The position numbers and the translations under genes are program-made. The notes under the pieces are model-generated. The model was not told where the DNA came from and ran no database searches. It saw nothing but the letters and a program-made list of their open reading frames with translations. From NCBI RefSeq assembly GCF_019047785.1, contig NZ_CP077290.1, positions 3,286,001 to 3,350,000 on the forward strand: DNA of 64,000 nt. The letters are read 5' to 3'. Positions 1 to 64,000 of the stretch are shown here, in pieces (the first letter of the stretch is position 1; the number at the start of each line of letters is the position of its first letter). This DNA comes from Enterobacter cancerogenus. GTDB taxonomy: Bacteria; Pseudomonadota; Gammaproteobacteria; Enterobacterales; Enterobacteriaceae.

Positions 1-24
1 GATGAACCAGGACGGAAATGTTAA

Positions 25-651
25 ATGACAGGTAAAAAGCGTTCTGCCAGCTCAAGCCGCTGGCTACAGGAACACTTTAGCGATAAATATGTTCAACAGG
101 CGCAGAAAAAGGGGTTGCGTTCCCGCGCCTGGTTTAAACTTGATGAAATACAGCAAAGTGACAAACTTTTTAAGCCGGGAATGACGGTTGTCGATCTCGG
201 TGCAGCACCTGGCGGATGGTCTCAGTATGCGGTTACGCAAATCGGCGGAACGGGCCGAATCATCGCATGCGATCTTTTACCAATGGATCCTATCGTTGGT
301 GTGGACTTCCTTCAGGGCGACTTTCGTGATGAATTAGTACTGAAAGCGTTACTTGATCGTGTAGGTGACAGTAAGGTCCAGGTTGTCATGTCTGATATGG
401 CACCAAATATGTGTGGAACACCGGCGGTGGATATCCCCCGCGCCATGTATCTGGTGGAGCTAGCGTTAGAAATGAGTCGTGATGTACTAGCGCCTGGTGG
501 TAGTTTTGTTGTGAAGGTGTTTCAGGGCGAAGGTTTCGAGGAGTATCTTAAGGAAATTCGCTCCCTGTTTGCGAAGGTCAAAGTTCGTAAGCCGGACTCT
601 TCCCGGGCTCGTTCTCGAGAAGTGTATATTGTAGCGACCGGGCGAAAATGA
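25..651 (+). CDS. rlmE: 23S rRNA 2'-O-ribose methyltransferase RlmE (FtsJ/RrmJ)
   Basis: RlmE methylates the 2'-OH of U2552 in the A-loop of 23S rRNA on the 50S subunit, using S-adenosylmethionine. The 208-residue product is nearly identical over its length to the E. coli protein as I recall it. It has the SAM-binding stretch [12 protein letters not shown], the catalytic Asp in SDMAPNMCG and the catalytic Lys in VVKVFQGEG, as expected for the K-D-K-E tetrad. It lies 93 bases before ftsH on the same strand, the usual rlmE-ftsH pairing. The E. coli neighbour yhbY would lie off the left edge. Confidence 0.97.
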
Positions 652-744
652 TAACCGGTGGATTTCAAACGAAAGTTTGAATGACACTGGATATAGAGTA
701 TCCTGACGCTGTTTTTAACACAGTTGTAATATGAGGTTAATCCC

Positions 745-2688
745 TTGAGTGACATGGCGAAAAACCTAATACTCTGGCTGGTCATTGCCGTTGTGCTGAT
801 GTCAGTATTCCAGAGCTTTGGGCCCAGCGAGTCGAATGGCCGCAAGGTGGATTATTCTACCTTCCTGCAGGAGGTCAATCAGGACCAGGTTCGCGAAGCG
901 CGTATCAACGGACGTGAGATCAACGTTACCAAGAAAGATAGTAACCGTTACACGACCTACATCCCGGTGAACGATCCTAAGCTGCTTGATAACCTTCTGA
1001 CTAAAAACGTCAAAGTGGTTGGTGAGCCGCCAGAAGAACCAAGCCTGCTGGCTTCTATCTTCATCTCCTGGTTCCCGATGCTGCTTCTTATTGGCGTCTG
1101 GATCTTCTTTATGCGTCAGATGCAGGGCGGCGGTGGCAAAGGTGCCATGTCGTTCGGTAAGAGCAAGGCGCGTATGCTAACGGAAGACCAGATCAAGACC
1201 ACCTTTGCCGACGTTGCAGGTTGTGACGAAGCGAAAGAAGAGGTGGGCGAGCTGGTTGAATACCTGCGCGAGCCGAGCCGTTTCCAGAAGCTGGGCGGTA
1301 AGATCCCGAAAGGCGTGCTTATGGTTGGCCCTCCGGGTACCGGTAAAACCCTGCTGGCGAAAGCCATCGCAGGCGAAGCGAAGGTGCCGTTCTTTACTAT
1401 TTCAGGTTCTGACTTCGTTGAAATGTTCGTGGGTGTCGGTGCATCTCGTGTGCGTGACATGTTCGAGCAGGCCAAGAAAGCAGCACCGTGCATTATCTTC
1501 ATCGATGAAATCGATGCCGTAGGCCGCCAGCGTGGCGCAGGCCTGGGCGGCGGTCACGATGAACGTGAACAGACGCTGAACCAGATGCTGGTTGAGATGG
1601 ACGGCTTTGAAGGTAACGAAGGTATCATCGTTATCGCGGCAACTAACCGTCCGGACGTTCTTGACCCTGCGCTTCTGCGTCCAGGTCGTTTCGACCGTCA
1701 GGTTGTGGTCGGTCTGCCGGATGTTCGCGGCCGTGAACAGATTCTGAAAGTTCACATGCGTCGCGTACCGCTGGCACCTGATATCGACGCGGCAATTATC
1801 GCGCGTGGTACCCCGGGCTTCTCCGGTGCGGACCTGGCGAACCTGGTCAACGAAGCGGCGCTGTTTGCTGCTCGCGGCAACAAGCGCGTCGTGTCCATGG
1901 TCGAGTTCGAAAAAGCGAAAGACAAAATCATGATGGGTGCGGAACGTCGCTCCATGGTGATGACGGAAGCGCAGAAAGAGTCCACGGCATATCACGAAGC
2001 AGGCCATGCGATTATTGGTCGCCTGGTACCGGAACACGATCCGGTGCATAAAGTGACGATTATTCCGCGCGGTCGTGCGCTGGGCGTGACGTTCTTCCTG
2101 CCGGAAGGCGATGCAATCAGCGCCAGCCGTCAGAAGCTGGAAAGCCAGATTTCGACCCTGTACGGTGGTCGTCTGGCGGAAGAGATTATCTACGGTGTGG
2201 AACATGTTTCGACCGGTGCGTCCAACGATATTAAAGTGGCGACAAACCTGGCGCGTAACATGGTGACTCAGTGGGGCTTCTCCGACAAACTCGGTCCGCT
2301 GCTGTATGCAGAGGAAGAGGGTGAAGTATTCCTGGGCCGTTCCGTCGCGAAAGCCAAACATATGTCCGATGAAACTGCACGTATCATCGACCAGGAAGTG
2401 AAAGCGCTGATCGAACGTAACTACGCTCGCGCACGTCAGATCCTGAACGACAATATGGACATCCTGCATTCGATGAAAGATGCGCTCATGAAATATGAGA
2501 CCATCGATGCTCCGCAGATTGACGACCTGATGGCACGTCGCGAAGTGCGTCCGCCAGCGGGCTGGGAAGACCCAGGCGCTTCCAACAATTCTGACAACAA
2601 TGGCACCCCGCGTGCACCGCGTCCGGTCGATGAACCGCGTACGCCAAACCCGGGTAACACCATGTCAGAACAGTTGGGCGACAAGTAA
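745..2688 (+). CDS. ftsH: ATP-dependent inner-membrane zinc metalloprotease FtsH
   Basis: FtsH is a hexameric AAA+ protease that degrades membrane proteins and regulators such as LpxC and sigma-32. Two N-terminal membrane segments (about residues 5-24 and 101-123) flank a periplasmic domain. The AAA domain follows with Walker A GPPGTGKT (residues 195-202), Walker [10 protein letters not shown] and the SRH region. The zinc protease site is HEAGH (417-421). The TTG at 745 has a GAGG ribosome site at suitable spacing. The in-frame ATG at 754 gives the 644-residue form used in E. coli annotation, so either start is possible. The C-terminal tail is close to E. coli. Confidence 0.97.
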
Positions 2689-2720
2689 GTCACTGCTGTT
2701 GATGCGTTTGTCTTAACTTC

Positions 2721-2753
2721 AAACCCTGGAGCTTGCTCCGGGGTTTTTCTTTT
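2721..2753 (+). terminator. Rho-independent terminator after ftsH
   Basis: A GC-rich hairpin (AACCCTGGAGC, TT loop, GCTCCGGGGTT) is followed by a T-rich run. It separates rlmE-ftsH from folP-glmM. Confidence 0.8.
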
Positions 2754-2787
2754 TCGCTAAACCATATAGATACCAGGGATTTTTGCC

Positions 2788-3636
2788 ATGAAACTTTTCG
2801 CCCAGGATTCGCATCTTGAACTCTCACATCCTCATGTGATGGGTATCCTGAATGTTACCCCTGACTCCTTCTCCGACGGCGGTACGCACAACACGCTTAT
2901 TGAGGCGGTTAAGCACGCGAATTTGATGATCAATGCGGGTGCCACCATCATTGATGTTGGCGGGGAGTCCACGCGTCCGGGGGCGGCGGATGTTTCAGTA
3001 GACGAAGAGTTGGCGCGCGTGGTGCCGGTGGTTGAGGCGATTGCGCAACGTTTTGAGGTATGGATTTCTGTCGATACATCAAAGCCTGAAGTGATTCGCG
3101 AAGTGGCGAGAGTGGGTGCTCACATCATCAATGACATTCGCTCGCTGACCGAGCCGGGCGCGCTGGAGGCGGCGGCAGAAACCGGTTTACCGGTGTGCCT
3201 GATGCATATGCAGGGGCAGCCGAAAACGATGCAGGAAGCGCCTAAGTACGACGATGTCTTTGCCGATGTAAATCGCTTCTTTATTGACCATATCGCACGC
3301 TGTGAACGTGCCGGCATCCCAAAAGAGAAATTGCTGCTCGACCCGGGGTTCGGTTTCGGTAAAAATCTTTCACACAACTATGCACTGCTTGCACGCTTGT
3401 CCGAATTCCATCATTTCGGCCTTCCGCTGCTGGTTGGTATGTCGAGAAAGTCGATGATCGGACAATTGCTGAATATCGGACCGAGTGAGCGTCTCAGCGG
3501 CAGCCTCGCTTGTGCGGTAATTGCAGCGATGCAGGGAGCACACATTATTCGCGTCCATGACGTAAAAGAAACAGTAGAAGCCATGCGCGTGGTAGAAGCC
3601 ACCCTGGCTGCCAAGGAAAACAAACGCTATGAGTAA
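2788..3636 (+). CDS. folP: Dihydropteroate synthase
   Basis: FolP condenses 6-hydroxymethyl-dihydropterin pyrophosphate with p-aminobenzoate in folate synthesis and is the sulfonamide target. The 282-residue length matches E. coli. The signatures [14 protein letters not shown] and [11 protein letters not shown] are present, with the phosphate-site region ending MSRKSMIG. Phe in the DSFSDGG loop and Pro in STRPGA are the usual sensitive-type residues, so no resistance change is visible. The stop overlaps the glmM start by 8 bases, which suggests coupled translation. Confidence 0.97.
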
Positions 3637-4966
3637 TCGTAAATATTTTGGTACCGATGGTATCCGTGGGCGCGTTGGCGATGCTCCAATCACTCCTGAT
3701 TTTGTTCTGAAGCTGGGTTGGGCGGCAGGTAAGGTGCTGGCGCGTCACGGCTCGCGTAAGATTATCATCGGTAAAGATACCCGTATTTCAGGCTATATGC
3801 TGGAATCTGCGCTTGAAGCAGGTCTGTCGGCTGCGGGGCTTTCCGCCTCCTTTACAGGCCCAATGCCGACGCCGGCCGTAGCCTATCTGACTCGCACCTT
3901 CCGCGCGGAAGCGGGGATTGTCATTTCAGCTTCGCACAACCCATTCTATGACAACGGCATCAAGTTCTTCTCCATCGATGGCACTAAGCTGCCGGATGAA
4001 GTTGAAGAAGCCATTGAAGCCGAAATGGAAAAAGAGATCACCTGCGTGGACTCCGCAGAGCTGGGTAAAGCGAACCGCATCGTCGATGCCGCTGGCCGCT
4101 ATATTGAGTTTTGCAAAGGCACCTTCCCGAATGAACTGAGCCTTGCCCACCTTAAAATCGTGGTGGACTGCGCCAACGGTGCGACCTACCACATTGCGCC
4201 AAACGTTTTCCGCGAGCTGGGTGCAAAAGTCATCACCATCGGCTGCGAGCCGGATGGCCTGAATATTAACGAAGAAGTTGGCGCGACGGACGTGCGTGCG
4301 CTGCAGGCGCGCGTGCTGGCTGAAAAAGCTGACCTCGGAATTGCGCTCGATGGTGACGGCGATCGCGTGATCATGGTCGACCACGAAGGCAACAAGGTCG
4401 ATGGCGATCAGATCCTCTACATCATTGCCCGCGAAGGGTTGCGTCAGGGCCAACTGCGCGGCGGCGCGGTCGGCACGCTAATGAGCAACATGGGTCTTGA
4501 GCTGGCGCTGAAACAGCTGGGTATCCCGTTTGTTCGCGCGAAAGTGGGGGACCGCTACGTGCTGGAGAAACTGCAGGAGAAAGGCTGGCGCATTGGCGCA
4601 GAAAACTCAGGTCACGTGATCCTGCTCGACAAAACCACCACCGGTGACGGCATCGTGGCGGGGCTGCAGGTGGTTGCGGCGATGGCGCGCAACCATATGA
4701 GCCTGCACGATCTGTGCAGCGGCATGAAGTTGTTCCCGCAGATCCTCGTCAATGTGCGTTTTACCGCCGGTAAAGGCGATCCGCTCGAAAATGAACAGGT
4801 GAAAGCGGTGATGGCGGAGGTTGAAGAAGCGCTCGGTAATCGTGGTCGCGTACTGTTGCGTAAGTCCGGTACCGAACCGTTAATCCGCGTTATGGTGGAA
4901 GGTGAAGACGAAGCGCATGTGACGGAATTAGCACATCGCATTGCGGATGCGGTGAAATCTGCATAA
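3629..4966 (+). CDS. glmM: Phosphoglucosamine mutase
   Basis: GlmM converts glucosamine-6-phosphate to glucosamine-1-phosphate for UDP-GlcNAc, and so for peptidoglycan and LPS. The 445 residues carry the phosphoserine loop VISASHNP with catalytic Ser102, the metal-binding loop DGDGDR, and the phosphate-binding [12 protein letters not shown] near the C-terminus. It forms an overlapping operon with folP. In E. coli K-12 secG follows directly. Here a 12-kb pilus locus intervenes. Confidence 0.97.
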
Positions 4967-4990
4967 ACCAGTAATATCGTTTTTTTGTTA

Positions 4991-5018
4991 AGGGGGCGAT
5001 TCAAATCGCCCTTTTTTA
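4991..5018 (+). terminator. Rho-independent terminator after glmM
   Basis: The stem GGGCGAT, loop TCAA, ATCGCCC is followed by six T residues and then a short (TA)n run. It closes folP-glmM and insulates the pilus operon. Confidence 0.85.
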
Positions 5019-5373
5019 TATATATATATCAGTGGTTTAAATATTTTTTTAAAATGCGATCGACAAGACACAAATAATGACATGATCATGTAATAATGTA
5101 ACTGCTTTTGTGAAAGTGGTATGATACTATTACAATATATTTCTGATTTTCTTGTTTCCTGTTGATCTTTCCTTTTTTAATTAATTCTTAATTATCTTTT
5201 AAATTAATATAGCTTGATTTAATTGGTTTGTTTATTTTTTATAGAGTTTATCCATAAATCTAAATTTATTCCTAATGTTTCCTATCTGCATATAAAATTT
5301 TAATTATTGTTCTTATAATTCGCTCCGTTCTCAGGAAGGGTCTTGGGAAGTTAAATATTTTAAGGGAAATAGA
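5019..5373 (+). promoter_or_regulatory. AT-rich upstream region and promoter of the pilus operon
   Basis: No gene is visible in these 355 bases, which are far richer in A and T than the flanking housekeeping genes. A promoter is readable: -35 TTGTGA (5108-5113), a 17-base spacer, and -10 TACAAT (5131-5136). It would give a leader of about 230 bases before the major pilin ATG at 5374. A perfect 12-base palindrome, ACATGATCATGT (5080-5091), lies just upstream of the -35 and could be an operator. A second -10-like TATAAT (5314-5319) has no good -35. The composition suits H-NS silencing, which is inference only. Confidence 0.6.
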
Positions 5374-6087
5374 ATGAATAGTCTGGTTTGGAAAATGAAA
5401 GGGAATATGAATCGCAAGGCAGCGAAATTACAAGAAATGAGAAAGCAGCGCGGTGTAACCCTGCTTGAAATCATTATCGTACTGGGCATTATCGGCGTTA
5501 TCGCCGCAGGCGTGGTTATTCTGGCACAGCGTGCATTTACCGCACAGGATCTGTCAGACATTCAGAACAATGCGAACAGCATCCGTACATCCATGACTGA
5601 AGCATTTAAAGATGAAGGCAGCTATCCTGAAGATAAAGGCGGTATCGTTGGTCTGACCAAGTCTACCATTGCTAAATCTACTCTGGATACGCCAATCGTA
5701 ACGCTGGTTAAACTGGGTAAAATCTCTCCAGACGAATCCTTCAACGGCGTTTCTAACGATGCGTTCCAGCTCACCAATGCAAAAATTGACGATACGACTT
5801 CCCAGAACAAAGCCTTTGTGCTGGTGGTAAACGGCCTGGAAACCGAAGAATGTCGTAACCTGATCTCCGAAATGGGCAACCAGTGGGATTACGTAGAAGC
5901 ACTGAAAGATGGTGCCAGTGCCGGTAAAACTGTTGCAAGTGTAACTGGTCGTAACCTGAGCGTAGCTAAGTCTGGAGCGATCCTGAAAACTCTGACTTCT
6001 GGTGAGATCGCAGCAGCAGACATCACTGCTACAGGTGTCTGTGATGGCGCTGGTGCAGTTAACGGCGTGATCTTCGGCAGCAAATAA
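5374..6087 (+). CDS. Major type IVb prepilin (TcpA/CofA-like)
   Basis: This is the likely main pilus subunit. The 237-residue precursor has a long, Lys/Arg-rich leader of 27 residues ending in Gly, then VTLLEIIIVLGIIG. Cleavage would give mature Val1 and the conserved Glu5, the type IVb pattern. The hydrophobic helix spans about residues 28-53. Only two cysteines occur (160 and 223), the place of the type IVb C-terminal disulfide loop. The ATG at 5374 is chosen for its AAGGGA site. ATGs at 5395 and 5407 would shorten only the leader. It is first in the operon and is followed by a very stable hairpin, fitting a highly expressed subunit. Type IVb class is secure; pilus type by sequence alone is inferred. 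Confidence 0.9.
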   Translation: MNSLVWKMKGNMNRKAAKLQEMRKQRGVTLLEIIIVLGIIGVIAAGVVILAQRAFTAQDLSDIQNNANSIRTSMTEAFKDEGSYPEDKGGIVGLTKSTIAKSTLDTPIVTLVKLGKISPDESFNGVSNDAFQLTNAKIDDTTSQNKAFVLVVNGLETEECRNLISEMGNQWDYVEALKDGASAGKTVASVTGRNLSVAKSGAILKTLTSGEIAAADITATGVCDGAGAVNGVIFGSK

Positions 6088-6102
6088 TTAAGTAACGTAT
6101 TT

Positions 6103-6128
6103 AGCACCCGCCCTTCGGGGCGGGTGCT
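6103..6128 (+). terminator. UUCG-capped hairpin between major and minor pilin genes
   Basis: A perfect 11-bp stem closes on a C(UUCG)G tetraloop directly after the major pilin stop. The following T tract is short and broken by G (TTTGTT), so it should be a partial terminator or a 3'-end stabiliser. Either would make pilin mRNA more abundant than the downstream assembly genes. Confidence 0.75.
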
Positions 6129-6161
6129 TTGTTAATGGTGCGATGGAAAGGGTATCAGTTA

Positions 6162-8183
6162 ATGCGTAGCAGAAAGGATTCAGGCTTCAGCTTGCTGGAA
6201 ATCATTATTGTGATGACTATCGCCGGTGGCGTTATGGTGATGTACACGCACTATGCGCGGAATAAAGCTGAAAACATAGCCCAGCAAAATGTTACGGACG
6301 CCATTGCTGAAGAGATGAAAGGAGTTCTCAACTTCATTGATGACGACACTATCGCCCTCGTTGGAACGAAAAACGAAAGAGATAATCCGCTTTACAGTGA
6401 TGTGGAACCTTTTTATGACGATTATCACCATCGAATCACCAATGAGATAAATGAAACCGATACAGATACTGAAGACAACTATTATTTGTGGGGTAATAGC
6501 AGTAGTAAAAACCAGCAGCAGCGCTATCTGTTTATAAGCAGCGCCTGTAAAACCTCTTTAAAATCAGAATTCGAATTCGAAAAAGAGTATTTGCCATGCT
6601 TTATGCGCAATGTGGCAACTAACTCCACGGCTGTCATAGACCGCGTGGGTTTTGCGACCGGTAATAACGATGAAGACTCCGATCGTAAATATGATATCAA
6701 CCGCATCGATGTGATCGTCCGCTTCAAAAAAGAAGAGACAAACAGCGACTATCACTTTGCTGATTTAACACCGCATTTTAACGAGGCCTTTGCAAAGGCG
6801 GGTTTCGCGGTATCGCATTCGATTGTCGTACACCGCAAGAACAGTTCATCTGACTGGCAGCTGGTACTGAAGAAGAAGGACAATACAACCCCTGTCGAGT
6901 TGAGCAGCTTAGGCAGCAACCTTGATGCGCTGGATCAGTACAAAAAAGACGAATTCGGCGTGCGCTTTACCATTGACACCAATGATAACTCCAGCAACAG
7001 CAGCAATATGGGCGGTAAGGTATGCTGGACCCGCGGCGATAGCGGCGTGAAGCTTTGTTACGATGATAATCCGGGCACCGGTGAGCGTGGCGAAGACACG
7101 GTGCTGGCGCTCAATATGACCGACCCGGACAATCCGCGTGGTGAAAAAGTCATGACGGGGACCTTAAAGGCGAACGTTGTCATGGAAAATACCGCTTCTC
7201 GGGTGAATATTTTTCAACGTTCAGGGGGCAGTTTAAAATTTGACTCGGACGGTAATCCGTTACCTTTGCATCGTAAAGATAAGAACGGCGACCGTTATAC
7301 GGTTGAACTTTCAGGCAGTGATTCGGAAGGCGGCTTCTACAATGCCGAGGAAAGTGCGGATGGTGGTTTCGAATTAGATACTCCTGACTATCCAGACGCT
7401 GCTTTTGACGCTTATGAATTAGTGACGCCTGCCGTCACGGCGTACAGTGAAAAAGGTCATATAACAAATAATCAGCAGGGTATTAACCTCAACCATCGCG
7501 CTGGAGATGGCCAGAATTTTGATAATGATGATGATGATGACATTAATATTACTGAATATGATGACAATGCACATAACCCAGCCCATGTTCTGGATAATAT
7601 ACACACGTCACAAGGTTATTACGATTCCAATGGCGGGGGGTATCGTTATGCGGTACAAACCTGTCCTCAGGTAGAGCAAGATATTGTGCTTCGTGATGCA
7701 AGGGGTAATCCACTGCGCGATGAAAACGGAAAGGTAAAAACCTATAAATACGCCAGGAAATTATACCCGAGAATGACTGCCTCTATTTCATCCGTTGCAG
7801 CGTATCGGGCAACGGCAATAAAAAATGGTGTTATTCCCAATGGTTTTTATGCGTCAGATAAAACCAGGCAGGGCCTGAGTGAACACGACGAAAATGACGA
7901 GGTGGGCTCGCTTACGGGACTTGCGGTGCAGGTTGAAATTGCAGAGCAGGGTCGTCGCTCAAGTGACAATTTTTTTGTGACTGGGGGGTCGCACCATTTA
8001 TATAGCAATTTAAAATATGTATGGGTTATCTCTGGCATTATGAGAATGTATGATGAAAAAACAGCAACCACCTATGACGTACTGAACCCGGGTACCGCTT
8101 CTTACGTTTTTCATACGTGGTGTAGCACCATTCCTCAGGATGGTACGCCTGCAGATATACTAGATACTCAGCAATACCAATAA
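6162..8183 (+). CDS. Very long type IV minor pilin, possible tip protein (TcpB/CofB position)
   Basis: The N-terminus MRSRKDSG then FSLLEIIIVMTIAG is a class III signal with Glu5, so prepilin peptidase should process it. The chosen ATG (6162) has an AAAGGG site; in-frame upstream starts overlap the hairpin. At 673 residues it is larger than TcpB or CofB, as I recall those. Six cysteines fall as plausible pairs: 129/146, 288/299 and 501/654. The middle is rich in Asn, Asp and Ser, with a short Asp run near residues 454-460. Position after the major pilin matches TcpB/CofB, which sit at the pilus tip and act in assembly and retraction. The C-terminal half is not recognised and could carry binding activity, which is inference. 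Confidence 0.8.
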   Translation: MRSRKDSGFSLLEIIIVMTIAGGVMVMYTHYARNKAENIAQQNVTDAIAEEMKGVLNFIDDDTIALVGTKNERDNPLYSDVEPFYDDYHHRITNEINETDTDTEDNYYLWGNSSSKNQQQRYLFISSACKTSLKSEFEFEKEYLPCFMRNVATNSTAVIDRVGFATGNNDEDSDRKYDINRIDVIVRFKKEETNSDYHFADLTPHFNEAFAKAGFAVSHSIVVHRKNSSSDWQLVLKKKDNTTPVELSSLGSNLDALDQYKKDEFGVRFTIDTNDNSSNSSNMGGKVCWTRGDSGVKLCYDDNPGTGERGEDTVLALNMTDPDNPRGEKVMTGTLKANVVMENTASRVNIFQRSGGSLKFDSDGNPLPLHRKDKNGDRYTVELSGSDSEGGFYNAEESADGGFELDTPDYPDAAFDAYELVTPAVTAYSEKGHITNNQQGINLNHRAGDGQNFDNDDDDDINITEYDDNAHNPAHVLDNIHTSQGYYDSNGGGYRYAVQTCPQVEQDIVLRDARGNPLRDENGKVKTYKYARKLYPRMTASISSVAAYRATAIKNGVIPNGFYASDKTRQGLSEHDENDEVGSLTGLAVQVEIAEQGRRSSDNFFVTGGSHHLYSNLKYVWVISGIMRMYDEKTATTYDVLNPGTASYVFHTWCSTIPQDGTPADILDTQQYQ

Positions 8184-8214
8184 GTATATATTATGATAAT
8201 GGAATATAAATAAT

Positions 8215-8655
8215 ATGAATATTATTAAATGTAATAAATGGACAATGGCAGGCATATTGTTGTGTAGCATGAGCTATGCCCATGCATCGATGAATACATC
8301 ACCTGCGGTGGAACCCTCTACTAATGCAGCAACGCCTGTAGTGGAAAAAACGCCGCGCAATCCCTTTACATCGGAAAGTGTCGTTTCACCGGTTTATTCA
8401 TCTTCAGTCGCTTCGCTGGTATTGCAGGAAAACGAGTTGTTAAGTCAGGCTATCAAGCAGTGGGCTGAAAGCAATCACTATAAGCTGTTCTGGAACAGTA
8501 AAAAGGATTATTTGATTTACAACACCATAACCCTCAGTGGGAAAACGGATGATGATATTCTGCAATCATTGGGAGATCTCTTTTTCTCCGAGAATTATGG
8601 TTTGGTCGTTAAAAAGTACGAAAAAAACCACGTGATTGTTGTCGATGAAATGTAA
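8215..8655 (+). CDS. TcpQ-domain periplasmic protein (secretin partner)
   Basis: The 146-residue product has a signal peptide ending near SYAHA, a Pro/Thr/Ser-rich linker, and a C-terminal domain (about 70-146) resembling the TcpQ/PilL C-terminal family, with LLSQAIKQWAESNHYKLFW and a final VIVVDEM strand. In the TCP system TcpQ stabilises and places the outer-membrane secretin TcpC. The next gene here is the secretin, in the same order. Domain assignment is by pattern from memory and is fairly firm; the partner role is inferred. Confidence 0.75.
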   Translation: MNIIKCNKWTMAGILLCSMSYAHASMNTSPAVEPSTNAATPVVEKTPRNPFTSESVVSPVYSSSVASLVLQENELLSQAIKQWAESNHYKLFWNSKKDYLIYNTITLSGKTDDDILQSLGDLFFSENYGLVVKKYEKNHVIVVDEM

Positions 8656-8668
8656 GTGGATGGAACCC

Positions 8669-10129
8669 ATGAAACTGAAAACAGGTGTATTGCTGTTAGC
8701 TTTCCTTGCGCAAGGATGCATGAGTGATTTTGAGAAAAATTATGACGTGCCTAAAAAACTAAATGAACAAACTTCAGATTCGACCACACTAGATGAAGCG
8801 AAGACGAAGCCTTACGTAAAATACGACTCGGCCTATTTAGGCAAAAAAGTGCAGTATAGCGTTGAGCAGCAAAAGATAATGGGTAAGCATGTGAAGATTA
8901 CTTCATATGAGCCAACAACGTTATCAGCACTGATGGAAATTGTGGCAGCACAGACCGGCACGAGTTATCGCATCAACGCCTCTGCAACCGGTGACAAAAA
9001 AGCCAGTGCGGATGATGACTCCTGGGATGTCCCGCGTTCGGTACAGTTTGACGGTAACTTCGAAGACTTTATGAAGTACATCGGCTCGCTCTATGATGTT
9101 AGTCCTACGCTGGATACCAACAACGTTCTCAAAATTAACGTTTTTGACACCTATGTCATGCGTCTCGATTTTTATGGCGAAAATAACAAAACTGAAACCA
9201 CGCTTGATCTCTCTGGAAACGAGGCGACGTCAGGCGGTGGCCTGACCGGGAAATCCGAAACTAAATTCGAGTCCTCTTTCTGGGATGACGTAGAGACGAT
9301 GGCAAAAAACTACGTTACGTCAGGCAACTATACCTTGTTCAAAGATTCATCTATTTTGATGGTCAATTCACGTCCGTCCGAACATGAGTCACTGAGTAAA
9401 GCGCTGGATAAATATAAATCCGATAACAGCCGTCAGTTTATCGTGACGTATCGTATTTATATCCTTGATAAAGAGAAAGAAAAAACGCTGGCGGGTGGGT
9501 TGAACTTCAATTTCTCTGATTTGCATAACACCGTCAATATCAGCGGGAGCGTCCTGAATAACCTGGCCGGTGGGATCACGGCAGGGTGGAAGAACAGCCA
9601 TGTTGATATCAGCACCGGTCTGGATGCACTGTACAAATTAACGGGGAGCGAGTCGCTGCAAAGTGGTTCATTTATTACCCGCAATAATATGGCGATCCCG
9701 GTCAACATGACCCAGTCTCAGTACTACGTTTCCAGCAGAACGCGTACAACGGATGATACGGGTGAGGTGAACGTAGAAGTAAACACCGATGAAATAGTGA
9801 CTGGCACCAGCTTTATCATTACCCCACGCGTGTTGTCCGATGGGCGTATTGAGGTGGTGAGTGGGTTTACTAAACGCTTCCTGAACTCTCTGGATGAGTA
9901 TGATGAAGTGCAGCTGCCAAACGTGAGTACTACAGAGTCGTTCAACTCTTCCATCATTAAGCCGGGTGACTTGCTGGTAGTAGGAAAATTTGAAGTGAAG
10001 ACCAGTAAAAACGGCTTGCAGTATGAAGTGTTAGGTGCCAGCGACAATGACTCCAGCGGCGTAGCGACAGTCCTAATGGTGGTCGGGGTTGATTATTATC
10101 GTCAGCCAATCACTTCACGCGATGAGTGA
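8669..10129 (+). CDS. Outer-membrane lipoprotein secretin of the type IVb pilus (TcpC/CofD/PilN/BfpB-like)
   Basis: This should form the outer-membrane ring through which the pilus exits. The ATG at 8669 gives MKLKTGVLLLAFLAQG then Cys17, a lipoprotein-type signal with a non-ideal lipobox (AQGC); ATGs at 8645 and 8660 are alternatives. The 486 residues show an N-terminal domain, a ring-building domain near residues 60-160, and a C-terminal secretin domain with TSFIITPRVLSDGRIEVVSGF and SIIKPGDLLVVGKFE. Length and organisation fit the PilN/TcpC/BfpB branch. The gene slightly follows the TcpQ-like gene, and its stop overlaps the next GTG. Confidence 0.87.
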   Translation: MKLKTGVLLLAFLAQGCMSDFEKNYDVPKKLNEQTSDSTTLDEAKTKPYVKYDSAYLGKKVQYSVEQQKIMGKHVKITSYEPTTLSALMEIVAAQTGTSYRINASATGDKKASADDDSWDVPRSVQFDGNFEDFMKYIGSLYDVSPTLDTNNVLKINVFDTYVMRLDFYGENNKTETTLDLSGNEATSGGGLTGKSETKFESSFWDDVETMAKNYVTSGNYTLFKDSSILMVNSRPSEHESLSKALDKYKSDNSRQFIVTYRIYILDKEKEKTLAGGLNFNFSDLHNTVNISGSVLNNLAGGITAGWKNSHVDISTGLDALYKLTGSESLQSGSFITRNNMAIPVNMTQSQYYVSSRTRTTDDTGEVNVEVNTDEIVTGTSFIITPRVLSDGRIEVVSGFTKRFLNSLDEYDEVQLPNVSTTESFNSSIIKPGDLLVVGKFEVKTSKNGLQYEVLGASDNDSSGVATVLMVVGVDYYRQPITSRDE

Positions 10130-10683
10130 ATGGCTTAGTTATGAACGATATTTTATTTAAAAATAACATATTAACCGGGCTCTACTGGGAGCCCGAAAGC
10201 CTGGAAAATCTGCAACCGGCCGAGCAGGCGTCATTCCGCGGGATGATGAAAGCCTATCGCAGACTGGTATATAAAGATGGCGCGGGGCAGATGGCAATTG
10301 GTTACAGTACTAAGATATCCACCCTTTACGAACCTTTTGCACTTTATATTAAAGAGCTTTATGGCGATGGCATCTACTTCTCTCACGAGAACGATCTAAC
10401 GACATATTTTTTGATAATTAATGAAGGGCGTATTGTCAGCGGTACGGACTGTTTCGTGAGTAAAGAGCTTTTTGACGAGCTGATGAAACACCAGGATGCA
10501 TACAATCATTTGGAAGTCACCCCTCTGGAAGAGATCCAGATTAATGCCGTTGTTGAGCGCTGTTGTGCCAGGCAGGCACGCCTGAAGCGCCGGCGCCGCA
10601 TCATTATCGGCTCTATTTTTTCGAGTGGGATTGCGTTTTTGACGGTTTTGGCATTGTTGCTTCATATTTTTGTGACGGGATAA
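10126..10683 (+). CDS. Small inner-membrane pilus assembly protein (TcpR position)
   Basis: The product (185 residues from GTG 10126, 180 from ATG 10141) has a soluble N-terminal region, an Arg/Lys-rich stretch (RLKRRRR), and one C-terminal membrane helix (about residues 160-182). This predicts a cytoplasmic domain anchored at its C-terminus. The phrase INEGRIVSGTD recalls the N-terminal part of PilO-type accessory proteins. It occupies the TcpR/CofE place between secretin and TcpD-like genes. The GTG overlaps the secretin stop (GTGA), implying coupling. I do not recognise a specific activity; a role in the assembly complex is inferred from place. Confidence 0.65.
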   Translation: MNGLVMNDILFKNNILTGLYWEPESLENLQPAEQASFRGMMKAYRRLVYKDGAGQMAIGYSTKISTLYEPFALYIKELYGDGIYFSHENDLTTYFLIINEGRIVSGTDCFVSKELFDELMKHQDAYNHLEVTPLEEIQINAVVERCCARQARLKRRRRIIIGSIFSSGIAFLTVLALLLHIFVTG

Positions 10684-10686
10684 CGT

Positions 10687-11601
10687 ATGCTGGAAGGAAT
10701 GTATTTCTGGAAAGATAAAAATGGCTCAGTTTCAAAAGCGAAGCTGGTGCTGGGTTTTCTTTTGATTGCGATATTGATTCTCGGCGGTTGCGCGGGTGGT
10801 TGGTATTATTTCGTGATGCTTCCCGATGAAAAAGCGAAAGAAGAAGCTATTGCAAGGCAACAGCAGGCAGCTCAGAAGTTAAGGGATGATATTGAAGCCG
10901 TTAAGAAATTCTATACCAGTTCTCTGACGGGTGGCGGTATTGATGAAACCGTATTACTGCTCGATGAAGTTAAGAAAAGTAATGAGAAACTGTCGATCAT
11001 TCCTTTGGAAAAATATTCATTTGTATGCGATCCCAAAAGCTGTAAGTTCTCATATGCCCTAAAAAAGGGGGCGCTTTGGATACTTCCTCAAAAGTCATTC
11101 TGGGATAAGACATACAACCCCACCGCTTTAGCAACGGGGAATAAGAAATCTGGCGGTAAGGATAAAATGGATTTTCAGTACGATAAGATTGAGTCGAGAC
11201 TTAATAATAATAAGTATCTGAAAGAGTATGACAGCAAAAAGCCGCTGAAACTTTATCCTTGTAGCGATGTAGTTTCTTATATCATGACCTTCAATTCGAT
11301 GGTGAAAAAAGAAGGGGGAGGTAAGAAAAACCTTGATCAGGTCGTGATAAAAAAAATGCCAACTTCCTCCGTGAATGACCTTGAGTCAACGCTTTCAGGA
11401 AAAGTAAAAGCATACGGCTTGCAGGTGGGGAAATGGGAGCTGGAAATTAAGAAAGACGAAAGTTCGTTATCAATTGATGATATGACGAACATGCAATTAT
11501 TACTTTATAAGCAGGCGTATCGCGATGCGTTTATCGTTAATAAAGTTGAGACGAAAGACAAGGGACTGATAGTTTCAGGAGGACTGGTATGCAAAAAGTA
11601 A
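10687..11601 (+). CDS. Bitopic inner-membrane pilus assembly protein (TcpD position)
   Basis: The 304-residue protein has a short cytoplasmic N-terminus, one membrane helix (about 19-44), a charged coiled-coil-like segment (about 47-75), and a periplasmic domain containing FVCDPKSCKFSY and a later Cys pair. The layout resembles the periplasmic half of PilO/TcpD/BfpC proteins. With the preceding C-terminally anchored protein, the two resemble one PilO split in two, which is inference. It overlaps the next gene by 13 bases. Confidence 0.65.
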   Translation: MLEGMYFWKDKNGSVSKAKLVLGFLLIAILILGGCAGGWYYFVMLPDEKAKEEAIARQQQAAQKLRDDIEAVKKFYTSSLTGGGIDETVLLLDEVKKSNEKLSIIPLEKYSFVCDPKSCKFSYALKKGALWILPQKSFWDKTYNPTALATGNKKSGGKDKMDFQYDKIESRLNNNKYLKEYDSKKPLKLYPCSDVVSYIMTFNSMVKKEGGGKKNLDQVVIKKMPTSSVNDLESTLSGKVKAYGLQVGKWELEIKKDESSLSIDDMTNMQLLLYKQAYRDAFIVNKVETKDKGLIVSGGLVCKK

Positions 11602-12275
11602 AGTCAATGGTAATGGTCGGTGCGCTAACGTTCATTGTTGGTGCTGCTGAAGCGGCTCCCGCAACCGAACAACCCCCGGTACTGTCAAAAAAAATGCAGA
11701 AGGTTGTTGATGACGTTGTCTCAGGGAAAAGTGAAAAAGGCCAAAACACGCAGAGCGCCGTAGCCGCCACGCCAAAAGCGCAAGCGAATGCCTCTGGCTC
11801 TGTAGCTGCCAAACAGGAAACATTCACGTCCTCTTTGGAAGACAAGGATCCGTTGGTGCCATCGGGAGACGCCGAACAAGACAAGGCGGATAACACGGCG
11901 AGTATCCAGGATCGACTGGCGTCAATGGCCGAAGAAGATTATGCCTTTGAACAAATGCGACGCAAGCTTGCAAATCTGGTAGAACTTGAAAAATTGCGTA
12001 GTGAAATTGTCAAGCTCCGTGGCGAAGATAAAATCAAAACCACGCCAGCGACTTCTGCCTCAGCGTCTAAGGGGCAAATATCAGCATCTGCAAGGTCTGA
12101 AACGCCGCGCGTTGTTCTGGAAGCGGATATCGGTGGTGCGAATCGCGTTGCCGTAATGAGCGGAAATACGCTTAGCTATGTTCGCCCGGGTGAAACGTTC
12201 ACCGTGGGCAATATCAAATACAAGCTGTCGAAAGACAGGAAGTCAGTCGTTATGGCAGAGGATGCTGTGCAGTGA
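11589..12275 (+). CDS. Periplasmic TcpS/PilP-like pilus assembly protein
   Basis: A signal peptide is clear (MQKVKSMVMVGALTFIVGAAEA, cleavage near AEA/AP, split here for display only). A low-complexity Ala/Ser/Thr/Gln-rich linker follows, then a heptad-like helix around residues 115-145 (MRRKLANLVELEKLRSEIVK) and a compact C-terminal domain with VRPGETFTVGNIKYKLS. This is the plan of PilP/TcpS proteins that link the inner-membrane complex to the secretin. A GGAGG site lies upstream within the previous gene. The stop overlaps the ATPase GTG. Confidence 0.68.
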   Translation: MQKVKSMVMVGALTFIVGAAEAAPATEQPPVLSKKMQKVVDDVVSGKSEKGQNTQSAVAATPKAQANASGSVAAKQETFTSSLEDKDPLVPSGDAEQDKADNTASIQDRLASMAEEDYAFEQMRRKLANLVELEKLRSEIVKLRGEDKIKTTPATSASASKGQISASARSETPRVVLEADIGGANRVAVMSGNTLSYVRPGETFTVGNIKYKLSKDRKSVVMAEDAVQ

Positions 12276-13810
12276 AAATGGACTTTACGCGTATTTCAGC
12301 CGACGAATTACTCGCTGGGAAATGGACTTACCAGGAATTTGAGGGAATTGGCTTTACGGCAACAGCTGAAGAGCGCGATTACCTGGTGGTGAATACGCTC
12401 GGCATTGAAAACCTGTTTGAATATCAGATCCAGGTATCAAGGCTGATTTCTCAGCACAAGCGTCAGGTCGAAGGCCTGGCGCTTGTCGCCGAGGAAGATT
12501 ATTACCGGATTATTGAGCATGTTTCATTAAAACAGCTTAATGACGCGAGTAAAAATATTGATATTACCGACACTCAGAAGCGACTGGCGGCTATCCTCCA
12601 GCGCGTCGTGAGTATGGGCGCGAGCGACTTACATATAACGCGCAATGATGTGCTGGCGCTCTTTGAAGCCCGCGTGAATGGGGTGTTGATGCCCTTTATG
12701 CAGCTCAAATCTCAGCTTTGCGATGAGCTGGTGTTCGTCCTCTATAACGTAGAAGCGACGACTCGCGATACGACCTGGAACCGTGCAATTCCGCAAAACG
12801 CTAACATTCTTTATAACCTGTCCGGTAAGCCTTACCGCTTCCGTTACGCGCACTTCCCGATCTTTGGTGAAACGGCGGATTGTTACCATGCGGTATTGCG
12901 TATTATTCCATCAGGTCTCCAGAAGGGGAATATTGGCTCACTGGATAAGATCGGTATATCGGATGAAGAAGTGGCGGATCTGAAAAAGATCCTCAGTAAT
13001 CCCTATGGTGCATACGTTATCGCCGGTACGACAGGTTCAGGGAAATCCACCACGCTTAAAAATTTGATGGAGTGGTTGCAGATCAACCGCTATGAAGACC
13101 GCGGTTGCTTCCTGACTGTAGAAGATCCGGTGGAATATCAGATTTACGGGGCGAAGCAGAGTTCCGTGGTGGATGTCTCGGGTGGTGGGTTCCACGCCGC
13201 AATTAAATCCGCTCTGCGCCGCGATCCGGATGTGCTGATGGTGGGGGAGATCCGTGACAACATTTCTGCTAATGCCCTGGCGGGTGCGGTCGAAAGTGGT
13301 CACTACTGCTTCACTACGGTTCATGCCGGTAACATCGTCTCATTGCTGCAGCGTATGTCTGCGTTAGGGATCGGTAGCGACAAAATGTCCACTCCGGGCT
13401 TTATTGCCGGCTTGCAGTGCCAAAAGTTGGTTCCCGTGCTGTGCGAAAACTGCAAAACCGTCATGGGCACCAAAACCATTTCCGGGCGAGAGTTTACCCT
13501 CTATACCGCAGGGGAGGGTGGGTGCGAACAGTGTCGTCAGAGCGGGATCAAAGGACGCCAGCTGGCGATGGAATACTTCCTGCCGACCTACGAAGAGTTA
13601 GCCGCAATTTCTAAGCAGGAATGGCTGAACGTATACACGCTTTGGCGTAAAAAACGTGCTGCGGCGCAGGGGTTAGCTGAAGGGTTTGAAATTCGTGAAA
13701 AGGTCATGGCGCATGTCCTCAAGGGACGTATTGATGCTGCATGGTTTGCCATGGAATTTGGCGCAATGAAGGATGAAGATCTGGAGATGATCGTTGAAAA
13801 AATTCGGTAA
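12272..13810 (+). CDS. Pilus assembly ATPase, GspE/PilB superfamily (TcpT/CofH-like)
   Basis: This is the cytoplasmic secretion ATPase that powers pilus extension. The 512 residues contain Walker A GTTGSGKS (252-259), Asp box EDPVE (284-288), Walker B VLMVGEIRD (321-329), a His box TTVHAG with His351, and a zinc-binding tetracysteine set (C391, C394, C418, C421). All motor motifs are present, so it should be active. The GTG at 12272 overlaps the previous stop; ATG at 12278 is an alternative. No second, PilT-type retraction ATPase occurs in the cluster, as in TCP. Confidence 0.93.
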   Translation: MKMDFTRISADELLAGKWTYQEFEGIGFTATAEERDYLVVNTLGIENLFEYQIQVSRLISQHKRQVEGLALVAEEDYYRIIEHVSLKQLNDASKNIDITDTQKRLAAILQRVVSMGASDLHITRNDVLALFEARVNGVLMPFMQLKSQLCDELVFVLYNVEATTRDTTWNRAIPQNANILYNLSGKPYRFRYAHFPIFGETADCYHAVLRIIPSGLQKGNIGSLDKIGISDEEVADLKKILSNPYGAYVIAGTTGSGKSTTLKNLMEWLQINRYEDRGCFLTVEDPVEYQIYGAKQSSVVDVSGGGFHAAIKSALRRDPDVLMVGEIRDNISANALAGAVESGHYCFTTVHAGNIVSLLQRMSALGIGSDKMSTPGFIAGLQCQKLVPVLCENCKTVMGTKTISGREFTLYTAGEGGCEQCRQSGIKGRQLAMEYFLPTYEELAAISKQEWLNVYTLWRKKRAAAQGLAEGFEIREKVMAHVLKGRIDAAWFAMEFGAMKDEDLEMIVEKIR

Positions 13811-14822
13811 AAAACAGCGTCTGTACCTCTATCAGTTTTGTGCCGATATGATTAGCGCAGGCTTACCGCTTTTCGATTCGCTGCAAAAGTTGCAAACCGA
13901 AGGACGCACGCTCCTTGGTAAAGGGTTCAGTGATAAACTGGGCGCGGTTATCCTGCAGATGAAGCAGGAGGTGTCGGTGTCAGCAGTATTTTCTGACGTA
14001 GTCCCTAACTCTGAACTGAGTGTGATTACCGCGGCAGAAAAAAGCGGAAGCCTCGCGGAGGGTTTTCTAACACTGGTCGCCGTGATTAAATACAATGATG
14101 AACTGCGTAAAAAAATCGTCGGCGCAATGATCTTCCCTCTGATCATGATCACTTTGTCGCTGATTGTTATTGCGGGTTATTCACAAAAAGTATTCCCTGC
14201 CTTCGCCTCGGTAGTTCCGGTGGAAAAATGGCCGGGCGTTACCCAGAATTTATATAATTTTGGTACAGCGTTATATCAAGGGTTGTGGATTAAGATCCTG
14301 GTTGGTTTTATTACTTTTGTTTTCTTATCCAAATTTGCTATGGCAAACCTGAGTGGCAATGTTCGTAATAAAATCTTTGATAAAGTTCTACCGTTTTCAA
14401 CCTACAGGCAGCTTGCGTCTTCCGTATTTTTGAATAACCTGGCGCTGATGCTCAGTAACAGCATTCCGCTGACTGACTCTTTACATATTGTACGTCTAAA
14501 TGCAAACCGCTGGTTGCGTTGGCATATTGATGTCATGAATGACAAAATGGCTCAGGGGGTTCACTATAGTAAGGCACTCTCGACGGGCTTACTCGGCAAA
14601 GAAGAGTTACTGAACATTAGCCTGTATGCGGAACTTCCCTCGTTCAATGAGGTATTGCGTTCGGTCTCAGATCGTTCACGCGATCATATTCAGGAATATA
14701 TTAAAAAACTGGCGGGTTTATTGAAAAACCTGGCCACGGTCGTCCTGGGGGGCTGCGTTGTGTGGGTCTTCATAGCGTTATTTGCATTAATGGATACGCT
14801 CTCCAAAACGGCAGGGGGTTAA
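13794..14822 (+). CDS. Inner-membrane platform protein, GspF/PilC superfamily (TcpE/CofI-like)
   Basis: The 342-residue protein has two T2SS-F type repeats, each starting with a soluble helical part (AGLPLFDSLQKLQ near the N-terminus; LMLSNSIPLTDSLHIV in the second half). Membrane helices lie around residues 107-128, 164-182 and 312-335. It should couple the ATPase to pilin extraction from the membrane. Translation probably starts at TTG 13794 inside the ATPase gene, since GGAG lies about 8 bases upstream. A 17-base overlap indicates coupling. Confidence 0.88.
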   Translation: MKKFGKKQRLYLYQFCADMISAGLPLFDSLQKLQTEGRTLLGKGFSDKLGAVILQMKQEVSVSAVFSDVVPNSELSVITAAEKSGSLAEGFLTLVAVIKYNDELRKKIVGAMIFPLIMITLSLIVIAGYSQKVFPAFASVVPVEKWPGVTQNLYNFGTALYQGLWIKILVGFITFVFLSKFAMANLSGNVRNKIFDKVLPFSTYRQLASSVFLNNLALMLSNSIPLTDSLHIVRLNANRWLRWHIDVMNDKMAQGVHYSKALSTGLLGKEELLNISLYAELPSFNEVLRSVSDRSRDHIQEYIKKLAGLLKNLATVVLGGCVVWVFIALFALMDTLSKTAGG

Positions 14823-14968
14823 GATATAAAAATGTCAAATGGTTTTACAGAGAAAAGTAGCTATTTGGCATTATTGATTTGAATGATGGATGTTGCGGAA
14901 AATACTTACTTCAACTGACGTCTCGCTATTTCGTCGTGAAGATGCATTTTAGTTAAAGGATATGTTTA
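14823..14968. other. Gap between platform and peptidase genes, TcpF/CofJ position
   Basis: This is the only sizeable gap inside the assembly genes. It holds no convincing gene. A 16-codon frame (ATG at 14832, starting MSNGFTEKSSYL) is too short and lacks a clear ribosome site. In TCP and CFA/III the secreted factor tcpF or cofJ lies at this point between the platform and peptidase genes. An AAAGGA site for the peptidase lies at the right end. Confidence 0.5.
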
Positions 14969-15805
14969 ATGCGCCTGGAAGCGTTTTTCGCCCCCTGGTT
15001 CCCCTGGCTTGCCTTAGGGTTAGGGCTACTGATTGGCAGTTTTCTTAACGTTGTGATTTATCGTCTGCCCGTCATGCTCTTTCGGGAGTCGGCGGACGAT
15101 GAAACGCTGAAAACCTTACCCAATGTCAATCTCTGGTGGCCGCCGTCGCACTGCCCATTGTGTCAAACGTTGATTAAACCCTGGGATAACATCCCTGTGT
15201 TGAGCTGGGTACTGCTGCGTGGTAAATGTCGCTGCTGCAAAAGCGCGATCCCTTTCCAGTACCCTATAAGTGAAGGGTTGATCGGCATTGGATACTTTTT
15301 ACTGGTCTTTTGCTACTACCCACAGCATAGCCTCATCCAGATTGCGTTCGTGGCGTTATTTTTTAGCCTGCTCTATACCCTGGCGATGATCGATATCAAG
15401 ACCTTTCTTCTGCCAGATAGCCTCGTCTATATGCTTCTCTGGGCAGGTCTGATCGCCTCTGTCAGAAATATCATTCCCGTTTCACCACGCGATAGCGTGA
15501 CAGGTGCCGCTTTTATTTGGGTATTCAGTTGGGTGATGGCAAAAGGATTTACGTGGGTCACCCGGCGGGAAGGATTTGGTAATGGCGACGTAAAACTCTT
15601 TGCGGCCTGTGCGGCGTGGATTGGCAGCGAGCACATCGGGCAATTAATGCTGGGTTCGGCTTCGCTGGGGGCATTGTTCTTTTTTGTGCGCTGGGGTATC
15701 CGTTTCCGTTCCCAAAAAGCAGATGATGCGGGGGGATATATCCCGTTCGGCCCTGCAATTGCCATTACCGCTATCATCATTATGCACATGGAGGTGCTAA
15801 ATTAA
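14969..15805 (+). CDS. Prepilin peptidase / N-methyltransferase (TcpJ/CofP/PilD-like)
   Basis: This inner-membrane aspartic protease should cleave the two prepilins and methylate their new N-termini. The 278 residues carry the N-terminal GSFLNVVIYRLP signature, the cytoplasmic zinc loop CPLC (62-65) and CRCC (87-90), and catalytic Asp142 in AMIDIKTFLLPD and Asp207 in GFGNGDVKL. Both catalytic aspartates are intact. Multiple hydrophobic segments follow. It is one base overlapped (TAATG) with the next gene. A dedicated peptidase makes the locus largely self-sufficient. Confidence 0.93.
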   Translation: MRLEAFFAPWFPWLALGLGLLIGSFLNVVIYRLPVMLFRESADDETLKTLPNVNLWWPPSHCPLCQTLIKPWDNIPVLSWVLLRGKCRCCKSAIPFQYPISEGLIGIGYFLLVFCYYPQHSLIQIAFVALFFSLLYTLAMIDIKTFLLPDSLVYMLLWAGLIASVRNIIPVSPRDSVTGAAFIWVFSWVMAKGFTWVTRREGFGNGDVKLFAACAAWIGSEHIGQLMLGSASLGALFFFVRWGIRFRSQKADDAGGYIPFGPAIAITAIIIMHMEVLN

Positions 15806-16959
15806 TGTCTTATATGCTTTTATCCGGTCTGCTGTTAACGATGCATCCTGCTTCTACGCACGGTGCTGAGTGCTATTATCCGGTGTCTCATCACCTGTCG
15901 CAAATTCTGCTATCAAAGGAATATGACCCAGACTTTCAGCCGTTTAAGTCATCAGAGCCAGAACTGTGCTGGAATGATCTTAAAGAAGAGAGTTACCTGA
16001 GCGTATCCGATATCAGGACCTGGCTGGCAACTCATCTACCACCGACGCAAGAATATGATTCAGCAGGCGTTGCGACGACACTCATCAGCGCGCCTTTTGA
16101 ACCGGCGTCTCTGCTGGTGGAGGCTCAGGAAGACCTGTCGGCGGAAGTGATATCTGATGACGCTTCCGATGAGGAGAACCTGCCCGTCGATGGTGGAGAG
16201 GCAACGAGCAGCGTATTCTCGGTAATGAACGCGACAATTCCGACCACGAGTGCCCCGGCACCCGTCTGGAGACCGTTGCTCAGCCAAAAAGCGAGGGGGC
16301 AGCATTTCGTCTTCCCGTTGCGCGCCGAGCCCGTGGTGACCTCTCCGTTTGGTATGCGTTATCACCCCATCATCCATACTTTCATGCGTCATGAGGGGGT
16401 AGATCTTCGCGCGGCGCTAAACAGTGAGGTCATGTCTATTGCAGACGGCATGGTGACAGAAACTGGTTATGGGCCGGTTACGGGTCTGTATATGACGATT
16501 CGCCATCCTGACGGCTGGAGTAGTCGTTATCTGCATCTGAATAAACTGCTGCTGGTCAAAAATCAGTATGTACAAAAGGACGATGTGATTGCGCTGTCCG
16601 GGAATACTGGCCGCACAGACGGGCCTCATCTGCATCTTGAAATTATTCATGATGACAAGCTGCTCGATCCCATGACACTCCTTTTTGAGCCTGCCGGGGA
16701 AAAAGATGCGCATCCGGCATTACAGGTCGTATCCGAATCGTTACCAGCTCCAGAACCTGTCGATATGACGCCGAAAATTGCGGTAATCGCTGGCGAAGGC
16801 GAATCATTACAAATCGGCGTGCGGACTGGGCGTAAAATGACGATGTATTCTCCACAGGAAATCGTCGAAACGGATGAAGGTAACTGGCGTATCGTGAGTA
16901 AATTTGGCAAATACAAGCTGCAAAAAATGGATCAAGCCCTTTCGAAGGCAACTAAATAA
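15805..16959 (+). CDS. Exported M23-family metallopeptidase of the pilus locus
   Basis: A signal peptide (residues 1-20, ending THG) leads a region with two cysteines (23, 55), an acidic Ser/Thr-rich linker (about 100-150), and an LytM/M23 domain. Zinc ligands and catalytic residues are intact: His196 and Asp200 in RHEGVDL, His244 in RYLHL, and His275/His277 in GPHLHLE. It probably cuts peptidoglycan cross-bridges, opening the wall for the pilus machine. It starts with GGAGGT and TAATG coupling to the peptidase gene. TCP-type loci more often carry a lytic transglycosylase. The C-terminal 90 residues are unassigned. Confidence 0.85.
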   Translation: MSYMLLSGLLLTMHPASTHGAECYYPVSHHLSQILLSKEYDPDFQPFKSSEPELCWNDLKEESYLSVSDIRTWLATHLPPTQEYDSAGVATTLISAPFEPASLLVEAQEDLSAEVISDDASDEENLPVDGGEATSSVFSVMNATIPTTSAPAPVWRPLLSQKARGQHFVFPLRAEPVVTSPFGMRYHPIIHTFMRHEGVDLRAALNSEVMSIADGMVTETGYGPVTGLYMTIRHPDGWSSRYLHLNKLLLVKNQYVQKDDVIALSGNTGRTDGPHLHLEIIHDDKLLDPMTLLFEPAGEKDAHPALQVVSESLPAPEPVDMTPKIAVIAGEGESLQIGVRTGRKMTMYSPQEIVETDEGNWRIVSKFGKYKLQKMDQALSKATK

Positions 16960-17006
16960 CATTTTTCGATTGGATTTCTGAGTTTTATGGTCACTTTAAA
17001 TTCATT

Positions 17007-17035
17007 TTGATGGTTTTTTCCTCACTTGATAAAAT
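17007..17035 (+). promoter_or_regulatory. Probable secG promoter
   Basis: The -35 TTGATG (17007-17012) and -10 TAAAAT (17030-17035) are separated by exactly 17 bases. Transcription would start near 17042, giving a leader of about 120 bases before secG. The site shows secG-leuU can be expressed independently of the pilus operon. Confidence 0.6.
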
Positions 17036-17165
17036 GTGCCAAAATTGCCCTTGCGAAGGTCATTCGCTTTGGTTAGTATTCACACCCGCTTCAGTGGGAA
17101 ACACGAAATCCTGCTAATTGGTCGAAGCATTGGTATGCGGCAAATCCGCAAGGAACAGGTTGATT

Positions 17166-17498
17166 ATGTACGAAGCTCTTTTAGTTATTTTCCTTATTGT
17201 AGCCATCGCTCTTGTAGCGCTGATCATGCTGCAGCAAGGCAAAGGCGCTGATATGGGAGCCTCCTTCGGAGCAGGCGCTTCCGGTACGCTGTTTGGTTCA
17301 AGTGGTTCTGCGAACTTCATGACCCGTACAACTGCGATTCTGGCTACGCTGTTCTTCATCATCAGTCTGGTGCTGGGCAATATCAACAGCAACAAGACCA
17401 GTAAAGGAAGCGAGTGGGAAAATCTGAGTGCTCCGTCTAAAACTGAGCAGACTCAGCCAGCTGAACCGGCTAAGCCGACCAGCGACATCCCACACTAA
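17166..17498 (+). CDS. secG: Protein translocase subunit SecG
   Basis: SecG is the small partner of SecYE in the inner-membrane translocon. The 110-residue protein begins MYEALLVIFLIVAIALV, has the conserved MLQQGKGADMGASFGAG loop, and a second membrane helix near residues 50-72. The start at 17166 has an AAGGA site and matches the E. coli N-terminus. leuU follows 9 bases after the stop, so the two are probably cotranscribed. Confidence 0.96.
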   Translation: MYEALLVIFLIVAIALVALIMLQQGKGADMGASFGAGASGTLFGSSGSANFMTRTTAILATLFFIISLVLGNINSNKTSKGSEWENLSAPSKTEQTQPAEPAKPTSDIPH

Positions 17499-17507
17499 GT
17501 ACTCAGT

Positions 17508-17594
17508 ACCGAGGTGGTGGAATTGGTAGACACGCTACCTTGAGGTGGTAGTGCCCTAACGGGCTTGTGGGTTCGAGTCCCATCCTCGGTACCA
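17508..17594 (+). tRNA. leuU: tRNA-Leu (anticodon GAG)
   Basis: The 87-base cloverleaf has acceptor stem ACCGAGG/CCTCGGT, discriminator A, and encoded CCA. The anticodon stem CTACC/GGTAG closes the loop TTGAGGT with anticodon GAG. A long variable arm typical of tRNA-Leu (GTGCCCTAACGGGCTT) and the T-loop GTTCGAGTC are present. Confidence 0.97.
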
Positions 17595-17606
17595 ATATTC
17601 CAGAAG

Positions 17607-17634
17607 AAAGACGTCGAAAGACGTCTTTTTTTTC
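17607..17634 (+). terminator. Terminator of secG-leuU
   Basis: A perfect 9-bp stem (AAAGACGTC / GACGTCTTT) closes on a GAAA tetraloop and leads into a run of T. Confidence 0.85.
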
Positions 17635-17663
17635 GTCTGAAGATCGTGTGTCTTCGATCTTTC

Positions 17664-17728
17664 GTAGGGCGGATAAGCCTGGCGCCACCCGCTATATTGC
17701 CCGGTGGTGCTGCGCTTACCGGGTCTAC
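17664..17728. repeat. REP/BIME-type palindromic element
   Basis: Two REP-like units (GTAGGGCGGATAAGCCTGGC and the reverse GCCCGGTGGTGCTGCGCTTAC) face each other between the convergent leuU and argG. E. coli has yhbX at this place; no yhbX remnant is visible. Confidence 0.65.
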
Positions 17729-17740
17729 GAAAACCCAAAT

Positions 17741-17767
17741 AAAAAAGGCGCCCAACGGGCGCCTTTT
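17741..17767 (-). terminator. Terminator of argG
   Basis: The stem GGCGCCC, loop GTT, GGGCGCC (read on the minus strand) is followed by a run of T just past the argG stop. The plus strand also has a short T run, so it may act both ways. Confidence 0.8.
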
Positions 17768-17783
17768 GCATCTCTTGTCAGCG

Positions 17784-19211
<1,428 letters not shown>

Positions 19212-19372
19212 TTTAATCATCTTTTGACGATGACCGGAAGAGACGTGTGCATTTTTTGTAAAAATTTCCCTCTCTTTACGCTACGTTATGTTGGGTTGAC
19301 AGGTGGGGGTCACTATCAATATACTGAACGCCGATTTTACGTCCCGTCTTCGGTACCAAATCCCAGCATTAT

Positions 19373-19401
19373 TTGCAAATTCTCCTCAAAACGCGTAGAA
19401 T
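19373..19401 (+). promoter_or_regulatory. Promoter of metY-rimP-nusA-infB operon
   Basis: The -35 TTGCAA (19373-19378) and -10 TAGAAT (19396-19401) are 17 bases apart, placing the start about 10 bases before metY. The rest of the 286-base argG-metY gap shows no gene. Confidence 0.75.
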
Positions 19402-19416
19402 TTGCCACGTTTCAGG

Positions 19417-19493
<77 letters not shown>

Positions 19494-19615
19494 CTTTCCC
19501 ATAAAGTTCTTTTTCAAATATACTGTGAAGACTCAGAGCCTTCGTAGCTGGATTTGAAAAAATTCTTTCGGAGAGTGCTCCAGGCCACAGTTGTGGCTAT
19601 AGGGTTCAGTTATCT

Positions 19616-19641
19616 AAAGCCCCGATTTTTCGGGGTTTTTT
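19616..19641 (+). terminator. First terminator/attenuator in the metY-rimP leader
   Basis: A CCCCGA/TCGGGG hairpin is followed by six T. Read-through is required to express rimP-nusA-infB, so it sets the ratio of tRNA to mRNA. Confidence 0.8.
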
Positions 19642-19663
19642 GTTATCTGACTACAGAATAACT

Positions 19664-19683
19664 GGGCTTTACGCCCTTTTTTT
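19664..19683 (+). terminator. Second terminator/attenuator in the metY-rimP leader
   Basis: A short GGGC/GCCC hairpin with TTTAC loop is followed by seven T, only 18 bases before the rimP start. The tandem arrangement suits NusA-dependent feedback known in E. coli. Confidence 0.7.
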
Positions 19684-19700
19684 ATGTCTTGGGGGTGGGC

Positions 19701-20153
19701 TTGTCCACATTAGAGCAAAAATTAACAGAGATGATTACTGCACCGGTCGAAGCACTGGGCTACGAACTGGTCGGCATCGAATTCGTTCGCGGCCGCACAT
19801 CGACGCTGCGCATCTATATTGATAGTGAAGATGGCATCAATGTTGATGATTGTGCTGATGTTAGCCACCAGGTGAGTGCGGTTCTTGATGTTGAAGACCC
19901 AATTACCGTTGCGTACAACCTGGAAGTTTCCTCACCCGGCCTCGATCGTCCGATGTTCACGGCCGAGCACTATGTGCGCTTTACCGGTGAAGAAGTGGCT
20001 CTCGTTCTGCGTATGGCCGTACAGAACCGCCGTAAATGGCAGGGAATTATCAAAGCTGTTGATGGTGAAATGATCACGGTTACAGTCGAAGGCAAAGATG
20101 AAGTGTTCGCGCTGAGTAATATCCAGAAGGCGAACCTGGTTCCCCACTTTTAA
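19701..20153 (+). CDS. rimP: Ribosome maturation factor RimP
   Basis: RimP assists 30S subunit maturation. Starting at TTG 19701, after a G-rich ribosome site, gives 150 residues beginning [20 protein letters not shown], matching E. coli in length and sequence. An in-frame TTG at 19689 would add four residues without support. nusA follows 28 bases later. Confidence 0.95.
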
Positions 20154-20181
20154 CAGTCTGGATTGAGGTGAAAAGCCCGCG

Positions 20182-21684
20182 ATGAACAAAGAAATTTTGG
20201 CTGTTGTTGAAGCCGTCTCCAACGAGAAATCACTGCCGCGTGAGAAGATTTTCGAAGCGCTGGAAAGTGCACTGGCTACAGCAACCAAGAAAAAATACGA
20301 ACAAGAGATCGATGTTCGCGTAGAAATCGATCGTAAAAGCGGTGACTTCGATACATTCCGTCGTTGGGTGATTGTTGAAGAAGTTACCCAGCCGACTAAA
20401 GAGATCACCCTGGAAGCGGCGCGTTACGAAGACGAAAGCCTGAACGTGGGCGATTACGTTGAAGATCAGATTGAATCTGTTACCTTCGACCGTATCACCA
20501 CGCAGACCGCGAAGCAGGTTATCGTACAGAAAGTACGCGAAGCCGAGCGCGCGCTGGTTGTCGATCAGTTCCGCGATCAGGAAGGCGAAATCATCACGGG
20601 TGTGGTGAAGAAAGTGAACCGCGACAACATCTCTCTGGAGATCAAATCCGAAGGGATGCCGGGTAACGCTGAAGCCGTTATCCTGCGTGAAGACATGCTG
20701 CCGCGTGAAAACTTCCGCCCAGGCGACCGTATCCGCGGTGTGCTGTATGCCGTTCGCCCTGAAGCGCGTGGCGCACAGCTGTTCGTGACCCGTTCTAAAC
20801 CAGAAATGCTGGTAGAACTGTTCCGTATTGAAGTGCCGGAAATCGGCGAAGAAGTTATCGAAATCAAAGCAGCGGCTCGCGATCCTGGTTCACGTGCGAA
20901 AATCGCGGTGAAAACCAACGATAAGCGTATCGATCCGGTTGGTGCGTGTGTGGGTATGCGCGGCGCGCGCGTTCAGGCGGTTTCTACCGAACTGGGCGGC
21001 GAGCGTATCGATATCGTTCTGTGGGACGATAACCCGGCGCAGTTCGTGATCAACGCAATGGCGCCGGCTGATGTGGCGTCTATCGTGGTTGACGAAGACA
21101 AGCACACCATGGATATCGCGGTAGAAGCGGGTAACCTGGCGCAGGCGATTGGCCGTAACGGTCAGAACGTACGTCTGGCGTCACAGCTGAGCGGCTGGGA
21201 ACTCAACGTGATGACCGTTGATGACCTGCAGGCCAAGCATCAGGCTGAAGCCCACGCGGCGATCGATACCTTCACCAAATACCTGGACATTGACGAAGAT
21301 TTCGCCACCGTTCTGGTTGAAGAAGGTTTCTCTACGCTGGAAGAACTGGCCTATGTGCCAATGAAAGAGCTGCTGGAAATTGACGGTCTGGATGAAGCGA
21401 CCGTTGAAGCCCTGCGTGAACGCGCTAAAAACGCACTGACCACCCTGGCGCTGGCTCAGGAAGAAAGCCTTGGCGATAACAAGCCGGCTGATGACCTGCT
21501 GAATCTGGAAGGTCTTGATCGTGCGATTGCGTTCAAGCTGGCTGCCCGTGGTGTTTGTACGCTGGAAGATCTCGCTGAGCAAGGCGTTGATGACCTGGCC
21601 GATATCGAAGGTTTAACCGACGAGAAAGCCGGCGAACTCATCATGGCCGCACGTAATATTTGCTGGTTCGGCGACGAAGCGTAA
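20182..21684 (+). CDS. nusA: Transcription termination/antitermination factor NusA
   Basis: NusA binds RNA polymerase and nascent RNA, controlling pausing, termination and antitermination. The 500 residues comprise the N-terminal polymerase-binding domain, an S1 domain (about 135-200), two KH domains (about 230-340, with [15 protein letters not shown]), and two acidic helix-hairpin repeats at the C-terminus. It sits in the canonical rimP-nusA-infB order, and NusA acts on the leader terminators of its own operon in E. coli. Confidence 0.97.
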
Positions 21685-21708
21685 TAAACTGTAGCAGGAA
21701 GGAACAGC

Positions 21709-24396
21709 ATGACTGATGTAACTGTAAAATCGCTGGCTGCCGAGATTCAGACCTCCGTGGACCGCCTGGTACAGCAATTTGCTGATGCAGGGATCCCGAA
21801 GTCCGCTGATGACTCGGTGACCGCGCAAGAAAAACAAACCTTGTTAGCGCACCTGAACCGTGAACACGGTTCTACGCCTGACAAGTTAACGCTGCAGCGC
21901 AAAACGCGTAGCACGTTGAATATCCCTGGTACCGGTGGCAAAAGCAAATCGGTACAAATCGAAGTCCGCAAGACGCGCACCTTTGTAAAACGTGATCCGC
22001 AAGAGGCCGAACGCCTTGCTGCGGAAGAGCAGGCACAGCGTGAAGCGGAAGAACAAGCTCAGCGTGAGGCAGAAGCAACTGCCAAACGCGAAGCAGAATT
22101 AAAAGCTGAACGTGAGGCCGCAGAAAAAGCGAAACGCGACGCAAGTGATAAAGTGAAGCGTGAAGCTGCGGAAAAAGACAAAGTGAGCAATCAACAGACC
22201 GACGATATGACAAAAACCGCCCAGGCTGAAAAAGCCCGCCGTGAAAATGAAGCTGCCGAACTGAAGCGTAAAGCGGAAGAAGAAGCACGCCGCAAGCTGG
22301 AAGAAGAAGCGCGTCGTGTGGCAGAAGAAGCACGCCGTATGGCAGAAGAAAACGAGAAAAACGGTGTGAATACCGCTGAGCCGTCTGAAGACAACAGCGA
22401 TTATCACGTTACCACTTCCCAGCACGCACGCCAGGCTGAAGATGACAACGACCGTGAAGTCGAAGGTGGTCGTGGCCGTACTCGCAGCACCAAAGCCGCG
22501 CGTCCAGCGAAAAAAGGCAACAAGCACGCTGAATCTAAAGCTGACCGTGAAGAAGCACGTGCAGCGGTTCGCGGCGGTAAAGGCGGTAAGCGTAAAGGTT
22601 CCGCTCTGCAGCAGGGCTTCCAGAAGCCAGCGCAGGCCGTTAACCGTGACGTTGTGATCGGCGAAACCATCACCGTTGGCGATCTGGCGAACAAGATGGC
22701 GGTTAAAGGCTCTCAGGTCATCAAAGCGATGATGAAACTGGGCGCAATGGCGACCATCAACCAGGTCATCGACCAGGAAACCGCACAGCTGGTTGCCGAA
22801 GAGATGGGCCACAAAGTTATCCTGCGTCGTGAAAACGAGCTGGAAGAAGCAGTCATGAGCGACCGTGACACGGGTGCAGCGGCTGAACCGCGCGCGCCGG
22901 TTGTGACCATCATGGGTCACGTTGACCACGGTAAAACCTCTCTGCTTGACTACATTCGTTCTACTAAGGTTGCCTCCGGCGAAGCGGGTGGTATTACCCA
23001 GCACATCGGTGCTTACCACGTAGAAACCGAAAACGGCATGATCACCTTCCTGGATACCCCGGGCCACGCAGCGTTTACCTCAATGCGTGCTCGTGGTGCT
23101 CAGGCAACGGATATCGTTGTACTGGTTGTCGCAGCAGACGATGGCGTGATGCCACAGACCATTGAAGCTATCCAGCACGCGAAAGCGGCGCAGGTGCCTC
23201 TGGTTGTTGCGGTCAACAAAATCGATAAGCCAGAAGCCGATATGGATCGCGTTAAGAACGAACTCTCCCAGTACGGCGTTATGCCGGAAGAGTGGGGCGG
23301 CGAAGCGCAGTTCATCCCTGTTTCTGCAAAAGCCGGTACCGGTATCGACGACCTGCTGAACGCCATCCTGCTGCAGGCTGAAGTACTGGAGCTGAAAGCG
23401 GTTCGTAAAGGTATGGCGAGCGGTGCGGTTATCGAATCCTTCCTGGATAAAGGTCGTGGTCCGGTAGCGACCGTTCTGGTTCGCGAAGGTACTCTGAACA
23501 AGGGTGACATCGTACTGTGTGGTTTCGAATACGGTCGCGTTCGTGCGATGCGTAACGAACTGGGTCAGGAAGTGCTGGAAGCGGGTCCATCCATTCCAGT
23601 GGAAATCCTGGGTCTGTCCGGTGTTCCGGCCGCGGGTGACGAAGTGACCGTTGTACGTGACGAGAAGAAAGCGCGTGAAGTGGCTCTGTACCGTCAGGGT
23701 AAATTCCGTGAAGTGAAACTGGCTCGTCAGCAGAAATCTAAACTTGAGAACATGTTCGCGAACATGACCGAAGGCGAAGTTCACGAAGTGAACATCGTAC
23801 TGAAAGCCGACGTTCAGGGTTCTGTGGAAGCGATCTCCGACTCCTTGCTGAAACTGTCTACCGACGAAGTGAAAGTGAAGATCATCGGTTCTGGCGTAGG
23901 TGGTATCACCGAAACCGACGCGACCCTGGCTGCAGCGTCCAACGCTATCCTGGTTGGCTTCAACGTTCGTGCTGACGCCTCTGCGCGTAAAGTTATCGAT
24001 GCGGAAAGCCTGGATCTGCGTTACTACTCCGTCATCTATAACCTGATCGACGAAGTGAAAGCGGCAATGAGCGGCATGCTGTCTCCTGAGCTGAAACAGC
24101 AGATCATCGGTCTGGCTGAAGTGCGTGACGTGTTCAAATCACCGAAATTCGGTGCGATCGCGGGCTGTATGGTTACCGAAGGTAACATCAAACGTCACAA
24201 CCCAATCCGTGTACTGCGCGACAACGTGGTTATCTATGAAGGCGAGCTGGAATCCCTGCGCCGCTTCAAAGATGACGTTAACGAAGTGCGTAACGGCATG
24301 GAATGTGGTATCGGCGTGAAGAACTACAACGACGTTCGCGTTGGCGATATGATCGAAGTGTTCGAGATCATCGAAATCCAACGTACCATCGCGTAA
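21709..24396 (+). CDS. infB: Translation initiation factor IF-2
   Basis: IF-2 is the GTPase that brings fMet-tRNA to the 30S subunit and promotes subunit joining. The 895 residues have a highly charged, repeat-rich N-terminal region (about 100-220, units like AQREAEE), then the G domain with [13 protein letters not shown] and NKID motifs, and C-terminal beta-barrel domains. As in E. coli, internal starts are present: GTG at 22183 (codon 159) and ATG at 22207 (codon 167) would yield shorter IF-2 forms. AGGAAGGA precedes the main ATG. Confidence 0.97.
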
Positions 24397-24413
24397 TCGT
24401 CGTCGGTTTTTGG

Positions 24414-24433
24414 GCCGCCACGGTGTTGGCGGC
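24414..24433 (+). other. Hairpin after infB
   Basis: GCCGCCA and TGGCGGC pair around a 6-base loop 17 bases after infB. No T run follows, so it is more likely an RNA stability or processing site than a terminator. Confidence 0.5.
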
Positions 24434-24460
24434 AATCCAAAATCCTTTGATGATTAATTC

Positions 24461-24494
24461 GCGTAGGCCGGGTAAGCGAAGCGCCACCCGGCAA
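24461..24494. repeat. REP element between infB and rbfA
   Basis: GTAGGCCGGGTAAGCGAAGC followed by GCCACCCGGC is a REP palindrome of the type found elsewhere in this window. Confidence 0.7.
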
Positions 24495-24501
24495 TAATTT
24501 C

Positions 24502-24526
24502 AAAAGGGGCTTTTAGCCCCTTTTTT
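24502..24526 (+). terminator. Terminator or attenuator before rbfA
   Basis: GGGGC, TTTTA loop, GCCCC, then six T. It lies 17 bases before the rbfA ATG, so rbfA-truB would need read-through or an unseen promoter. Confidence 0.7.
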
Positions 24527-24542
24527 GTCTGGAGAATTTATT

Positions 24543-24947
24543 ATGGCGAAAGAATTTGGTCGCCCTCAGCGCGTAGCGCAGGAAATGCAGAAAGAGATCG
24601 CGCTCATTCTGCAACGCGAAATTAAAGACCCACGCGTGGGCATGATGACCACCGTGTCCGGCGTTGAAATGTCACGTGACCTGGCCTATGCCAAAGTGTT
24701 CGTGACCTTCCTGAACGATCAGGACGAAGCGGCAGTGAAAAACGGCATTAAAGCCCTGCAGGAAGCCTCTGGTTTCATCCGCTCTCTGCTCGGCAAAGCG
24801 ATGCGCCTGCGTATCGTGCCTGAGCTAACCTTCTTCTACGACAACTCGCTGGTCGAAGGTATGCGTATGTCCAACCTGGTGACCAGCGTGGTGAAACATG
24901 ACGATGAACGTCGTGTTAACCCAGCGGACGACAGCAAGGAGGACTGA
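24543..24947 (+). CDS. rbfA: 30S ribosome-binding factor A
   Basis: RbfA is a KH-fold factor for late 30S maturation and cold adaptation. The 134 residues start [20 protein letters not shown], as in E. coli, with a GGAG site upstream. The KH region includes [13 protein letters not shown]. The stop overlaps the truB start (TGATG). Confidence 0.96.
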
Positions 24948-25897
24948 TGAGTCGTCCTCGTCGTCGTGGTCGCGACGTGCATGGCGTGCTGCTGCTGGAT
25001 AAACCCCAGGGCGCATCCAGCAACGACGTGCTGCAAAAAGTGAAGCGTCTTTTTAACGCCAACCGTGCGGGCCACACTGGCGCGCTGGATCCGCTGGCAA
25101 CCGGTATGCTGCCGGTTTGCCTGGGGGAGGCGACAAAGTTTTCTCAGTATCTGCTGGATTCCGATAAGCGTTATCGCGTTATCGCCAAGCTCGGCCAGCG
25201 CACGGATACCTCCGATGCCGATGGTCAGGTAGTGGAAGAGCGCCCCGTAACCTTTAGCGCCGAACAGCTGGATGCCGCGCTGGAGAGCTTCCGCGGCGAT
25301 ACCATGCAGGTGCCGTCGATGTATTCGGCGCTGAAATATCAGGGCAAGAAGCTCTACGAATACGCGCGTCAGGGCATTGAGGTGCCGCGCGAGGCACGCC
25401 CGATCACGGTGTATGAGCTGCTGTTTATCCGCCACGAGGGCGATGAGCTGGAGCTGGAAGTCCACTGTTCGAAAGGGACCTATATTCGGACCATCATTGA
25501 CGATCTCGGTGAAAAGCTGGGCTGCGGTGCGCACGTGATTTACCTGCGTCGTCTGGCCGTCAGTAAATATCCGGTTGAACGCATGGTGACCCTTGAGCAT
25601 CTTCATGCGCTGGTTGAGCAGGCGCACGCGCAGGAGATTTCCCCTGCCGAGCTGCTCGATCCGCTGCTGATGCCGATGGACAGCCCGGCGGCCGATTTCC
25701 CTGTCGTTAACCTTCCTTTAACGTCTTCCGTGTACTTTAAGAACGGAAACCCGGTTCGTACAACGGACGCGCCGGCTGAAGGCCTGGTTCGCGTGACCGA
25801 AGGTGAGGAAGGGAAGTTTATCGGCATGGGTGAAATGGATGGCGAAGGGCGCGTTGCGCCGCGCCGTCTGGTGGTTGAATACCCGGTCGAAGGCTAA
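24947..25897 (+). CDS. truB: tRNA pseudouridine(55) synthase
   Basis: TruB makes pseudouridine 55 in the T-loop of most tRNAs. The 316 residues contain the catalytic motif with its Asp in [15 protein letters not shown], the [13 protein letters not shown] region, and a C-terminal PUA-like domain. It is translationally coupled to rbfA. Length is close to the 314 of E. coli. Confidence 0.96.
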
Positions 25898-25915
25898 CGG
25901 CGATAACGGCTCACC

Positions 25916-25944
25916 TTGCGATAAGCAGGGGAGACGAGTAGAAT
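25916..25944 (+). promoter_or_regulatory. rpsO promoter
   Basis: TTGCGA (25916-25921) and TAGAAT (25939-25944) are 17 bases apart, after the truB stop, and would drive rpsO and pnp. Confidence 0.7.
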
Positions 25945-25956
25945 ATCGCCGCTTAA

Positions 25957-26322
<366 letters not shown>

Positions 26323-26337
26323 GTCTTGCGAGTTTCA

Positions 26338-26366
26338 GAAAAGGGGGCCTGATGGCCCCTTTTTTC
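26338..26366 (+). terminator. rpsO terminator
   Basis: The hairpin GGGGCC, TGAT, GGCCCC is flanked by A and T runs. In E. coli partial read-through feeds pnp. Confidence 0.85.
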
Positions 26367-26429
26367 AACCAGACGGCAGCAATTCAATGGAAACTATTGT
26401 ATTGTTGCTATAAATGATCTTCATTGCAG

Positions 26430-26545
26430 AGGTTCGCGCGGCTAATGAGAGGCTTCACCCATGGGGGTGTCGGTTGTCATTAGTCGCGAGGATGCGAAGA
26501 AGGTCGGGTTAAATCGTCAGCACACCGGTGGTGTGCTGTCACACA
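26430..26545 (+). promoter_or_regulatory. pnp leader with RNase III hairpin
   Basis: A long imperfect stem (26434-26460 pairing with 26463-26489; ends TCGCG-GGCTAATGA and TCATTAGTCGCGA) matches the leader where RNase III cuts and PNPase represses its own synthesis in E. coli. A second perfect hairpin, CAGCACACC GGT GGTGTGCTG, lies at 26518-26538 just before the start. Confidence 0.75.
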
Positions 26546-26564
26546 TTTAAGAAAGGATAGAATT

Positions 26565-28700
26565 TTGCTGAATCCGATCGTTCGTAAGTTCCAGTATGGT
26601 CAGCACACCGTCACGCTGGAAACCGGCATGATGGCGCGTCAGGCTACTGCTGCCGTAATGGTAAGCATGGATGACACCGCGGTGTTCGTTACCGTTGTGG
26701 GCCAGAAAAAAGCTAAACCAGGTCAGGACTTTTTCCCACTGACCGTAAACTACCAGGAGCGTACCTACGCTGCCGGTAAAATCCCGGGTGGTTTCTTCCG
26801 TCGTGAAGGCCGTCCAAGCGAAGGCGAAACCCTGATTGCGCGTCTGATTGACCGCCCGGTTCGTCCGCTGTTCCCGGAAGGCTTCGTTAACGAAGTTCAG
26901 GTTATCGCCACCGTTGTTTCCGTTAACCCACAGGTTAACCCGGACATCGTTGCGATGATCGGCGCATCCGCTGCCCTGTCACTGTCTGGTATTCCATTCA
27001 ACGGCCCAATCGGTGCTGCACGCGTAGGTTACATCAATGACCAGTACGTGCTGAACCCAACGCAGGAAGAGCTGAAAGAAAGTAAGCTGGACCTGGTCGT
27101 TGCCGGTACCGAAGCCGCGGTTCTGATGGTTGAATCCGAAGCAGAGCTGCTGAGTGAAGACCAGATGCTGGGCGCTGTGGTCTTCGGCCACGACCAGCAG
27201 CAGATCGTTATCCAGAACATCAACGACCTGGTGAAAGAAGCCGGTAAACCACGTTGGGACTGGCAGCCAGAAGCGGTTAACGACGCGCTGAATGCACGCG
27301 TAGCGGCACTGGCAGAATCTCGTCTGAGCGACGCATACCGCATCACCGACAAACAGGAGCGCTATGCTCAGGTTGATGTGATCAAATCTGAAGTGACCGC
27401 GACCCTGGTTGCTGAAGACGAAACGCTGGACGCTAACGAAATTGGCGAAATCCTGCACGCAATCGAGAAAAACGTTGTTCGTAGCCGCGTACTGGCAGGC
27501 GAACCGCGTATCGATGGTCGTGAAAAAGATATGATCCGTGGTCTGGACGTGCGTACTGGCGTTCTGCCACGTACCCACGGTTCCGCACTGTTCACCCGTG
27601 GCGAAACTCAGGCGCTGGTTACCGCCACGCTGGGTACTGCCCGTGATGCACAGAACATCGACGAACTGATGGGCGAACGTACCGACAGCTTCCTGTTCCA
27701 CTACAACTTCCCTCCGTACTCCGTAGGCGAAACCGGTATGGTGGGCTCACCGAAGCGTCGTGAGATTGGTCACGGTCGTCTGGCGAAGCGCGGCGTGCTG
27801 GCAGTGATGCCAGAAGCTGACAAATTCCCGTACACCGTTCGCGTAGTGTCAGAAATCACCGAATCTAACGGTTCCTCTTCTATGGCTTCCGTGTGTGGTG
27901 CCTCTCTGGCGCTGATGGATGCAGGCGTGCCGATCAAAGCCGCTGTTGCGGGTATCGCAATGGGTCTGGTGAAAGAAGGCGACAACTTCGTTGTTCTGTC
28001 TGACATTCTGGGTGATGAAGATCACCTGGGCGATATGGACTTCAAAGTCGCGGGTTCCCGCGAAGGTATCTCTGCACTGCAGATGGATATCAAAATTGAA
28101 GGCATCACCAAAGAGATCATGCAGGTTGCTCTGAACCAGGCTAAAGGTGCGCGTCTGCACATCCTGGGCGTGATGGAACAGGCGATCAACGCGCCGCGTG
28201 GCGATATTTCTCAGTTCGCGCCACGTATCCACACCATCAAGATCAATCCAGACAAGATCAAAGACGTTATCGGTAAAGGCGGTTCCGTTATCCGTGCCCT
28301 GACCGAAGAGACTGGCACCACTATCGAAATCGAAGATGACGGTACTGTGAAGATCGCAGCGACCGACGGCGAGAAAGCGAAATTCGCTATCCGTCGCATC
28401 GAAGAAATCACGGCAGAAATCGAAGTGGGCCGCGTCTATGCAGGTAAAGTGACCCGTATCGTTGACTTTGGCGCATTCGTTGCCATCGGTGGCGGTAAAG
28501 AAGGTCTGGTACACATCTCTCAGATCGCTGACAAGCGTGTTGAGAAAGTGACCGATTACCTGCAGATGGGCCAGGAAGTTCCGGTTAAAGTTCTGGAAGT
28601 TGACCGCCAGGGCCGTATCCGTCTGAGCATTAAAGAAGCAACCGAGCAGTCTCAGCCTGCTGCGCCAGAAGCACCGGCAGCAGAACAGCAAGGCGAGTAA
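26565..28700 (+). CDS. pnp: Polyribonucleotide nucleotidyltransferase (PNPase)
   Basis: PNPase is a phosphorolytic 3'-5' exoribonuclease and degradosome component. The 711 residues equal E. coli in length: two RNase PH domains, a KH domain (about 553-610, [17 protein letters not shown]) and an S1 domain (about 620-690, [19 protein letters not shown]). The start is TTG 26565 with AGAAAGGA upstream, as in E. coli. The Ala/Pro/Gln-rich tail is ordinary. Confidence 0.97.
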
Positions 28701-28708
28701 GGTTGCCA

Positions 28709-28731
28709 TTTGCCCTCCGCGTTGCGGAGGG
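28709..28731 (+). other. Hairpin between pnp and nlpI
   Basis: GCCCTCCGC, loop GTT, GCGGAGGGC is a perfect stem without a T run. It may protect the pnp 3' end or slow polymerase before nlpI. Confidence 0.55.
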
Positions 28732-28807
28732 CCTATTACCAGGCAGGACGCCTTGTTAGCAGCCGGGGGACAGGACGTCATCCAATAGTTGTCTTCGGGA
28801 GTGGGAA

Positions 28808-29692
28808 ATGAAGCCTTTTTTGCGCTGGTGTTTCGTTGCGACAGCTTTAACGCTGGCAGGATGCAGCAACTCTGCCTGGCGTAAGAGCGAAGTCCTCGCA
28901 GTGCCATTGCAACCGACTTTGCAGCAGGAAGTGATTCTGGCACGCATGGAACAAATTCTTGCCAGTCGGGCTTTAACCGATGACGAACGCGCACAGCTTT
29001 TATATGAGCGCGGAGTGTTGTATGATAGTCTCGGTCTGAGGGCATTAGCGCGAAATGATTTTTCACAAGCACTGGCAATCCGACCTGATATGCCTGAAGT
29101 ATTCAATTACTTAGGCATTTATTTAACGCAGGCAGGCAATTTTGATGCTGCCTATGAAGCGTTTGATTCTGTACTTGAGCTTGATCCAACTTACAACTAC
29201 GCGCACTTGAATCGCGGTATCGCATTGTATTACGGCGGTCGTGACAAGTTAGCGCAAGATGATCTGCTGGCGTTTTATCAAGACGATCCTAATGATCCTT
29301 TCCGCAGCCTGTGGCTTTACATCGTTGAGCAGAAGCTCGATGAGAAGCAGGCAAAAGAAGCACTGAAACAGCGCTTCGATAAATCGGACAAGGAACAGTG
29401 GGGATGGAACATTGTCGAGTTCTACCTGGGCAACATTAGCGAAGCAACGCTGATGGAACGCCTCAAGGCGGACGCAACGGATAACACCTCGCTCGCTGAG
29501 CATCTCAGTGAAACCAACTTCTATTTAGGTAAGTACTACCTAAGTCTGGGGGAAAAGGACAGCGCTACGGCACTGTTCAAATTAGCGGTTGCTAACAACG
29601 TACACAACTTCGTTGAGCACCGTTATGCATTGTTGGAATTATCGCTCTTGGGCCAGGAGCAAGACGACCTGGCAGAATCGGACCAGCAATAG
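28808..29692 (+). CDS. nlpI: TPR lipoprotein NlpI
   Basis: NlpI is an outer-membrane lipoprotein adaptor that organises peptidoglycan hydrolases and helps the protease Prc degrade MepS. The 294-residue protein has a lipobox LAGC (Cys19) and tetratricopeptide repeats (for example residues 62-130, [20 protein letters not shown]). Position between pnp and deaD is canonical. Confidence 0.96.
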
Positions 29693-29800
29693 CTGACGAC
29701 ATAAACATCAGCCCGTAATCTTTTTGATTGCCATCACCTTAACTGGTGAGGGCGTTGTTGTTCGTCAATACACCTACTTTGAGCCGGTTCACACTTTTCA

Positions 29801-29881
29801 ATGAAAATTGCTAATCATTTTCACGATGAGCTAAGTAGACTGGCCGCCATTAATATCGAGGCACTTGTACTACATGGCTGA
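29801..29881 (+). CDS. yrbN: Small protein YrbN (26 residues)
   Basis: The ATG at 29801 opens a 26-codon frame, [20 protein letters not shown] then ALVLHG, which matches E. coli YrbN as I recall it. Its stop lies inside the first codons of deaD, an 8-base overlap in another frame. This suggests it acts as a coupled leader peptide for deaD; no function is established here. Perfect conservation across genera supports that it is translated. Confidence 0.85.
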
Positions 29882-31763
29882 ATTCGAAACCACTTTTGCA
29901 GATCTGGGCCTGAAGGCTCCTATCCTTGAAGCCCTTACCGATCTGGGTTACGAAAAACCATCTCCGATCCAGGCAGAATGTATTCCGCATCTGCTCTCTG
30001 GTCGTGACGTGCTGGGCATGGCCCAGACTGGTAGCGGTAAAACCGCAGCATTCTCGCTGCCGCTGCTGCACAACATTGATCCGGACCTGCGTGCACCGCA
30101 GATCCTCGTCCTTGCTCCAACCCGTGAACTGGCTGTTCAGGTTGCTGAAGCGATGACTGAATTCTCTAAACATATGCGCGGCGTAAACGTGGTAGCCCTG
30201 TACGGCGGCCAGCGTTATGACGTGCAGTTACGCGCCCTGCGCCAGGGTCCACAGATTGTTGTCGGTACGCCGGGCCGTCTGCTGGATCACCTGAAGCGCG
30301 GTACCCTTGATCTCTCTAAACTGAGCGGTCTGGTACTGGATGAAGCAGATGAAATGCTGCGTATGGGCTTCATCGAAGACGTAGAAACCATTATGGCGCA
30401 GATCCCGGAAGGTCATCAGACCGCTCTGTTCTCTGCCACCATGCCAGAAGCTATCCGTCGTATTACCCGCCGCTTCATGAAAGAGCCGCAGGAAGTACGC
30501 ATTCAGTCCAGCGTTACCACTCGCCCGGACATCAGCCAGAGCTACTGGTCTGTATACGGCATGCGTAAAAACGAAGCGCTGGTTCGTTTCCTGGAAGCAG
30601 AAGATTTTGATGCGGCGATTATCTTCGTGCGTACCAAAAATGCGACCCTGGAAGTGGCTGAAGCCCTGGAACGTAGCGGCTACAACAGCGCAGCGCTGAA
30701 CGGTGACATGAACCAGGCCCTGCGTGAGCAGACTCTGGAGCGCCTGAAAGACGGTCGTCTGGATATCCTGATTGCAACCGACGTGGCAGCACGTGGTCTG
30801 GACGTTGAACGTATCAGCCTGGTTGTAAACTACGACATCCCGATGGACTCTGAGTCTTACGTTCACCGTATCGGCCGTACCGGTCGTGCGGGTCGTGCTG
30901 GTCGTGCGCTGCTGTTCGTTGAGAACCGCGAGCGTCGTCTGCTGCGTAACATTGAACGCACCATGAAGCTGACCATTCCAGAAGCTGAGCTGCCAAACGC
31001 AGAGCTGCTGGGCAAACGCCGCCTGGAAAAATTCGCCGCCAAAGTTCAGCAGCAGCTGGAAAGCAGCGATCTGGATCAGTACCGTGCGCTGCTGTCGCAG
31101 ATCCAGCCTACCGCTGAAGGCGAAGAGCTGGATATCGAAACCCTGGCTGCAGCACTGCTGAAAATGGCACAGGGCGAACGTACCCTGATCGTTCCGCCAG
31201 ATGCGCCTATGCGTCCTAAGCGTGAGTTCCGTGACCGTGACGACCGTTTCGAACGTCGTGGCGACCGTAACGACCGTGGCCCACGTGGTGACCGTCCAGA
31301 GCGTGGTGGTGAAGACCGTCCACGTCGTGAGCGTCGTGACGCGGGTGATATGGAACTGTACCGCATTGAAGTGGGCCGTGATGATGGCGTTGAAGTGCGT
31401 CACATCGTTGGCGCGATCGCTAACGAAGGCGACATCAGCAGCCGTTACATCGGTAACATCAAGCTGTTCGGTACCCACTCCACCATCGAACTGCCGAAAG
31501 GTATGCCGGGCGAAGTACTGCAGCACTTTACTCGCACTCGCATCCTGAACAAGCCGATGAACATGCAGCTGATGGGCGATGCACAGCCTCGCACTGACCG
31601 CGGCGGCGAACGTCGTGGCGGTGGCCGCAGCTTCGGTGGCGAGCGTCGTGAAGGCGGTCGTAGCGAAGGTCGCGGTGGTGAAGGTCGTCGTTTCTCCGGC
31701 GAACGCCGTGAAAACCGTGGCCCACGTCGTGACGAAGGCGCAAGCCGTCGCCGTGACGCGTAA
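29874..31763 (+). CDS. deaD: ATP-dependent RNA helicase DeaD (CsdA)
   Basis: DeaD is the cold-shock DEAD-box helicase involved in 50S assembly and mRNA decay. The 629 residues show the Q motif, motif I AQTGSGKT, motif II DEAD, motif III SAT, motif [12 protein letters not shown], an RNA-binding DbpA-like domain (about 480-560), and an Arg/Gly-rich tail with GERR-type repeats. The ATG at 29874 matches E. coli; an upstream in-frame TTG (29865) is less likely. Confidence 0.97.
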
Positions 31764-31795
31764 GCCTTACGCTTCAGACGTAAAGTAAAATATAC

Positions 31796-31827
31796 AGCCC
31801 CGATCAACGCGATCGGGGCTTTTTTTA
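31796..31827 (+). terminator. deaD terminator
   Basis: AGCCCCGATC, loop AACGC, GATCGGGGCT then seven T. Confidence 0.88.
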
Positions 31828-31831
31828 TTTC

Positions 31832-31862
31832 CTTTGTACTCTTGTACTGGTACAGTGCTGCA
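31832..31862 (+). promoter_or_regulatory. mtr promoter region with TrpR-like operator
   Basis: TGTACTCTTGTACTGGTACA (31836-31855) carries the GTACT...GTAC spacing of trp operators and resembles the E. coli mtr operator I recall. TACAGT (31851-31856) could be the -10. Tryptophan repression through TrpR is expected; TyrR boxes were not resolved. Confidence 0.5.
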
Positions 31863-31904
31863 CATTAAACTGCGAACCACATTTTTGACTGGAGTAAAGG
31901 CTGT

Positions 31905-33149
31905 ATGGCGACACTAACCACCACCCAAACGTCACCTTCGCTGCTTGGCGGCGTGGTGATCATCGGCGGAACCATCATTGGTGCTGGGATGTTCTCCCTG
32001 CCGGTGGTCATGTCCGGTGCGTGGTTTTTCTGGTCGCTGGCGGCGCTGGTCTTTACCTGGTTCTGCATGCTGCATTCCGGGCTGATGATCCTGGAGGCTA
32101 ACCTGAACTATCGCGTGGGCTCCAGCTTCGACACCATCACCAGAGACCTGCTGGGCAAGGGCTGGAACCTGATCAACGGCCTCTCGATTGCGTTCGTGCT
32201 CTATATCCTGACCTACGCGTACATCTCCGCGAGTGGTTCAATTCTGCACCATACGTTTTCAGAGATGTCGCTGAACGTTCCAGCGCGCGTGGCCGGATTC
32301 AGCTTTGCGCTGGTCGTGGCGTTTATCGTCTGGTTAAGCACCAAAGCGGTGAGCCGCATGACGGCGATCGTGCTGGGCGCGAAGGTGATCACCTTCTTCC
32401 TGACTTTCGGCAGCCTGCTCGGCCATGTCACCCCCGCGACGCTGTTTAACGTGGCGGAAGTGAACACCTCCTATACGCCATACCTGCTGATGACGCTGCC
32501 GTTCTGTCTGGCCTCGTTTGGCTATCACGGCAACGTGCCGAGCCTGATGAAATACTACGGTAAAGATCCGCGCACCATTGTGAAGTGCCTGATCTATGGC
32601 ACGCTGCTGGCGCTGGGGCTGTATGTGATTTGGCTGCTGGGGACAATGGGTAACATCCCGCGTCCGGAATTTATCGGCATTGCGCAGAAGGGCGGTAATA
32701 TTGATGTGCTGGTCCAGGCGCTGAGCGGCGTACTGAACAGCCGCAGCCTGGATTTGCTGTTAGTTGTGTTCTCTAACTTTGCGGTGGCCAGCTCCTTCCT
32801 GGGCGTTACCCTGGGTCTGTTTGACTACCTGGCGGATCTGTTTGGCTTTGACGATTCGGCGATGGGGCGCTTCAAAACCGCGCTGCTGACTTTCCTGCCG
32901 CCGGTTGTCGGCGGTCTGCTGTGGCCGAACGGTTTCCTGTACGCCATTGGCTATGCAGGGCTGGCAGCAACCATCTGGGCGGCAATCGTTCCGGCGCTGC
33001 TGGCACGCAAATCCCGTAAGCGCTTTGGTAGCCCGACGTTCCGCGTCTGGGGCGGTAAGCCGATGATTGCGTTGATTCTGGTGTTCGGGGTAGGCAACGC
33101 GGTGGTACACGTATTGTCGAGCTTCAATCTGTTGCCAGTGTATCAGTAA
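31905..33149 (+). CDS. mtr: High-affinity tryptophan permease Mtr
   Basis: Mtr is an inner-membrane proton symporter of the aromatic amino acid (HAAP) family. The 414 residues form about eleven hydrophobic helices; the N-terminal [19 protein letters not shown] is the family signature. Its length equals E. coli Mtr. It stands alone between deaD and convergent yhbW, and a REP region lies at its end. Confidence 0.95.
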
Positions 33150-33157
33150 GTTTTTTG

Positions 33158-33230
33158 TGCCGGATGGCGGCTACGCCTTATCCGGCCTATGCGATCCCGA
33201 AGGCCCGGTAAGCGACGGGCCACCGGGCGA
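33158..33230. repeat. REP/BIME between convergent mtr and yhbW
   Basis: Two palindromes, GCCGGATGGCGGCTACGCC TTATCCGGC and GCCCGGTAAGCGACGGGCCA CCGGGC, fill the gap. They probably form shared 3' ends for both genes. Confidence 0.7.
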
Positions 33231-33235
33231 AAAGG

Positions 33236-34243
33236 CTACCCCACCAACTCTTCTTTTACCTGCATCGCCAGGTCAAACGAATGCAAACGCGCCTGATGAT
33301 CGAAGATCTGGCCGTTAACCATAATCTCATCCGCCTGGGTCTCACGCAGCACCGCTTCCAGCCCGTGACGCACTTTCGCCTTATCCCCCACCAGAGACAT
33401 ACTTAGCGCCTGCTGAACGCCATACTGCTCGGAGGCGGACCACAGCTGATGCATGTTCTCCACCGGCGGCGGTAGCTGGCCGGTTTCGCCGCGACGCAGC
33501 TTCATGAAGGCCTGCTGCATGGAGGTGAACAGGAATTCCGCATCGCGGGTACTGTCGGCGGCAATGATGTTGATACACACCATCGCGTACGGTTTCTCCA
33601 GACGCTCGGACGGTTTGAAGTGGGTGCGGTACAGATGCAACGCCTGGTGCAGCATATCTGGCGCGAAATGCGAAGCAAACGCAAACGGCAGCCCAAGCTG
33701 TGCTGCGAGCTGGGCGCTATACAGGCTGGAGCCCAGGAGCCAGACCGGGATTTTTTCGCCGTAGCCCGGCACCGGACGTACGTGCGGGTTCGGATCGCGC
33801 GCGTCGAACCAGTCCACCAGTTCGGCGACATCGCGCGGGAAGTTGTCGATATCACCGCTCATGTGGCGGCGCAGCGCGCGCATCGTTGGCTGATCGCTTC
33901 CCGGTGCGCGGCCAAGCCCCAGATCAATACGGCCAGGATAGAGCGTATTCAGGGTGCCAAACTGCTCAGCAATCACCAGCGGGGCATGGTTAGGCAGCAT
34001 CACGCCGCCCGAGCCGAGGTGCAGCGTCGTCGTATTGGCCGCCAGATAGCCAATCAGCACGGACGTGGCGGCGCTGGCGATGCCGACCATATTGTGATGT
34101 TCGGCCAGCCAGTAGCGGTGATAGCCGCGCTTTTCGGCCAGCTGAGCGAGCGCGAGCGAATGCGAAAAGGCTTCTCGTGCCGAGGAGCCTTGTGGGATCG
34201 GCGCGAGATCCAGCACCGAGAACGGAATGGTTTTGTCAGTCAT
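33236..34243 (-). CDS. yhbW: Luciferase-like monooxygenase family protein YhbW
   Basis: The 335-residue protein has the bacterial luciferase/F420-reductase-like barrel, with features such as [10 protein letters not shown] near residue 43 and [13 protein letters not shown]. Family members use FMN or F420; the substrate of YhbW is not known. Length matches E. coli. It is monocistronic between mtr and ubiV. Confidence 0.92.
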
Positions 34244-34321
34244 AGCAGCTCACTTTGTCGACGGTGAATCTTTCATACTGCATTAAAGTTTACTAACCGT
34301 TGTTAACAAAGTGAGCCTTTT

Positions 34322-35200
34322 TTAGGCCTGAAGTTCCAGCCCGGCCAGACGTTTCCAGTAGCCGTTACAGTCGCTGTTGGACGTAAGCGGCAGCGGCGAG
34401 GCACCGTTTTCGTTGGCGCGGAACGCGTCGAGCATCGCAAGGACACCGGTATCCAGCGGTGACAGGCGCACCATATCCACCAGTCCGTTCATCGATGCCA
34501 GCTCGTTGCCGAGGTTATACACATAGCCGCTCATGGTCTGAATGCCGTTGAGGACAAAGACCTGCTGATTTTCCTGGGACAGCATGCTGCGCCCGTTCGG
34601 GTATTTAATGCAGCAGGTTTCGCACTCATCTTTCGGACGATCTTCCGAACGGGCGGTAAAGCAGCGGGCCGAGTAGGCCAGCGGCAGATGGCCGTAGCTC
34701 AGTACCTCTACTTCAAACTGATGGCGAATACCCAGCTCGTCGCACTGTTTCAGCAGATTGTCCAGCCAGTCGCGGGAAAGCTCAACCGGCATGCACCAGC
34801 GCGTCATCCCCTGTTTAAGCAGCAGGCGCAGCGTCACCGCGTTATAGCAGTTCAGCGCATGGCCGGCGACAAACGGCAGCTTACGCTCGGCGCACAGGTT
34901 CACCACGCCCAGGTCGCTGGCCTCCACCAGAAACTCGCCGTTTTCAACGTAGCGCTTCAGCTCGCCTAACTCCGACGAGGCCTGCACCAGCGCGAGGGTT
35001 GACAGCACAACCTGTTTACCGCTTCCTGCGAGGCTTTTCGCCATATCCAGCCAGTCGCCCACTTTGGTGGCCCGGCGCTTGCTGCATACCGCTTCGCCGA
35101 GGTAAATCGCATCGGCGCTGCTGTTTGCCGCCTGCTGGTAGAAATCTTCCAGCGTCTCTTTTGGCCAGTAGTAAAGCACCGGCCCTAATGAATATTTCAT
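34322..35200 (-). CDS. ubiV: O2-independent ubiquinone hydroxylation protein UbiV
   Basis: UbiV pairs with UbiU to hydroxylate ubiquinone precursors without oxygen. Both are U32-peptidase-fold proteins with a 4Fe-4S cluster. Starting MKYSLGPVLYYWPKETLEDF at 35200 gives 292 residues, as in E. coli. Cluster ligands fit Cys in GEAVCSKR and the group CETCC plus SARCF. It follows ubiU by 7 bases. Confidence 0.94.
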   Translation of the reverse strand: MKYSLGPVLYYWPKETLEDFYQQAANSSADAIYLGEAVCSKRRATKVGDWLDMAKSLAGSGKQVVLSTLALVQASSELGELKRYVENGEFLVEASDLGVVNLCAERKLPFVAGHALNCYNAVTLRLLLKQGMTRWCMPVELSRDWLDNLLKQCDELGIRHQFEVEVLSYGHLPLAYSARCFTARSEDRPKDECETCCIKYPNGRSMLSQENQQVFVLNGIQTMSGYVYNLGNELASMNGLVDMVRLSPLDTGVLAMLDAFRANENGASPLPLTSNSDCNGYWKRLAGLELQA

Positions 35201-35207
35201 GGTTATC

Positions 35208-36203
35208 TCACTGCCATTTACGGTGATAGGCACCAAGCGTGGTCTGCGTGCCTTCGGACATTGATCCGAGCGTCTCCATCCAGGCAGGCTGGGCGGCGTA
35301 GTTCTGCGGATCGGCCATGCAGCGGTCAATCGCCTGCCGCCACACTTTCGCCACCTGGCTCACGTAGGCCGGGCTGCGCTGGCGACCTTCAATTTTTACC
35401 GAGGCGATATTCGCCGCCAGCAGTTCCGGCAGCAGCTCCAGCGTGTTGAGGCTGGTCGGCTCTTCAAGCGCGTGATAACGCTCGCCGTCTACCAGATAGC
35501 GGCCTTTGCACAGCGTCGGGTAGCCCGCGTTTTCACCGTCCTGATAACGGTCGATCAGCACCTCGTTGAGACGAGATTCCAGCCCCTGCGGCGTTTGCTG
35601 CCAGCGAACGAAGCGGGCAGGGGAACAGGCTCCGACGGTATTCGGAGACTCACCGGTTAAATAGGACGAGAGATAACAACGCCCTTCAGCCATGATGCAC
35701 AGGCTGCCGAAAGCAAACACTTCCAGCGGCACCGGCGTGACGCGTGCGAGTTGCTTCACCTGATGGATAGAGAGCACGCGCGGCAGAACCACGCGGGCAA
35801 CGTCAAAGTGACGATGGTAGAAACGCACCGCCTCCTCGTTGGTGGCAGATGCCTGAACAGAGACGTGGCGCTCAATATGCGGATAGCGTTCTGCCGCATA
35901 CTCAAGCATGGCGAGATCGGCCAGGATTAAGGCATCGGCGCCCAGTTGGGCAGCCATGTCCACCGCGCGCTGCCAGCGGGCGTAGCCATCAGGATGCGCA
36001 AAGGTGTTGATGGCGATATGCAGCTTGCGGCGGTGCTGGTGGACGAAGTTGACGGCTTCCTGAAGCTTTTTCTCCGTAAAGTTTAGGCCAGCGAAATGAC
36101 GGGCGTTGGTATCATCCTTAAGCCCAATGTAGACCGCGTCGGCCCCATTTTCGATGGCCGCCTTAAGCGCCGGAAGGTTTCCGGCAGGGCAGAGCAGCTC
36201 CAT
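35208..36203 (-). CDS. ubiU: O2-independent ubiquinone hydroxylation protein UbiU
   Basis: UbiU is the partner of UbiV in anaerobic ubiquinone synthesis. The 331 residues open MELLCPAGNLPALKAAIENG, a U32 family N-terminus, and include the Cys-containing AEGRCYLSSYLTGESP, GACSPARF and TLCKGRYL, which fit the four ligands of its 4Fe-4S cluster. It is divergent from ubiT across a 220-base region. Confidence 0.95.
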   Translation of the reverse strand: MELLCPAGNLPALKAAIENGADAVYIGLKDDTNARHFAGLNFTEKKLQEAVNFVHQHRRKLHIAINTFAHPDGYARWQRAVDMAAQLGADALILADLAMLEYAAERYPHIERHVSVQASATNEEAVRFYHRHFDVARVVLPRVLSIHQVKQLARVTPVPLEVFAFGSLCIMAEGRCYLSSYLTGESPNTVGACSPARFVRWQQTPQGLESRLNEVLIDRYQDGENAGYPTLCKGRYLVDGERYHALEEPTSLNTLELLPELLAANIASVKIEGRQRSPAYVSQVAKVWRQAIDRCMADPQNYAAQPAWMETLGSMSEGTQTTLGAYHRKWQ

Positions 36204-36423
36204 AAATTATCCCGATGTTGACGATCGCAGCGATCGCAAAATTGTTAACGAGCTGGGATTTTAATTAACCTATACGCGACAATTTTTGATTTAAGGCAGC
36301 TAATGGCGTATTGATGACACCAATAATGAGGTAAGGCGGACGCCGGTTTGTTGATTTACGCCGCTATGTTCTCGTCGGGATATGGCAAAATAACAGGATT
36401 ATAGACATCAGGGAGTAATGCTC

Positions 36424-36948
36424 GTGCTGGATAAACTGCGTTCGCGTCTCGTACAATTTGGCCCATCAATGCTGAGCGTGCCGGTCAAACTGGCCCCGTT
36501 CGCGCTCAAGCGCCAGGTGCTGGAGCAGGTCCTGAGCTGGCAATTCCGCCAGGCGCTGCAGGACGGCGAGCTGGCGTTCCTTGAAGGCCGCTGGTTGAGT
36601 ATTGAGGTCCGCGATATCGGGCTGCGCTGGTTTACCTCCGTGGAGAACGACCAGCTGATCGTGCGTGAATCTGCCGAAGCGGATGTGAGCTTTAGCGCCT
36701 GTGCCAGCGATCTGCTGATGATCGCCGCGCGTAAACAGGATCCGGATACGCTGTTCTTCCAGCGCCGTCTGGTGATTGAAGGTGACACGGAACTGGGTCT
36801 GTACGTCAAAAATTTAATGGATGCCATTGAGCTGGAGCAGATGCCAAAAGCGCTGCGCATGATGTTGATGCAAATGGCAGATTTCGTTGAGGCCGGGCTG
36901 AAAACCCCGCCGGACGGTAAACACACTTCAGTAGGTGAGCCATGCTGA
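36424..36948 (+). CDS. ubiT: Anaerobic ubiquinone biosynthesis accessory factor UbiT
   Basis: UbiT is an SCP2-domain lipid-binding protein that serves the O2-independent ubiquinone pathway with UbiU and UbiV. I chose GTG 36424 because GGGAG (36411-36415) lies 8 bases upstream and the product then begins MLDKLRSRLV with 174 residues, as in E. coli. ATG 36418 would be too close to that site. The SCP2-like segment RRLVIEGDTELGLYVKNLMD is strongly conserved. It overlaps yhbS by 7 bases. Confidence 0.93.
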   Translation: MLDKLRSRLVQFGPSMLSVPVKLAPFALKRQVLEQVLSWQFRQALQDGELAFLEGRWLSIEVRDIGLRWFTSVENDQLIVRESAEADVSFSACASDLLMIAARKQDPDTLFFQRRLVIEGDTELGLYVKNLMDAIELEQMPKALRMMLMQMADFVEAGLKTPPDGKHTSVGEPC

Positions 36949-37445
36949 TTCGAGTCGAAATTGGGATTGATGCTCCGGGTATTGACGCGCTGCTGCGCCG
37001 CTCCTTTGAGAGCGATGCCGAAGCCCAACTGGTTCAGGATCTCCGTGAAGACGGCCTGATTACGCTGGGGCTGGTCGCCACCGATGACGAAGGTCAGGTG
37101 GTGGGCTATGTCGCATTCAGTCCGGTGGTGGTTCAGGGCGAAGAGCTACAGTGGGTAGGAATGGCCCCGCTGGCGGTCGATGAGCGTTATCGCGGCCAGG
37201 GGCTGGCGCGCCAGATGGTCTATGAAGGGCTGGATTCGCTGAATGAGTTCGGCTACGCGGCGGTGGTGACGCTTGGCGATCCGGCGTTCTATGGCCGTTT
37301 AGGCTTTGAGCAGGCGGCGCATTACGATCTGCGCTGCCGCTGGCCGGGCACCGAATCCGCCTTCCAGGTACATCGTCTGGCGGATGACGCGCTGAACGGC
37401 GTTAATGGTCTGGTGGAGTATCACGACCATTTCAATCGCTTTTAA
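36942..37445 (+). CDS. yhbS: GNAT family N-acetyltransferase YhbS
   Basis: The 167-residue protein has the GNAT fold: the acetyl-CoA loop region [19 protein letters not shown] (about residues 79-97) and [19 protein letters not shown]. The acceptor is unknown. It overlaps ubiT and so is coexpressed with it. The end meets convergent yhbQ, overlapping by 14 bases. Confidence 0.92.
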
Positions 37446-37719
37446 TCAGGCTTTCGCGTAGCGCCTCGAAGGAGCCGTCTCCACTGACGAGACGCTCTTT
37501 CTGGCGCTTCGTCAGCTGCTTTATGCGGTACTCCAGCCTGAGTGCCAGCGAACGGTCGCCAACGGCGGCAGAAAACGCGAGCCGCAGTTCCCCTTTTCCC
37601 CGCAGGGCTTTAGCCCCTTTCCCCGTCTGATGTTGGATAAAACGCCGCGCCACATCGGTGGTGATCCCGGTGTAGAGCGCGTTATCAGCGGTTCGGACAA
37701 GATAGAGAAACCAGCACAC
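37432..37719 (-). CDS. yhbQ: GIY-YIG nuclease family protein YhbQ
   Basis: A single small GIY-YIG domain: [19 protein letters not shown] gives the Tyr/Gly core and Arg helix, and [13 protein letters not shown] supplies the catalytic Glu. It starts at GTG 37719 with weak ribosome signals; the 95 residues are 5 fewer than E. coli, mainly at the C-terminal part. Function in DNA metabolism is family-level inference. Confidence 0.88.
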
Positions 37720-37776
37720 GGTATTCAGATTCAGTATGTTAAGGTGAAACGCACCTTAGCATGAGAGAGAGTAAAA

Positions 37777-38211
37777 ATGGAAACACTGGCCGCCATAAAC
37801 CGCTGGCTTGCGAAGCAGCATGTTGTCACCTGGTGTGTCTACGACGAAGGGGAGATGTGGTGCGCGAACGCGTTCTACTATTACGACCCGGAGCGGGTGG
37901 CGTTTTACGTCCTCAGCGAAGACAAAACGCGTCATGCCCAAATGACGGGCCAACAGGCGAAGGTGGCCGGCACGGTAAACGGCCAGCCGAAAACGGTGGC
38001 ACTGATCCGCGGGCTTCAGTTCAAAGGGGAAATTCGCCGTCTGGAAGGAGAGGAAAGCGACGCGCAGCGTAAACGCTATACGCGACGCTTCCCGGTTGCC
38101 GCTGCGCTAAAAGCCCCGGTGTGGGAAATCCGCCTTGATGAGCTGAAATTTACCGACAACACGCTGGGCTTTGGCAAAAAGCTGCACTGGTTACGCGCCG
38201 AGCAGGCGTAA
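37777..38211 (+). CDS. yhbP: YhbP family protein (split-barrel, FMN-binding-like)
   Basis: The 144-residue product resembles E. coli YhbP (147 residues), a pyridoxamine-5'-phosphate-oxidase-like split-barrel protein of unknown reaction. Segments [20 protein letters not shown] and [14 protein letters not shown] show the barrel strands. It converges on yhbO, overlapping it by 21 bases. Confidence 0.9.
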
Positions 38212-38709
38212 CGCTTCGCGGTTAAACGCTGGCAGATCGTCCGGCGTACGGCTGGTGATCAGCTGATCCTTATCGTTGACCACCTCCTGATCGTAGAACT
38301 CGGCACCCGCGTTTTTCAGATCGATAACGATCGGTTTCACCGCGGTGAGCTTACGTCCGCGCACGACATCAGCGCTGATCAGCAGCTGAGGCCCGTGGCA
38401 AATGGCAAAGACCGGCTTGCCGGTGGCGACGAAATCACGAGTGAACGTGACGAAACGATCGTCTCCGCGCAGGGAATCCGGTGAATGGCCGCCTGGTAAC
38501 AGCAGGGCATCGAAATCTGACGGGCTGACGTTATCAATGGATTCATCAATGGTCACGCTGGCTTCGCCCTTGTGGCCCTTCACGGTTTTACCCGCTTCTT
38601 TCTCGATGGTAACGACCTCGTGGCCCGCCTTGCGGAATGCCTCTGCTGGCGACGTGAATTCTGAATCTTCAAACTCGTCGGTAATCAAGACTGCGATTTT
38701 TTTACCCAT
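38191..38709 (-). CDS. yhbO: DJ-1/PfpI family protein YhbO (protein/nucleotide deglycase)
   Basis: YhbO is a stress-linked PfpI protein reported to repair glyoxal-type glycation. The 172 residues include the nucleophile elbow AICHGPQLL with catalytic Cys, and [12 protein letters not shown]. Length is the same as E. coli. It is divergent from yraR across 127 bases. Confidence 0.93.
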
Positions 38710-38836
38710 GGTTCCTCCGTTGTTATCGCTTCAGACTGTTTTTTTCCCGTTTGTGGTAAATACTTACCGTACAGACTTTTAAGTGTGGTCGAGCAGGCCA
38801 GAATCGCAAACGGACTATTCTGTAAAGGGGAAGAGG

Positions 38837-39481
38837 ATGAGCCAGGTATTGATAACAGGCGCAACCGGGCTGGTGGGCGACCATCTGCTGCGGCTATTGA
38901 TTCAGGAGCGAAGGGTAAACTATATCGCCGCGCCTACGCGTCGCCCGCTGGCCGATATCTCAGGCGTCTTTAATCCTCACGATCCGCAGCTTACCGATGC
39001 GCTGGGGCAGGTGCAGGACCCCATAGATATCGCCTTTTGCTGTCTCGGCACCACGCGGCGCGAGGCGGGCAGCAAAGAGGCGTTCGTGCATGCCGACTAC
39101 ACGCTGATTGTCGATACGGCCCTGACGGCCAAAAAGCTGGGGGCGAAGCATTTTGTGGTGGTCAGCTCAATGGGTGCCAACGCCAGCTCGCCTTTTTTCT
39201 ACAGCAAGGTAAAAGGCAAAATGGAGGAGGCGCTGATCGCTCAGGAGTGGGAGTATCTGACCATTGTCCGGCCTTCGATGCTGCTCGGGCACCGTGACGA
39301 GCGACGGTTCAACGAATCCTTTTTTGCCCCGCTGTTTAAAATCCTGCCCGGAAACTGGAAATCCATCGAGGCAAGAGACGTCGCCCGCGCCATGTTAAAA
39401 GAAGGCCTGTCGCCCTCTAAAAAAGGTGTGAATATTATCCCCTCAGCAAAACTGCGTGAAATCGCGCAGGGCGAGGCGTAA
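38837..39481 (+). CDS. yraR: NAD(P)-binding atypical SDR protein YraR
   Basis: The N-terminus [20 protein letters not shown] is the Rossmann nucleotide-binding motif of NAD(P)H-binding oxidoreductase-like proteins. The 214 residues are similar to E. coli YraR (211) throughout, with [20 protein letters not shown] in the active-site region. The ATG at 38837 has a GGGGAAGAGG site. The reaction is unknown. yraQ follows 40 bases later on the same strand. Confidence 0.9.
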
Positions 39482-39521
39482 ACTCCCCCGGCTTATTCAA
39501 TAACACTCTCCGGGGAATGCT

Positions 39522-40559
39522 ATGACTGGTCAGTCTTCATCTCAGGCGGCAACACCTGTTCAATGGTGGAAGCCCGCACTCTTCTTTCTTGTGGTCATCG
39601 TTGGCCTTTGGTACGTGAAATGGCAGCCTTACTACGGTAAAGCCTTCACCGCTGCCGACACGCACAGTATTGGTAAATCCATCCTCGCACAGGCCGATGC
39701 CAGCCCGCTACGGGCGGCGTGGGACTATGCCATGGTCTATTTCCTTGCCGTCTGGAAAGCGGCGGTATTAGGGGTGCTCCTCGGCTCGCTGGTTCAGGTC
39801 CTTATCCCGCGTAACTGGCTGGTGAAAACCTTAGGCCAGCCGCGCTTTCAGGGCACGCTGTTGGGGACGATTTTCTCCCTGCCGGGCATGATGTGCTCCT
39901 GCTGCGCTGCGCCGGTTACCGCCGGTCTGCGTCGCCAGCGCGTCTCAATGGGCGGGGCGCTCGCGTTCTGGATGGGAAACCCGCTGCTTAATCCGGCCAC
40001 GCTGGTGTTCATGGGCTTTGTCCTCGGCTGGCATTTTGCCTTTATCCGCCTGGTCGCCGGGCTGTTGACCGTGCTGGTGGTCGCCACGCTGGTGCAGCAC
40101 CTGGTGAAGGACAAGACGGTAGAAACAGCGTCCGTTGAACTGGAGATGCGCGAGCCGCAGGGCGGGTTCTTCGCTCGCTGGGGCAAAGCGCTGTGGCAGC
40201 TCTTCTGGAGCACTATCCCGGTTTATATCCTGGCGGTACTGGTTCTCGGCGCGGCGCGCGTCTGGCTGTTCCCCCATGCGGATGGGGCTATCGACAACAC
40301 GCTGATGTGGGTGGTTGCGATGGCGGTGGCAGGGTGCCTGTTTGTGATCCCAACGGCGGCAGAAATTCCGATTGTCCAGACCATGATGCTGGCCGGAATG
40401 GGCACCGCGCCCGCGCTGGCGCTGCTTATCACGCTACCTGCGGTAAGCCTGCCCTCGTTCGTTATGCTGCGTAAGTCATTCCCTGCGAAAGCGCTGTGGC
40501 TGACGGCGGGGCTGGTGGCCTTGAGTGGGATAATTGTGGGAAGTATTGCGCTGCTGTAA
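39522..40559 (+). CDS. yraQ: UPF0718 family permease YraQ
   Basis: The 345-residue membrane protein has about eight to ten hydrophobic helices and the family motif LPGMMCSCCAAPVTAGLRR, with a further GNPLLNPATLVFMGF. The conserved Cys residues hint at a metal or thiol role, but the substrate is not known. It is on the same strand as yraR and converges with dolP. Confidence 0.9.
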   Translation: MTGQSSSQAATPVQWWKPALFFLVVIVGLWYVKWQPYYGKAFTAADTHSIGKSILAQADASPLRAAWDYAMVYFLAVWKAAVLGVLLGSLVQVLIPRNWLVKTLGQPRFQGTLLGTIFSLPGMMCSCCAAPVTAGLRRQRVSMGGALAFWMGNPLLNPATLVFMGFVLGWHFAFIRLVAGLLTVLVVATLVQHLVKDKTVETASVELEMREPQGGFFARWGKALWQLFWSTIPVYILAVLVLGAARVWLFPHADGAIDNTLMWVVAMAVAGCLFVIPTAAEIPIVQTMMLAGMGTAPALALLITLPAVSLPSFVMLRKSFPAKALWLTAGLVALSGIIVGSIALL

Positions 40560-40596
40560 AAAAAAAAGCCCGGTGGCGCTAGCGCTTACCGGGCCT
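40556..40596 (-). terminator. REP-derived terminator of dolP
   Basis: Read on the minus strand, the REP-like palindrome GCCCGGTAAGCGC/GCGCCACCGGGC is followed by ten T. The same A run holds the yraQ stop on the plus strand. Confidence 0.8.
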
Positions 40597-40611
40597 GGGG
40601 GCAGGTTTAGG

Positions 40612-41187
40612 TTACTTGATGTAAGTAAACGCGGTGGTGACGTGTTTCACGCCGCTCACCCGGCTGGCGATATCCGCTGCCGCTTTCCCTTCACGTTCGG
40701 TCACAAGACCCAGCAGGAACACTTCGCCGTTCTCGGTGGTCACTTTCACGTTAGAGGATTTGACCTGGTCAGAACCCAACAGCTGGGAACGTACTTTGGT
40801 GGTGATCCAGGTATCTGACGATGCGGTACCAAGGCTGATTGGCTGCCCCTGACGCACTTCGTTAAACACTTCGATTGTCCCTTCTACGCCCATCGCAATC
40901 TGTTTAGCACGTGACGCGAGTTCAGTGGTTGGCGCCTGTCCTGCCAGCAGAACTTTGCCCTGATAGGCCGTCACGTTGATGCGCGCTTCTTTCTTAATCT
41001 GTTCGTCTTTAGACAGCGCACTGTTGACGCGCAGCTCCAGCGTGCCGTCATCAACCTGTGTGCCGACGGTGCGCGGATCGGTCGCCGCTTTGGTACCCAC
41101 GGCGGCGGTACCGACGACGGCCGCCGCGATACAACCCTGGAGTAGCAGTGCAGACATAAGGACTGCAAGGGTCGATAAAGCCTTCAT
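40612..41187 (-). CDS. dolP: Division and outer-membrane stress-associated lipoprotein DolP (YraP)
   Basis: DolP is an outer-membrane lipoprotein with two BON domains that binds anionic phospholipid and localises to the division site. The lipobox LLQGC gives Cys19; BON domains span about residues 45-115 and 120-190. The 191 residues match E. coli. It follows diaA by 9 bases and so is cotranscribed with it. Confidence 0.95.
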   Translation of the reverse strand: MKALSTLAVLMSALLLQGCIAAAVVGTAAVGTKAATDPRTVGTQVDDGTLELRVNSALSKDEQIKKEARINVTAYQGKVLLAGQAPTTELASRAKQIAMGVEGTIEVFNEVRQGQPISLGTASSDTWITTKVRSQLLGSDQVKSSNVKVTTENGEVFLLGLVTEREGKAAADIASRVSGVKHVTTAFTYIK

Positions 41188-41196
41188 GAAAACTCC

Positions 41197-41787
41197 TTAA
41201 TCATCCTGGTGAGGGAAAAGCGTGTTATCGATCAGATCGCATAAGCAGTTCACCGTCAGCATGTGCATTTCCTGAATGCGGGCGCTGCGGTGAGAAGGAA
41301 TGCGGATTTCCACATCCTGCGGCCCAAGGAGACCGGCCAGTTCGCCGCCGTCATAGCCGGTTAATGCCACGATGGTCATATCACGGGTGACGGCCGCTTC
41401 AACGGCTTTGACGATGTCACGGCTGTTGCCGCGGGTTGAAATCGCCAGCAGCACATCTCCGGCATGGCCTAAGGCGCGCACCTGCTTTGCGTAAATTTCG
41501 TCATGCAGACGGTCGTTTGCAATCGCAGTTAAGACCACATTATCGGTATTTAGTGCAATGGCGGGTAAACTTGGGCGTTCGGTTTCAAAACGATTGATCA
41601 TGCTGGCAGCAAAATGCTGTGCGTTGGCGGCCGAGGTACCATTACCACAACAGAGGATTTTGTTGCCGTTGAGCAAGGACTGCACCAGCGTCATCGCGGC
41701 GCGGGAAATCGCGTCCGGGAGAGCTTCCGCCGCGGCAATCTGCGTTTGAATGCTTTCTGTGAAGCACACTTTAATTCTATCGAGCAC
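41197..41787 (-). CDS. diaA: DnaA initiator-associating protein DiaA
   Basis: DiaA is a tetrameric SIS-domain protein that binds DnaA and promotes its assembly at oriC. The 196 residues contain the SIS motif [15 protein letters not shown] and [15 protein letters not shown]. Length is as in E. coli. It sits in lpoA-yraN-diaA-dolP, on one strand with short gaps. Confidence 0.95.
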
Positions 41788-41807
41788 GTTATCCCTTTAA
41801 ATCGTAA

Positions 41808-42203
41808 TTATGCGTCTTCGCCAAAAGCGTTTTTAAGCCAGTCGATCTCATTTCCGGTGAAGGCTACCACATCAAACCGGCAATCCACAGTATCAAAACT
41901 CCCATTATGGCGGGCGAGCCACAAGTGGGCAGTCTGTAATAATTTATGTTGTTTGGCGAGCGTCACGCTGGCGGCAGCACCGCCAAAACGGGACGACTGT
42001 CGATAGCGCACTTCAACAAACACGGTGACCGGGCCGTCTTTCATAATCAGGTCGATTTCGCCGCCGCGTCCGCGAACGTTGGCGGCAATGAAGCGCAGTC
42101 CTTTGCCTTCAAGCCAGCGACGCGCTTTTACCTCCCACGCGTCGCCGGTCTCTTTACGGCTTAACTGGCCGGGACGATTTGCCCCTGCTGGTATTTGAGC
42201 CAT
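41808..42203 (-). CDS. yraN: UPF0102 nuclease-like protein YraN
   Basis: The 131-residue protein has the UPF0102/Holliday-resolvase-like core: [19 protein letters not shown], then [16 protein letters not shown] and FVEVRYR, with the D...ExK type residues of restriction-like folds. No activity is firmly established. It overlaps the end of lpoA by 43 bases. Confidence 0.92.
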
Positions 42204-44314
42204 GATAACTTCCTGTTAATCACGCAGTCCTGCGTTGCCGTCAGATCGCCGGTGTTACCGTTCAGCTCAAAGCCCGGTACCTGACGCATCTGGGTAAAGT
42301 TGTTGGCCAGCGCCCACGCATCAACGCCCATGGCATACAGGCGTGCCAGGGAGTAGTCGTTACGTACTGCGCCGAGCGCCTGCTGCATCAGCGCAGGGTT
42401 GCTGCCTGCCAGCATCGGGATTTCGCTGTACTGCAGGCCGTCCATCTCCAGACGGAAATCCGGGCCTGCGGTGCCCTGCGCGCTGCGGGAACTGGCGTAG
42501 AGCGTCGCCCCGCTCTGGCTGCCGTTACGCATGGCGATCATCGGCTTGATGAAGGCAATCTCTTCCGGCGTGGCAACGATGTAAGCCGCATCGACCTTAC
42601 CGCCACCGCTGATTTGTGCGTCCGTTGGCGGTGCCGGGATGGTCAGGCCGCCGATGGTTACACTCTGCTGCTGTGGCAGGCTGGCGGCGACCGGGCTGCC
42701 GTTCAGCGCGATGCCTGCGCCGCCGTTTACCCCAGCGCGCAATTCACCGGCTGAGCCAAATTTCTGCTGCAGCACGACGCCGCCGCCCAGTTTTTGCCAC
42801 TCGTCGGCAAAGGCGGTAGCGACACGGTCGCCCAGCGCGCTACGCGGGATTAACAGCAGCGGGGCCTGTTTGCCCTGCTCGTGAATATGCCGCGCCGCAT
42901 CGCGTGCTTCGTCTTCCGGTGAGAGGGCGAAATAGCAAATATTGGCACGGTTTTGCACCTGCTCCGGCTGGTTAAGCGCCAGCACGTTCAGCGGAGTGTT
43001 GCTCTTCATCAGCTCTTCTACGTTGTTTTTCAACAGCGGGCCGACAACGATGCTCGCGCCGTCCTGCTGCACCTGCGCCAGTACCTGGTCGAGCGGCTGG
43101 ACGCTGGTATCGTAGATTTTCAGCTCCGCGCCCGGGTTAGCGCCGGGCGTTGCTACGGTCTGCTGCTGCGCGGCAGGCTGTTGCTCTGGCTGAGTGGCCT
43201 GCGGTTGCGCCGTGGTTGTCGCCTCGGTCGCCGGCGCGGCTGGCGTTTCAACAGGGGCCTGGGCCGCCGGGGCCGGTGCCGCTGTCTCAGCTGGTGGCGT
43301 CGTCGGTGCCGTAACCGGGTTTTGCAGGGTCCCCTGAGCCGGAGCTTGCGCTGTGGTCAGGTCGCTGGTCTCTGCGGCGGACGGGCTGATCACGTCACTG
43401 ACGTTCGCCGCCTGGGCTGCCTGATCCGGAACCGCGCTGCCTGACACTGTCGTTGTGCCGTTCTTCGCGGCTTCAAAGCCTTGCTGGATCGCGCGACCAA
43501 ACACCGCCGCCTGACCGTTCAACGGCAGGAGCAGGGCAATCTTGCTGGTGGAGGCTGGCTTAAAGTTCTGCACGTTGACCAGTTGCCCGGGCAGCATTTT
43601 GGCCCCCGGGTTTTGCGGATAACGTGTTTGCCAGTCGGTAATGCCCGCTTTCAGCATGTTCGGATCGCTGCGGTTGGTGAACCACATCTGCTGCAGATCC
43701 AGCCAGCCCTGCAGCACGTTTTCGTCCGCATTGATGACCATCGCCCGGGCCTGATCCTGGGTCATGGAGGCGAGCGCCTGCCAGGTGGCATCGATATTTT
43801 TCTGTTTATCGGCCCCGCTCAGCAACGGCTCCTGGGCAATCAGCGCGCGCAGCAGCGTCAGGGACGGACGGCCTTGCTCCGCGGTGATACCGGCCTGCCA
43901 GAAGCGGGCCTGCTGGTTTTTATCCAGCGCGCCCACGTCAATGTTACCGAGGATTTTCTTCGCTGATTCGTAATCTTTCAGCGCCACTTTCAGCTCGGCA
44001 GAGAGTAAACCCTGCTCACGACGCTGGGTGTCGGTCAGATCTTGCGGCAGCTGGTTGAACAGTTCGGCGGCCTGCTGGGTTTTACCCTCTTTCAGCAGTG
44101 CACGAATGGCGAGTAATTGCCAGTTGGTCTTGGTATCATTCGAGCTCTGCGACATTTGTTGCAGATAAAAGCCAGAATCAGCCTGAGCCGAACCCTGCAT
44201 GTGGGCCGTGCTCTGGTCGGGTGCCTGCGTGCCACAGCCTGCGAAGATCAGGGCGGCCAGCAGGAGAGGCACGCTGCGTGCGGCTTTTGTTCTTATAAAC
44301 GTTAACGGTACCAT
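42161..44314 (-). CDS. lpoA: Penicillin-binding protein activator LpoA
   Basis: LpoA is an outer-membrane lipoprotein that reaches through the periplasm and stimulates PBP1A transpeptidase activity. The start at 44314 ([20 protein letters not shown]) leads to lipobox FAGC. A TPR-like N-terminal half is joined to a PBP1-fold (periplasmic-binding-like) C-terminal half. The 717 residues include a Pro/Ala/Thr/Gln-rich insert (about residues 295-405) that is longer than in E. coli. The insert makes this the most divergent part of an otherwise close homologue. Confidence 0.95.
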
Positions 44315-44376
44315 ACTGTATCCAGTGATTTTTTTTACGCAATGCTCAATATTAAATCGGCAATCCGGACTAAACA

Positions 44377-45240
44377 ATGAAACAACACGAAACGGCAGAT
44401 AATTCTCAAGGCCAGCTTTATATTGTACCTACTCCTATCGGGAATTTGTCTGATATTACCCAACGTGCACTTACCGTATTGCAAGCCGTTGATTTAATTG
44501 CTGCTGAAGACACCCGACATACCGGTTTACTGCTGCAACACTTCGCCATTAGCGCCCGGTTGTTTGCCCTGCACGATCACAATGAGCAACAAAAAGCAGA
44601 AACGCTGGTGGCAAAGCTGAAAGAGGGGCAGAACATTGCACTCGTCTCCGACGCCGGCACGCCGCTGATCAACGATCCGGGCTACCATCTGGTGCGTACC
44701 TGCCGTGAAGCGGGCATCCGCGTGGTCCCTCTGCCAGGCCCATGCGCGGCCATTGCGGCGTTAAGCGCGGCCGGTTTACCGTCCGACCGTTTCTGCTACG
44801 AAGGCTTTCTGCCCGCGAAATCCAAAGGCCGTCGCGATGTGTTAAAAGATCTGGAAGCCGAGCCGCGTACGCTGATTTTCTACGAATCCACCCATCGTCT
44901 GCTGGAAAGCCTGGACGATATGGTCACCGTCTGGGGCGAATCCCGCTATGTGGTGCTGGCGCGTGAACTGACCAAAACCTGGGAGACCATCTACGGCGCG
45001 CCGGTGGGCGAACTGCTGGCATGGGTCAAAGAGGACGAAAACCGCCGCAAGGGCGAAATGGTTCTGATAGTCGAAGGCCATAAAGCGCAGGAAGATGCAC
45101 TGCCCGCCGATGCGCTGCGCACCCTGGCGCTGCTGCAGGCTGAACTGCCGCTCAAGAAAGCCGCCGCGCTGGCTGCAGAGATTCACGGCGTGAAGAAAAA
45201 TGCGTTGTATAAGTATGCGCTGGAGCAGCAGGGGGAGTAA
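44377..45240 (+). CDS. rsmI: 16S rRNA 2'-O-ribose C1402 methyltransferase RsmI
   Basis: RsmI methylates the ribose of C1402 in the decoding centre. The 287 residues show the tetrapyrrole-methylase-like fold: [19 protein letters not shown] at the N-terminus and [18 protein letters not shown]. It is divergent from lpoA over 62 bases, as in E. coli. The Fic gene starts 3 bases after its stop. Confidence 0.96.
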
Positions 45241-45243
45241 CAC

Positions 45244-46224
45244 ATGAGCCGCTATCAGCCTCCTTTTACGATTACGCCCTCTATCCTCAATCAGGTTATT
45301 GAGATCGGCGAACTACTGGGACACTGGGCGGCGCATTCTGGCAGAACATCCCCTCTGCTACGCAAAGAGAATCGCATTCGGACCATTCAGGCATCCCTGG
45401 CGATTGAGCATAACTCGCTGACGACCGGGCAGGTAACGGCGATTATGGACGGGAAACGTGTACTTGCACCTGAGAAGGATATTCAGGAGGTGCGCAACGC
45501 TATCCTTGCCTACGAGAAACTGCCCGACTGGAAGCCCTGGCGTCTCAACGATTTGCTCAGCGCGCATCGGGTGTTGATGTCTGGTCTGGTCGATAATCCT
45601 GGTAAACTGAGGCAGGGTGATGTGGGGGTCTACCGTGGAACGCAACTGGTTCATATGGCCCCGCCCGCTTCGCAAATGCAACGTCTTATCAACGATCTCC
45701 TCTGCTGGCTGGAGCAAACCGACATCCATCCCCTGATAGCCAGCTCTGTGTTTCACTACGAGTTTGAATTTATTCATTCCTTTTCCGATGGCAATGGCCG
45801 TATGGGACGGTTGTGGCAAACGCTTATCCTGAGCCACTGGCGGGCTGAACTTGCCTGGTTGCCTGTCGAGACGTTGATCCATTTCCAGCAATCACGTTAT
45901 TACGAAATCCTGGGCCAGTGCGATCGTGCGAGCGATTGCACCGCTTTTATCGAGTTTATGCTGCGGAATATGGCGGATACGCTGCGTGAAGGTATTGCCG
46001 TTCCGACAGAGATGTCGGAACAAATGTCGGAACAAATGTCGGAAAAAGAGATCGCGATTCTGCACCTTCTTACCGCCCATCCTCAGATGACCGCCGCGAT
46101 GCTGGCATCCGCGTTAGGCGTGAGTTCCCGCACCGTTGAGCGTTATCTCCGTACGTTACAACACAAAAATAAAGTGAAGCGTGAAGGTGCCAGGAAAGGA
46201 GGCAGCTGGCAGGTCATAGTCTGA
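45244..46224 (+). CDS. Fic-domain protein with C-terminal helix-turn-helix region
   Basis: Fic proteins transfer AMP or related groups to target proteins. The 326 residues have an N-terminal DUF4172-like region, inhibitory-helix motif SLAIEHN (residues 51-57) ahead of the Fic core, the catalytic motif HSFSDGNGRMGR with His178, and a C-terminal winged helix (about 268-326). The class II layout predicts auto-inhibition. Three in-frame copies of a 12-base unit encode MSEQ, MSEQ, MSEK. It starts 3 bases after rsmI with GGGGAG upstream, so it has joined that transcript. E. coli K-12 has no counterpart at this point. The target is unknown. Confidence 0.88.
   Translation: MSRYQPPFTITPSILNQVIEIGELLGHWAAHSGRTSPLLRKENRIRTIQASLAIEHNSLTTGQVTAIMDGKRVLAPEKDIQEVRNAILAYEKLPDWKPWRLNDLLSAHRVLMSGLVDNPGKLRQGDVGVYRGTQLVHMAPPASQMQRLINDLLCWLEQTDIHPLIASSVFHYEFEFIHSFSDGNGRMGRLWQTLILSHWRAELAWLPVETLIHFQQSRYYEILGQCDRASDCTAFIEFMLRNMADTLREGIAVPTEMSEQMSEQMSEKEIAILHLLTAHPQMTAAMLASALGVSSRTVERYLRTLQHKNKVKREGARKGGSWQVIV
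46012..46047 (+). repeat. 12-base tandem repeat inside the Fic gene
   Basis: ATGTCGGAACAA occurs twice and then as ATGTCGGAAAAA, three copies in frame. Copy changes would lengthen or shorten the linker between the Fic and helix-turn-helix domains by four residues each. Confidence 0.9.
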
Positions 46225-46249
46225 CCTGACCAGCCGACGCGGGTCGATA

Positions 46250-47422
46250 TCAGTAATGCTTCAGCATGCGGTCGATGGACTGCTCCAGCCAGTCGCGCTG
46301 GGTGCCGAAGTTAATCCGCAGGTAGTTTTCGCCGTTTTGTACGTAGTGGCTGCCATCCTCGATAACCACGCCCGCCTGCCGGGCGAAATGCCGGGTCAGC
46401 TCGGTGGCACTCCGATCGTCGGCGCTGACGTCTATCCAGGCGAGATACGACGACTCCGGGTTCATCATTTTCCATGCCGGGAAGTGGGTCTGGAGGGCAT
46501 CTGCCAGATAACGTGCATTGCCGCGCAGATAATTGTTCAGCGCGTCAAGCCACGGCAGGCCGTGCTGATAGGCCAGAATAATTCCCCATACGCCGAAGAT
46601 GTTGGGTGAGGTGATGGAGTTCTTCTCCAGTTGCTGGCGGAAGCGCTGGCGCAGAGAATCATCCGGGATGATGGAATAAGAGGTTTTCAGCCCGCCCAGA
46701 TTGAACGCCTTATTTGGCGAGGTCAGAACGATCAGATTGTCCTGCGCAGCGCAGCCGGCTGTCAGACAGCTAACAAACCTGCCGTCGAGAATGTGTTCCG
46801 CGTGCACCTCATCGACCACCAGGAGAGTGCCGTAGCGTTGACACAGGTCGGAGACCTGGCGAATCTCGTCTGCCCGCCAGATCCTTCCGGAGGGGTTATG
46901 CGGCGAGCAGAAGAACCACAGCCGGGGTCGGTGCGTTTTAAGCTGCTCCTCCACCCGGTTAAAATCCAGGTAATAGCGGTTGTCGTCCACACGCAGCGGG
47001 TTAGCAAGTACTTGCACGCCCTGACGCTGCGTTGCCATCGCAAACGGGTCGTATACCGGTGTGTTCATCATCACGCAGTCACCGGGCTCGCAGAATGCCT
47101 GGACCGTGTAATGCAGCGTAGAGACGGTGCCGTAGGTTAAGGTTACCCACGCCTTCTCAACTTCTACCTGATGGCGCTGGCGCTGGAAGGCGATAACGGC
47201 ATCGTAGAATTCGTCGAAGCACCAGGTATAGCCAAAGGTGCCGTGCTCCACGATGCGCTGAAAGCCTTCAATCACGGCGGGCGGTGAGGTGAAATCCATA
47301 TCCGCAATCCACAGCGGGATAAACCCCTCAGGCACATCACCGAAGCGTGAACAGACAAAGGCGTGATCCCATTTGCGGCATCTATCGCTTTTGCGCTCTA
47401 TGATTTTGTCAAAATCAAACAC
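46250..47422 (-). CDS. MalY/PatB-type PLP-dependent cystathionine beta-lyase-like aminotransferase
   Basis: The 390-residue fold-type I PLP enzyme begins MFDFDKIIERKSD and equals E. coli MalY in length. The PLP lysine lies in TSPNKAFNLGG; other conserved parts are IADMDFTSPPAVIEGF, FCSPHNPSGR and VVDEVHAEH. The family carries C-S beta-lyase activity, and E. coli MalY also antagonises MalT. It is distinct in sequence from K-12 MalY, so the symbol is withheld. It lies 12 bases after the malX-like PTS gene, repeating the malX-malY order. Confidence 0.82.
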   Translation of the reverse strand: MFDFDKIIERKSDRCRKWDHAFVCSRFGDVPEGFIPLWIADMDFTSPPAVIEGFQRIVEHGTFGYTWCFDEFYDAVIAFQRQRHQVEVEKAWVTLTYGTVSTLHYTVQAFCEPGDCVMMNTPVYDPFAMATQRQGVQVLANPLRVDDNRYYLDFNRVEEQLKTHRPRLWFFCSPHNPSGRIWRADEIRQVSDLCQRYGTLLVVDEVHAEHILDGRFVSCLTAGCAAQDNLIVLTSPNKAFNLGGLKTSYSIIPDDSLRQRFRQQLEKNSITSPNIFGVWGIILAYQHGLPWLDALNNYLRGNARYLADALQTHFPAWKMMNPESSYLAWIDVSADDRSATELTRHFARQAGVVIEDGSHYVQNGENYLRINFGTQRDWLEQSIDRMLKHY

Positions 47423-47434
47423 AACTACCCCCTG

Positions 47435-49006
47435 TTAAATTAAGGCTTCAATGCCGGTTTTCACGCTCTGGACCTGCGGGCCGATAATCACCTGCACGCT
47501 GTGTGCGTCGAGCACCACGATGGATAACGCCCCGGCCGTTTTAAGCGCCTGTTGATCCACAAGCCCCATATCCTTCACCACCAGACGCAGGCGGGTAATG
47601 CAGTTGTCGAGGGACTCAATGTTCTCTTTACCGCCGAGCGCACGCAGGATAAGCCCATGATCATATTTCGATTTTCCGCGCGCCCGGGTGTTGGCCTCAA
47701 CGGCCTGCAGCGCCCCCTGGGTATCCACTTCGCGCCCTGGCGTTTTAATGTCGTGCTTGAGGATGTACCAGCGGAAGACGAAGAAGTAGATGGCGAACCA
47801 GGCGATGCCTACCGGGAACAGCAGATACCATTTGGTCGACATGCCCTGCATTACACCGAAGATCAGCAGGTCCAGAATGCCGCCGTCGGTGTTGCCGATG
47901 GTGACGCCCAGCAGGGCCATAACCATCAGCGCCAGACCAGACATCACGATATGGAAGGCGTAAAGCGCCGGCGCGATAAACAGGAACAGGAACTCAATCG
48001 GTTCTGAAATACCGGTAACAACGGAAACCAGCACGCCGGAGAGCAGCAGCCCTTTGATTACCGGGCGATTCTCCGGGCGCGCGGTGCGGTAGATGGCATA
48101 CGCCACCGCCGGGAGCCCAAAGATAAAGGTCGGCATAAAGCCCTGCGACAGGAATGCGGTGACGTGCGGGCTAAACGGCAGTCCGGCCTTGAGTTCGGCG
48201 TAGAAGATATTCAGCGCACCGGCCACTTCATGACCATTGACCATCTCAATGCCGCCCGCCGGGGTGAAACGCACCATCGCCAGCAGGATATGGTGCAGGC
48301 CAAAAGGCTTGAGCAGCAGCACGCCCACGCCGTACAGGAACGGGCCGAAAACGCTGGTGCTTTGAATGATATGGCCAATTCCGGCAATGCCCAGCGCCAC
48401 GTATTCCCACAGCAGGGGAATGAACAGGCCGACCAGCGAGAGGGTCAGCGCGGTAATAATGGGCACAAAGCGGATGCCGCTAAAGAAAGCGAAGGCGTCG
48501 TGTAATACCGTGTCCTGAAAACGCTCATGCAGAAAATAGGTAATCACCCCAACCACGATCCCGCCCAGTACGCCCATCTCCAGGGTTTGGATCCCCAGCA
48601 CAATGGATTGCCCCACCTGCCTCATGGTGGCCGCATCGGCAAGCTGGTGGGTTGCGGTCAGGTAATAGTTAATGCTCATGTTCATCAGCATGTAGCCCAC
48701 GAACCCGGCAAACGCGCCCACGGCCTTGTTGCGTTTGGCAAGCCCCATCGGGATCGCCATCGCGAACATCAGGGGAAGATAGGTAAAGGCGAAACCGCCG
48801 ACCATGGCAATAAAACCAAAGGTGAGCTGTGTGAGCTCGCCACCCAGAAAAGGGAAACTTTTAATGGTTGAAGGGCTGGTGACGGAACTGCCGATCCCCA
48901 GCAGCAGGCCCATAAAGGCCAGCAGCGAGACCGGGAACATAAAGGTCTTTCCCAGACTTTGAAAAAACGCCCACGCTTTCGATTTAAACGACTTTTCCTG
49001 TGTCAT
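47435..49006 (-). CDS. PTS EIICB of the glucose/maltose family (MalX-like)
   Basis: This is a sugar phosphotransferase permease with an EIIC membrane domain (about residues 1-410, including GISEPIEFLFLFIAP) and a C-terminal EIIB domain (about 440-523) with phosphorylated Cys in SLDNCITRLRLVVKDMG. There is no EIIA, so Crr-type EIIA must supply phosphate. Length (523) and order with malY-like match malX-malY, but identity to E. coli MalX appears moderate. The substrate is unknown: glucose, maltose or an aga-pathway-related sugar are candidates. A GAGGAG site precedes the ATG. Confidence 0.82.
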   Translation of the reverse strand: MTQEKSFKSKAWAFFQSLGKTFMFPVSLLAFMGLLLGIGSSVTSPSTIKSFPFLGGELTQLTFGFIAMVGGFAFTYLPLMFAMAIPMGLAKRNKAVGAFAGFVGYMLMNMSINYYLTATHQLADAATMRQVGQSIVLGIQTLEMGVLGGIVVGVITYFLHERFQDTVLHDAFAFFSGIRFVPIITALTLSLVGLFIPLLWEYVALGIAGIGHIIQSTSVFGPFLYGVGVLLLKPFGLHHILLAMVRFTPAGGIEMVNGHEVAGALNIFYAELKAGLPFSPHVTAFLSQGFMPTFIFGLPAVAYAIYRTARPENRPVIKGLLLSGVLVSVVTGISEPIEFLFLFIAPALYAFHIVMSGLALMVMALLGVTIGNTDGGILDLLIFGVMQGMSTKWYLLFPVGIAWFAIYFFVFRWYILKHDIKTPGREVDTQGALQAVEANTRARGKSKYDHGLILRALGGKENIESLDNCITRLRLVVKDMGLVDQQALKTAGALSIVVLDAHSVQVIIGPQVQSVKTGIEALI

Positions 49007-49035
49007 GTAGGGACTCCTCGGAATTTTTTTATGGT

Positions 49036-49074
49036 AAAGGAAGGCGCTGTCCGGCTTAAGGACGCGCCTTCATA
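49036..49074 (-). other. Hairpin between kbaY and the malX-like gene
   Basis: GAAGGCGC and GCGCCTTC-type arms, with an inner TCC/GGA stem, form an interrupted hairpin downstream of kbaY on the minus strand. It lacks a strong T tract, so attenuation rather than full termination is likely. Confidence 0.4.
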
Positions 49075-49125
49075 TTTGCGAGGCTTATAGTTATTTTCAG
49101 AGAGCGATGTTATTTACGACGGGAT

Positions 49126-50010
<885 letters not shown>

Positions 50011-51159
50011 TTAAGCCTGCCACGGATGAATAACCACGCCCTGCACCACACGGTTGACCGTGCCGCTGGCAGACGGGGTATCTGGCGTGTTGCCCACGCG
50101 AATGGACTGGGTGAGCGCAAAGACCTGGGCGTACATCAGGAAGCAGAACGCCTGTTCCATGTCGTTAAACGCGCGGGAAGGCGGCAGCAAAATATGCGGA
50201 CCAGCCTCTATAACGGGATCTGTTTCGGCTGCGATCGCCACCACGCGCATCGCCTGACGATCGCGGCGCAGCTCGGCCAGCAGATCCAGATCGTAACGGC
50301 GGGTATACGGATGGCTGGAGATGAAGACCACCACCAGCGTTTCGTTATTTACCAGGGATTTTGGCCCGTGGCGGAAGCCGGTTGGGGAATCATAAAAGGC
50401 CGCCAGCTCGCCTGCGGTCAGCTCCAGCACTTTCAGCGCCGACTCGCGTGCCACGCCCTGCAGGCCGCCGCTCCCCAGATAGACGATCCGCTTCCATGGC
50501 TCGTTGCCAAAAACGCCGTGGCTAAAATCGCCCAGCGAGGAGAGGATCGCCTGACAGCGATCGGCGACGGCGCAAAACGCCTGGCTGTTAAAGACTTCTG
50601 GCACGAACACCGCCAGGCAGCTCGCCATCATGGTGGTGATGCTGCTGGTCATCGCGAACCCGCGATCGTGCGTTTCGGCAGGCATCAGCAGGGCAAAGGC
50701 GTTATCACCGTCGACCGCGTTCTGGTAGAGGCTTCCCGCCTCGTTGCAGGTAATGGTCAGGTGATAGCACTCCGGCACGAACTGGTTAGCCAGCTGTACG
50801 GCTGCGACGCTTTCCGGGCTATTGCCCGAGCGGGCAAAGGAGACCAGCAGCAGCGGATGCGCGGCGCTGAAGTAGTCCATTGGGTTAGTGACCAGGTCGG
50901 TTGTGGGTACGGCGGTAATGTTTTTCCCGGTGTGGCTGGCGATCCACGGCGCAACGATATCGCCGATAAAGGCGGAGGTGCCTGCGCCTGTCAGTACGAT
51001 CCGAAGATCGCGCTTGCGCAGCAGCGGTTGAAGAAAACCGTCAATCGAGGCGCGCAGGCTATCGATGTTGTTCAGCGATCGGATCCAGCTTGATGGCTGC
51101 TGGCGGATCTCTTCTTCAGTCCATGTGCCGGTCGTGGCGGTGGGGATAGTTTCTGGCAT
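50011..51159 (-). CDS. agaS: D-galactosamine-6-phosphate deaminase/isomerase AgaS
   Basis: AgaS is a double SIS-domain protein that turns galactosamine-6-phosphate into tagatose-6-phosphate with loss of ammonia. The 382 residues carry VLTGAGTSAFIGD, SFARSGNSPESVAAVQ and YLGSGGLQGVARE. It has its own promoter region with AgaR-type sites, matching the E. coli arrangement where agaS starts a second transcript. Confidence 0.93.
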   Translation of the reverse strand: MPETIPTATTGTWTEEEIRQQPSSWIRSLNNIDSLRASIDGFLQPLLRKRDLRIVLTGAGTSAFIGDIVAPWIASHTGKNITAVPTTDLVTNPMDYFSAAHPLLLVSFARSGNSPESVAAVQLANQFVPECYHLTITCNEAGSLYQNAVDGDNAFALLMPAETHDRGFAMTSSITTMMASCLAVFVPEVFNSQAFCAVADRCQAILSSLGDFSHGVFGNEPWKRIVYLGSGGLQGVARESALKVLELTAGELAAFYDSPTGFRHGPKSLVNNETLVVVFISSHPYTRRYDLDLLAELRRDRQAMRVVAIAAETDPVIEAGPHILLPPSRAFNDMEQAFCFLMYAQVFALTQSIRVGNTPDTPSASGTVNRVVQGVVIHPWQA

Positions 51160-51403
51160 AACTCAGTCCTTAGTCGTGTGAATTCCACATCAGACGCTGG
51201 CAAACGTGTCGCTATCTTTCGTTTCGTTTCACTTGTTCACTTCAGCAGTTGAATAAAATTTATAGAAAAGAAATCGAAAGTTCAATGTGAAAAAAGAAAT
51301 AAAACGAAAAGTGTGATCGAAAAGGAAAAGCAAAAAATGAAGGAAAGGAAAAGAAAGGCCTTACGAGGTGGGGTCGTAAAGCCAAAAAGCGCAAAGTGAA
51401 AGG
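51160..51403 (-). promoter_or_regulatory. agaS promoter region with AgaR-type operators
   Basis: No gene is visible in these 244 bases. On the plus strand, CTTTCGTTTCGTTTCACTTG (51216-51235) and the A-rich GAAAGAAATAAAACGAAAAG-like runs (about 51263-51313) repeat the CTTTC/CGTTT units expected of AgaR operators. They lie just upstream of agaS. Confidence 0.65.
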
Positions 51404-52537
51404 TCAGAGGGAGAGAGCCTGACCCTGGATCCAGATCGTCTGGAGGTGTAAACCGCCGTCCAGCGCGATAATATTGGCGCGCTTGCCCGGGGCGAGCGAT
51501 CCGAGCTGCCCGTCAATGCCCAGCAAGCGGGCAGGGTGCAGGGAGGCCATATGAATCGCCTCTTCTGCCGTTACGCCCGTATGTTCAACCATGTTGCGTA
51601 CGGCAGCATCCAGCGATAGCGTACTGCCCGCCAGCCCACCTGCCGCCGTACGCACCACGCCGCCGTGCAGAGTAACGTCTTCACCGCAAAGCGTATAACG
51701 GCCATCGGGCATACCGGCCGCCTGCATGGCGTCGGTAATCAACACCATGCGGTCTTTTGCGCAGCAGCAGCACAGGCGCATGGCGCCGGGGTGAACGTGG
51801 TGCCCGTCGGCAATCAGCTCCAGCCACGCCCGCTCGTCCGTTAGCCCGGCACCCACCATACCGGGTTCCCTGTGGTGTAATCCCGTCATGCCGTTATAGC
51901 AGTGGACCAGCCCGTCTGCCCCTGCGTCAAAGGCGGCAAGCGTCTGCCCGTAGGTGGCGGCGCTGTGGCCCAGCATCACGCGGATGCCTCGCTGCTTCAG
52001 ATGGCGAATCGCCTGCAGCGCACCCGGTTTTTCTGGTGCCAGTGCCACCACTTTGAGGGTGTGTTGCGAGACCGCCATCAACGCGTCCAGCTCGGCGATA
52101 TCCAGTTCGCGAAACAGTCCGGGCGGGTGCGCCCCTTTATTCTGCGGCGTAAAGTACGGCCCCTCCAGATAACTGCCCAGCACCAGCGCGCCGGGACCAC
52201 CGGCCAGACAGCGCCGGGCAATCCGCGTGAGCGCACCGTGAATGGCCTCCAGCGGCGCGGTGACGGTGGTGGGCAGAAACGCCCCCACGCCTTCACGCGC
52301 TTTATGCCGGGCTAACGTATCCAGCGTGCCGGGCGCCTCATCCATCACATCCACCCCCGCGCCGCCGTGAATGTGGGTATCGATATAGGCCGGACAAAGC
52401 TGTTCGGCATCGCGCGCGGTCACGCCCGTCGGTATGGGTTCGATGGCAACGATCACGTCTTTTTCAATGCGCAGCTGGTGGTCGTCCAGCCAGCCCCCTT
52501 CGGTGAGTAGCCGCCGCGCGCGCAGTACCTGGCTCAT
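51404..52537 (-). CDS. agaA: N-acetylgalactosamine-6-phosphate deacetylase AgaA
   Basis: AgaA removes the acetyl group from GalNAc-6-phosphate. The 377-residue amidohydrolase has metal-binding DTHIHGGAGVD, EGPYF, the later GHSAATYGQT, and the catalytic Asp in LITDAMQAAGMPDG. E. coli K-12 carries a truncated agaA; this one is full length. Its ATG overlaps the agaF stop (ATGA). Confidence 0.93.
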   Translation of the reverse strand: MSQVLRARRLLTEGGWLDDHQLRIEKDVIVAIEPIPTGVTARDAEQLCPAYIDTHIHGGAGVDVMDEAPGTLDTLARHKAREGVGAFLPTTVTAPLEAIHGALTRIARRCLAGGPGALVLGSYLEGPYFTPQNKGAHPPGLFRELDIAELDALMAVSQHTLKVVALAPEKPGALQAIRHLKQRGIRVMLGHSAATYGQTLAAFDAGADGLVHCYNGMTGLHHREPGMVGAGLTDERAWLELIADGHHVHPGAMRLCCCCAKDRMVLITDAMQAAGMPDGRYTLCGEDVTLHGGVVRTAAGGLAGSTLSLDAAVRNMVEHTGVTAEEAIHMASLHPARLLGIDGQLGSLAPGKRANIIALDGGLHLQTIWIQGQALSL

Positions 52538-52968
52538 ATCCCTTCCTCGGCAGGCGCTTCCTCGCGACAGCGGCCAAGTTCATCCACCAGGCTCGTCAGG
52601 CCGCGGTGCCCGCACTCCAGCGCCTGAAGGCGGAACGCTTCGCTGCTCAGTCCCTCGCGCTCCAGCACCATCTCCAGCAGAAGCTGCAGATTCGTGCCGG
52701 TGATAACTTCGCTGCCGGGCCGCTGCATCGCCAGCGTTGAAGCCACGCGAAATGGCGTACCGCCCAGCAGGTCGGTAAGGAACACAATGTCGAATTGCCC
52801 GTCCAGCTCACTCACCGCCTGCTCGAGCTGAGCGGTCAGCCGCGCTGTCGTGGAAGACGCGGGAAAATCAATGGCGATAAACTGCGGCTGTTCGCCGAGG
52901 ATCTGCTTCATCGCCTGCTCAAGCCCGCTGGCAAAACCGCCATGACCCGTCAAAATAATGCCTAACAT
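52534..52968 (-). CDS. agaF: PTS EIIA, mannose family, AgaF
   Basis: This cytoplasmic phosphate carrier serves the GalNAc permease. The 144 residues from ATG 52968 begin MLGIILTGHGGFASGLEQAM; the His in TGHGG is the phosphorylation site. The family motif DLLGGTPFRVAS is present. An upstream in-frame ATG would add 23 residues inside agaE and is unlikely. E. coli K-12 lacks this complete gene. Confidence 0.93.
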   Translation of the reverse strand: MLGIILTGHGGFASGLEQAMKQILGEQPQFIAIDFPASSTTARLTAQLEQAVSELDGQFDIVFLTDLLGGTPFRVASTLAMQRPGSEVITGTNLQLLLEMVLEREGLSSEAFRLQALECGHRGLTSLVDELGRCREEAPAEEGI

Positions 52969-52984
52969 CGCAACCTCTTCGCGT

Positions 52985-53863
52985 TTACAGGAAGTGACAG
53001 AATTTACCGACAACGCCCAGGACCACGGTGATACCAATCAGGCGCAGCGGGCTCCAGCCACGGCGTACCAGCCAGAACATGGTCAGGGTATAGACCAGCG
53101 GCAGAAATGCGGGCATCAGCTTGTCGATAACGTCGGTTTGCAGTTTGACCACCGCATCCCCGGCCTTAATTTCAAGGGTGGTATTGAGGCGTACGTAGGT
53201 TGCTACCAGCGCGCCAATCACCGTCATCCCGACGATAGAGGCCGCATGGCCCACCTTTTTGGTGTTGGCTTTTATCAGCGGAATGGCGGCAACGCCCATT
53301 CGGTATGCGTAGTGCGCCAGGCCAAAGCGCAGGCCGAGATGCACCACGTTGAACAGCACGATAAAGACCACCGCGCCAAGAATGGAGCCTTGCAGCGCCA
53401 GGCTGGCACCAATACCGCCGCAGATGGGCAGCAGGGTGAGCCAGAACATGGCATCGCCGATGCCGCCGAGCGGGGCGCCCACGGCAATCTTGGTGCTTTG
53501 AATGCTGTTCACATCCTGCTTGGAACGCTCCATCGCCAGGATAATGCCGATCACAAAGGTCACCAGGAACGGGTGGGTATTGAAGAAGCCCATATGGCCT
53601 TTCATGGCGCGCGCCAGGTCCCGTTTGTTGGTGTGAATTTTTTTCAGCGCGGGCAGCAGGCCATACAGCCAGCCGGAAGCCTGCATACGTTCATAGTTGA
53701 ACGACGCCTGTAACAGCATCGAACGCCAGGCCACGCGGTTAATATCTTTTTTTGTCAGCTCAGCCCCGATCTGCTGGTCTTCGTAGACGTTTTCGTTTAC
53801 GCCGGTGAGCAGCGACGTTTCGCTTTCGATGACGTCCGGCAGGGTAGTGTGATTAGATGCCAT
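52985..53863 (-). CDS. agaE: PTS EIID, mannose family, AgaE
   Basis: AgaE forms the membrane channel with AgaW. The 292 residues carry the EIID signature of mannose-family systems, including APLGGIGDAMFWLTLLPICG, and C-terminal hydrophobic helices. The 11-base overlap with agaW and 16-base gap to agaF put it in a tight operon. Confidence 0.93.
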   Translation of the reverse strand: MASNHTTLPDVIESETSLLTGVNENVYEDQQIGAELTKKDINRVAWRSMLLQASFNYERMQASGWLYGLLPALKKIHTNKRDLARAMKGHMGFFNTHPFLVTFVIGIILAMERSKQDVNSIQSTKIAVGAPLGGIGDAMFWLTLLPICGGIGASLALQGSILGAVVFIVLFNVVHLGLRFGLAHYAYRMGVAAIPLIKANTKKVGHAASIVGMTVIGALVATYVRLNTTLEIKAGDAVVKLQTDVIDKLMPAFLPLVYTLTMFWLVRRGWSPLRLIGITVVLGVVGKFCHFL

Positions 53864-54632
53864 CTTCGAATTCCTCTTTCTGGGCTGCGGGTGCCGTCGG
53901 TTCAGGGGATTTACGCAGCAGGTCGATCAGGGCCATCGCCAGCGCCGCTGCCGCAATGGCCAGCACCGGGAGCTTCAGCCAGGCAGCCGCCACGAAACCG
54001 ATAATGAAGTAAGGGATGTAGACGTTTTTCATCATGATCTTCAGCAGCACGGCAAAGCCGATAGCCGGCATGATGCCGCCCGCGACGCCGAGGCCGTCGA
54101 TCAAACGCTCCGGCAGGACATCAATGGCGGTTTTTGCGTGTTCCGCACCAAAGTAGATGGGCAGAAACGCGCACAGAAAGTAGAAGACCCCGAGCGCCAG
54201 CAGCGCCAGATAATTGACCCGTTCAATGCCGTCGGTGTCCGCATTGGCCGCCATGCGATCGCAGCGCGACATCACGCCGGACATGACCGAGAACAGGAAG
54301 GTTATGCCCATCTGTACCGCCACGGCGAAGGGCACGGCGACCCCAACGGCCACGTCCGGCTTCACGCCCGTGGTAATCGCGAACGTGGTACCGACAATGG
54401 TGCCGATAATCACGTTCGGCGGCTGCGCGCCTGCCAGCGGTGCCAGCCCCATCCAGACCAGCTCTAACGTACCGCCGGTCAAAATACCGGTGTGGAGATC
54501 GCCCAGAATCAGGCCGACCAGCGGCCCAAGCACCACCGGGCGGTGCATGTGTGTTAACCCGTTAAACATATCCAGGCCTGCGATAAAGGCGAGAATGCCT
54601 AACGCAAATGCCTGCAACAGACTGATTTCCAT
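53853..54632 (-). CDS. agaW: PTS EIIC, mannose family, AgaW
   Basis: AgaW is the sugar-binding membrane subunit. The 259 residues show the sorbose/mannose EIIC pattern, with GPLVGLILGDLHTGILTGG and ELVWMGLAPLAGAQPP, and about seven to eight hydrophobic segments. It follows agaV by 10 bases. Confidence 0.93.
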   Translation of the reverse strand: MEISLLQAFALGILAFIAGLDMFNGLTHMHRPVVLGPLVGLILGDLHTGILTGGTLELVWMGLAPLAGAQPPNVIIGTIVGTTFAITTGVKPDVAVGVAVPFAVAVQMGITFLFSVMSGVMSRCDRMAANADTDGIERVNYLALLALGVFYFLCAFLPIYFGAEHAKTAIDVLPERLIDGLGVAGGIMPAIGFAVLLKIMMKNVYIPYFIIGFVAAAWLKLPVLAIAAAALAMALIDLLRKSPEPTAPAAQKEEFEDGI

Positions 54633-54642
54633 TGTGAATCCC

Positions 54643-55116
54643 TCAGAGCAGTTTAAAGAGATCCAAAGCAGTTTCTGTTGGAACGCCCTGAACGAAGCAT
54701 TCCACCCCGGCGGTTTTCAGGCCGTTGAACGCGGCGATATCGTTCGCGTCTACAGACACCGTTTTGGCAACTTGCTGTTTGCCATTGGCATAGTGCATAT
54801 TTCCGACGTTGATACGGGTGATGGGCACGCCGCCTTCTACCAGCGTCAGAAAATCAGCGGGGGTTTTGCAAACCAGCAGAATTTTCTGGCGGTCGGCGGC
54901 GCGGTGAATGTTGTCGATCGTTTTTTGCAGCGACCAGAAGCGCACGGCAATGCCTTCTGCGAGCACCATTTCCATCAGGTTTTGCTGAACCGGATCCTCT
55001 GCAACCTCGTCATTAGCCACCAGCACCAGGTTTGCCCCCGCAAACCCAACCCACTGCACGCCTACCTGACCGTGGATCAGGCGTTCATCGATGCGGCATA
55101 AAACAATGTTTGGCAT
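54643..55116 (-). CDS. agaV: PTS EIIB, mannose family, AgaV
   Basis: AgaV passes phosphate from AgaF to the incoming sugar. The 157 residues start MPNIVLCRIDERLIHGQVGV; the His in RLIHGQ is the phosphorylation site. AgaB of the galactosamine system is a paralogue; position next to kbaZ identifies it as AgaV. Confidence 0.92.
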   Translation of the reverse strand: MPNIVLCRIDERLIHGQVGVQWVGFAGANLVLVANDEVAEDPVQQNLMEMVLAEGIAVRFWSLQKTIDNIHRAADRQKILLVCKTPADFLTLVEGGVPITRINVGNMHYANGKQQVAKTVSVDANDIAAFNGLKTAGVECFVQGVPTETALDLFKLL

Positions 55117-55136
55117 AGCGTGTTCCTCTTTTTTAA

Positions 55137-56432
55137 TTATGCGTGTTGAGTCGTTACGCCTTCGCAGGCGGCATGGTACTGCTGGAGTATGTCCTGAATG
55201 TGGTCAATGATGAGGTCCCGTGGCGTCGACTTGAGAGCACCCTCGCGAACTTTGCTGTACTGCAACGGCAGATATTGGCTGATAAGCGGCAGGGGGATAG
55301 GTTCGTCTGCCAGATTACGCACCAGCCGCGCGAAGGCATCGTCAATCAGGCCGTCTGGCCAGTAGTAGCGCACGCGGTCGGAATAGCTGTAGCCACGTGC
55401 CAGACGCCGTGCGTTGCCATCGCCGTGGTAGTGGCTTTGCCAGTATTCCGGGCGGTCGAGCATGACGTTTTCCAGCACCTGACGCAGGCCAGAGCTGGCT
55501 TTGGCGGGTAATAACTCTTCTTCTATCGCGGCCAGAGAGAACAAGGCTTCACGCAGGGCAAAGGTGAGCGCCGGGCCGACTTTGAGGATCGCGAAGTGAT
55601 CGTTCACTAATTGTCGCAGGGACTGCGGCGTCTGGTAATCGGTGGAGTGTGCCTCAAACACCAGGGTGTCGTAAGCCTCTACCATTTTACTGAGCGCGAC
55701 GGCTTTTTGCGGCTGATAATCACACACCTGGGTGTGGTCGAATTCGACGCCGGGCTGCACCACCAGGCCAATGATGCGTGGCCAGATAGCATTTAATCCT
55801 TCCTTTTCGAACGCGTGACGGTGCGCCTCAAGCGTGGCGCGTGCTGCCTCGGGCGTGGTGACGTCCAGCTCGCTTAACGTTTCATGCGCACCCCCGGGCA
55901 CCGGCACTTCCGTGCCGATGACATAGACCAGGTCAGCGGTGCCAAACCGCGCGCGGCAGGTCTCTTCGGCAATTTTTGCCAGACGCGCCGCGCGTTCGGC
56001 AACAATGGCATCGGTTAGCGGGACCGGATCGTCTTCGCAGGACATGCTGCAATCGAGGTGGATCTTTTTAAAACCGGCTGCGACATAGCACCTGATCAGA
56101 TCGTCGGCATTGGCCATTGCCTGATCCGCAGGCAGGCTTTGCCAGCGGTTTGGCCCCAGATGGTCGCCGCCGAGGATCAGCTGTGACGACGGGAAGCCAA
56201 GAGACTCCGCCAATTGGCAGACAAACCCGTGAAAATCGGCGGGCGTCATGCCGGTATAACCGCCAAACTGATCCACCTGGTTCGAGGTGGCTTCGATCAG
56301 CAGCGGTGTCTGGTGCAATTGGGCGTATCGAATTGCGGCTTCAAGGACCAGCGGATGTGCGGAACAGACGGCATAAATCCCGTTTGCATTCCCCCGTTTA
56401 TGTTGCTTCACCATTTCTGTCAGATGTTTCAC
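55137..56432 (-). CDS. kbaZ: Tagatose-1,6-bisphosphate aldolase non-catalytic subunit KbaZ
   Basis: KbaZ (AgaZ) stabilises and activates the aldolase KbaY. From GTG 56432 it has 431 residues beginning [18 protein letters not shown], which aligns with the E. coli start (ATG there). A GGAGAGG site lies just upstream. An in-frame ATG at 56498 would add 22 unsupported residues. The body is highly similar to E. coli, with [14 protein letters not shown] and HLDCSMSC. It opens the kbaZ-agaVWEFA operon. Confidence 0.94.
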
Positions 56433-56683
56433 TTTCCTCTCCATTTCGGATGGTGATGGTGTCAATCTTTCGTTTTGTTTCATTTGATACTGTATCATGG
56501 TGGTATAAAAATAAAACGAAAGATAATAGTTTTCCGATCTGTTTCACAAAAGAAACATAATGAAAGGTTTCAGCGCGAAAAGTGCTGACGCCACGGGGCC
56601 GTGGCGGGGTTGCATTTTCGTAAAAGAAAGGCGTTAATAGATAAAACGAAATGAAACGAAAGTTTATTGATTAAGGAGCTCGC
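56433..56683. promoter_or_regulatory. Divergent kbaZ-agaR control region with AgaR-type sites
   Basis: The gap contains several A/T-biased direct repeats: CTTTCGTTTTGTTTCATTTG (56467-56486), ATAAAACGAAAGATAA (about 56511-56526), CACAAAAGAAACATAATGAA (56545-56564) and ATAAAACGAAATGAAACGAA (56641-56660). These fit the published AgaR consensus of repeated CTTTC/CGTTT units. AgaR should repress kbaZ and its own gene until GalNAc-6-phosphate or galactosamine-6-phosphate builds up. Confidence 0.7.
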
Positions 56684-57487
56684 ATGAGCAGCACCGATTC
56701 CTCCGCAGAGAAGCGCATCACCGGGACCAGTGAAAGGCGAGAACACATTATTCAGCGGTTGCGGGCGCAGGGAAGCGTGCAGGTGAACGATCTCTCCTCT
56801 TTATACGGCGTGTCGACGGTGACCATCCGCAACGACCTGGCGTTTCTTGAGAAGCAGGGGATTGCGGTTCGCGCCTATGGCGGCGCACTGATTTGCGAAG
56901 GCACTGCCGCTGGGGTCGAGCCTTCCGTTGAGGACAAAAGCTCGCTGAACACGGCGGTGAAACGCAGCATCGCCCAGGCCGCGGCCGGACTGGTGAAGCC
57001 GGGGCATCGCATTATTCTGGACTCCGGTACCACCACCTTTGAAATAGCCCGCATGCTGCGCCAGCATACGGATGTGATTGCCATGACGAACGGTATGAAC
57101 GTTGCGAATGCCCTGCTGGAAGCGGATGGGGTAGAACTGCTGATGACCGGTGGACACCTGCGACGCCAGTCGCAATCTTTCTATGGCGACCAGGCGGAAC
57201 AGTCGTTGCAAAACTACCATTTCGACCTGCTGTTCCTGGGGGTTGATGCCATCGATCTCGATCGCGGCGTGAGCACGCACAACGAGGATGAGGCCCGCCT
57301 GAACCGCAAAATGTGCGAAGTGGCCGAGCGTATTATTGTCGTGACTGACTCAAGCAAGTTTAACCGCTCAAGCCTGCATAAAATCATCGATACGCAGCGA
57401 ATTGATATGATTATCGTTGACGAAGGGATACCGGTTGAAAGCCTGGAGGGGCTGCGTAAGAGCGGGATTGAAGTGGTGCTGGTTTAA
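56684..57487 (+). CDS. agaR: DeoR-family repressor AgaR
   Basis: AgaR controls the aga regulon. The 267 residues have the DeoR helix-turn-helix (about 30-60, [20 protein letters not shown]) and a sugar-phosphate-binding domain with [27 protein letters not shown] and VVTDSSKF. It is divergent from kbaZ, and AAGGAG lies before its ATG. Confidence 0.94.
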
Positions 57488-57494
57488 AGGGCTT

Positions 57495-57590
57495 TTCCCC
57501 CTCACCCTAACCCTCTCCCACAGGGAGAGGGAACCGTTCGGTGCGATTTTCACCCTCTCTCCTTTGGGGAGAGGGCAGGGTGAGGGGAAT
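57495..57590. repeat. Double-hairpin repeat between convergent agaR and garD
   Basis: Two local hairpins (CCCTCTCCC ACA GGGAGAGGG, and CCCTCTCTCC TTT GGGGAGAGGG) are bracketed by a longer inverted pair CCCCTCACCCT / AGGGTGAGGGG. The pattern is typical of a dispersed enterobacterial palindromic element. It probably serves as a shared 3' end. Confidence 0.75.
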
Positions 57591-57592
57591 AA

Positions 57593-59164
57593 TCACGTCA
57601 CCGGCGCCGGGTTAAACACCGCCAGCTGATTGTGCAGTCCCCATTGGTCGGAGAAGGTTTTCTTACGTCCACTCGCCACATCCAGAATAAAGTGGAACAG
57701 CTTCCAGCCCACCTCCTCAATGCTCTCTTCCCCGGTCGCGATAGTGCCCGCGTTGATATCCATTAAGTCATACCAGCGGTTTGCCAGCTCGGTGCGGGTC
57801 GCCATTTTGATCACCGGTACTGCCATCAGGCCGTACGGCGTGCCGCGCCCGGTGGTGAAGACCTGTACCGTAATGCCTGACGCCACCTGCTGCGTGCCGC
57901 AGACAAAATCGCTGGCGGGGGTTGCCGCATAGATCAGGCCGCGTTTGGTCGGGCGCTGGCCCGGCGAAAGCACTTCGACAATCGCGCTCTGGCCCGATTT
58001 CGCAATCGAACCGAGGGCTTTTTCCACCACGTTTGCCAGGCCGCCTTTTTTATTGCCCGGCGAGGGGTTGGCGCTGCGATCGGTTTTGCCCATATCAAGA
58101 TAGTTATCGTACCAGGCCATCTCTTCCAGCAGACGTTTGCCGACCTCTTCATTGACGGCGCGCGGCGTGAGCAAATGAATGGCATCGCGTACTTCGGTAA
58201 CTTCGGAGAACATCACCGTCGCCCCGCAGCGCACTAACAAATCGGACGCATAGCCGACCGCCGGGTTAGCGGTCACGCCGGAGAACGCGTCGCTGCCGCC
58301 GCACTGGGTGCCCACTACCAGCTCGGAAGCCGGACAGGTTTCGCGCTGGCGCATGTTCAGTTTGTCGAGATGACGCTCTGCCACCTGAAGAATGTCGTCA
58401 ACCATTGAGCGAAAGCCGACGTGGTGCTCGTCCTGCAGGCGCACGATGCTGGCGTCGTCGACCGCAATGGCTTTGACATCTTCGGTGCCCTGGAGCAGGC
58501 GCTCAGGCTGGAGTTTTTCACAGCCCAGACCAATCACCATAACCTCGCCGCCAAAGTTGGGGTTCAGGGCGATATTGTGAATAGTACGAATCGGGACCAC
58601 GGCAGCGGGGGCGTTGATGGCTACGCCGCAGCCGTAGAGATGGTTCAGACCCACCACGCCGTCGACGTTGGGGTATTTCGGCAGCAGGTCGCGCTCAATG
58701 ATCTTCACCACGTAATCCACCACGCCCGCCACGCAGTGCACGCTGGTGGTAATACCGAGCAGGTTTTTGGTGCCGACGCTGCCGTCCGCATTGCGGTAGC
58801 CTTCAAAGGTATAGCCTTCCAGCGGCGGCAGCGGCTCCGGTACGCGGGTCGCCAGCGGCAGGGTGTTCAGTGGCGGCGCGGTTGGCAGCTCAACCAGGGA
58901 CTCCTCAATCCAGCTTCCCTGCGCAATGGCCCGCGCCGCGTAGCCAATCACTTCGCCGTAACGCACGATTTCACCGTGAGCGGGGATATCCACCAGTGCG
59001 ACTTTATGCCCCTGAGGAATATGCTCAATTAATTCCAGCCCGTCCGGGAAACGCGTCCCCGCTTTTAAGCCGTTGTCGTTGACAATAATCGCCACGTTAT
59101 CGGTATCGTGAACTTTAATATAGAACGCCGTCGGCGATGCTTGTCGAATTTCAATGTCGGCCAT
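57593..59164 (-). CDS. garD: D-galactarate dehydratase GarD
   Basis: GarD dehydrates galactarate to 5-keto-4-deoxy-D-glucarate, the entry to the gar pathway. The 523 residues equal E. coli. The N-terminal SAF-like domain is followed by the UxaA-family core with [22 protein letters not shown] and a later [14 protein letters not shown]. It is divergent from garPLRK, which supplies the uptake and later steps. Confidence 0.96.
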
Positions 59165-59576
59165 TGTTCAGTATTCTCCAGCAAAGTGTCTGATAATAAA
59201 TGCAGCCAGATGTGTATTTATTTTCTTATTGTCGAAATAAAGACGCTGCTTTCTAAATAAAGAATGTCAGGACCTGGGATATAAAAATGTGATCAAGATC
59301 ACCTCGTCAGGCGAGAGAACACGCCACCCGGCAGGTTATCGATGATTCTGTGCATCAGCGCCCAGTACGTTGTGCATATGCTCAAAACATTATTGAAAAT
59401 TGCCGTAATAATTGAGCGTTAATCCAATGTGATGCCATTGGACGGTGGCTATACTGAATCACGATTTCATTGCGTCTGGTTAATTACCTGATATGAGCTG
59501 CTATCGATAAATAATCAGGAGAGACTCTTCCTAAAATTATAAATATAAAACTCCCGATGTGCCCGAGGAAATAAAC
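59165..59576. promoter_or_regulatory. garD-garP divergent control region
   Basis: No gene is visible in this 412-base gap. AAATGTGATCAAGATCACCT (59285-59304) is a near-consensus CRP site. TCCAATGTGATGCCATTGGA (59423-59442) is a perfect 7-base inverted repeat spaced by 6. It overlaps the poor -35 of a -10 element TATACT (59450-59455), a layout typical of an activator site. The known E. coli activator is CdaR; assigning the repeat to CdaR is inference. GAGGAA precedes garP. Confidence 0.65.
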
Positions 59577-60911
59577 ATGATACTGGATACGACCGTAGAA
59601 TCGAGAAAGGGTATGCCTACCCGCTATTTAATTCTGCTTATTATTTTTATCGTGACGGCCATTAACTACGCTGACCGTGCCACGCTGTCGATTGCCGGTA
59701 CGGAAGTGGCGAAAGAGCTGCAGCTTAGCGCCGTCTCAATGGGATATATTTTCTCCGCATTCGGCTGGGCCTACCTGCTGATGCAAATCCCCGGCGGCTG
59801 GCTTCTCGATAAGTTTGGCTCCAAAAAGGTCTATACCTATAGCCTGTTTTTCTGGTCGCTGTTCACCTTCCTGCAGGGCTTTGTGGACGTTTTCCCCCTG
59901 GCCTGGGCGGGCGTGTCGATGTTTGTCATGCGTTTTATGCTCGGCTTCTCTGAAGCGCCGTCCTTCCCGGCGAACGCCCGTATTGTGGCGGCCTGGTTCC
60001 CGACCAAAGAGCGCGGGACGGCCTCCGCGTTGTTTAACGCCGCGCAGTATTTCTCGCTGGCGATCTTCTCTCCGCTGCTGGGCTGGCTGACCTTCGCCTG
60101 GGGCTGGGAACATGTGTTCACCGTGATGGGCGCGATCGGTTTTGTCCTGACGGGCATCTGGGTGAAGTTTATCCATAACCCGACCGACCATCCGCGGATG
60201 TCCGCGCAGGAGCTGAACTTCATTACTGAAGGCGGCGCCGTGGTGGATATGGATCATAAAAAGCCGGGCGCGCAGGTTGCCAGCGGGCCTAAGCTCCATT
60301 ACATCAAACAGTTATTGACCAATCGCATGATGCTGGGCGTCTTTTTTGGTCAATACTTTATCAACACCATCACCTGGTTCTTCCTCACCTGGTTCCCGAT
60401 TTATCTGGTGCAGGAAAAAGGCATGTCGATTCTGAAAGTGGGCCTGGTGGCCTCTATTCCGGCGCTGTGCGGGTTTGCCGGTGGCGTGCTCGGCGGAGTG
60501 TTCTCGGACTATCTGATTAAGCAGGGCAAGTCGATCACCTTGGCGCGTAAGCTGCCGATTGTGCTGGGCATGCTGCTGGCGTCCTCCATCATCCTGTGTA
60601 ATTACACCGATAACACCACGCTTGTGGTAGCGCTGATGGCGCTGGCCTTCTTCGGTAAAGGATTTGGTGCACTCGGTTGGCCGGTCATTTCCGACACCGC
60701 ACCAAAAGAGATTGTCGGCCTGTGCGGTGGGGTATTTAACGTCTTTGGTAACGTGGCGTCTATCGCGACGCCGCTGGTCATTGGTTATCTGGTCAGCGAG
60801 CTGCATTCGTTCAACGCGGCGCTGGTATTCGTGGGCTGTTCAGCGTTGATGGCGATGGTTTGCTACCTGTTTGTGGTAGGCGACATCAAACGTATGGAAT
60901 TGCAGAAATAA
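59577..60911 (+). CDS. garP: Galactarate/glucarate/glycerate transporter GarP
   Basis: GarP is a major facilitator (ACS family) proton symporter for aldarates. The 444 residues from ATG 59577 equal E. coli in length and are very similar, with about twelve membrane helices, the opening segment INYADRATLSIAGTEVAKEL and WLLDKFGSKKVYTYSL. It heads garP-garL-garR-garK with gaps of 15-60 bases. Confidence 0.96.
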   Translation: MILDTTVESRKGMPTRYLILLIIFIVTAINYADRATLSIAGTEVAKELQLSAVSMGYIFSAFGWAYLLMQIPGGWLLDKFGSKKVYTYSLFFWSLFTFLQGFVDVFPLAWAGVSMFVMRFMLGFSEAPSFPANARIVAAWFPTKERGTASALFNAAQYFSLAIFSPLLGWLTFAWGWEHVFTVMGAIGFVLTGIWVKFIHNPTDHPRMSAQELNFITEGGAVVDMDHKKPGAQVASGPKLHYIKQLLTNRMMLGVFFGQYFINTITWFFLTWFPIYLVQEKGMSILKVGLVASIPALCGFAGGVLGGVFSDYLIKQGKSITLARKLPIVLGMLLASSIILCNYTDNTTLVVALMALAFFGKGFGALGWPVISDTAPKEIVGLCGGVFNVFGNVASIATPLVIGYLVSELHSFNAALVFVGCSALMAMVCYLFVVGDIKRMELQK

Positions 60912-60926
60912 GCAAAGGTATAAGCG

Positions 60927-61697
60927 ATGAGTAACGATATCTTCCCGAACAAATTTAAAGCGGCCCTCGCGGCACACCAGATCCAGATTGGCTGCTGGTC
61001 TGCGCTGGCGAACCCCATCAGTACCGAAGTGCTGGGTCTTGCCGGTTTCGACTGGCTGGTGTTGGACGGCGAACATGCGCCGAACGACATCAGCACCTTT
61101 ATCCCGCAGCTGATGGCGCTGAAAGGCAGCCAGAGCGCGCCGGTGGTACGTGTCCCGACTAACGAGCCGGTGATCATCAAACGTTTGCTGGATATCGGTT
61201 TCTACAACTTCCTGATCCCGTTTGTGGAAAGTGAAGAAGAGGCGGTGCAGGCCGTGGCCTCTACCCGCTACCCGCCGGAAGGCATCCGCGGCGTGTCCGT
61301 TTCGCATCGCGCCAATATGTTTGGCACCGTGCCGGACTACCTCGCGCAGTCCAACAAGAACATCACCATCCTGGTGCAGATCGAGAGCCAGCAGGGCGTT
61401 GATAGCGTGGATGCTATCGCGGCGACCGACGGCGTGGACGGCATCTTCGTCGGCCCAAGCGATCTGGCGGCTGCATTCGGCCACCTCGGCAATGCCGGGC
61501 ACCCGGAGGTGCAGCGCGCCATCCAGCACATCTTTGCCCGCGCCAAAGCGCACGGCAAACCGTGCGGCATCCTGGCACCGGTTGAGGCAGACGCCCGCCG
61601 TTACCTTGAGTGGGGGGCAACCTTCGTCGCCGTGGGTAGCGATCTCGGCGTGTTCCGCTCGGCCACGCAGAAATTAGCGGACGCTTTTAAAAAATAA
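60927..61697 (+). CDS. garL: 2-dehydro-3-deoxyglucarate aldolase GarL
   Basis: GarL splits 5-keto-4-deoxyglucarate to pyruvate and tartronate semialdehyde. It is a class II metal-dependent HpcH/HpaI aldolase. The 256 residues hold [12 protein letters not shown], the metal-ligand region [20 protein letters not shown], and [15 protein letters not shown]. Confidence 0.95.
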
Positions 61698-61717
61698 CCA
61701 TCATCGAGGAAAAGATT

Positions 61718-62608
61718 ATGACGCTGAAAGTCGGTTTTATTGGCCTGGGGATCATGGGCAAGCCCATGAGCAAAAATCTCATCAAAGCCGGTTACTCACT
61801 GGTGGTTTCTGACCGTAATCCGGAGTCGGTGGCTGAGGTTATTTCGGCCGGGGCAGAAGCCGCGACCACGGCCAAAGCCATTGCCGAACAGTGCGATGTC
61901 ATCATTACGATGCTGCCCAACTCCCCGCACGTCAAAGAGGTGGCGCTGGGTGAGAACGGCATTATCGAGGGCGCGAAGCCGGGCCTGGTGGTGATCGACA
62001 TGAGTTCTATCGCCCCGCTGGCGAGCCGCGAGATCAGCGAAGCGCTAAAAGCGAAGGGCGTCGATATGCTGGATGCGCCGGTAAGCGGCGGTGAGCCAAA
62101 GGCCATCGACGGCACGCTTTCCGTCATGGTCGGCGGTGATAAGGCTATCTTCGACAAATACTACGACCTGATGAAAGCGATGGCCGGTTCCGTAGTGCAT
62201 ACCGGTGAAATCGGGGCGGGCAACGTCACCAAGCTGGCAAACCAGGTGATTGTTGCGCTGAACATCGCCGCGATGTCTGAAGCCCTGACGCTGGCAACCA
62301 AAGCCGGCGTTAACCCGGACCTGGTGTATCAGGCGATCCGTGGCGGTCTTGCGGGCAGTACCGTGCTGGATGCCAAAGCGCCGATGGTGATGGATCGTAA
62401 TTTCAAGCCGGGCTTCCGTATCGATCTGCACATTAAAGATCTGGCGAACGCGCTGGATACCTCGCACGGTGTGGGCGCGCAGTTGCCGCTGACCGCCGCG
62501 GTGATGGAGATGATGCAGGCGCTGCGCGCCGACGGTCTGGGTACCGCCGACCATAGCGCGATTGCGTGCTACTACGAAAAGCTGGCGAAGGTGGAAGTCT
62601 CTCGCTAA
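61718..62608 (+). CDS. garR: Tartronate semialdehyde reductase GarR
   Basis: GarR reduces tartronate semialdehyde to D-glycerate. The 296 residues show the beta-hydroxyacid dehydrogenase NAD(P) motif GFIGLGIMGKPMSKNL, the substrate motif DAPVSGGEPKA, and catalytic Lys in GNVTKLANQ. The C-terminal KPGFRIDLHIKDLANAL is family-typical. Confidence 0.95.
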   Translation: MTLKVGFIGLGIMGKPMSKNLIKAGYSLVVSDRNPESVAEVISAGAEAATTAKAIAEQCDVIITMLPNSPHVKEVALGENGIIEGAKPGLVVIDMSSIAPLASREISEALKAKGVDMLDAPVSGGEPKAIDGTLSVMVGGDKAIFDKYYDLMKAMAGSVVHTGEIGAGNVTKLANQVIVALNIAAMSEALTLATKAGVNPDLVYQAIRGGLAGSTVLDAKAPMVMDRNFKPGFRIDLHIKDLANALDTSHGVGAQLPLTAAVMEMMQALRADGLGTADHSAIACYYEKLAKVEVSR

Positions 62609-62617
62609 TGACGTCCT

Positions 62618-62643
62618 GCCCGGCGGCGTTACGCCTGCCGGGC
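62618..62643 (+). other. REP-like hairpin between garR and garK
   Basis: GCCCGGCGGCG, loop TTA, CGCC-T-GCCGGGC forms an 11-bp stem with one bulged T, inside the operon. With no T run it probably adjusts mRNA stability between garR and garK. Confidence 0.7.
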
Positions 62644-62667
62644 GTTGTGTAGTAACAGGCTACAACT

Positions 62668-63807
62668 ATGAAAATCGTAATCGCGCCAGACTCGTATAAA
62701 GAAAGCCTTTCTGCCACCGAGGTAGCACAGGCGATTGAAAAAGGATTTCGGGAAATCTTCCCCGATGCACTTTATGTTTCTGTGCCTGTTGCTGACGGTG
62801 GAGAAGGGACAGTCGAAGCGATGATTGCCGCGACCCGGGGCACAGAACAGCATGCCGTGGTCACTGGCCCGCTGGGCGAGAAGGTCAATGCCTGCTGGGG
62901 GATGTCTGGCGATGGCGGCACCGCCTTTATCGAGATGGCGGCGGCCAGCGGCCTGGCGCTGGTGCCTCCCACGCGGCGTAACCCGCTGGTGACCACCTCG
63001 CGCGGCACGGGCGAGTTGATCCTCTGTGCGCTGGATAAAGGCGCACGCAACATTATTATCGGCATTGGCGGCAGTTCAACCAACGACGGCGGGGCGGGCA
63101 TGATGCAGGCGCTGGGCGCGAAGCTCACCGACGCGAACGGCACGGACATTGGCTATGGCGGCGGCAGCCTGATGGCGCTGAACAGTATCGATCTTACGGG
63201 CCTGGATGCCCGGCTCAAAGGCTGCACTATCCGCGTCGCCTGTGACGTGACGAACCCGCTGGTGGGCGAAAAGGGCGCGTCGCGGATCTTTGGCCCACAG
63301 AAAGGGGCGACCGAGGGGATGATCCTCGAACTCGATGCCAACCTTAGCCATTATGCCGACGTGATTAAAAAATCCCTGCGCATCGATGTTAAACAGGTGC
63401 CGGGCGCGGGGGCCGCAGGCGGAATGGGGGCGGCGCTGATGGCCTTCCTCGGCGCAGAGCTGAAGAGCGGCATTGAAATTGTCACCCAGGCACTCAACCT
63501 TGAAGAGCATATCCATGACTGTACCTGGGTGCTGACGGGGGAAGGGCGCATCGACAGCCAGAGCATTCATGGCAAAGTGCCGGTGGGCGTGGCGAACGTC
63601 GCCAAAAAATACCATAAGCCGGTGATCGGCATTGCCGGAAGCCTGACGCAGGACGTCGGCGTGGTACATCAATATGGCATTGACGCGGTGTTTAGCGTGC
63701 TGACCAGTATTGGCTCGCTGGAGGAGGCGTTTCGCGGGGCCTATGACAATATTTATCGCGCCTCGCGCAATATCGCCGCCACTTTGCAGGTGGGGATGCG
63801 CACGTAA
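62668..63807 (+). CDS. garK: Glycerate 2-kinase GarK
   Basis: GarK phosphorylates D-glycerate to 2-phosphoglycerate, feeding lower glycolysis. The 379 residues are of the type 1 glycerate kinase family, with IAPDSYKESLSATEVAQAIE, VADGGEGTVEAM and the conserved GIGGSSTNDGGAGM. E. coli GarK is similar in length. It ends 38 bases before rnpB. Confidence 0.95.
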   Translation: MKIVIAPDSYKESLSATEVAQAIEKGFREIFPDALYVSVPVADGGEGTVEAMIAATRGTEQHAVVTGPLGEKVNACWGMSGDGGTAFIEMAAASGLALVPPTRRNPLVTTSRGTGELILCALDKGARNIIIGIGGSSTNDGGAGMMQALGAKLTDANGTDIGYGGGSLMALNSIDLTGLDARLKGCTIRVACDVTNPLVGEKGASRIFGPQKGATEGMILELDANLSHYADVIKKSLRIDVKQVPGAGAAGGMGAALMAFLGAELKSGIEIVTQALNLEEHIHDCTWVLTGEGRIDSQSIHGKVPVGVANVAKKYHKPVIGIAGSLTQDVGVVHQYGIDAVFSVLTSIGSLEEAFRGAYDNIYRASRNIAATLQVGMRT

Positions 63808-63809
63808 GG

Positions 63810-63838
63810 GTGACAGCGAGACGCAAACCCTCTATACT
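63810..63838 (+). promoter_or_regulatory. rnpB promoter
   Basis: GTGACA (63810-63815) and TATACT (63833-63838) are separated by 17 bases, immediately after garK, with the RNA start 8 bases beyond the -10. Confidence 0.75.
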
Positions 63839-63845
63839 TCGCGCC

Positions 63846-64000
63846 GAAGCTGACCAGACAGTCGCCGCTTCGTCGTCGTCCCCTTTCGGGGGGAGACGGG
63901 CGGAGGGGAGGAAAGTCCGGGCTCCACAGGGCAGGGTGCCAGGTAACGCCTGGGGGGGAAACCCACGACCAGTGCAACAGAGAGCAAACCGCCGATGGCC
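63846..64000 (+). ncRNA. rnpB: RNase P RNA (M1 RNA), 5' part
   Basis: The sequence from GAAGCTGACCAGACAGTCGC onward matches E. coli M1 RNA closely, including the conserved GAGGAAAGTCCGGGCTCCA and GCAACAGAGAGCAAACCGCC. About 155 of roughly 375 bases are in the window; the 3' part lies beyond the right edge. It is the catalytic subunit that matures tRNA 5' ends. Confidence 0.97.

What the first reader, a model, noticed from the sequence alone, without database searches (positions are those of the whole stretch)
5019..16960. A V. cholerae TCP-like type IVb pilus operon between glmM and secG
Eleven same-strand genes, several overlapping, encode a nearly complete pilus machine. Gene order is pilin, minor pilin, TcpQ-like, secretin, TcpR-place, TcpD-place, TcpS/PilP-like, ATPase, platform, prepilin peptidase, the order of tcpA-B-Q-C-R-D-S-T-E-(F)-J and of CFA/III cof. 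glmM and secG are neighbours in E. coli K-12. No integrase, transposase or attachment repeats were seen, so the locus may be a stable genus-level feature rather than a recent island. TCP, CFA/III and longus are colonisation factors, so host attachment or biofilm is a plausible role.
Basis: partly seen in the sequence, partly recalled or inferred. Interest (0 to 1): 0.85.

Follow-up and report, generated by a model that had tools for sequence, protein, structure and literature searches.

The report
Gut-type pilus with empty cargo slot
This is a complete-looking set of genes for a hair-like surface fibre of a kind that gut bacteria use to settle in a host; it is a new relative of known systems, unusual because the protein that such fibres carry out at their tip is missing from the gene set.

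The parts
3629..4966 (+). glmM, left flank (not part of the pilus)
   Evidence: PGM_PMM domains; next to secG in 55 of 58 pilus-less genus genomes
4990..5015 (+). terminator-like hairpin after glmM, left edge of the variable site
   Evidence: a like hairpin is seen in empty sites
5019..5373 (+). AT-rich leader region with no assigned gene; a promoter is presumed, not shown
   Evidence: sequence; 5 promoter-like matches against 2.8 expected, so no evidence of a promoter
5374..6087 (+). A: major pilin (CofA/TcpA type); 27-residue leader if the start is 5374, Glu at position 5 of the mature protein (read by eye)
   Evidence: TcpA and N_methyl in Pfam; best solved relatives CFA/III and TCP pilins; 40% to cofA
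6162..8183 (+). B: tip minor pilin (CofB type), 673 aa, conserved base and variable distal part
8215..8655 (+). C: TcpQ/CofC family
   Evidence: PF10671; 50% to cofC
8669..10129 (+). D: outer-membrane secretin, 486 aa, with a lipoprotein-type signal (LAQGC, read by eye)
   Evidence: 44% to cofD over the length; start seen
10141..10683 (+). E: CofE-place protein
   Evidence: 28% to cofE; no Pfam hit
10687..11601 (+). F: CofF-place protein
   Evidence: 25% to cofF
11589..12275 (+). G: CofG-place protein (TcpS/PilP place), overlaps F
   Evidence: 37% to cofG over 119 aa
12278..13810 (+). H: assembly ATPase (CofH/TcpT place)
   Evidence: T2SSE E 4e-78; 64% to cofH
13794..14822 (+). I: inner-membrane platform (CofI), overlaps H
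   Evidence: T2SSF; 57% to cofI
14823..14968 (+). empty cargo slot: 146 bp where relatives encode the CofJ-like secreted protein
   Evidence: no convincing remnant
14969..15805 (+). P: prepilin peptidase (CofP)
   Evidence: A24_N_bact and Peptidase_A24; 41% to cofP
15805..16959 (+). M23 metallopeptidase, presumed cell-wall cutting enzyme of the pilus
   Evidence: PF01551 E 2e-24; an M23 relative follows P in 18 of 26 loci compared, one contig counted twice
17166..17498 (+). secG, right flank (not part of the pilus)
   Evidence: PF03840

Best explanation
A functional type IVb pilus of the CofB branch (CFA/III and its kin, with Citrobacter Cfc), lying between glmM and secG. The prepilin peptidase P trims pilin A and minor pilin B; ATPase H and platform I polymerise A under a tip of B; the fibre leaves through secretin D, with C, E, F and G as envelope parts, and the M23 enzyme opens the cell wall. 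No second ATPase gene lies in the operon, so retraction would be B-triggered, as proposed for TCP. In relatives the B tip carries a CofJ-like protein out of the cell. In the window's group this cargo gene is not in the operon: two relatives encode one elsewhere, and in this genome the tip either works alone or uses a cargo not recognised here. Shown: genes, order, open frames, distribution, empty slot, unlinked J genes, purifying selection between two relatives. Inferred: assembly, secretion, tip binding of the unlinked J, host or surface attachment.
For: Ten genes colinear with cof. Pilin and tip-pilin homology and fold. Purifying selection between the two genus relatives: dN/dS 0.017 for H, 0.025 E, 0.028 I, 0.045 D. 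Slot J filled in 7 of 7 glmM-site loci outside the genus, empty in 3 of 3 inside (with for the window). The J family has an aromatic motif near the start of the presumed mature protein, YGF in 4 of 8 slot proteins, YRF in 2, YGL and FGF in 1 each, close to the 'YGF' secretion-signal clade of PMC9565799, and its predicted fold has CofJ as best match. In the family sample J rang in 9 of 392 genomes, all 9 among the 21 with CofB_pilin_dom; 8 of these 9 supplied the profile, so what counts is that none of the 371 others rang. In the genus J rang in 2 of 3 pilus-bearing and 0 of 58 other genomes (Fisher p 0.0016, but the two are close relatives and so hardly independent).
Against: No expression, pilus or secretion data. 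No match to cofR, cofS or cofT in the window, so regulation is unexplained. Lower G+C than the flank (40-51% per gene against 54-56% in folP and glmM) could go with silencing. J was not found in this genome, so the cargo part may not apply to it. Binding of J to B in the relatives is untested. Two database entries of 431 and 453 aa cover only 63-64% of B, so the gene may be broken in some strains.
Confidence: 0.85

Rival explanations
1. The tip works without cargo in the window's strain: B alone is the adhesin or sensor, and the J gene is gone for good.
For: No J in the own genome with three profile searches (E up to 10) and one protein search; both sites used by relatives are without it here (33 bp between the nlpE and proS matches, about 333 bp between the gst and selA matches); no J match better than E 0.03 in the window; B is the longest of the 10 glmM-site copies (672 aa from the aligned start against 622-660).
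Against: J proteins diverge fast (19-60% identity), and the profiles miss J types of other lineages (e.g. L058, L060 match nothing). itself warns that an empty answer without a positive control shows nothing; searches had controls that rang. Near relatives kept J.
Confidence: 0.45
2. A highly diverged or different cargo protein is encoded elsewhere in this genome and rides the B tip.
For: Relatives G014 and G050 hold J at two different chromosomal places, 46-47% identical; proteins of that type are also listed from Enterobacter cloacae, E. chuandaensis and E. asburiae; the distal part of B keeps its CofB-like fold in the model.
Against: Nothing was found in this genome; no candidate can be named.
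Confidence: 0.4
3. The locus is a type II secretion or competence system.
For: GspE, GspF, GspH and GspG models match parts of the ATPase, platform and pilins.
Against: All far below the curated cut-offs (e.g. GspE 174 of 630 bits); cof gene order; CofB-type tip; three other T2SSE-family genes over the cut-off lie elsewhere in the genome.
Confidence: 0.03
4. A silent or decaying genomic island with no present function.
For: Patchy, lower G+C, no cof-type regulator in the window.
Against: All eleven frames open; strong purifying selection on the machine genes in two relatives.
Confidence: 0.1

Closest known systems
CFA/III (cof) of Escherichia, with longus (lng) as a recalled relative not compared here
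   Different: cofR, cofS, cofT and cofJ without match; M23 peptidase added; chromosomal glmM-secG site instead of a plasmid; tip protein 673 aa against 523 aa in the compared plasmid
Colonisation factor Citrobacter (Cfc) of Citrobacter rodentium
   Same: A C. rodentium tip pilin entry is 41% identical over 100% of the query (P0066; that it belongs to cfc is my inference); slot proteins of glmM-site relatives carry YGF or like motifs, as reported for C. rodentium, Enterobacter mori and E. cloacae (PMC9565799)
   Different: C. rodentium locus not fetched or compared gene by gene; J slot empty here
[quoted passage not shown]
   Different: More distant than CFA/III by pilin and tip; the TcpF place is empty; not compared gene by gene

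Membership tests
Type IVb pilus of the CofB branch | Major pilin of TcpA/CofA type | tested here: met
Type IVb pilus of the CofB branch | Minor pilin with CofB pilin domain and CofB-like distal part | tested here: met
Type IVb pilus of the CofB branch | TcpQ/CofC, secretin, ATPase, platform and own prepilin peptidase in cof order | tested here: met
Type IVb pilus of the CofB branch | Pilus filament on cells, retraction | not testable with these tools
   needs microscopy
CFA/III itself | cofR, cofS and cofT before the pilin | tested here: not met
   best matches in the window E 0.18, 1.7 and 1.8; present in L091 (R, S, T) and, as S and T, in L042
CFA/III itself | Secreted CofJ between platform and prepilin peptidase | tested here: not met
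   146 bp gap with no ORF of 60 aa listed there on the + strand; no remnant; best cofJ match in the window E 0.03, elsewhere
TCP | A secreted-protein gene (TcpF) at the place before the peptidase | tested here: not met
   TcpF itself was not compared
TCP | Closer to TCP than to CFA/III | tested here: not met
Cfc of Citrobacter rodentium | Same gene content, with J in the operon | not tested
   C. rodentium locus not fetched; only a tip pilin entry compared, 41%
Type II secretion or competence | Curated equivalog scores for Gsp or Com proteins | tested here: not met

The most novel reading that the evidence does not exclude
In this Enterobacter/Lelliottia/Huaxiibacter-type branch the tip cargo has been uncoupled from the pilus operon: the operon is a fixed launcher with an empty cargo slot and a fast-changing tip, while cargo genes sit alone at changing chromosomal places (nlpE-proS in one genome; gst-selA in another that also keeps a 29-residue remnant at nlpE-proS) and are exported in trans by the same pilus. 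Cargo and tip would then be swapped like cartridges, and the window's strain would have a launcher that has lost its cartridge.
Probability: 0.45. Interest if true: 0.62.

Novelty: new variant of a known kind. Interest (0 to 1): 0.45.

Why it matters
Type IVb pili of this branch are known mostly from gut pathogens (recalled, and PMC9565799). Here one lineage sits at a single chromosomal site across six genera of a family. The J genes found outside the operon in two relatives are natural material to test whether a type IVb pilus recognises its cargo in trans, and whether tip and cargo change together. The published survey picked cargo genes by operon position (passage of section 18 of PMC9565799), so unlinked ones would have been missed.

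Tried and rejected
Recent mobile island: no border repeat, no near match in E. coli genomes (whole locus) or plasmids (H-I only). Simple vertical inheritance: the folP-glmM tree and the H-I tree agree on four groups but not on the place of L044/L045; the pilus data reject the flank grouping (p-AU 0.0002), the flank data reject the pilus grouping only just (0.045); the groups were named after seeing the trees. Idea that J-less systems have longer tip proteins: true in two J-less groups (window group; L052/L056/L057), not in two others (L050/L054; L055); dropped. J remnant in the 146 bp slot: only chance-level matches. Seeming high secG identity to relatives: secG is conserved throughout the genus, median 94.6% of 58 rows, some genomes counted twice. 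Class-wide search for CofB_pilin_dom: 1 of 369 genomes, the window's own; the sample is thin and unnamed, so it says little. Solved-structure sequence search with J: no hit. J in Pfam: two chance-level hits. RNA families in the locus: only the tRNA beyond secG. Literature: the listings showed no paper on a pilus between glmM and secG or on unlinked CofJ/TcpF genes; most subscription papers are not held. Papers seen: PMC9565799, passages and sections 10 and 11; PMC3401170, PMC3511308 and PMC12300476, passages; the rest as listings. The type IVb pilus of PMC3401170 is screened there by pilQ, pilV and rci on an ICE, a different branch by my judgement.

Rows dropped or special: the window itself was not among the 26 loci (it was tested); L033 is the same contig as L049; L034 and L059 are contig fragments whose site cannot be told. 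In one search, L121-L123 repeat L065, L062 and L063, leaving 58 genomes; L117's 422 bp gap is an alignment end effect (its stretch holds the end of glmM and the start of secG). The D row is an artefact of a start codon and was redone. In one search only the 8000 candidates sharing most words were scored, and 33 of its 72 hits went into alignment A3.

Full report
What is there. The window holds eleven open same-strand ORFs between glmM and secG. Seven pass a Pfam cut-off. Against the cof genes of an Escherichia albertii plasmid (annotated) ten match one to one in the same order: A 40%, B 26%, C 50%, D 44%, E 28%, F 25%, G 37%, H 64%, I 57%, P 41%. The eleventh, an M23 peptidase, has no cof counterpart. 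cofR, cofS, cofT and cofJ have no match in the 64 kb window (best E 0.18, 1.7, 1.8 and 0.03, the last away from the locus). D's start at 8669 gives what by eye is a lipoprotein signal.

How widespread. ATPase: 3 of 61 genus genomes, own included. CofB_pilin_dom: 21 of 392 family genomes, own included, in 15 of 154 genera. Of the 26 loci compared, nine lie between glmM and secG; with the window that makes ten, in six genera by the tool's genus numbers (g1, g10, g57, g77, g126, g143). In the D+H+I protein tree these ten are one clade (SH-aLRT 100, quick method), so most simply the site was entered once. The tree of flanking folP-glmM DNA shares the groups window+L031+L037, L031+L037, L041+L043 and L044+L045, but places L044+L045 elsewhere; the conflict is strong on the pilus side only. 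I read this as old residence with some exchange between lineages, probably by recombination in the flanks, and many losses; independent gains by such exchange are not excluded. In the genus, 58 pilus-less genomes were looked at: 55 have glmM and secG about 226 bp apart. In G034 and G041 glmM is followed by other genes and secG is not reached within 18 kb: type VI secretion genes in G034 (VipB, TssF, VasE families and an AAA/ClpB-type ATPase), and like ORFs in G041 (not profiled). G053 has an insert of about 2.4 kb before secG. The pilus insert lies between the glmM terminator and the secG leader.

Unlinked cargo. A profile of eight slot proteins, run on 12 genomes, found J elsewhere in G014 and G050 but not in the own genome nor in the six genomes with an empty slot at other sites. 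The two J proteins are 46-47% identical. Related proteins come from E. cloacae, E. chuandaensis and E. asburiae, species names that also hold near tip pilins, but I could not show that they are the same strains, nor whether the genes are unlinked there. In the genus J rang in 2 of 3 pilus-bearing and 0 of 58 other genomes. In the family it rang in 9 of 392, all with CofB_pilin_dom and by coordinates inside the pilus loci; 8 of the 9 supplied the profile, so the information lies in the silence of the others. The own genome gave none at E up to 10 or 5, and both alternative places are without it.

Tip variation and selection. Between window B and six Enterobacter-like relatives (P0018, P0019, P0020, P0022, P0024, P0025), residues 1-280 are 77-81% identical but 351-500 only 33-38%; P0016 and P0017 keep 62-66% there. 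Between L031 and L037, dN/dS is 0.05 for B 1-280 and 0.23 for the rest; for H, E, I and D 0.017-0.045; for A 0.26. The machine is under strong constraint and the distal tip changes fast. dS between window and L037 is saturated for most pilus genes, so no ratio is given.

Cell-wall enzyme. An M23 relative follows P in the glmM-site loci and in L049, L051, L052, L053, L056, L057, L058 and L035; a CofT-like enzyme was seen in L042, L055, L060 and L091; neither was detected in L050 and L054. The two enzymes seem to replace each other; that they serve the pilus is inferred.

Verdict. A real, probably working type IVb pilus of a known branch, at a shared variable site, with a cargo-less operon that is new to me and to the literature searches made here. 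Host colonisation is a fair guess from Cfc and CFA/III (Cfc's role in C. rodentium virulence is stated in a passage of PMC3511308), not a result.

Noticed in passing
L124:1-18338 and L126:1-18338 (G034, G041): Type VI secretion genes (profiled in L124, like ORFs in L126) follow glmM in two genomes of the genus where others have secG, so the place may be a general slot for surface or secretion machines.
   Followed up: partly
L125 (G053), about 1340-3780: An insert of about 2.4 kb between glmM and secG, with what by eye looks like a transposase fragment.
   Followed up: no
L052, 15996-17177 in the operon's orientation: A 393-residue secreted-looking protein follows the M23 gene in a pilus locus whose J slot is empty; it may be a cargo gene moved to the operon's end.
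   Followed up: no
L135:1492-1590 (G050): 29-residue remnant of a J gene next to nlpE, where the related genome G014 has a whole one.
   Followed up: partly
L050 and L054: Pilus loci of this branch with no J gene in the slot and neither M23 nor CofT-like enzyme detected nearby.
   Followed up: no
J-slot proteins of L051, L053, L035, L058: By eye the start of the mature protein looks more like the SxGGAFT (CofJ-type) signal than YGF, so the signal type may differ between site lineages.
   Followed up: no
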